Assembly: GCA_030154225.1 (NCBI GenBank)
Contig: JASKKI010000015.1
Location: 1-39,835, forward strand
Source of the DNA: Clostridia bacterium
Lineage (GTDB): Bacteria > Bacillota > Peptococcia > Peptococcales > BICA1-8
Reading direction: 5' to 3'
Length of the DNA: 39,835 nt
Shown: positions 1-39,835 of the stretch, piece after piece
How the letters are laid out: the number at the start of each line of letters is the position of its first letter
How positions within the stretch are numbered: the stretch's first letter is position 1
The notes under the pieces: generated by a model
Told to the model about the DNA's origin: nothing
The model's database searches: none
What the model saw: the letters and a program-made list of their open reading frames with translations, nothing else
Position numbers and translations under genes: made by a program

Positions 1-439
1 ACCTCCTGTATGTTTGGAGTAGACACCTAAATCATACATGATTTCTCACTATGGTTGTTTATTTTTTTACATGCATTTTACCTGTTGCATTTAATTTTAT
101 AATGAACCTTTTTTAAAATTTTTTATAAAAATTATCAGATAGTATAAATTCTTTTAAAATGTCTAATGACCTGCTAGTATAAAAGAAAAAGGCTTGCTTA
201 AACTTTCTATATCAGAGTACGATTAAATATACTTGGCGAAGTTATGTTAGAAAAAATACAGACAGGAAGTCTGCATCAAGGTTCACTGAATAATAGACGG
301 TGAATTGAACTTGTTCTTTTTTTCTTCGTTACGAGCCTTAGAGTATTATGTGCGTAGATCTTGAAAAACAAAGCATCCATTCTTTTTCTTTAAAAAATTA
401 TAGGCTGTTGACTTTGTCAAAAGTTTGAATAATTTTTTA

Positions 440-559
440 TTAAGAAAAATCGACTTCGACGGTCTTTCAGAACCTACAGTAGTTACAGTGCTACAGGGAA
501 TAAAAGATTAAGATTGAAGGTTAGCCCAAAAGCTATACTTTTTTTTAACGTTAAAAAAG
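440..559 (-). repeat. Dispersed intergenic element, copy 1 (about 120 bp, abuts parS)
   Basis: 440-512 (TTAAGAAAAATCGACTTCGACGGTCTTTCAGAACCTACAGTAGTTACAGTGCTACAGGGAATAAAAGATTAAG) matches the reverse complement of 22733-22804 at roughly 65/73 positions by hand alignment; both copies also share CTTTTTTAACGTTAAA at the other end. Confidence 0.85.
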
Positions 560-575
560 TGTTTCACGTGAAACA
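560..575. promoter_or_regulatory. parS: parS site
   Basis: Exact 16-bp palindrome TGTTTCACGTGAAACA, identical to the consensus Firmicutes parS, next to parB. Confidence 0.97.
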
Positions 576-585
576 CTTAAAAATT

Positions 586-1446
586 TTAAATATCTATTAA
601 TTCTAAAATCCTTTGTAAATCATCATGATTATAATATTCAATTTCAATCTTTCCTTTTTTACCATCATCTTTTATATTAACTTTTGTACTGAATCTATTA
701 CGTAATCTATCCTGAATATCATTTAAAATAGGAGATAGGGTGGATGCTTTACCTGTTTTGTTTTTAACAGCCGACTTTTTTAGTGATTTTTTTATTAAAT
801 TTTCTGTTTCCCTTACAGATAAACCATTATCAATAATTTGTTTAACTAACTGTAGTTGTAAAGATTGATTTTCAATGGAAAGTAATGGACGAGCATGACC
901 AACAGTCAGAACCCCCTTTGCCAAATAATCGTGAATTAATTCTGGTAAATGTAATATTCTTAGATAATTTGCAATAAAAGGACGAGATTTACCAACCTTT
1001 TTAGCGACCTCTTCCTGTGTTAAACCAAATTCTTCAATAAGTTTTTTATAAGCTTTAGCTTCTTCTATAGGATTTAAATCATGTCTTTGAATATTTTCAA
1101 TTAACGCCATTTCAGTCATATCACGATCTGATAAGGCTCTAATAACAGCAGGGATTTTTTCTAAACCTAATTGTTTACATGCTCTTAATCGCCTTTCTCC
1201 AACAACTAATTCATATCCTTCAGAATGAGGTCTAACTATAACTGGTTGAATTACACCATGTTCTTTTATAGAAGCAGCTAATTCTGATAATTTATCAGGA
1301 TCAAAATTTTTTCTAGGTTGGAAAGAATTGGGTAAAATTTCATGAATATTTAATTCGCTTATAGTATCTTTATCGGGATCATATTGAACCGGATTTGTAG
1401 TGGGAATTAATGCACCAAGTCCTTTTCCAAGACCTCTTTTACTCAT
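586..1446 (-). CDS. parB: Chromosome partitioning protein ParB (Spo0J)
   Basis: MSKRGLGKGLGALIP N-terminus, ParB/RepB motif GERRLRACKQLG, HTH; overlaps parA stop by 4 nt; parS adjacent. Confidence 0.97.
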   Translation of the reverse strand: MSKRGLGKGLGALIPTTNPVQYDPDKDTISELNIHEILPNSFQPRKNFDPDKLSELAASIKEHGVIQPVIVRPHSEGYELVVGERRLRACKQLGLEKIPAVIRALSDRDMTEMALIENIQRHDLNPIEEAKAYKKLIEEFGLTQEEVAKKVGKSRPFIANYLRILHLPELIHDYLAKGVLTVGHARPLLSIENQSLQLQLVKQIIDNGLSVRETENLIKKSLKKSAVKNKTGKASTLSPILNDIQDRLRNRFSTKVNIKDDGKKGKIEIEYYNHDDLQRILELIDI

Positions 1447-2204
1447 CTGTTAATCACTTCCTTTGCCAGTTCCATGTACATTTCAGCTCCTTTTGATTTG
1501 GGATCATATATAATTATAGGTTGACCAAAACTAGGAGCCTCACTTAAACGAACATTTCTAGGTATAATACTAGTAAACACTTTTTCTTTAAAATAATTTT
1601 TTACTTCATCTACAACTTGTATTGATAGATTAGTCCTGGCATCAAACATAGTTAAAACAGCACCTTCAATTTCTAAATTAGGATTAAGATGTTTTTGAAC
1701 AAGTTGTACAGTATTCATCAATTGACTTAAACCTTCCAAAGCATAATACTCACATTGAATAGGTATTAATATAGAGTCAGCAGCAGTTAAAGCATTAAGA
1801 GTAAGTAAACCTAAAGACGGTGGGCAGTCAATAAAAATAAAATCATATTCTGATTTAATAGGTTCAAGGGCTTTTTTTAATTTTACTTCCCTGGATATTG
1901 CAGAAACTAGTTCCACTTCTGCACCAGCTAGTTGAATAGTAGCAGGAACAATAAATAAATTATCAATTTCCGAAGACAAAATTACTTTTGAAATAGGGAC
2001 ATTATTAACTATAACATCATATATACACCTAATATTAGAAGTAACTTTATTAATACCTACACCACTACTAGCATTACCCTGGGGGTCTATATCAATTAGT
2101 AATACTTTCTTTCCTAATGTAGCTAAACAGGAAGATAAATTTACAGCAGTTGTGGTTTTAGCTACACCACCTTTCTGATTGGCTATGGCAATAATTTTTC
2201 CCAC
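1443..2204 (-). CDS. parA: Chromosome partitioning ATPase ParA (Soj)
   Basis: IIAIANQKGGVAKTTTAVNLSSCLA deviant Walker A; start re-assigned to GTG at 2204, preceded by GGGGTGAT, rather than the ORF-track start at 2249. Confidence 0.95.
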   Translation of the reverse strand: MGKIIAIANQKGGVAKTTTAVNLSSCLATLGKKVLLIDIDPQGNASSGVGINKVTSNIRCIYDVIVNNVPISKVILSSEIDNLFIVPATIQLAGAEVELVSAISREVKLKKALEPIKSEYDFIFIDCPPSLGLLTLNALTAADSILIPIQCEYYALEGLSQLMNTVQLVQKHLNPNLEIEGAVLTMFDARTNLSIQVVDEVKNYFKEKVFTSIIPRNVRLSEAPSFGQPIIIYDPKSKGAEMYMELAKEVINR

Positions 2205-2636
2205 TAGAATCACCCCACAACATAAAATATATATAATGTAAAATTCCACTTAATCGAGAAATCTTCCTGCCGATGTAACAAAATAAATATAATATTATTT
2301 ATTAGAAATAAGCAATTTTAGATTAATTTAAAAATTAAGGAAAATTATTATAACACTATTAATAACTTTCTTTATATTTATTACATTTAAGTTTCTTACT
2401 TTTGGTAATTATAAGTGTTGGAGAATAGTCTCCTTACTATAAAAAAATATTAGACAATGTTCTATTTGTGAAATTAAAATGAGTATAACTAATTAATTAG
2501 TATTTTTTTATATGTATCAAATTAAGGATAATTTAATTTATATTCAAAATTACCCTACTTTACATGTAATTATAAATAAATTAATAATTTAAACCCTTAA
2601 AAAAAAATAAATATAGGAACATTTGTTCCCTTTATA

Positions 2637-2670
2637 ATAAAAAAGAGCGTTAATTATTAACACCCTTAAA
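2637..2670 (-). terminator. Putative intrinsic terminator downstream of noc
   Basis: Minus strand reads AAGGGTGTTAATAATTAACGCTCTTTTTTATTA: hairpin followed by T-run. Confidence 0.5.
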
Positions 2671-2680
2671 TACATTTTAT

Positions 2681-3532
2681 TTATTTAGCAACATTATGTT
2701 TGTTTTTAGGTAATCTAATGGTTACTTCTAAATAATCGTCATATTCATTTTCTGTAATATCTGCAGGAAGACCTGCATCCTGAATAGTTTGAACAGCACC
2801 TCTAATAGTATTAAGAAAAATACGCATATCTTTAAATATTTTAGTCATCTTGCGTTTCATTTTTTCTTTAGCAACTTTTTCATTATTAATTAGTAATTGT
2901 TCAACTAATTCATCAGTTTGTCTTACATTTAAATTATTAATATAAATTTCATTTAATGCTTTCAATTGTAATTTTTCATTATTTAATTTAAGTAAAGCTC
3001 TGGCATGTCTTTCAGTAATAACGTTTACAGAAATCTCTCTTTGAACAGTAGGGGATAGATTTAATAATCTTAATTTATTAGCAATTGTAGATTGACTTTT
3101 ACCAACCCTTTTAGCAACTTCATCCTGGGTAATACCAAATTCTTTAATTAGTTTTGCATAACCTTCTGCCTCTTCAAAATAATTCAAATCTTCCCTCTGA
3201 AGATTTTCAATTAAAGCCATTTCTGCAATTTCTTTATCACTCAGATTTCTAATTATGGCAGGTATAGTTTGTAAACCTAATAACTGGCTAGCTCTAAATC
3301 TTCGTTCACCGGCAACAAGTTCATAACCCGTTCCAATTTTACGAACTATAATAGGCTGTAAAACACCAAACTCTTTAATTGATTGAGCTAACTCTTCTAA
3401 TTGTGCTGGATCAAAAACTCTTCTGGGTTGAAAAGGATTAGGAGTTATTAAAGATAAATCTAAATGTTTTATTTCATTTTTATCTATATCTTGTGTAATA
3501 CCAAATATTTTAGATATATGATCTTTCATCAA
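2681..3532 (-). CDS. noc: Nucleoid occlusion protein Noc (ParB paralogue)
   Basis: ParB-like fold plus MKDHISKIFGI N-terminus resembling the Noc amphipathic helix; canonical position between rsmG and parA. Confidence 0.92.
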   Translation of the reverse strand: MMKDHISKIFGITQDIDKNEIKHLDLSLITPNPFQPRRVFDPAQLEELAQSIKEFGVLQPIIVRKIGTGYELVAGERRFRASQLLGLQTIPAIIRNLSDKEIAEMALIENLQREDLNYFEEAEGYAKLIKEFGITQDEVAKRVGKSQSTIANKLRLLNLSPTVQREISVNVITERHARALLKLNNEKLQLKALNEIYINNLNVRQTDELVEQLLINNEKVAKEKMKRKMTKIFKDMRIFLNTIRGAVQTIQDAGLPADITENEYDDYLEVTIRLPKNKHNVAK

Positions 3533-3646
3533 GGAACACCCCTTATAATCAGTTCACTTTTATATTCTATTAAATTTATATAAATTCCTCCTAAAATTTT
3601 TAAATTTTACATTTTTATCCATTATCTTTACATTTTATAATATTCT

Positions 3647-4366
3647 CTAAGAAAGTAAAGGCTTTTTGGAAGGTATACCTGCTTTTCTCGGATATTTATC
3701 TAACGTTGGTTTAACTTTTTTAATAGTTATTATAATTCTATTAATTTTTTCATCTTGTAAAGAAAATTTATCCATTTTGTATACCTCTCCTCCAAGTAAA
3801 TTAAGAGCAAGATTACTCTCATTTAATTCATTTAATCCTTCCGGACCTTTCAATGCCATGAAATAACCACCAATTTTAACAAAAGGAAGACAAAGTTCAA
3901 GTAAAACAGGTAGTCTAGCCACAGCTCTAGCTAAAACTAGATCATAATTCTCTCGATATAAATTATTTTTTCCTAAATCTTCAGCCCTACCATGTACACA
4001 AACAACTTTTTCTAAATTTAATTTACTTAGAACAAATTCTAAAAAAGTTATTCTTTTTTGTAATGAATCACATAAAGTTAGATCAATACTATTATTAAGC
4101 ACAATTTTTAAAGGTATACCTGGAAAACCGGCACCAGTACCTATATCTATAATCTTTTTTCCTTCCCATGGTAAATTTACTTTTAAACAGAAAAGGGAAT
4201 CAATAAAATGTTTATAAATAATATCTTCTTCCCTTTCTAATGAAGTTAAATTCATCTTATTATTCCATTCTCTTAAAAAAGAAGCAAATAAAACTAGTTT
4301 ATTAATTTGCTCATCATTTAAATTAAAACCTTTCTGAGGTAAAATTTTTAATAATTTATCTTTCAC
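3647..4366 (-). CDS. rsmG: 16S rRNA (guanine527-N7)-methyltransferase RsmG (GidB)
   Basis: [21 protein letters not shown] and [16 protein letters not shown] motifs; overlaps mnmG end. Confidence 0.97.
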
Positions 4367-6254
4367 CGGAAATTGCTCCTTTACGTCGTTGTTGTTCTAA
4401 AAACACCATTAAAACTGAGATGTCAGCAGGAGAAACCCCTGATATTCTAGAAGCTTGTCCGATAGAGGTAGGTTTAATATTATTTAACTTTTGTTTAGCC
4501 TCATTCCTTAAACCGGTAATTTTAGTATAATCCAAATCAAGGGGTAAAAATCTATTTTCAATTTTTTCGAACCTTTCTATCTGAATCAGTTGCTTATTTA
4601 TATAACCTTCAAATTTAATTTGAATTTCCACCTGTTCTTTTACATCATTATTAATCTCCTTATCTCCATATCCTATGTTAATTAAATCATCATAAGAAAT
4701 TTCTGGTCTCTTTAATAAATCAGCTGCAGAGATAGATTGCTTTAATAATGAACTTTGTTTATTCTTTAGTAAATTAATTAAATTCTTATCTGTAGGACTA
4801 AGCATTAACTCTTTTAATCGACATTTTTCCCGGGAAATATTTTCTTTTTTGATAATAAATTTCTCATATCTATCTTTTTTAACTAAACCTATTTCCCATC
4901 CTTTTTCTGTTAATCTTAAATCAGCATTATCTTGCCGGAGTAATAAACGATATTCAGCTCTGGAAGTTAACATACGATAAGGTTCATTTGTACCTTTAGT
5001 AACCAAATCATCTATAAGAACACCTATATAAGCTTCTGATCTTTTTAAAATAAATGGCTCTTTGTTTCTTATTTTTAAAACAGCATTAATACCTGCTATT
5101 AAACCCTGTGCCGCAGCTTCTTCATAACCGGAAGTTCCATTGATTTGCCCCGCTGTAAATAATCCGCTAATTTTTTTAGTTTCCAGTGTTAATTTAAGTT
5201 GAGTAGGGTTAAGACAATCATATTCAATTGCATAGGCTGGACGCATAATTTCAACTTTTTCTAAACCGGGAATTGTTCTATACATTTCTAGTTGAACATC
5301 TTCCGGTAAGCTAGAAGAAACACCTTGAACATACATTTCATAGGTATTTAAGCCTTCTGGTTCAATAAATATTTGGTGACTGGACTTATCAGAAAAACGT
5401 ACAATCTTATCTTCAATAGAAGGACAGTACCTTGGTCCTGTTCCTTCAATTGATCCGGAATACAAAGGTGCCCGGTGTAAATTATCCCTAATAATTTTAT
5501 GGGTTTTTTCATTGGTATAAGTAAGCCAGCAAGAATAATTATAAGGTGAAGGATCCTCACTCATAAAAGAAAAAAACAATTTTTTATTATCACCGGGTTG
5601 TTCAATCATTTTAGAAAAATCAATAGTTCTTTTATCAACACGGGCAGGTGTACCTGTTTTAAATCTCATTATTTCTAATCCTAACTCTTTTAAATTTTCA
5701 GCAAGATTGATTGAAGCTTGTTGTCCATTAGGTCCGGCAATATAATTAAAATCTCCTATAATAATTTTCCCCCGTAAATATGTTCCCGTTGTTAATATAA
5801 CAGCTTGAGCGGTGTAAATGGCTCCTGTTTGAGTAATAATACCTTTTATCTTATTATTTTCAACAATTATTTTTTCCACCATTGCTTGCTTTACATCTAA
5901 ATTATCTTGTGATTGTAAAGTTTGTATCATTTCCCGTTGATACCACTGTTTATCGGCCTGAGCCCTTAAAGCATGGACAGCAGGACCTTTACCCGTATTT
6001 AACATTCTGACTTGAATATTAGTTTTATCAATATTAATGCCCATTTGTCCACCTAATGCGTCAATTTCCCTAACTAAATGACCTTTAGCTGGACCACCAA
6101 CAGCAGGATTACAAGGCATTAAAGCAATATTTTCAATACTAATAGTAACCACTAATGTTTTACAACCCATTCGAGCAGAAGCAAGAGCAGCTTCACATCC
6201 GGCATGACCGGCCCCTATAACAATTACATCATAATTACCTGCTAAAAACTCCAT
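4356..6254 (-). CDS. mnmG: tRNA uridine-5-carboxymethylaminomethyl modification enzyme MnmG (GidA)
   Basis: [26 protein letters not shown] motif, [22 protein letters not shown]-terminal [19 protein letters not shown]. Confidence 0.98.
4825..4838. promoter_or_regulatory. Candidate Noc-binding site (NBS-like)
   Basis: TTTTCCCGGGAAAT inside mnmG matches 13/14 of the B. subtilis NBS ATTTCCCGGGAAAT. Confidence 0.4.
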
Positions 6255-6265
6255 AATAATCCTCC

Positions 6266-7648
6266 TTATTTACCAAGGCAAAATTGTGAAAATATTTGAT
6301 CTATAATATCATCTTCTATTGTATCTCCAGTTATTTTTCCTAAACTTTCCCATGCACCACGAATATCTATAACTACAAAATCACCTGGCATTTCATTTTC
6401 CAAAGAGTTAATAGCCCCTTTTAAATATTCAATGGCTTTTTCTAATGATTGAATATGCCTAGCATTAGTAATAATAGTCTCCTGAGAAATTTCTATTTTG
6501 CCTTCAAAAAACATATCTATAATTTGTTTTTCAAGTAATTCCAAACCTTCATTTTCCTTTACGGAAATCTGAATTAAAGGTTTATTTCCTATAATATTTT
6601 TAATTGATTCCAGATTATGTTGTTTATATTCCAGATCAATCTTATTTACCAAAACAATAGTTGGTATATCATTTAAAAATCTATTCAATATTTCAATATC
6701 TTCAGTAGTGATACCTGTTAAAACATCAAATACATATAATACTAAATCAGCTTTTTTAATCAATTCTTTAGATTTTTCAACACCAATTTTCTCAACTATA
6801 TTATCAGTTTCTCTAATTCCGGCAGTGTCAATTATCTTAACAGGAATTCCAGCCAGACTAATGAATTCTTCAATGACATCCCTGGTTGTACCAGGAACAT
6901 CAGTAACAATTGCTCTAGTTTCTTTTAATAAAGCATTTAATAAACTGGATTTTCCAACATTAGGTTTTCCAATAATTACTACATTAAGACCCTCTCTTAT
7001 AATTTTACCTTTTTGAGATGTTTCTAAAATTTTTTGAATCATATCTTTTAAAATATGAATTTTTTCTAATTGTTGAGAATTGCTTAATCGTTCAATATCT
7101 TCGTCAGGAAAATCGATATCAGCTTCAATATAAGCCACTAATTTTAGAAGTTCATTACGAGTTTTATTTACCATCGCTGATAATGAACCTTGTAACTGAT
7201 TGACAGCTACATCTAATCCTTTTTCCGTTTTTGCATTTACAATATCCATAATAGATTCAGCTTGTGCTAAATCTAATTTTCCATTTAAAAAAGCGCGTTT
7301 ACTAAATTCACCAGGTTCTGCCAAACGAGCTCCATTTCTTAAAACAAGCTCTAATACTTTTCTAACAGGAACCATTCCACCATGACATTGAATCTCAACA
7401 ACATCTTCCCCTGTAAAAGTAGCAGGACCTTTCATAATTAAAAAAAGAGCTTCATCTACAGTTTTGTTTTCTTTAAAATCATAAACTTTTCCATAAATGA
7501 TAGAATGAGATTGAACAAATTTAAAATTCTTTTTTCCTTTATATACAGACTCTCCGATATTAATGGCTTCTGGACCACTGATCCTTATAATTCCTACACT
7601 AGCCGAACCCATTGCTGTAACAATTGCAGCTATAGTATCATTCAACAA
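6266..7648 (-). CDS. mnmE: tRNA modification GTPase MnmE (TrmE)
   Basis: [32 protein letters not shown]-terminal FCLGK. Confidence 0.98.
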
Positions 7649-7848
7649 CTTAAGTCACCCCATGGAAAAATATTCTGCACATATGTTACCACAAATTAAA
7701 TATAAAAACACATCCTTCTAAAAAAAAACTAACATTACCCGACTTATACAAAATTTTTAAAACTAATTCCTATCTTTAAAATAGCTTACAATAAATACAA
7801 AAAAAATAGAATTACAATAACTAGTAATATGTTTTTACCAAAAAATCA

Positions 7849-7882
7849 AAAAAGCCCAGTAATTTAAATTTACCAGGCTTTC
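7849..7882 (-). terminator. Intrinsic terminator downstream of jag
   Basis: Inverted repeat AAAGCCcAGTAA-TTTAAAT-TTACcAGGCTTT just 3' of jag. Confidence 0.55.
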
Positions 7883-7888
7883 TTTACT

Positions 7889-8512
7889 TTAATTGTTTTT
7901 AGGCACTATTACTACTTTTCTATAAGGCTCTTCACCTTCACTATAGGTTGTAATGGAATCATCATCTTGCAATGCTAAATGAATAATTCTTCTTTCATGA
8001 GGATTCATAGGTTCTAAAACAACTTTCCGACCAGTACGCTTAACTTTTTCAGATAATTTAGTAGCTAAATTAATTAAAGTATCTGCTCTACGATCACGAT
8101 ATCCTTCTACATCAATTATAATTTTTGTTTTCTGGTCACTTTTCTTATTTATAAACAGATTTAATAAAAATTGAAGTGAATCTAATGTATCACCCCTACG
8201 TCCTATCAAAATACCAAGGTTATCTCCACTTAAATTAAAAATAGTATGTTCCTTAGTCCTTTTTACTTCAATAATTGGTTTTAAATGCATAAAATAAAAT
8301 ATTTTTTCTAAAAAAATTTGAGCTTGCTTTTCTGGATCATATTTTTCTTCAACTCTAACTAAAGCATTTTTATTACCAAGTAATCCTAAAAAACCTTTAT
8401 TTGGTTGTTCTAAAACTTCAATTTTAACTTCATCCCTACTTAGCTGTAACTCCTCTAAGGCTAACTTTATTGCATCTTCTACAGTTTTCGCAGATATTTC
8501 AATACTTCTCAT
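7889..8512 (-). CDS. jag: RNA-binding protein Jag/KhpB (Jag-N, KH, R3H)
   Basis: MRSIEISAKTVEDAIKLALEELQ, GRRGDTLDSLQFLLNL KH, R3H RRIIHLALQDDDSI. Confidence 0.95.
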   Translation of the reverse strand: MRSIEISAKTVEDAIKLALEELQLSRDEVKIEVLEQPNKGFLGLLGNKNALVRVEEKYDPEKQAQIFLEKIFYFMHLKPIIEVKRTKEHTIFNLSGDNLGILIGRRGDTLDSLQFLLNLFINKKSDQKTKIIIDVEGYRDRRADTLINLATKLSEKVKRTGRKVVLEPMNPHERRIIHLALQDDDSITTYSEGEEPYRKVVIVPKNN

Positions 8513-9174
8513 TTACCACCAACTTCCTCCTTCTTTTCAGCAAGCGGTTGACGATTGATCAAATATTGTTGGATAGCACCTAAAATATTAAAGACAACCC
8601 AGTACAAAGCCAATCCGGCAGCAAATTTCATACTAATATAACCAATAAACAAAGGCATAAAATATAACAACATAGCATTAGATGAATTAGTACCAGTAGT
8701 AGGAGTAGTAATCTTAGATTGAACAAATGTAGCTAAAGCTACTAAAATAGGCAAAATATAATAAGGGTCAGGTTGACTTAAATTAGCAATCCAAAAAAAC
8801 TTAGCATGAGCAGCAGGTTCAAAATTAAAATCTCTTAATGCAGTAAAAAGACCAATTAAAATTGGCATTTGAACCAAAATAGGTAAACAACCAGCGGCAG
8901 GATTAACATTATATTCTTTATATAAATCCATAATTGCCTTGTTCATTTTTTCTTTATCATTTTTATATTTCTTTTGAATTTCTTGCACCTTGGGCTGAAT
9001 TAATTGCATACCTTTCATTGACTTCATCTGTTTTAAAGATAAAGGATATAAAACTATTTTTAAAAGAATAGTCAATAATATAATAGCCAAGGCATAGCTG
9101 GGTAAACCTATTGTATTTGTAAAACTATATAAAGCCATTATTATACTTTTTAAACCATCCACTAACCAATCCAA
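8509..9174 (-). CDS. yidC: Membrane protein insertase YidC/OxaA
   Basis: YALAIILLTILLKIVLYPLSLKQMKSMKGMQ, NPAAGCLPILVQMPILIGLF; TTG start. Confidence 0.96.
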   Translation of the reverse strand: MDWLVDGLKSIIMALYSFTNTIGLPSYALAIILLTILLKIVLYPLSLKQMKSMKGMQLIQPKVQEIQKKYKNDKEKMNKAIMDLYKEYNVNPAAGCLPILVQMPILIGLFTALRDFNFEPAAHAKFFWIANLSQPDPYYILPILVALATFVQSKITTPTTGTNSSNAMLLYFMPLFIGYISMKFAAGLALYWVVFNILGAIQQYLINRQPLAEKKEEVGGK

Positions 9175-9182
9175 ACGAATTC

Positions 9183-9211
9183 CCTGCTAAACAAACAAGT
9201 TTGGTAGCAGG
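9183..9211 (-). other. Hairpin between the Shine-Dalgarno and start codon of yidC
   Basis: CCTGCTA (9183-9189) / TAGCAGG (9205-9211) perfect 7-bp stem; GAGGAGG at 9217-9223 and TTG start at 9174. Confidence 0.6.
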
Positions 9212-9228
9212 TTTCACCTCCTCAAATT

Positions 9229-9453
9229 TTATTTAATAGAATCATAACCTCCAGGATGAAATGGATGACACTTTAAAATTCTGATTAAAGATAGAAAACT
9301 ACCTTTAAAAAATCCATAACGATTAATAGCTTGTAAAGCATATTCTGAACAAGTAGGATAAAACCTACATGTTCTACCTTTTAAAGGAGATATATAATTT
9401 TGATAAAATTTAATAACTATTATACTTAAACTAGTTAAAAGTTTATTAATCAT
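9229..9453 (-). CDS. yidD: Membrane protein insertion efficiency factor YidD
   Basis: [46 protein letters not shown]. Confidence 0.97.
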
Positions 9454-9791
9454 TCCATCAATCTACCTTTTATTAATAATGATTCCATATTTTCTTCAAC
9501 ATCATGATAGCTTTTTCCTTTAATTTTTTGTCTAGCAATAAAAATTAAATCATAACCTGGTTTTATTTTTTTTATATTTTTCCGAGCTATTTCTCTTAAT
9601 TGTCTTTTTAAATAGTTCCTTTCATTAGCTTTACCAATTTTTTTAGAAATAGAAAAACCTATACGAGTATTATTTACTTCTCTGTTCTTTTTAATATAAA
9701 GTACTAAATATTGATTAGCAATAGATTTAGAACTTTTATAAATCCTTCTAAAATCAATATTTTTACGCAATCTATATTTTTTGGGCAACAA
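9450..9791 (-). CDS. rnpA: Ribonuclease P protein component
   Basis: [46 protein letters not shown]. Confidence 0.97.
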
Positions 9792-9837
9792 AATATCATC
9801 CCCTCATGTAGCTTATTTTATACTATCTTTTAAATCT

Positions 9838-9862
9838 AAAAAGGCCTCTTGGGCCTTTTTTC
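9838..9862 (-). terminator. Intrinsic terminator-like hairpin between rpmH and rnpA
   Basis: AAAAAGGCC-TCTT-GGGCCTTTTTT hairpin with T-tracts on both strands. Confidence 0.65.
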
Positions 9863-9952
9863 GTACATGAGAAGTAATTCTATTATGAGTAGTATTGAAA
9901 AAAGTACAATAAACTTCCGTTTTATTTATATATTAAAAAACAAAAGTTATTA

Positions 9953-10087
9953 TTAAGCACTTAATCTTCTTCTTCCTTTTGATCTTCTTCTTTTTAAAAC
10001 ATTTCTACCAGTTGAACTACCCATTCTTTTACGAAAACCATGTACTCTTTTATGTTTTCTATTTTTTGGCTGATAAGTTCTTTTCAT
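9953..10087 (-). CDS. rpmH: 50S ribosomal protein L34 (absent from supplied ORF track)
   Basis: Reverse complement translates to [44 protein letters not shown]. Confidence 0.98.
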
Positions 10088-10147
10088 TTGAAAACACCCC
10101 CTCTGCAAAATCACATATATATGAATATTTATAAATACTTAAAATAA

Positions 10148-10367
10148 TTATCCACACACACAAAAGATTATATCTTATCAATTATGTAGGGTCAAGTTTA
10201 TATCTCTTATATCGATAATTTGTGGATAATTTTTTTTAACTATATCTATAGTTGTTGATAACTCCTATTAATCATGGTATTATTTACTTGCTATTTTCTT
10301 AATATTAATTTTTTTATCCACAAAATTAAGTACTTTATTCACATATTGTGGATAAATCTGTGAATAA
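10148..10367. other. oriC upstream DnaA-box cluster (rpmH-dnaA spacer)
   Basis: TTATCCACA 10148-10156; TGTGGATAA 10221-10229; TTGATAAC-type box near 10253; TTATCCACA 10314-10322; TTATTCACA 10335-10343; TGTGGATAA 10347-10355; TGTGAATAA 10359-10367. Confidence 0.92.
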
Positions 10368-10424
10368 TTTTTAAATATTTAACTATTTTTTAAACTTTAT
10401 TTATTTTTTATTGGGGGTAATACA

Positions 10425-11771
10425 ATGCTTAAATCACAACTTTCCCATATCTGGAAAGAAACACTGCAACTATTAGAAAAAGATCTCAGTAAACCAAGTT
10501 TTGAAACCTGGTTTAAATCAACAGAGTTAATAGCCTATTATGATGATTATCTAATCATTAGTACTCCTAATGAATTTGCAAAAGATTGGTTACAAAACCG
10601 TTATATAGATTTAATTAAATCTAAATTGCAATCACTTTTAAATCATTCGGTTAATTTAAAATTTGTAGTTGCACAGCAAAAAGAAGAAGAGATCCAAAAA
10701 ATTAAAGAAAATAAAGTAAGTAACATTAAAAATAATGAAGATTATACTGGTAATCATTTAAATCCAAAATATACTTTCGATACTTTTGTTGTAGGTAATA
10801 GTAATAGATTTGCCCATGCAGCTTCGTTAGCAGTAGCCGAATCAGTAGCTAAAGCCTATAACCCTTTATTTATCTATGGAGGGGTTGGATTAGGAAAAAC
10901 TCATCTTATGCATGCCATTGGTCATTATGTTATAGAAACAAATAAAAATGCAAAAGTTGTTTATGTCTCATCAGAGAAATTTACTAATGAATTAATAGAT
11001 GGTATTAGAGATGATAAAACAACCGATTTCCGTAATAAATATAGAAATATTGATGTTTTATTAATAGATGATATTCAATTTTTAGCAAAAAAAGAAAGAA
11101 CACAAGAAGAATTTTTCCATACATTTAATGCTTTGTATGAAGCTAACAGACAAATAATTATATCCAGTGACCGTCCACCTAAAGAAATTCCTACCCTTGA
11201 AGACCGTTTAAGGACTAGATTTGAATGGGGTTTAATTACTGATATTCAACCACCAGATTTAGAAACAAGGATAGCTATTTTAAGAAAAAAAGCCCAAATG
11301 GAAAACATTGATGTAGATAATGAAGTGATGTTATACATAGCCGATAAAATTCAATCAAATATTAGAGAATTAGAAGGAGCTTTAATAAGGGTAATAGCAT
11401 ATTCTTCATTAAATAATAACGAAATAACTTTGGATTTAGCTATTGAAGCATTAAAAGATATTATACCTGCTAATAAACCCAGACCTATTACACCAGAACT
11501 TATTCAGGAAAAAGTATCGGAAATATTTTCTCTCAAAGTAGAAGAACTAAAAGCAAAGAAAAGAACAAAAAGTGTTGCATTTCCACGACAAATTGCTATG
11601 TATTTATGTCGAGAATTGACAGATTTATCTTTACCTAAAATAGGAGATATATTTGGAGGTAGAGACCACACAACGGTAATCCATGCCTGTGAAAAAATTT
11701 CTTCAGAAATGTTAAAAGACCCATCTATCCAAGAAACAATAAACAAAATAAAAGAGAGACTACATAGTTAA
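10425..11771 (+). CDS. dnaA: Chromosomal replication initiator DnaA
   Basis: [56 protein letters not shown]. Confidence 0.99.
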
Positions 11772-11772
11772 T

Positions 11773-11959
11773 TGTGGATAAACTTATTAATAAAATGTTA
11801 ATAGTATGTTAATGATGTGTGGATATTTTATCAACCTGTTAATATGTGGACAAACTGTTTTATTTATTAACACAATTATAAACATCCTTTAAAATAATAA
11901 ATATAAAGCTTGTCCACCTTTTTCCACATATCCACAGCTATTACTACTATAACTATTAT
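11773..11959. other. oriC downstream DnaA-box cluster with DnaA-trio unwinding element (dnaA-dnaN spacer)
   Basis: Boxes TGTGGATAA 11773-11781, TGTGGATAT 11818-11826, TTATCAACC 11828-11836, TGTGGACAA 11845-11853, TTTTCCACA 11920-11928, TATCCACAG 11929-11937, then CTA TTA CTA CTA TAA CTA TTA (11938-11958) and an AT-only stretch. Confidence 0.85.
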
Positions 11960-12009
11960 ATATATTCTTATTTTATAAAAATATTCCTGAAGAAAGGCTG
12001 GTTTTTATT

Positions 12010-13116
12010 TTGAAAATTATCGCTACTAAAGAAAATCTTTTAACTGGTATTCAAACTGTTCAAAAAGCTATATCTAATAAAAACACAATTCCTATTTTGT
12101 CCGGTATTTATATGAAAGCTAAAAACAATAAATTATATTTTGCAGCAACTGATCTAGAAATAGGTATTGAATGTAAAGTTCCCGTACAAGTTTTAGAAGA
12201 AGGGGAAATAGTTATACCTGCTCGCCATTTTTCCGAATTAGTTAGAAAATTACCAAATACAAAAATTACCTTTACATATTTACCAGAAATTATTGGATTA
12301 AATATCCAATATGATGAAGCTGAAGTAGATTTAAAAGGATGGTTAGGAGAAGAATTTCCAGTTATTCCAGATTTAGAAGAAGAATATTGCTTTGAAATGG
12401 ATGTAAACTTACTAAGAAATATGATTAAACAAACTATTTTTGCAACTGCCGTTGATGATAGTAGGCCAATATTTACTGGAGCATTATTTGAAATAGAAGG
12501 TAATGGATTAAATATAGTTACTACCGATACTCATAGATTGGCTTTAAGAACAGGAAAAATAAATACTTCGTATGATAAAGGACTAAATGTAATTGTACCT
12601 GGTAAGACATTAAGTGAAGTAAGCCGTATTGCTAAGGAAGAAGAATTAATAAAAATTAAAGGTAATTATAACCAAATATCTTTTGAAACTGAAGAAGCAC
12701 GAATAATTTCTCGTATCATAGATGGTAAATTTCCCAATTATAGGCAGGTTATTCCACAGGAATATAAAACATTTGTTAAAACAAAAACTAGAGCTTTTCA
12801 GGAAATAATAGAAAGGGCAAATTTATTTACAAATGAAAAAGATGGTACAAGTATTATCAAGGTATCTATAAGTGATGGATTATTACAAGTTTCTTCTAAA
12901 TCACAGATTGGAAAAGTTGAAGAAAAATTACCTATATATGTCGAAGGTGAAAGTATAGAAATATCTTTTAATGCTAAATATTTATTAGATGCATTAAAAG
13001 TAATTGATTCCGAAGATCTAAATATTACATTAACTGGTTCATTAAGTCCAGGAATAATAAAGCCTGGAAATCATGAAAATTTTATATACTTAATATTACC
13101 TTTAAGAACTGTTTAA
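12010..13116 (+). CDS. dnaN: DNA polymerase III beta subunit (sliding clamp)
   Basis: MKIIATKENLLTGIQTVQKAISNKNTIPILSGI; C-terminal YLILPLRTV. Confidence 0.99.
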   Translation: MKIIATKENLLTGIQTVQKAISNKNTIPILSGIYMKAKNNKLYFAATDLEIGIECKVPVQVLEEGEIVIPARHFSELVRKLPNTKITFTYLPEIIGLNIQYDEAEVDLKGWLGEEFPVIPDLEEEYCFEMDVNLLRNMIKQTIFATAVDDSRPIFTGALFEIEGNGLNIVTTDTHRLALRTGKINTSYDKGLNVIVPGKTLSEVSRIAKEEELIKIKGNYNQISFETEEARIISRIIDGKFPNYRQVIPQEYKTFVKTKTRAFQEIIERANLFTNEKDGTSIIKVSISDGLLQVSSKSQIGKVEEKLPIYVEGESIEISFNAKYLLDALKVIDSEDLNITLTGSLSPGIIKPGNHENFIYLILPLRTV

Positions 13117-13133
13117 TTTGGAGTGCAAAATAA

Positions 13134-14264
13134 GTGATTTTAAAAGATGTTATCCTTGAAAACTATCGTAATTATTTAAATTTAGAAATCGAACTTGATA
13201 ATAATATAAATTTATTTATCGGTGAGAATGCCCAAGGAAAAACTAATTTTATTGAAGCTGTTCATTACCTTGCTACAGGAAGAACCTTTCGTAGTAACAA
13301 AGACCTGGAAATAATAAATTGGGAAAAAAATTACTTTCGTATTAAAGGAAAATTAATTAAAAAAAATTTAAATAGGGAATTTTTATTAGATATATATTAT
13401 GACCGGCAAGGAAATAAGAAGGTTAAAATAAATGGGGTTAAATATAAAAAAATCTCTGATTTATTTGGTTATCTTCAAGTTGTTATTTTTTCTCCTGATG
13501 ATTTAAACATTATAAAAGGTTCACCTGCAGAAAGAAGAAAATATATTGACTTAGAAATTTGCCAACTAATTTCAACATATTATAATACCTTGAGTACTTA
13601 TAATAAAGTATTACAGCAAAGAAATAATTTATTAAAAGAAATAAGAGATAATAATCAAAAAATAGATATTTTAGAAGTTTGGGATGAACAGTTAGTTAAA
13701 TACGGAAGTATTATCATAAAAAACAGAATAGAATTTTTAAGTAAAGTAGTTCCTTTAGCTAGAAGAAACCAAGATGAGATAACTAATGGAAAAGAAAAAC
13801 TGGATATAACATATAATTCTTCAATAATAAGTACTCCTACAGTAGAAATAAGAACAATAGAAAAAAATTTTATAGATAAAATCAAACAAAATAAAAATAA
13901 TGAAATAAAAAAAGCTATTACCCTTTTTGGACCTCATAGAGACGATATAATTTTTTATATTGAGGGTAAAGATTTAAAAACTTTTGGTTCACAAGGACAA
14001 CAAAGAACTGCAATTTTATCATTAAAAATGGCAGAACTAAATTTATTTTATTATAATAATGAAGAATACCCTTTATTATTACTGGATGATGTAATGTCTG
14101 AATTAGATGATTATAGAAGAGAATTTTTAATGAAGGTAATTAGAAATAATAATATTCAAACATTAATTACAGGAGCAAATGCTGAATTATTGGATATTAA
14201 TATTGAAAATAAAGAAGTTTTTAATGTAGTAAATGGAACGATTAAGGGTTCAAGGAGGTTCTAG
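13134..14264 (+). CDS. recF: DNA replication/repair protein RecF
   Basis: LENYRNYLNLEIELDNNINLFIGENAQGKTNFIEAVHYL; LLLLDDVMSELD. Confidence 0.98.
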   Translation: MILKDVILENYRNYLNLEIELDNNINLFIGENAQGKTNFIEAVHYLATGRTFRSNKDLEIINWEKNYFRIKGKLIKKNLNREFLLDIYYDRQGNKKVKINGVKYKKISDLFGYLQVVIFSPDDLNIIKGSPAERRKYIDLEICQLISTYYNTLSTYNKVLQQRNNLLKEIRDNNQKIDILEVWDEQLVKYGSIIIKNRIEFLSKVVPLARRNQDEITNGKEKLDITYNSSIISTPTVEIRTIEKNFIDKIKQNKNNEIKKAITLFGPHRDDIIFYIEGKDLKTFGSQGQQRTAILSLKMAELNLFYYNNEEYPLLLLDDVMSELDDYRREFLMKVIRNNNIQTLITGANAELLDINIENKEVFNVVNGTIKGSRRF

Positions 14265-14267
14265 ATT

Positions 14268-14537
14268 TTGTTTTTACATTTAGGTGAAGATATTATAGTA
14301 CCAAAAAATTCTGTTATTGGTATATTTGATAAAGAAAAATGTTCTAGTTCAATAATTACCAGGGAATTTATAGAAATTGCAGAATCGGAAAAAAAAATGT
14401 TAAGAATCGGATCTGATGAAAAAATTAGAACTTTTGTTTTAACAAATGAAGGTATTTATTTATCGCCTATTTCATCCATAACATTATTAAAAAGATTCCA
14501 GCAAATTTATGAGTTAGGTAACGATGAAAATTCTTAA
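14268..14537 (+). CDS. remB: RemB-like DUF370 protein (YaaB)
   Basis: MFLHLGEDIIVPKNSVIGIFD; TTG start preceded by AAGGAGGTT; position recF-remB-gyrB. Confidence 0.9.
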   Translation: MFLHLGEDIIVPKNSVIGIFDKEKCSSSIITREFIEIAESEKKMLRIGSDEKIRTFVLTNEGIYLSPISSITLLKRFQQIYELGNDENS

Positions 14538-14556
14538 CCGGGTTTAAACCGGTTAT
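14535..14556 (+). terminator. Hairpin after remB
   Basis: TAACCGG-GTTTAAA-CCGGTTA. Confidence 0.5.
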
Positions 14557-14660
14557 TTAAATTTATAAGAATAAATAAAAACAAAGATTAAGAAGAAAAT
14601 TAAGTGGTATCTTTACAGATATTGCTAACTTATTAACACTTTGATATAATTTTAATTTAG

Positions 14661-16595
<1,935 letters not shown>

Positions 16596-16607
16596 ACCAG
16601 TTATGGA

Positions 16608-16640
16608 GTGTATAAATGTTGTAACATTTATACACTTTTA
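16608..16640 (+). terminator. Intrinsic terminator of gyrB
   Basis: GTGTATAAATGTT-GT-AACATTTATACAC followed by TTTTATTTTA. Confidence 0.75.
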
Positions 16641-16758
16641 TTTTAGAAAATATTTATTTTGGTTTATAATTATGGTAGTTGTTATTAAGTCATAATATTT
16701 TTTAGAGTTAATAGCTTTGATCAGCTATTAAATTATAAATTTATTTCAAGGAGTTGAT

Positions 16759-17145
16759 ATGATGAAATGTGAATTTACCCATGCATGTATAAGGGTGATG
16801 GATTTAGAAAAATCTTTAGATTTTTACCAAAATGCTTTAGGTCTAAAGGAATCCAGGAGAAAAGATTTTCCCGAACATAAATTTACTCTGGTCTATTTAA
16901 AAGATGACATAACTGATTTTGAATTAGAATTGACTTATAATTATGACCAGAAAGAACCTTATCAAATTGGTAACGGTTTTAGCCACTTGGCAGTTTTAGT
17001 TGATGATTTAGAAGCAATGCATCAAAAACATAAAGAAATGGGTTATGAAGTTACAGATTTAAAAGGACTACCAGGTTCACCTCCTAAATATTATTTTATT
17101 AGTGATCCTGATGGGTATAGAACAGAGATTATTCGTAAAGAATAG
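16759..17145 (+). CDS. Glyoxalase I / lactoylglutathione lyase family (VOC) protein
   Basis: FTHACIRVMDLEKSLDFYQNALGLKESRRKDFPEHKFTLVYL ... NGFSHLAVLVDDLEA ... FISDPDGYRTEII. Confidence 0.9.
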   Translation: MMKCEFTHACIRVMDLEKSLDFYQNALGLKESRRKDFPEHKFTLVYLKDDITDFELELTYNYDQKEPYQIGNGFSHLAVLVDDLEAMHQKHKEMGYEVTDLKGLPGSPPKYYFISDPDGYRTEIIRKE

Positions 17146-17186
17146 ATAGTTTGTTAAAAAATTTCATCTAGCTTTGTTACATAATG

Positions 17187-17245
17187 GGGCCGAACTCTTC
17201 TAGTATTTAATTATTTATACTTATGGTTTCGGCCCTTAGTTTTTG
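17187..17245 (+). terminator. Hairpin/terminator after the glyoxalase gene
   Basis: GGGCCGAA (17187-17194) / TTCGGCCC (17228-17235) then TTAGTTTTT. Confidence 0.5.
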
Positions 17246-17353
17246 GCCATTTTTATTTTATTTATTAACACTTTAAATAATTTACTTTATAAATATAAAA
17301 TTACACAATTGGGGAATAATAAAGATAATGAATGAATTAATTAGGATGTTGTT

Positions 17354-17803
17354 ATGAGGGATAAATTGTTTTCTGGTGCAGTTGCCGGTCTTATAGGGGC
17401 AGGAATTGTTGGTTTAATTAGCTCTATTTTAAAAAGGTTTAGAATTTATGAGTATACATATATGGATACTGCAGCTTCTTTAATTTATCCTTATAAAGAA
17501 GCAGGAACTTTAGCCTGGTATGTTGTTGGCTGGTTGAACAATTTTATTATTGGAATAATCTTAGGAATTATTTTAGTTTACATTTTAGCATGGACCGGTA
17601 AGGATTATGGAATTTTAAAAGGTACCATATTCGGATTAGTATGGTGGTTTATTCTGACAGTAATCATTCAACCGGAACTTTTTGAATGGGGTAGATTTCA
17701 TGAAACAAAAAGTTTAGTTATATGTCTTTTTAGAGATGTTCTTTTTGGTATTGTAACTAGTTATATAATAATTAAATATACAGACTTAATAAACCCGGTT
17801 TAA
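17354..17803 (+). CDS. Small integral membrane protein of unknown function (about 4 TM segments)
   Basis: Hydrophobic segments in the 149-aa ORF; terminator overlaps the stop codon (ATAAACCCGGTttaaaaaacACCGGGTTTAT). Confidence 0.75.
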   Translation: MRDKLFSGAVAGLIGAGIVGLISSILKRFRIYEYTYMDTAASLIYPYKEAGTLAWYVVGWLNNFIIGIILGIILVYILAWTGKDYGILKGTIFGLVWWFILTVIIQPELFEWGRFHETKSLVICLFRDVLFGIVTSYIIIKYTDLINPV

Positions 17804-17820
17804 AAAACACCGGGTTTATC
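17790..17820 (+). terminator. Terminator overlapping the stop codon of the 149-aa membrane ORF
   Basis: ATAAACCCGGT / ACCGGGTTTAT inverted repeat. Confidence 0.6.
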
Positions 17821-17950
17821 TATTATTGATTTCCTTTTTACTAAAAGGTATACTAATATAGGTATATTCCATACTTTTCTTAGCTCTTATTTTAAAAATA
17901 GGATAACAAATTATATATTTGGATTAGACATTGAAAGGAGAAACCAAGTA

Positions 17951-20383
17951 GTGGAGAATTTCACCCATGGTAAAATTTTACCTATAAAAATTGAAGATGA
18001 AATGCAAAAATCTTATATAGATTATGCAATGAGTGTTATTGTCGGGCGAGCTCTTCCTGATGTTAGGGACGGTTTAAAACCTGTTCATAGACGTATTCTT
18101 TACTCCATGTATAAAACGGGAATGACTCCGGACAAGCCTTATAAAAAGTCAGCACACGTTGTTGGTGACGTTTTAGCTAAATATCATCCTCATGGAGATA
18201 GTGCAGTATATGATGCAATGGTCCGGATGGCCCAGCCTTTTTCTACTCGTTATCCTTTAGTTGATGGTCATGGTAATTTTGGTTCCGTTGATGGCGATTC
18301 CGCTGCAGCCATGCGTTATACAGAGGTAAGAATGTCTAAACTGGCAACTGAACTATTATCTGACATTGAAAAAAATACAATTGATTATATTCCTAACTAT
18401 GATGAATCTCTGGAAGAACCTATTGTTTTACCTTCAAGGTACCCTAATTTATTAGTAAATGGATCTTCCGGAATAGCTGTTGGTATGGCTACCAATATTC
18501 CACCCCATAACCTAGGAGAAGTAATTAATGGTGTAATTGCTCTCATCGATAACCCAAATATTACAAGTAAAGAATTGATGAAAATTGTTAAAGGACCTGA
18601 TTTTCCCACTGGCGGTATTATTATGGGTAAAAAAGGTATTAAACAGGCGTATGAAACAGGACGGGGTGTAGTTAGAGTCAGAGCTAAAACCCAAATTGAA
18701 AAAATGAATAACGGTAAAATGAGGATCGTGGCTACCGAAATACCCTATCTGGTCAACAAAGCTAGATTAATTGAAAAAATTGCCGAACTGGTAAGGGATA
18801 AGAAAATTGATGGTATAACTGATTTAAGGGATGAATCTGATCGTTCGGGAATGAGAATTGTTATTGAATTGAGAAGGGATGTTAACCCCCAGGTTATCCT
18901 GAACCAGTTATATAAAAATACCCAGTTACAGGAAACCTTTGGTGTTATTATGCTAGCCTTAGTTGATGGTGAGCCTAAGGTTTTAAGTTTAAAAGAAGTA
19001 TTATTTTATTATTTAGAACATCAAAAAGATGTTGTAGTGCGCAGGACCAAATATGAATTAAACAAAGCAGAAGAAAGGGCTCATATTGTTGAAGGTTTAA
19101 GGATAGCTTTAAACAATCTAGATGAAGTTATTAAAACTATTAGGCAGTCTAGAACAACGGAAGAAGCTAGGACCAATTTAATGACTAAATTCGGCCTTAG
19201 TGAAAAACAAGCTCAGGCCATTTTGGACATGCGTTTGCAAAAGCTTACCGGATTAGAAAGGGAAAAATTAGAGGAAGAATATAAAATTTTAATGGAAAAA
19301 ATTGAATATTATCGAAGTGTATTAGCAGATGAAACAATGGTTTACGATATTATTAAAGAAGAAATAAGTATTATTAAGGAAAAATATACTGATGAAAGAA
19401 GAACAGAAATAAGTCTTTCTGATGATAAACTGGAAATGGAAGATTTAATAGCGGACGAAGATGTAGTAATTACTATCAGTCATAATGGATATATAAAAAG
19501 AATGCCCATTGATACCTATAAGAGCCAGCGGCGGGGTGGAAAAGGCATTACCGCAATGACAACAAAGGGTGAAGACTTTGTTGAGCAGTTATTCATAACT
19601 ACTACCCATAATTATTTACTTTTCTTTACTAATAAAGGTAAAGTATACAGGATAAAAGTATATGAAATACCTGAATCGGGAAGACAATCAAAAGGTACAG
19701 CAATAGTTAATCTTCTTTACATCAATGGTGATGAACAGATAACAACGGTAATACCAGTTAAAGAATATACTGATGGCTGGTACCTGTTAGCTGCAACCCA
19801 GAAAGGTATAGTCAAAAAAACATATTTAAGTGAATATGATACTTCCCGTAAAGATGGTATTATTGCCATTACTTTAGATGAAGATGATGAGTTAATGGGA
19901 GTACAATTGACAGATGGTAAACAGGATGTAATTTTGGTTACAAAAGAAGGTATGGCAATTCGCTTTAATGAACAGGATGTTCGACCAATGGGTAGGACAG
20001 CCCGTGGTGTTAGAGGAATAAATCTTGGTAATACTGATATTGTTGTTGGTATGGATATTGTAAGGGATAATGCTCAACTTCTGGTAATTACCGACAAAGG
20101 ATATGGAAAGCGAACTCCACTTGATGAGTATAGAACCCAAACCAGGGGCGGAAAGGGTATTATTACTTTACGCACTACACCCAGAAACGGTAAACTGGTA
20201 GGAACTAAAGTAGTAAAAGAAGGAGAAGAAATAATGATAATTTCTAAAGAAGGTATAATCATCAGATTAAAAGTTGATGATATATCTTCAATGAGTCGTA
20301 CTACCCAGGGAGTTCTTATTATGAGAGTAGGAGAAGATGATAGTGTTGTTGCCGTGGCTAGGGTAGTTGCTGATGATAATTAA
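17951..20383 (+). CDS. gyrA: DNA gyrase subunit A
   Basis: [33 protein letters not shown]; gyrA-box QRRGGKG. Confidence 0.99.
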
Positions 20384-20393
20384 AAGGAAAATT

Positions 20394-20425
20394 AAAGAAC
20401 CGTATTATTTAACGGTTCTTTATTT
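20394..20425 (+). terminator. Intrinsic terminator of gyrA
   Basis: AAAGAACCGT-attattta-ACGGTTCTTT. Confidence 0.75.
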
Positions 20426-20476
20426 ATTAAATCTAATTGTATAAGGAAAAATAAGTTAAGAAAGGAGTGATATAGA

Positions 20477-21373
20477 ATGCCAAGAACTTTGTTTTTAAAT
20501 AGTAGTCAAACTGTTGAAATACCTGATGAAGAAAAAACCTATTTATTTACTTTAGGTACGGAAAATGCTCAAGCAGAATTATTAATTGATATTATAAATA
20601 AACGCTTGCGGGTACTAAAAATAATGGGAAATAAAGAAGAAAGTATTTTAGAAAAAATTTATGAAGTAGCTAAATTAAATAAATTAGGAAAAATATGGGC
20701 TGTTGCTACCATTGACCAGTGGGAATGGTTTTTTAAATGGGGGTATATTTTAGAAGGTATATTACCAAGATATTTTAATTCCGGTTCTGCTTATTATATG
20801 GCATATTTTTTAAGTTCAGAGAGAAGGATAAGTACTTTAATCGATGAAGAAGAAAGGCTTATTAATAATTTAAAAAAACAAAATTTAGCAGGGAAATTAC
20901 CTGCACTTCCGGAAGGTTATGAAATGCGGTTAGGTAATTTCGAGGATGTAGAAGAATTGGCAAAGTTTTATGATGAAATTTTTCCTACCTATCCTACCCC
21001 TATGCATGATCCTAAATATGTAAAAAAAATGATGAATAATAAAGTTATTTTTAATATAATTTTTTGGAAAGGAAAAATTGTAACTGCAGCATCTGCCGAT
21101 ATTGAAGAAGCTTCCAAAACCGTTGAAATGACAGATATTGCCTGTAGCCCAGAACACCGGGGTAAACAGTTACCGGTAATTGCCATAAATAGCTTGGAAA
21201 AAAAGATGAAACAATTAAAAATGAAAACCCTTTATACTTTAGCCCGGGCTAAACTTCCCGGAATAAATAAAGCATTTTACCGTTTAGGTTATTCATATTA
21301 TGGGAGACTTATTAATAATTGTGATATTTTTGATGGTTATGAAGATATGAATCTCTTGGTTAAGGTATTATAA
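20477..21373 (+). CDS. ablB: Putative beta-lysine N-acetyltransferase (AblB-like GNAT)
   Basis: C-terminal GNAT with TYPTPMHDPKYVKKMM, EMTDIACSPEHRGKQLP, TLARAKLPGINKAFYRLGYSYYGRLINNCDI resembling AblB; by recall only. Confidence 0.7.
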   Translation: MPRTLFLNSSQTVEIPDEEKTYLFTLGTENAQAELLIDIINKRLRVLKIMGNKEESILEKIYEVAKLNKLGKIWAVATIDQWEWFFKWGYILEGILPRYFNSGSAYYMAYFLSSERRISTLIDEEERLINNLKKQNLAGKLPALPEGYEMRLGNFEDVEELAKFYDEIFPTYPTPMHDPKYVKKMMNNKVIFNIIFWKGKIVTAASADIEEASKTVEMTDIACSPEHRGKQLPVIAINSLEKKMKQLKMKTLYTLARAKLPGINKAFYRLGYSYYGRLINNCDIFDGYEDMNLLVKVL

Positions 21374-21470
21374 TCAAGCCTGTAAAAAAAAGGATTTAAG
21401 AGCTAATTATTGAGAAGTAGTATCAACTGTAGTAAAATAAATTAGTAAATTTTAAAGTGGAGGTCTGAAA

Positions 21471-22670
21471 ATGAACGTATTGGTAATCAATTGTGGTAGT
21501 TCTTCATTAAAGTACCAACTCTTTGATATGACCAATGAGAGTGTATTGGCTAAAGGGTTGGTTGAAAGAATAGGTTTGGAAGGGGCAAAACTTTCCCATC
21601 GTCCCGCAAAAAAAGACAAGTATGAAGTTGAGACAGAAATTCCTAATCATGAAAAAGCCATCGAGCTGGTATTAAAAGCACTGGTAGACTCGGAACATGG
21701 TGTTATTGACAGTATGGAAAAAATTAATGCTATCGGTCATAGAGTTGTTCACGGTGGCGAGGATTTTTCAGGTTCAGTTTTTATTGATGAAAAAGTTATG
21801 AAAGCATTAAACGACAATATTTCTCTAGCTCCATTACACAATCCTCCTAACATCATGGGCATTGAAGCTTGTAAGAAGTTAATGCCCAATGTTCCCCAAG
21901 TAGGTGTATTTGATACAGCATTTCATCAAACTATACCTAAACATGCATTTTTATACGGTATACCATATGAATATTACCAAAAATATAAGATTCGCAAATA
22001 TGGTTTCCATGGGACATCCCATAAATATGTAGCCCAGAGAGCTGCAGCTATGTTAAGAACACCATTAGAAAAATTAAAACTAATTACATGTCATTTGGGC
22101 AATGGTGCCAGTATTTGTGCTGTAGAAGGTGGTAAATCAGTAGAAACAAGTATGGGTTTTACTCCCCTTGAGGGATTAATGATGGGTACCCGTTCTGGAG
22201 ATATAGACCCAGCTATCGTTTCTTATTTAATGGAAAAAGAAGGTTGGTCTATGGAAGAAGCTACCGATTTCTTTAATAAACGTTGTGGAGTTTTAGGTAT
22301 TTCCGGTGTAAGTAGTGATTTCCGTGATATTGAAAGTGCTGCCGATGAAGGAAATGAAAGGGCACAATTGGCATTGGAAAGATTTGCCCATATGGTTAAA
22401 AAATACATTGGATCTTATGTAGCAATAATGAATGGTGTTGATGCCATTGTATTTACAGCAGGTTTGGGAGAAAATTCTGCTGAAATGCGTTATGAAATAT
22501 GTAAAAGTTTAACCTATCTAGGATTGGAAATTGACAGGGATAAAAACTTTACCAGAGGTGTTGAAGCAGACGTTTCTACCGATGATTCCAAGGTCAGGGT
22601 ACTGGTTATTCCAACAAATGAAGAATTAATGATTGCTAGGGATACTTATGATATAGTTACAAAATTATAG
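21471..22670 (+). CDS. ackA: Acetate kinase
   Basis: [42 protein letters not shown]. Confidence 0.99.
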
Positions 22671-22680
22671 ATTATTAAAA

Positions 22681-22709
22681 AGCTAGCCATTTTAAAGGCT
22701 AGCTTTTTT
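22681..22709 (+). terminator. Intrinsic terminator of ackA
   Basis: AGCTAGCC-attttaaa-GGCTAGCT then TTTTTT. Confidence 0.85.
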
Positions 22710-22804
22710 AACGTTAAAGAAATGAAGTGAAACCTAATCTTTTATTTCCTGTAGCACGGTAGCACTGTAGGTTCTGAAAGACCGACGAAGTCAGTTTTTC
22801 TTAA
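22703..22804 (+). repeat. Dispersed intergenic element, copy 2 (about 102 bp)
   Basis: CTTTTTTAACGTTAAAG...CCTAATCTTTTATTTCCTGTAGCACGGTAGCACTGTAGGTTCTGAAAGACCGACGAAGTCAGTTTTTCTTAA; reverse-complement homologue of 440-559. Confidence 0.85.
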
Positions 22805-22863
22805 AGGGACCATAAATTTTTTTCTGTAATAAAATATAGTAAATTATTATTATAATAAAGAGG

Positions 22864-23433
22864 TTGGTTTTAGTGAAAATAGGTATTCTGGCTACACCGG
22901 AATCCTTAGGTGGACATATTAAAACCTTGCTGAAATGTCATATAGATGTTGTTAAGGTTGAAAGGTCTCACCAATTAAATGAAATTGATGGTTTAATAAT
23001 TTCAGGGGAAGATAATGTAGAACTTGAAGAATTAATATTAAATTTAAAATTAGTAAATAAGATTTTAAAAATGGCAAAAAATGACTTTCCTATTTTTGGT
23101 ATAAGTGAAGGTACCAGTATATTATCAAAAAATAAAGGAAAAAGTTTGGGATTAATTGATATTAGTGTAAATTTAGATAGTAAAAATTATTATTTTCAAA
23201 CTTTTTTAGAAATCCCGGCATTAGGTGAAACACCTTTTAAAGGAGTTTTTACTAAAGATTTATATATAGAAAAAGTTGCACCTAATGTAGGTATTTTATG
23301 TAAAATGGTAAATGGAAAAATAGTTTTTGTACGCCAGGGTAATTTTCTAGTAGCTACTTTTCATCCGGAACTGGCTCATGATTTAAGAATACATAAATAT
23401 TTTATTAAAATAGTTAAGGATGGATTAACATAA
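22864..23433 (+). CDS. PdxT-like class I glutamine amidotransferase homologue, catalytic Cys missing (probable pseudoenzyme)
   Basis: Co-linear with PdxT (LNEIDGLIISGEDN, PIFGISEGTSILSK, FHPELAHDLRIHKYF), but GTCAG is GISEG and PGGES is SGEDN. Confidence 0.8.
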   Translation: MVLVKIGILATPESLGGHIKTLLKCHIDVVKVERSHQLNEIDGLIISGEDNVELEELILNLKLVNKILKMAKNDFPIFGISEGTSILSKNKGKSLGLIDISVNLDSKNYYFQTFLEIPALGETPFKGVFTKDLYIEKVAPNVGILCKMVNGKIVFVRQGNFLVATFHPELAHDLRIHKYFIKIVKDGLT

Positions 23434-23451
23434 AATTTATAAAAATTTTTC

Positions 23452-23481
23452 TTGACAATACTCAAAACCATGTAGTAATAT
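23452..23481 (+). promoter_or_regulatory. Sigma-A-type promoter for the T-box leader
   Basis: TTGACA 23452-23457, 18-nt spacer, TAATAT 23476-23481. Confidence 0.7.
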
Positions 23482-23499
23482 ACTTTTAAATCTTAATAC

Positions 23500-23753
23500 T
23501 GTTATAAAACACAATGAAGGGGAACAAGTACTTTAAAAAACTATTACAGAGAGTTGGTGGCAGGTGGAAACCAACAGGGGTTTTTAGAGGAAATTCCGCC
23601 CTGGAGTGGGGTATGATGAATACAACCGGTTAACACGTCCGTTATCGTGTAATTGAGAGGGGTAATAGTATTTTCTTACTATTATTCAATTTGGGTGGCA
23701 ACACGGGTTATGAAGCTCGTCCCTGTAGTTTTACTGCATGGGCGGGCTTTTTT
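23500..23753 (+). promoter_or_regulatory. T-box riboswitch leader, probably tRNA-Ser responsive
   Basis: Stem I elements (CAAGTA, AGAGAG, GGTGG, CCTGGAGT), T-box AATTTGGGTGGCAACACGGG (23688-23707) and terminator AGCTCGTCCCTG...CATGGGCGGGCTTTTTT. Confidence 0.93.
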
Positions 23754-23818
23754 ATTTGATTTTGCCGGCAAATCATATAACTAGACACTATTAATTATTA
23801 ATAAAGGAGAGATTATAT

Positions 23819-24985
23819 ATGTATGAAAAACAATTATTGTTAATACCAGGTCCGACTATGATTCCTCCAAGAGTACTTAGAGCCATGAGTGTTCCTCCTA
23901 TGGGACACCGTTCCCAGAAATTTAGCCAGGTTGTCAAAGAAGTATCTGAAAATCTGAAAAAAGTATTTCAAACCAAAAATGATGTATATATTTTAACTGC
24001 ATCCGGTACAGGAGCTATGGAAGCAGCTGTTACTAACTTTGTTAATCCTGGAGATAAGGTTTTAGTGCTGGTAAATGGTAAATTTGGTGATCGGTTTGCT
24101 AAAATAAATAAACGTTATGGTGTGGAAGTAATCAGAAAAGATTTTGAACTGGGTAAACCTGCCGATCCTAAAATTGTGAAAGAAATCCTTTTAGAAGATA
24201 AAGGGCAGGAAATAAAAGCTGTTTTTGTTCAGCAAAATGAAACTTCTACCGGGATATTAAATAATATTAAGGCAATCAAGGAGGCAATGGCTGACCATCC
24301 GGCTTTGTTGATAGTAGATAGTATTTCCGGTATGGCTGTTGCTAATTTTCCGGTAGATGAATGGGGTGCAGATGTTGTAGTAGCAGGTTCACAAAAGGCA
24401 TTTATGTTACCACCGGGATTAGCTTTTATTTCTGTGAGTGAAAAAGCCTGGAAGGTTAATGAAACCTGTAAAAACTATAATTTTTATTTTGACCTACAGG
24501 CAGCCCGCAAAAATTTAACTAAAGATACAACACCTTTTACTCCGGCAACAGCTTTGATTTTAGGATTGAAAGAATCTTTGAATATTATTCTAAACGAGGG
24601 TTTAGAAAATATTTATAAAAAACAAGAGAAGTTTAAAGAAATGGTCAGGGAAGCAGTAAAAGCTTTATGTTTAGAGTTATTAGTTAAAGATGAGAAGTCA
24701 GCTTCTCCAGCTATTACAGCTATAAAAGTTCCGGATAATATCCAATGGAAAGATTTAAACAATATTTTATTAAATGACTTTAATGTACAAATAGCAGGTG
24801 GTCAGGATGATTTAAAAGGTAAAATATTTAGAATTGGTCATATCGGTTATGTTCAAGATATGGATTTATTAACTGCAGTAGCTGCATTGGAAATGGCCTT
24901 GTATAAATTAGGTTTTATTAAAGAACTAGGAATAGGTGTCAAAGCTTGTCAACAGGTAATTTTAAAACATAAGGAGGAAGCATAA
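23819..24985 (+). CDS. Class V PLP aminotransferase (alanine/serine-glyoxylate type; candidate phosphoserine transaminase)
   Basis: LLIPGPTMIPPRVLRAM, MGHRSQKF, VVAGSQKAFMLPPGLAF; directly upstream of serA. Confidence 0.9.
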   Translation: MYEKQLLLIPGPTMIPPRVLRAMSVPPMGHRSQKFSQVVKEVSENLKKVFQTKNDVYILTASGTGAMEAAVTNFVNPGDKVLVLVNGKFGDRFAKINKRYGVEVIRKDFELGKPADPKIVKEILLEDKGQEIKAVFVQQNETSTGILNNIKAIKEAMADHPALLIVDSISGMAVANFPVDEWGADVVVAGSQKAFMLPPGLAFISVSEKAWKVNETCKNYNFYFDLQAARKNLTKDTTPFTPATALILGLKESLNIILNEGLENIYKKQEKFKEMVREAVKALCLELLVKDEKSASPAITAIKVPDNIQWKDLNNILLNDFNVQIAGGQDDLKGKIFRIGHIGYVQDMDLLTAVAALEMALYKLGFIKELGIGVKACQQVILKHKEEA

Positions 24986-26565
24986 TGAAAATATTAATAT
25001 GTGATCCAATTTCCGAAGAAGGTTTAAAGCTTTTATATGACACTCCCGGACTGGAAATAACCACTAAGTATAAAAGTACGGAAGAAGAGTTGATTGAAAT
25101 TGTACCTGAGTATCAGGCTATTTTGGTTCGCAGTCAAACTAAAATAACAGCATCTATTATCGAAAATGCCAAACAGCTGAAAGTTATCGGCCGGGCAGGT
25201 GTTGGAGTAGATAATATAGATGTAGATGCTGCAACCTTGAAAGGGGTAGTAGTTGTAAATGCACCTGAAGGAAATACAATAGCAGCGGCAGAGCATACAA
25301 TGGCTATGATGCTTGCCGTGGCTAGGAGTATTCCTCAGGCTAACTATAAATTGAGAAATGGTGAATGGGATCGGAAAACTTTTATGGGAGTGGAATTAAG
25401 AAATAAAACATTAGGTATAATAGGCTTGGGGAAAATTGGATCCCAGGTAGCAAAAAGGGCTAAAGCTTTTGATATGAAGGTAGTAGGTTATGACCCCTAT
25501 ATTAGTAAAGCAAAAGCCAAATTACTTGATATAGAAATGTTAGATCTGATAAATCTTTTTATTGTCAGTGACTTCATCACAATTCATTTACCAAAGACTG
25601 AAGAAACAAAAAATATGTTAAACAAAGAAGCTTTTTCTTTAATGAAAGATGGAGTTAGAATTGTCAATTGTGCCCGGGGTGGTATCATAGATGAAGAAGC
25701 ATTAAAGGAAGCTATTGAAATAGGTAAAGTAGCAGGAGCTGCCTTAGACGTGTTCGCTAAAGAGCCTAATGTGGATAGCCCATTAATTCAGATGCCTCAG
25801 GTTGTAGCCACTCCCCATTTAGGTGCTTCTACTGAAGAAGCCCAGGTAACGGTCGCTCAAGAGGTAGCAGAAGAGGTATTAAGGGTATTAAAAGGTGAAC
25901 CAGTTAAAACAGCAGTAAATATTCCATTTATTAAACCCGAATTGTTACCTATTGTTAAACCTTATTTGGGATTAGCTGAAACCCTAGGTAAACTTATCTC
26001 CCAGCTCATGGATAAACCAATAGAATATGTAAAAATTGATTTTAACGGTGATATAGCTAATTATGATTTAACTACTTTAACCAATACTATCCTCAAAGGT
26101 TTACTTCGTCCAGTTTTACAAGATTCGGTAAATTATGTAAATGCACCGGTTGTTGCTAAAAATAGGGGTATTAAAGTTGAAGAAGCTAAATCACAGGAAT
26201 TGAAAAACTACGCCAACTTAATTTCTCTGGAAGTAAAAGGGAACGGAACTACCCATCAACTAGCTGGTACTATTTTCAGTAATGGTGAAGTAAAATTGGT
26301 TCAACTAGATAACTTTTCAATGGATACTACACTGGCTGAGCACATGTTAATCGTTCCTCATAGTGATAAACCGGGGATGATTGGCCAAGTAGGTACCATT
26401 TTAGGAGAGTATAAAATAAATGTAGCAGGGATGCAGGTTGGTCGTAAGGAAATAGGTGGTAATGCTGTGATGGTAATGGCCGTAGATGATATTGTACCAG
26501 AAATAGCCTTAGAAAAAATGAGGAAAATCGATGGTATTTTTGACGTAAGATATGTTTCCCTGTAA
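24985..26565 (+). CDS. serA: D-3-phosphoglycerate dehydrogenase
   Basis: [39 protein letters not shown]-terminal ACT domain; start overlaps the aminotransferase stop. Confidence 0.97.
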
Positions 26566-26574
26566 AATAAAAAT

Positions 26575-26655
26575 TAGTGACTAGTTAATAGTGATTAGTA
26601 GCTGTTATTTTTAACTAAGCTACTAGTCACTAGTAACTAATAACTAGTAACTAAT
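26575..26655. repeat. Low-complexity inverted-repeat spacer (TAACTAG/AGTGACTA words) between serA and serS
   Basis: TTAGTGACTAGTTA pairs with TAACTAGTAACTAA; TGATTAGTAGCT pairs with AGCTACTAGTCA. Confidence 0.7.
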
Positions 26656-26669
26656 TATGTGAGGTGTAG

Positions 26670-27939
<1,270 letters not shown>

Positions 27940-27941
<2 letters not shown>

Positions 27942-28057
27942 GTGTGTAGAGATTAAGGCTAAGGTTAAGATAAATCTTTTTAAAGTGTTTTTCTCAACCT
28001 CAACCTAGTAAAGCTAAACCTTAGCCTTCTCTTACTCACTATCACACTCACACACTT
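27940..28057. repeat. Long imperfect inverted repeat after serS
   Basis: AAGTGTGT..AAGGCTAAGGTT (left) vs AACCTTAGCCTT..ACACACTT (right). Confidence 0.7.
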
Positions 28058-28080
28058 ATTTTGTCCCATTATTTCCCAGG

Positions 28081-28110
28081 TTGACATTAGCTGATATAAT
28101 ATGCTATACT
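28081..28110 (+). promoter_or_regulatory. Promoter of tRNA-Ser(UGA)
   Basis: TTGACA 28081-28086, 18-nt spacer, extended TGcTATACT (-10 at 28105-28110). Confidence 0.75.
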
Positions 28111-28175
28111 GTTTTTTGCGTTCGAAAAAACAAATATTATTTTATTACTAGTAATTAGCCACTAATAACTAATAT

Positions 28176-28265
28176 GGAGAGGTGTCCGAGCGGTTGAAGG
28201 AGGCGGTCTTGAAAACCGTTGAACCTTTACGGGTTCCGTGGGTTCGAATCCCACCCTCTCCGCCA
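28176..28265 (+). tRNA. tRNA-Ser (anticodon TGA)
   Basis: GGAGAGG..CCTCTCC acceptor, loop CTTGAAA, long variable arm, GGTTCGAATCC, encoded CCA. Confidence 0.97.
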
Positions 28266-28406
28266 TTCAAGAGGCAGGAAGCAAGAGGCTAGAAGCAGGA
28301 AAAAGAAACAAGAAGAAGTGAGAAGTAAGAATAAGATAATTGGAAAAGATTTAAACTAGTCAACAATTAAAATTTGTAGTATAATATTATTTGCGTTTAA
28401 TAACAT

Positions 28407-28500
28407 GGAGAGATGGCCGAGAGGCCGAAGGCGGTCGCCTGCTAAGCGATTATACGGGCTAATACCCGTATCGAGGGTTCGAATCCCTCTCTCTCCGCCA
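28407..28500 (+). tRNA. tRNA-Ser (anticodon GCT)
   Basis: GGAGAGA acceptor, loop CTGCTAA, long variable arm, GGTTCGAATCC, encoded CCA. Confidence 0.97.
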
Positions 28501-28505
28501 TATAT

Positions 28506-28582
<77 letters not shown>

Positions 28583-28585
28583 TTT

Positions 28586-28628
28586 TAAATAAAAAAAGAG
28601 CAGCAATTTGCTGTTCTTTTTTTATTTA
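28586..28628 (+). terminator. Intrinsic terminator after the tRNA-Ser/tRNA-Arg pair
   Basis: AAATAAAAAAAGAGCAGCAATTTGCTGTTCTTTTTTTATTT. Confidence 0.8.
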
Positions 28629-28650
28629 AAAAAAAGGAATTGTTAATGTT

Positions 28651-31600
28651 ATGTTTAAAAGTAAAATATTAGATTTTTCGATTAATTTTTACAATTTTAT
28701 AAAAAGTGAGGTAAAGTTTGTGAAAAGGTCATTTTTTATAATAGGAATAATATTATGTACCAGTATTTTAGTAAATTTATATCTACCTTATACATCTTTT
28801 AGTTTAGAAGATAATGTACCCCCGGTTATAACACTAAATGGAGATAATCCTTTTTTTTTGGAGGTAGGCACTGCATACATTGAACCGGGTTATATTGCAA
28901 TGGATAATTTAGACGGAGATATTACGGAACAAGTAACGGTTTCCGGTAGTGTTTACAGTGATCAAATAGGAACATATATACTTGAATATAATGTTACAGA
29001 TACAGCAGGAAATCCGGCTGAGGAAGTAACTCGAACTGTTGAAGTTATTGAAATGGTAGATAATACACCTCCAGTTATTTCGAACAATTCTAAAAATGGT
29101 ACAGAAGATGTAACTATTTCATTCAGGATAGAAAATTTTACATTTTACTATAGTGATGCTGAAAATGATCCTTTAGTGAAGATTAAAATTACTTCTTTAC
29201 CTGAAAATGGTCTGTTAAAGTTAAATGATACTAATGTTTTGTTAAATCAAGAAATATTAGTAGATGATCTTGGTGGTTTAACATTTGAACCAGCCCATAA
29301 CTGGTACGGTAGTACCGCATTTACATGGTTAGGTTATGATGGCACTGATTTTTCCACTTCCCCTGCAATTATGAAAATAAATATAGCTTCAATTAATGAT
29401 ATACCATCAACACCTGGACCGTTCATTACACCTGTTAATGGAGAAAAATTTAAAGGAGGGGAAACGGTTACTATTAGCTGGCAGCCATCTACAGATGAAG
29501 ATGGAGATACCCTTAAATATGAGCTATATTATAAAAATGAAGCCGGTAATTGGCTTTTAATCAGGGATATAAATGACCCACAAGCTACCAGTACAAATTT
29601 TAGCTATACATTACCTCATGATAATACTACCAATGCCCAGTTTCGAGTTAAAGCATATGATGGGACTACTTTTACCGGTTGGGGGCTCAGCCCCATCTTT
29701 ACGGTAGATAGTGAAGCACCTGTTATCCCAAATCTAACAATAACTAAAGAAGATGGTTCTGATTATGATCCTCTCCAGTGGACCAAGCAAAATGTGAATA
29801 TTACATTAAGTGGTGGTACCGATAATTTAACAGGTTTTTCTAGGCAGTATAAAATGGGTGATAGTGATTGGCTGACAGGGGATACAGCAACTGTATCTTC
29901 TGAAGGGATAACAGAATTATTCTATAGGACTATTGATGGTGTGGGAAATACCTCTGGTGAAAACAAGGTAATAATTAAAATTGATAAATCGGCTCCGGAG
30001 GACTTTCCTGTTATTTTAACCCCGCTAAGTGATAGTATAATCAGGATTTCTGGTAGTACAATTGATGCTAATGCAAGTTCTGCAAGTGGAATGCATGTTG
30101 CTGCTTACAGTTTTTATAACCCGGTAACAGATTCCTGGACTGAATGGACGGACAATACAACTTATGAACTGTCCGGTTTATCCCCAAACACTCAATACAG
30201 TTTAAAAATGAAGGCCCGGGATGTTCTGGGTAATGAAAGATTAAGCCAAAGTTATGCTAAATATACATTAGCTAAAGATGCCCAACAAATAAATGTTTCA
30301 AGTAGACAAAATACAATTCTTATATTTGATATAATAAACTCCGATGACAATGGAATAAACCCGGAACACAAAATAGAGGTCAAATCAAAAGGGACAGGTA
30401 TAGTGGAAGGCTTTTCAGATTTTAGCCAGGAGACAACAGGTAGGGTAGTAAGTGGTCTAACCCCGGGAACTGAATATGAAGTTTGGCTTACTACTCGTAA
30501 TGGTGATTATATTGAAAATACTCCGGTAAAATTAATAGAGAGTATTTTTACCAATAGAAAACCAAGTATCATTTTATTAAATGCTGATGGGTCTACATAT
30601 TTTGTGGGTTTAGAAAACATTACTTTATCCTGGAATTTTGAAGATTTAGATAGTGATGAAGTTAATTACATAATTCAAGTGGGAACCTCCAGTGGAATTT
30701 CCGATAAAATAAATGGTATACCTTCTTCCGGAAGCACAGGGTTAAGTCATACTTTTAATATTAACAATAAAGAAGACTGGCCTGTTGGGACATATTACTG
30801 GCGGGTAGTTGCTAATGATGGTAAAGCCATTGTAACTTCGGAAGAAAAGACCTTTATAATCGTTGATAATATACCACCGGTCATTACTCTAAAGGGGGAT
30901 AATAAGATATTTATATCCCGAGGGAGTACCTATATTGAGCAAGGTGCAACCGCCACCGATAATTATGATGGGAATATCTCGGAAAAAATAGAGATAAGTG
31001 GGGAAGTAAATACAAATATAGAAGGAACTTATTTTGTCCAATATAATGTCATTGACAGTTCCGGCAATAAAGCTTCTCAGATGTCTAGGGAAATAGTTGT
31101 CATAGATAAAGATAATGATGATAAAAGTATTAAAAGAGTAGATATTTCCAAAACATTTATTTCAGAGGATGTGGTTGAACAACTTTTAATTGCTAGGGAT
31201 TATGATAAAGAAGTTATTTTTAAAATTGCAGAAAATACTAAACAACAAGTAATTTTAACCAATGGTTCATTAAGAAAATTAATAAAAGAAAAAGTAAATT
31301 TTGTTATAAAAAACCATCAGGTAATAATAAACATTCCTGTAGATGCTATCCAAGTAAATAAAATAGCTAGTATATCCGATGGGTCTAAAAAGGATTTACA
31401 AATAGTACTTAATATAAATATATTAACTGAAAATCTTCTAGATATGGCAAAAAATAAGGAAGCCTCTCTGAAACCGGTGTCTAATATATTCGAATTCAGC
31501 TTAACAGGAAAACTAGGTGGGAAAAGTATGCCTATCGAATTACAAGGAGAAAGTAAAGTAAATGTAAAATTACTGCTTTCCCAAAAGATATTAAAACAAA

Positions 31601-32319
31601 TAGACCATTTGAAAAACTTAAATGTATATAAATTTGATGAAAATATGAAACAGTGGGTATATGTTAGAACAAAAGTTGATTTAGTTAACCAAAATACTGG
31701 TTTTACAACTAAAAATTTAAATAATAAATATAGGATTATGGAATATGAGAAATCTTTTCAAGATCTGCAAGGACATTGGGCGCAAAAAGATATAGAATTT
31801 TTGGCTTGCAAGTATGTTGTCAGGGGTATTACTGAAAAAATATTTAATCCTGAAAGCCCTATTACTAGGGCAGAATTCACATCAATGCTAATTCGCGCTT
31901 TGGGTGTGGATGAAGATGGAGGTATAAAACAAACCTTTAAAGATGTGAAACCTGATACCTGGTATTACGGAAGTATAGAAGCAGCATTTAGAACTGGTAT
32001 AGTAAGAGGTATTAGTAAAGATAAATTTAAACCCAATGAACCCATTACCCGGGAGCAAATAGCAGCAATGATAATTAGGGCTTTGAAAATATCCGGGTAT
32101 GAATTAGAAAAAAATACTCAAGAGTATCAAACAGTTTTAGGACAATTTAAAGATAAAGATAAAATAGCAAGTTGGGGTTTAGAGGATATGGCTAAAGCGG
32201 TAAGATTAGGAATTATTAAGGGAATAAGTTTTAACCAAATAGCACCCGGAAAAAATGCAACTCGAGCTCAAGGAGCAGTTATGATAAATCGATTAATAAA
32301 ATTAGCAGACTTATTTTAA
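28651..32319 (+). CDS. Large secreted surface protein: signal peptide, two DUF5011/HYR-like Ig domains, cadherin-like and FnIII-like repeats, C-terminal SLH domains
   Basis: PPVITLNGDNPFFLEVGTAYIEPGYIAMDNLDGDIT and PPVITLKGDNKIFISRGSTYIEQGATATDNYDGNIS; SLH repeats FQDLQGHWAQKDIEFLACKYVVRGITEKIFNPESPITRAEFTSMLIRAL etc. Alternative in-frame GTG start at 28720 after GAGGT. Confidence 0.9.
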   Translation: MFKSKILDFSINFYNFIKSEVKFVKRSFFIIGIILCTSILVNLYLPYTSFSLEDNVPPVITLNGDNPFFLEVGTAYIEPGYIAMDNLDGDITEQVTVSGSVYSDQIGTYILEYNVTDTAGNPAEEVTRTVEVIEMVDNTPPVISNNSKNGTEDVTISFRIENFTFYYSDAENDPLVKIKITSLPENGLLKLNDTNVLLNQEILVDDLGGLTFEPAHNWYGSTAFTWLGYDGTDFSTSPAIMKINIASINDIPSTPGPFITPVNGEKFKGGETVTISWQPSTDEDGDTLKYELYYKNEAGNWLLIRDINDPQATSTNFSYTLPHDNTTNAQFRVKAYDGTTFTGWGLSPIFTVDSEAPVIPNLTITKEDGSDYDPLQWTKQNVNITLSGGTDNLTGFSRQYKMGDSDWLTGDTATVSSEGITELFYRTIDGVGNTSGENKVIIKIDKSAPEDFPVILTPLSDSIIRISGSTIDANASSASGMHVAAYSFYNPVTDSWTEWTDNTTYELSGLSPNTQYSLKMKARDVLGNERLSQSYAKYTLAKDAQQINVSSRQNTILIFDIINSDDNGINPEHKIEVKSKGTGIVEGFSDFSQETTGRVVSGLTPGTEYEVWLTTRNGDYIENTPVKLIESIFTNRKPSIILLNADGSTYFVGLENITLSWNFEDLDSDEVNYIIQVGTSSGISDKINGIPSSGSTGLSHTFNINNKEDWPVGTYYWRVVANDGKAIVTSEEKTFIIVDNIPPVITLKGDNKIFISRGSTYIEQGATATDNYDGNISEKIEISGEVNTNIEGTYFVQYNVIDSSGNKASQMSREIVVIDKDNDDKSIKRVDISKTFISEDVVEQLLIARDYDKEVIFKIAENTKQQVILTNGSLRKLIKEKVNFVIKNHQVIINIPVDAIQVNKIASISDGSKKDLQIVLNINILTENLLDMAKNKEASLKPVSNIFEFSLTGKLGGKSMPIELQGESKVNVKLLLSQKILKQIDHLKNLNVYKFDENMKQWVYVRTKVDLVNQNTGFTTKNLNNKYRIMEYEKSFQDLQGHWAQKDIEFLACKYVVRGITEKIFNPESPITRAEFTSMLIRALGVDEDGGIKQTFKDVKPDTWYYGSIEAAFRTGIVRGISKDKFKPNEPITREQIAAMIIRALKISGYELEKNTQEYQTVLGQFKDKDKIASWGLEDMAKAVRLGIIKGISFNQIAPGKNATRAQGAVMINRLIKLADLF

Positions 32320-32343
32320 ATATAAATGCCAAAATTTGACCTT

Positions 32344-32372
32344 TTGACAAAATGTGAAATTCATTGTATTAT
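32344..32372 (+). promoter_or_regulatory. Promoter of tRNA-Arg(CCU)
   Basis: TTGACA 32344-32349, 17-nt spacer, TATTAT 32367-32372, 17 nt before tRNA 5' end. Confidence 0.8.
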
Positions 32373-32388
32373 TTAATTTAGACTATGT

Positions 32389-32465
32389 GCGCCCGTAGCT
32401 CAGGAGGAAAGAGCAGCGGTTTCCTAAACCGCGTGCCAGGGGTTCGAGTCCTCTCGGGCGCACCA
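32389..32465 (+). tRNA. tRNA-Arg (anticodon CCT)
   Basis: GCGCCCG..CGGGCGC acceptor, GCGGT-TTCCTAA-ACCGC anticodon arm, encoded CCA. Confidence 0.96.
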
Positions 32466-32475
32466 TTTATTAATT

Positions 32476-32526
32476 GGGGACAATCCATTGACCCTTAATC
32501 AAACTGTAAAATAAAGGTGTGTCCCC
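32476..32526. repeat. GGGGACA...TGTCCCC inverted-repeat element
   Basis: GGGGACA 32476-32482 and TGTCCCC 32520-32526 flanking ATCCATTGACCCTTAATC. Confidence 0.6.
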
Positions 32527-32541
32527 TTTCCTATTAAGGTT

Positions 32542-33006
32542 GTGACCTTTATGGACCATGATTATTTTATGGAAAAAGCTCTAGAAGAAGCCCGTAAAGC
32601 CTTTGAGGAAAGTGAAGTACCTATAGGTGCTGTTATAGTTAAAGATGGCAAAATAATTGGGCGGGGGAGAAATCAAAGGGAGACCTTAAATGATCCAACA
32701 GCCCATGCTGAAATAATGGCTTTAAGGGATGCAGGGAAAAATTTAGGCACCTGGCGTCTGATAGGGGCCACCCTTTATGTAACTATTGAGCCCTGTCCTA
32801 TGTGTGCCGGGGCTTTAATCAACAGTAGGGTAGATACTGTAGTTTATGGTGCCGATGAGCCCAAATTTGGCTCAGCAGGCAGTAAGCTTAATTTACTACA
32901 ATTCCCGGGATTTAATCATCAGGTAAAAATTATTGGTCCTATAAAAGAAAAAGATTGTAAACAGCTGATGAAAGAGTTCTTCCAAAAACTGCGCTTAAAG
33001 AAATAA
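32542..33006 (+). CDS. tadA: tRNA-specific adenosine deaminase TadA
   Basis: VPIGAVIVKDGKIIGRGRNQRE, DPTAHAEIMALRDA, EPCPMCAGALI; start may be ATG at 32551. Confidence 0.96.
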   Translation: MTFMDHDYFMEKALEEARKAFEESEVPIGAVIVKDGKIIGRGRNQRETLNDPTAHAEIMALRDAGKNLGTWRLIGATLYVTIEPCPMCAGALINSRVDTVVYGADEPKFGSAGSKLNLLQFPGFNHQVKIIGPIKEKDCKQLMKEFFQKLRLKK

Positions 33007-33054
33007 AACTCAATTACTAATAACAAGTCGCCATTAGTAACTTATAAATAATTT

Positions 33055-33144
33055 GGAGAGATGGCCGAGTCTGGTTTAAGGCGCACGACTCGAAATCGTG
33101 TGAAGGTAACACTTCCGTGGGTTCGAATCCCACTCTCTCCGCCA
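33055..33144 (+). tRNA. tRNA-Ser (anticodon CGA)
   Basis: GGAGAGA acceptor, CACGA-CTCGAAA-TCGTG, long variable arm, encoded CCA. Confidence 0.97.
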
Positions 33145-33150
33145 GATATA

Positions 33151-33184
33151 TCAAGGGTTCCGCTATTTTAGCGGGACCCTTTGA
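33151..33184 (+). terminator. Terminator-like hairpin after tRNA-Ser(CGA)
   Basis: TCAAGGGTTCCGCTATTTTAGCGGGACCCTTTGA. Confidence 0.6.
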
Positions 33185-33216
33185 TTATATGTTTTACATT
33201 AAAAATCCAGGGTTCT

Positions 33217-33266
33217 GAAGGAATTCTTATATAAAATTAGCTAGAAACACCCTTCAAAATTCCTTC
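33217..33266. repeat. Inverted repeat GAAGGAATT / AATTCCTTC
   Basis: 9-bp arms at 33217-33225 and 33258-33266. Confidence 0.6.
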
Positions 33267-33414
33267 TAAGTGCAAGAATCAACAAAGAATTTGAAATATT
33301 TATTAAATTAAAACTTTTGCATGAAAAAATATTAAAAGGATTTACAGGGGGGATAAAGAATAATATTTAGAAGAGTGTTTATATTCCTATAGATGGTGTT
33401 AAGGGGGTAATTGT

Positions 33415-34200
33415 ATGTTAGAGGAAAAAAATATTCTTTTGGAAAAAAGTAACGGAATGGCTATTATAACCATGAATAGACCGCTAGCCTTAAATTCTCT
33501 ACATCCCGACTTAATAGATAACTTGCTTGAAGCCTTAAATATTGCAGAAAAAGACAATGATATTAGGGTAGTTGTTTTAACTGGTGCAGGTAAGGCTTTT
33601 TGCGCGGGGGGTGATCTGCCGTATATTGAGTCGATAACCAGTGCCGTTCTAGGGCGAGAATATATAATACATGCAGGAAAAATAATAACTACAATAGTGA
33701 ATTTGGAAAAGCCGGTTATTGCTATGGTCAACGGAGTGGCTGCCGGTGCAGGTTTCAATCTAGCTCTTGCTTGTGATATTATCTATTGTGCAAAATCGGC
33801 AAAATTTGGCCAGAGCTTTTCCCGGGTAGGGCTTATACCTGACTGTGGAGGTACTTATCTCCTTCCCAGGCTTGTAGGTCTACATAAAGCAAAAGAACTT
33901 ATGTTTACTGCAGACTTGATAAGTGCCGAAGAAGCACTGCGGCTTGGTCTAGTTAACCAAGTTGTTGATGACAATGATCTCAAAGAAGTGACATATAAAT
34001 TTGCTCAAAGGTTAGCTAATTTTGCACCTATTGCTTTATCACTGATTAAAAAGGTGGTAAATAAAACCTATAATTTTAGTTTAGATGATGCCTTAGAACT
34101 GGAAGCAGACTTGCAGTCGATATGTCTACAGACAGAAGACAATAAAGAGGGTATTAAAGCCTTTAAAGAAAAGAGAGCTCCTATTTTTAAAGGTAAATAA
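33415..34200 (+). CDS. Enoyl-CoA hydratase/isomerase family protein
   Basis: AIITMNRPLALNSL, GAGKAFCAGGDL, GVAAGAGFNLALACDIIY, GLIPDCGGTYLLPRLVG. Confidence 0.93.
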   Translation: MLEEKNILLEKSNGMAIITMNRPLALNSLHPDLIDNLLEALNIAEKDNDIRVVVLTGAGKAFCAGGDLPYIESITSAVLGREYIIHAGKIITTIVNLEKPVIAMVNGVAAGAGFNLALACDIIYCAKSAKFGQSFSRVGLIPDCGGTYLLPRLVGLHKAKELMFTADLISAEEALRLGLVNQVVDDNDLKEVTYKFAQRLANFAPIALSLIKKVVNKTYNFSLDDALELEADLQSICLQTEDNKEGIKAFKEKRAPIFKGK

Positions 34201-34204
34201 AATA

Positions 34205-34245
34205 AAGGCTAAGGGAGAATTATTTCCCATTAGCCTTTTTTCTTA
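34205..34245 (+). terminator. Terminator after the enoyl-CoA hydratase gene
   Basis: AAAGGCTAAgGGGAGAATTATTTCCCATTAGCCTTTTTTCTT. Confidence 0.75.
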
Positions 34246-34477
34246 AAAACGGGTATTTAATATGCTTTGCATTATAAATATTATAGTGTATTATAATGAC
34301 AAACTTATGAATAAAATTAGGGATATAGTAAATTTTATAAGATTATAATTATATTTTTTGGCCTTTACTTCAAGAAGATTAAGCCTTTCTTTAGGCATCA
34401 AAAGTGATAAGATAGAGGTAATTAATTATAAAGGTTATAAAACATATAGATTAGTTTAAGGAAGGGAAGTAATTTTT

Positions 34478-35353
34478 ATGAAGAGATCAGTCAATAGAGT
34501 TGCTGCTATTCATGATTTATCCGGCTTTGGCAGGTCTTCATTAGCGGTTGTTATACCTATTTTATCTACCATGGGTGTACAAGTTTGTTCACTACCAACT
34601 GCTGTTTTGTCAACTCATACCGGTGGTTTTGAGGGTTACAGTTTTGTAGATTTAACAGATTCTATGGAGGATTTTATTAATCATTGGAAAAAGCTTGAAA
34701 TAGAATTTGATTGTATTTATAGTGGTTTTTTAGGCTCACCTAGGCAAATTAATATTATTTCTAAGTTTATTAATGATTTTTCTGCCAATAATCCTCTGGT
34801 AGTCATCGATCCAGTAATGGGTGATAACGGAAAATTGTATAGTACAATGGACAACGAAATGGTAGAAAAAATGAGGGAGCTAATAAAGAAAGCGGATATT
34901 ATAACACCTAATTTTACAGAGGCAGCATTTCTTTTAGATGAAAAATATGATTTGAACCTTAGTGAAGAAATGATAAAACAGTGGATGATAAGATTATCTA
35001 ATTTGGGTCCTAAAACCGTTATTATTACAAGTGTCCCTGTTTCAAAAGTTAGTAAAAATACCAGTGTGCTGGCATATAACAGGGAAGATGGGCGGTTTTG
35101 GAAAGTTAGCTGTGTTTATATCCCGGCCCACTATCCCGGAACAGGAGATGCCTTTACCAGTGTAATTGTGGGGAGTATTCTCCAAGGAGATAGCCTTCCT
35201 ATTGCTTTAGATCGGGGTGTACAATTTATAACTGCAGCTATCCGGGCCAGTTATGGTAATAAATATCCAGAAAGGGAAGGGGTTTTATTAGAACGAGTTT
35301 TGGGTAATCTTAATATGCCAGTATTAAGTAGTAGCTATGAGATATTAGAATAA
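34478..35353 (+). CDS. Pyridoxamine/pyridoxal kinase family protein (PdxK/PdxY-like)
   Basis: VAAIHDLSGFGRSSLAVVIPILS, VIDPVMGDNGKLY, ITPNFTEAAFLL, YPGTGDAFTSVIVG. Confidence 0.9.
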   Translation: MKRSVNRVAAIHDLSGFGRSSLAVVIPILSTMGVQVCSLPTAVLSTHTGGFEGYSFVDLTDSMEDFINHWKKLEIEFDCIYSGFLGSPRQINIISKFINDFSANNPLVVIDPVMGDNGKLYSTMDNEMVEKMRELIKKADIITPNFTEAAFLLDEKYDLNLSEEMIKQWMIRLSNLGPKTVIITSVPVSKVSKNTSVLAYNREDGRFWKVSCVYIPAHYPGTGDAFTSVIVGSILQGDSLPIALDRGVQFITAAIRASYGNKYPEREGVLLERVLGNLNMPVLSSSYEILE

Positions 35354-35385
35354 TGACCGTTGAAAAACTTTGTCTACCGGCGTTT

Positions 35386-36171
35386 TTAATCCATAGTTTT
35401 TAAATACAGTTCTTGAATTTCTTTAACAATATCATCTATTCTGTTTGAAACTTGGGGTATTGAAAAGCCCATAAAAATTGGGGATGTAATAAATCTGGGC
35501 ATGATTTTGGCTATGATTTGGTTATTGAATTCATAGAAAAAAAGATTATAACTATCACAGTTTTTATTAAAGTGGTTAAGAACATACTGGACTGTTATTT
35601 GGATATAATCAGCCATTTGTCTGATATTTTTTAAATCATCCAGAATAATATTGAATTCAAAAAAACCTACCCGAGGTTTGGTGGAAATATTAAACTCTAC
35701 TCCATTTTTTTTAGCAATCAATAAACCTTCAAATTGATTTTGTTTGATATTATCCCTGTAATCCAGGTTTTTCAATCCAATAATCTGCATATGGGGATGG
35801 AATATAGTGCCGCCTGACTTAGGTCCGTGGTTTTTAAAAAATAAGACCGATTTAAATTCACCACTGTTCTCCATCTCCAGCCATTTTTCTATCCCGAAAG
35901 AAATTACATTATATAAGTGCTCTTTAGGATAGGTTGAAAGGTCCGAATGGCAGTCTTCAGTTTCAATTAAAACTGTTTGGAATGTATCTTCTAACACAGG
36001 ATATTTGTTTTTTACCAGTAAGATAGGCCATTTTTCCGCTATGATGCCCTGTAAGTTTTGGTAATCGCAAAAAGGGCATTTGGTGTTTTTATTGATAATG
36101 CTTTCCGGTTTTTGTCTGCCAATATAAAAATTAAAGTGTAAATGATTTGAGGACAAAATTATCGCCTCCAA
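35386..36171 (-). CDS. DUF4931 / galactose-1-phosphate uridylyltransferase-like protein
   Basis: CPFC zinc-type motif, GGTIFHPHMQIIGL HxHxQ-like motif. Confidence 0.75.
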   Translation of the reverse strand: MEAIILSSNHLHFNFYIGRQKPESIINKNTKCPFCDYQNLQGIIAEKWPILLVKNKYPVLEDTFQTVLIETEDCHSDLSTYPKEHLYNVISFGIEKWLEMENSGEFKSVLFFKNHGPKSGGTIFHPHMQIIGLKNLDYRDNIKQNQFEGLLIAKKNGVEFNISTKPRVGFFEFNIILDDLKNIRQMADYIQITVQYVLNHFNKNCDSYNLFFYEFNNQIIAKIMPRFITSPIFMGFSIPQVSNRIDDIVKEIQELYLKTMD

Positions 36172-36439
36172 TAAATTTTCTATTAATAAATATCAACCTA
36201 GTAGTAAATAAAAGCTATTAATTATATTATTGTAATTGTCTTAAAAGAGATAGGACTTATTATATATTTTACAAAGTTTTTTTAAAAGATAAAGATTAAT
36301 TTTGTTAGAAGCAAGGCCAAAAAAGTAAGGAAAAAGTAGTACTTTCTGCAGAATAGTCAAAAAAACTGTTTTAAAAAAACAGGTTTTTAAGATTGTAAAA
36401 AAACCATCACAGATTAATAATATTTTAATTAATTATCAT

Positions 36440-36468
36440 TTGACTTTAAATATAATACATGTTAAAAT
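36440..36468 (+). promoter_or_regulatory. Putative promoter upstream of tRNA-Ser(GGA)
   Basis: TTGACT 36440-36445, 17-nt spacer, TAAAAT 36463-36468. Confidence 0.4.
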
Positions 36469-36584
36469 ATTTTTTGCTGTGGCTAATTTTAATTATAATT
36501 GCATAAATGGAAAAGATTTATTACTAGTCAATGAGTTTATTTTGTGATATTATTAAATATGTGCTTAAAAAAGTAAGCTAACGG

Positions 36585-36677
36585 GGAGAGATGACCGAGT
36601 GGCCGAAGGTGCACGACTGGAAATCGTGTGTGCGGGTAAGACCTGTACCGAGGGTTCAAATCCCTCTCTCTCCGCCA
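36585..36677 (+). tRNA. tRNA-Ser (anticodon GGA)
   Basis: GGAGAGA acceptor, CACGA-CTGGAAA-TCGTG, long variable arm, encoded CCA. Confidence 0.96.
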
Positions 36678-36791
36678 TTCAAGAAAATGGAGGCAGGAAG
36701 CAAGAAGCAGGAATGCCATAGGAACTTCTTGGTTTTACTGGCTCTTTTTTGTACCTTGTTTTAATTATAAATTAAATAAAATGTTAGATTT

Positions 36792-37060
36792 GGTCGTGCT
36801 AGATGGGGAGGTAGCGGTGCCTTGTAACCTGCAATCCGCTATAGCAGGATTGATGCCTAACTGAGGGCTAGCTTTGTGGGGTCTGCCTTGGGCAAGTGGT
36901 GAGGAAGATTGGGTCCTACGCAACATAAACTTATGAACCCCGTCAGGTCCGGAAGGAAGCAGCGGTAAGTAAGCCCTTGTGTGTGCCGTGGGTCAGCCTG
37001 GTCTGAGCTAACTACTTGAGTAACGCCCGGAAGGTTTAGTTCGAAGTTAGGTGCACGACC
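36792..37060 (+). ncRNA. ffs: Signal recognition particle RNA (large, Alu-domain-containing Firmicutes type)
   Basis: Ends GGTCGTGC/GCACGACC pair; GTCAGGTCCGGAAGGAAGCAGCGGTAA apical domain; upstream of dnaX. Confidence 0.96.
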
Positions 37061-37070
37061 TTAAATAATT

Positions 37071-37106
37071 AAACGATAGTATAATAAAAGTGCTATCGTT
37101 TTTGTT
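37071..37106 (+). terminator. Terminator of SRP RNA
   Basis: AAACGATAG...CTATCGTTTTTGTT. Confidence 0.8.
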
Positions 37107-37200
37107 CTGTTTAGAAACTTTTTTGTTATTAGTCCTTAAAGGGACTTTTTTAGATTTTCTCTTTGTGGTATGGTAATATAAGATGTTAATAAATACTTAA

Positions 37201-38772
37201 ATGGGGAAGGTAGCCATGTCCTATATTGCTTTATATCGTGCTTTTCGACCAAAAGAGTTTTCTGAGGTAGTAGGACAAGAACATATAAGTAAAACTTTGA
37301 AAAATGCTTTAGTAAATAATCGTGTGGCCCATGCTTATCTTTTTTGCGGACCTAGGGGCACAGGAAAAACAAGCTCTGCAAAGATTTTAGCTAAAGCAGT
37401 AAACTGTCTAAATCTTGATCAGGGTGAGCCATGTAATGAGTGTCCTAATTGTTTAGCTATAAATACAGGAAATTTTCTCGATGTTTTTGAAATAGATGCG
37501 GCTTCTAATCGTGGTATTGATGAAATCAGAGACCTCCGGGATAAAGTTAAATTTGCACCATCCCAAGGTAAGACTAAAGTATATATTATTGATGAAGTGC
37601 ATATGTTGACATCGGAGGCCTTTAATGCATTATTAAAAACTTTGGAAGAACCACCTGCACATGTGTTGTTTGTTTTGGCTACTACTGAACCACAAAAAAT
37701 ACCTTTAACTATTCTTTCCCGCTGTCAACGTTTTGATTTTCGTAAAATCAGTACTAAGGAAATTAGAGAACACCTCATGGAAATTGTAAGAAAAGAAGGC
37801 ATAACTGTATCAGACAATGCTCTTAATGTCATTGCCCGAAAAGCAGCAGGTGGGATGCGGGATGCAATAAGTATTTTGGATCAGTGTATTGCATTTGCCG
37901 GTAATAGTATTGATTGTGAACATGTAGAAAAAGTTTTAGGTACTTTAGGGGAAGAACAAATATTAGAGATGAGCCAAGCTATTGTTGAAGGTGATATAGG
38001 TTCGGTTATATCAAAAATAAATGAAAGCCTACAGGCGGGTAAAGATGTAAAACAGATAGTCCGTGATCTTATTGAATATTTTAGACAGGTTATGTTACTT
38101 AAGCTTTCCCAAAGTGAAGAATTAATTACTATTAGTCCGGAGATGTTATCTAAAGCTAAAGAACAGGTCCATAAATTATCAACAAGTTTTTTAGGGCATG
38201 TTATACTTAAGTTAACTGAAGTTGAACGGGAGTTACGTTGGAGTAGTCAGCCTCAAATTTTATTAGAGGCCGGGTTAGTTGAAGTAATTTTAAAAATTAA
38301 TTCGGACCAAGAAGGTATGATTATTAATGGGAGAACAACCAGTGAACCAGAAGTTAAGGAAAAAATTAATCAAATAACAAAAAAACAAGAGCAAAGTATG
38401 CCTGTTAGAGCAGGAATCCCTGTAAACTTTTCAGAAATAAAAAGAAAATGGCCCGAAATTCTAGATAAGGTTAAACAAAATAAAATTACTACCCATGCCT
38501 TTTTGATTGCCGCTGAACCAGTGAATATAGATGAACAAGGTTGCTTAATTTTAAATTTTAAAGAAGGTCATAAATTTCATCGGGACAAAATTTTTCAACA
38601 TGAAAACAGGCAATTAGTAGAAATGGCAATTAAAGAAGTTTTGGGTATGGAGATTAAACTGACCTACACCAAAGAGGAAGAAGAGACTAATAACAACTCT
38701 ACCCAAAACAGTTCAGCACTTGATAAAGCTTTACAATTATTTGGAGGAAAAATAGTAGAAATAAAAGATTAA
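37201..38772 (+). CDS. dnaX: DNA polymerase III subunit gamma/tau
   Basis: YIALYRAFRPKEFSEVVGQEHISKTLKNAL, FCGPRGTGKTSSAKILAKAVNC, zinc CNECPNC; start ATG may be 37201 or 37216. Confidence 0.98.
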   Translation: MGKVAMSYIALYRAFRPKEFSEVVGQEHISKTLKNALVNNRVAHAYLFCGPRGTGKTSSAKILAKAVNCLNLDQGEPCNECPNCLAINTGNFLDVFEIDAASNRGIDEIRDLRDKVKFAPSQGKTKVYIIDEVHMLTSEAFNALLKTLEEPPAHVLFVLATTEPQKIPLTILSRCQRFDFRKISTKEIREHLMEIVRKEGITVSDNALNVIARKAAGGMRDAISILDQCIAFAGNSIDCEHVEKVLGTLGEEQILEMSQAIVEGDIGSVISKINESLQAGKDVKQIVRDLIEYFRQVMLLKLSQSEELITISPEMLSKAKEQVHKLSTSFLGHVILKLTEVERELRWSSQPQILLEAGLVEVILKINSDQEGMIINGRTTSEPEVKEKINQITKKQEQSMPVRAGIPVNFSEIKRKWPEILDKVKQNKITTHAFLIAAEPVNIDEQGCLILNFKEGHKFHRDKIFQHENRQLVEMAIKEVLGMEIKLTYTKEEEETNNNSTQNSSALDKALQLFGGKIVEIKD

Positions 38773-38790
38773 AATAGGAGGTATTTAATA

Positions 38791-39120
38791 ATGGGTTTTG
38801 GTGGAAACATGAATAAAATGATGAAGCAAGTTCAGCAAATGCAGGCTAAAATGGCTAAACTACAGGAAGAATTAGAGCAAAAGACCGTTGAAGCTACCGC
38901 TGGGGGAGGAGTAGTTAGGGTAGTGTCCAATGGAAAAAATGAAATTGTAGAAGTGGAAATTAAGCCTGAAGTACTAGATCCCGATGATGCAGAAATGGTA
39001 CAAGATTTAATAATGGCTGCCTGTAATGAAGCTTTAAGAAAAGCTCAAGATATGGTTGCTGAAGAAATGGGTAAAATTACAGGAGGTTTAAAACTTCCTG
39101 GCATGCCGGGAATGTTCTAA
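38791..39120 (+). CDS. Nucleoid-associated protein YbaB/EbfC
   Basis: [44 protein letters not shown]. Confidence 0.97.
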
Positions 39121-39121
39121 A

Positions 39122-39721
39122 ATGCTATATTATGCCGATGCTGTAGCTAAATTGATTGAGGAATTGGCAAAACTTCCCGGTATCGGACCTAAAACAGCCC
39201 AGAGATTGGCCTTTCATATTCTGCGGGGTAGCAAAGAGGATGCTTACAATCTAGCAAAAGCTTTAGTAAATGCTAAAGAAAAAGTAGGTTATTGTTCGAT
39301 ATGCTGTAATTTGACCGATATAAATCCGTGTCGTATTTGCAGTAATGTAAATCGTGATGGTTCTTTAATATGTGTAGTTGAGGACCCCAGGGATGTTGTA
39401 GCTTTTGAACGCACAAAAGAATATAAAGGTTATTATCATGTTTTACATGGAGCTATTTCACCCATAGAGGGAATTGGCCCTGAACAATTAAAAATCAAGG
39501 AATTATTGGAGCGTATTCAAAATCAAGAAATCAAAGAAATTATCGTAGCTACTAATTCCAGTATTGAGGGTGAAGCAACTGCTATGTATTTAGCTAAGTT
39601 AATAAAACCTCTAGGTATTAAAGTTACCAGAATTGCTCAAGGAATACCGGTGGGTGGCGATATTGAATATGCCGATGAAGTTACCCTTTCTAGGGCATTT
39701 ACTGGTAGAAGGGAAATGTAA
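39122..39721 (+). CDS. recR: Recombination protein RecR
   Basis: [25 protein letters not shown]4 zinc finger [16 protein letters not shown], Toprim VVEDPRD. Confidence 0.98.
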
Positions 39722-39835
39722 ATTTATAAATTAGATTGTATAAACCAAATAAACTCCTTTCATTTTTCAAATGTATGAAACGGGGTAAATAAAGTAGTAT
39801 TAGAAAACATGGTTTATTAGGGAGAAGAAAAGCCC

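Follow-up and report, generated by a model that had tools for sequence, protein, structure and literature searches.

A modular interspersed repeat beside intrinsic terminators in a Clostridia bacterium

The window analyzed here, a stretch of 39,835 nucleotides from a Clostridia bacterium, carries two copies of a repeat of about 115 bp that recurs throughout the genome, with one edge of the repeat placed beside transcription terminators. We infer both mobility and a terminator role for this repeat, and the reading that we favor, with some reservation, is a non-autonomous small interspersed repeat of modular build, preferentially inserted or kept beside intrinsic terminators and probably serving as a backup terminator. 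Small interspersed repeats are a known kind of element, but this lineage-specific family is placed with unusual strictness, next to a terminator and in fixed orientation.

Copies and anatomy of the repeat

The original prediction described a dispersed intergenic element of roughly 100-120 bp with 8-bp units, based on the likeness between positions 440-512 and the reverse complement of 22733-22804. This likeness was reproduced, with 93% identity between the inverted arms 440-480 and 22764-22804 and 88% between 484-515 and 22730-22761. We then used window positions 430-580 as a BLAST query against the organism's own draft genome (G000; 2.68 Mb in 126 contigs), which returned copies in the tens, with E-values as low as 1e-36. 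A profile based on sequence alone and trained on 35 copies gave 48 matches in the same genome, 36 of them strong (E < 1e-18); the training copies match this profile by construction, and the BLAST result is independent of it. Together, these counts exclude chance and show that this is not a two-copy repeat. The copies have a median pairwise identity of 90%, and several pairs are identical across their shared length. Contigs C27, C29, C30, C67 and C116 of G000 have ends that fall inside repeat copies. The true copy number is therefore probably higher, and such copies can mislead assembly and binning.

The repeat is about 115-125 bp long. Alignment of the copies gave a consensus of about 115 bp, consisting of the repeat's own terminator-like hairpin, four units of 8-9 bp and an A+T-rich tail, in the order TAAGAAAAACCGACTTCGTCGGTCTTTCAGAAC, CTACAGTAG-CTACAGTG-CTACCGTG-CTACAGGA, AATAAAAGATTAAGATTGAAGGTTAGCCCAAAAGTTATACTTTCTTTAA. 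The two copies in the window have the following parts:

441-552, plus strand: copy 1 of the repeat, sharply conserved over about 441-549 (BLAST, profile match G000:C6:441-556, alignment)
445-467, plus strand: own terminator-like hairpin of copy 1, consensus AAAAACCGACTTCGTCGGTCTTT, with a stem that has decayed in this copy
474-498, plus strand: tandem 8-9 bp units CTACAGTAG/TTACAGTG/CTACAGGG of copy 1, which lacks CTACCGTG (alignment; family-wide octamer pattern)
499-549, plus strand: A+T-rich tail of copy 1, AATAAAAGATTAAGATTGAAGGTTAGCCCAAAAGCTATAC followed by a T-run (alignment)
22710-22803, minus strand: copy 2 of the repeat, without the CTACAGTAG unit and with the middle of the tail replaced (BLAST, profile, alignment)
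22777-22799, minus strand: own hairpin of copy 2 (sequence, alignment)
22747-22770, minus strand: tandem units CTACAGTG/CTACCGTG/CTACAGGA of copy 2 (sequence, octamer search)

The repeat is non-coding, as predicted from the lack of an open reading frame. Three tandem units had been described, and each window copy does have three; the consensus has four, and each copy is short of a different one. The proposed extent of 440-559 also needs adjustment, because the conserved body runs from 441 to about 549-552, and the A-run and palindrome at 553-578 belong to a neighboring terminator.

The 5' edge, TAAGAAAAAC, is sharp and the left flanks are unrelated between copies. At the other end, similarity fades within a few bases 3' of CTTTAA, where the copies pass into an A-run and a hairpin that is particular to the site. 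The left edge TTAAGAAAAA and the reverse complement of the right edge TTAAAGAAAG show an imperfect likeness by eye, which may reflect A-richness. In the alignment, the octamers are the most conserved part of the repeat. Their number varies among G000 copies, with losses that are mostly exact octamers, and the tail is shortened or replaced in several copies. In copy 2, AGGTTTCACTTCAT stands in place of the middle of the tail and resembles part of a different intergenic repeat of the family.

Terminators at the tail edge and the parS junction

In both window copies, the tail edge adjoins a predicted terminator at the 3' end of a gene that points toward the repeat:

21471-22670, plus strand: ackA open reading frame
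22677-22709, plus strand: ackA intrinsic terminator, AAAAAGCTAGCC..GGCTAGCTTTTTT, adjoined by copy 2 (fold -17.3 kcal/mol)
586-1446, minus strand: parB open reading frame
553-578, minus strand: likely parB terminator adjoined by copy 1, comprising the extended parS palindrome AAGTGTTTCACGTGAAACACTT (557-578, with parS itself at 560-575) and a minus-strand T-run (fold)

The same arrangement was found across the genome. A stem-finder detected an A-run and a stem of at least six pairs at the tail edge of 25 of the 27 copies that reach the tail end; for comparison, it did so at 228 of 2629 intergenic control positions (8.7%) and at 67 of 394 sites (17%) immediately 3' of genes. The comparison is partly circular, with an inflated odds ratio, because the A-run is partly built into the consensus, although this does not apply to the hairpin. 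In nearly all copies the tail-side gene, assigned by a simple ORF-based nearest-gene rule, points toward the repeat, usually across a gap of about 15-80 nt. In the sense of that gene, the gene is followed by the terminator hairpin and T-run, after which come the tail and octamers of the repeat and, last, its own hairpin and own T-run. By eye, copy L004 adjoins the end of an apparent tRNA gene.

In the original prediction, copy 1 directly abuts parS. The palindrome at this junction, AAGTGTTTCACGTGAAACACTT, corresponds to parS with three extra pairs, has a predicted fold of -9.6 kcal/mol and lies past the parB stop at 586, and the extended palindrome plus its T-run is likely to be the parB terminator. 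The parS site that follows parB in relatives G004, G006 and G007 is likewise extended and followed by T's, without the repeat; relatives G003 and G002 have a separate terminator after parB and no repeat there. From these sequences, parS may also act as the terminator of parB in several genomes of the order; such a role would explain why the repeat is located at this site. The idea of a special parS junction was not upheld: the same edge adjoins ordinary terminator hairpins in most of the 25 hairpin-bearing copies, and the relatives' parB-parS junctions lack the element. The contact in copy 1 is one case of the terminator rule, and contact with parS is therefore incidental. Nothing in the copies and relatives' junctions examined points to a functional connection with ParB or Noc, and the tempting link between the repeat and chromosome partition is withdrawn as unsupported.

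Placement of parS directly after parB, with a longer stem and a T-run, was observed at loci L080, L082 and L084 and at 553-586 in the window, in several genomes of the order. The window itself is the oriC region (dnaA at 10425, gyrA at 17951), and both parB (586-1446) and noc (2681-3532) lie near the origin.

The own hairpin, mobility and competing explanations

In the gene sense, which is the minus strand for copy 1, the repeat's own hairpin has the consensus GACCGACGAAGTCGG plus TTTTTCTT, with a predicted folding energy of -14.4 kcal/mol for the consensus and -4.1 kcal/mol for copy 1. This hairpin followed by TTTTTCTTA looks like an intrinsic terminator in its predicted fold. A simple consensus terminator scanner called no terminator in either window copy. 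Changes on both sides that preserve pairing were found at 4 of the 10 pairs of the hairpin, and some of these come from copies L025 and L043, in which the hairpin is formed by a different palindrome of like design.

We propose the following origin for the repeat. One version of a family-wide array of 8-bp units would have become associated with both a terminator-like hairpin and a tail rich in A+T, and the resulting unit of about 115 bp would then have been copied to at least 36 places, with its tail end set beside intrinsic terminators in fixed orientation. Spread would have occurred by insertion that prefers, or survives solely at, a terminator hairpin and T-run, using an enzyme supplied in trans. 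The effect on the host would be mild, with a second terminator limiting read-through into the next gene, and the octamers would be the likeliest candidate site of recognition by the mobilizing or binding protein. Like generic MITEs, the repeat has many copies, is non-coding and is mainly intergenic. Target-site duplications were not detected, as matches between left and right flanks did not exceed those of permuted pairs in length (3.95 observed, 3.96 permuted). No RVT_1 match indicative of reverse transcriptase was found in G000, and no transposase-bearing or longer autonomous copy was seen. One candidate for a longer version, on contig C30, was rejected: a left-like piece and a tail-like piece lie apart there, and the gene between them is an ordinary one (by eye, an endonuclease IV-like ORF) rather than a transposase. 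A bolder version of the proposal is a mechanism that operates without reverse transcriptase and homes on the hairpins of intrinsic terminators, whether in DNA or in nascent RNA, through a lineage-specific enzyme that recognizes the CTACAGTG octamers. We regard this as unlikely; if true, terminator-targeted insertion without a group II intron would represent a safe-haven strategy based on such an enzyme.

Several other explanations were weighed against the favored reading. The octamers could bind a chromosome-organizing or partition protein of the ParB/Noc type, which would make the repeat an architectural site tied to parS. The octamers are the feature most clearly common to different genera as well as the most conserved, and copy 1 does directly adjoin the parS palindrome. 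However, no other copy among those examined touches parS, as the rest contact ordinary terminators; octamer-bearing relatives lack the repeat at their parB-parS junctions, and the unit number ranges from 2 to 6 in G004, so that this explanation is very improbable. A transcribed regulatory or structured RNA, either a 3'-UTR element or an sRNA family selected at gene ends, would account for the fixed orientation to the adjacent gene, and both strands of the consensus fold slightly better than shuffled sequences (z about -2). Yet of the three helices tested, the 5' hairpin alone had both-side changes at two or more pairs, compensatory change was almost lacking in the helices of the octamers and tail, and RNAalifold kept 5 pairs in the consensus structure. 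There was also no Rfam match over the window copies at the gathering score, and the best sub-threshold matches of a permissive search were at chance level. The earlier suggestion of a structured RNA is weakly supported, by a few compensatory changes in the 5' hairpin, and we consider an RNA function quite unlikely. As for the protein-binding element suggested along with it, the octamers may conceivably have such a role.

Movement by a RAYT (Y1 transposase) as a REP-type element is suggested by the repeated GTAG that the gene-sense octamers hold upstream of the hairpin, since one REP super-family carries GTAG as its tag (PMC3733652). G000 encodes one RAYT-like Y1 protein, and G004, the genome richest in octamers, has 19 Y1 matches. 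Against this, the flanks of the RAYT genes examined (L077, L127, L128, L130, L131, L133 and L135) contain no octamer pairs, and the RAYT of G000 is flanked by a different hairpin, GGGGACGGTTCTCGCCTTGCCCC. Moreover, G002 has octamers and no Y1 match, G001 has a Y1 match and no octamers, and the palindrome has no GTAG directly beside it, the nearest being several bases away from the stem. RAYT-driven movement is accordingly a doubtful explanation that we hold at low probability. Local tandem duplication combined with gene conversion between intergenic simple repeats, without true mobility, would fit the abundance of short tandem repeats and mosaics in the family's intergenic regions as well as the loss of mostly exact octamers in G000, but a constant unit of about 115 bp with a sharp 5' edge at no fewer than 25 unrelated loci is hard to obtain through local slippage, and this too seems unlikely. 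The single RAYT-like protein of G000 (277 aa; L077, on contig C90) is itself adjoined by the hairpin repeat GGGGACGGTTCTCGCCTTGCCCC.

Known systems and distribution among genomes

The repeat resembles SPRITE, BOX and BrickBuilt elements in some of its features. Like SPRITE, it is a short A+T-rich interspersed repeat with a terminator-like hairpin, enriched near gene 3' ends and with no demonstrable target duplication (PMC3049150). SPRITE forms a single stem, 18 bp in length, that has a T-rich tract and AAAA/TTTT at its ends (PMC3049150), whereas the repeat has a stem of 5-10 pairs followed by octamers and a tail, and it adjoins a separate host terminator in fixed orientation. The authors of the SPRITE work considered tolerated insertion downstream of genes and co-option as terminators (PMC3049150), and both ideas apply to the repeat as well. 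BOX elements (boxA-boxB-boxC) are also modular, with a central unit that may be absent or multiple, and their published description has boxA and boxC as terminal modules with inverted repeats on either side of the boxB units, as well as target duplications (PMC3049150). For the repeat, no target duplications were detected, and the likeness of its two edges is imperfect. BrickBuilt, a MITE with a minisatellite from Porphyromonas gingivalis, has a leader, tandem units and a tail in about 20 or more intergenic copies; its abstract describes units of 23 nt, in contrast to the 8-9 bp units here, and small inverted-repeat ends, and states no terminator rule (PMC4596501). Group IIC introns insert at intrinsic transcriptional terminators (PMC4424553), which recalls the terminator-like hairpin beside nearly all copies reaching the tail end. 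Such introns are ribozyme retroelements (PMC4424553), and the length of about 115 bp, the lack of reverse transcriptase and the lack of an Rfam match indicate that the repeat is not a group IIC intron. REP sequences, associated with RAYTs in the GTAG and CGTC families, are likewise small, hairpin-bearing intergenic repeats with many copies (PMC3733652), but the repeat has no unpaired tag beside its palindrome and does not adjoin the RAYT genes examined. We found no description of such repeats in the literature searched on related clostridia.

Counts of the double octamer CTACAGTGCTACMG were 28 in G000, 95 in G004, 12 in G003, 8 in G002 and 0 in G001, and it was absent from the 41 other genomes searched in the class. 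The octamer core is present in three of the four other genomes sampled from the same family, with differing flanks, and is nearly confined to that family among the genomes sampled. Three consecutive units were found in 3 of 399 genomes of the phylum, a sample without G004; the three are G000, G003 and a genome from another family, in which the units lie at a contig end. A scan of named genomes recovered the searched form only in Clostridiaceae bacterium BRH_c20a (G004), at a single Microcystis site, where the flanks are unrelated, and at the end of one contig in DJKA51_ANT-F21_bin.18. This contig (L099; JASKKH010000067.1, 6036-6133), binned in another family, breaks off within a copy that matches the G000 consensus exactly. 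The genome of this bin has no second strong copy, so the contig has probably been mis-binned or derives from a close relative of the organism in the window. Profile matches that span the hairpin into the tail were best at 1e-9 in G004 and 9e-9 in G003.

Octamer arrays in G004 contain 2 to 6 units, often with a GCTCATGGGCTATACAGAATGTCAGTG-like module upstream, and follow no orientation rule. A hairpin lies upstream of 32 of 51 arrays in G004, compared with 25% of control positions, and enrichment at the arrays of G003 and G002 was not significant; the controls for the relatives are crude. The octamer is thus found family-wide, and the form of about 115 bp is an expansion specific to this genome. 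With 48 profile matches, a core that is conserved and multi-copy in relatives and no Rfam match, none of these results refutes the original prediction.

At L005, L012, L035, L052, L064 and numerous loci of G004, the family has further dispersed intergenic repeats, namely GGTTAAGGTTTCGCTTCGCTAGGTTAAGG, GATTACACTCCACTTCGTTCCGTTAGATTAAG, GTGACATCGTGTCACC and tandem heptamers (CTATCAA and GTGACTG, for example), and these often adjoin octamer arrays. The window also contains a T-box leader at 23505-23727, upstream of an aminotransferase gene at 23819-24985.
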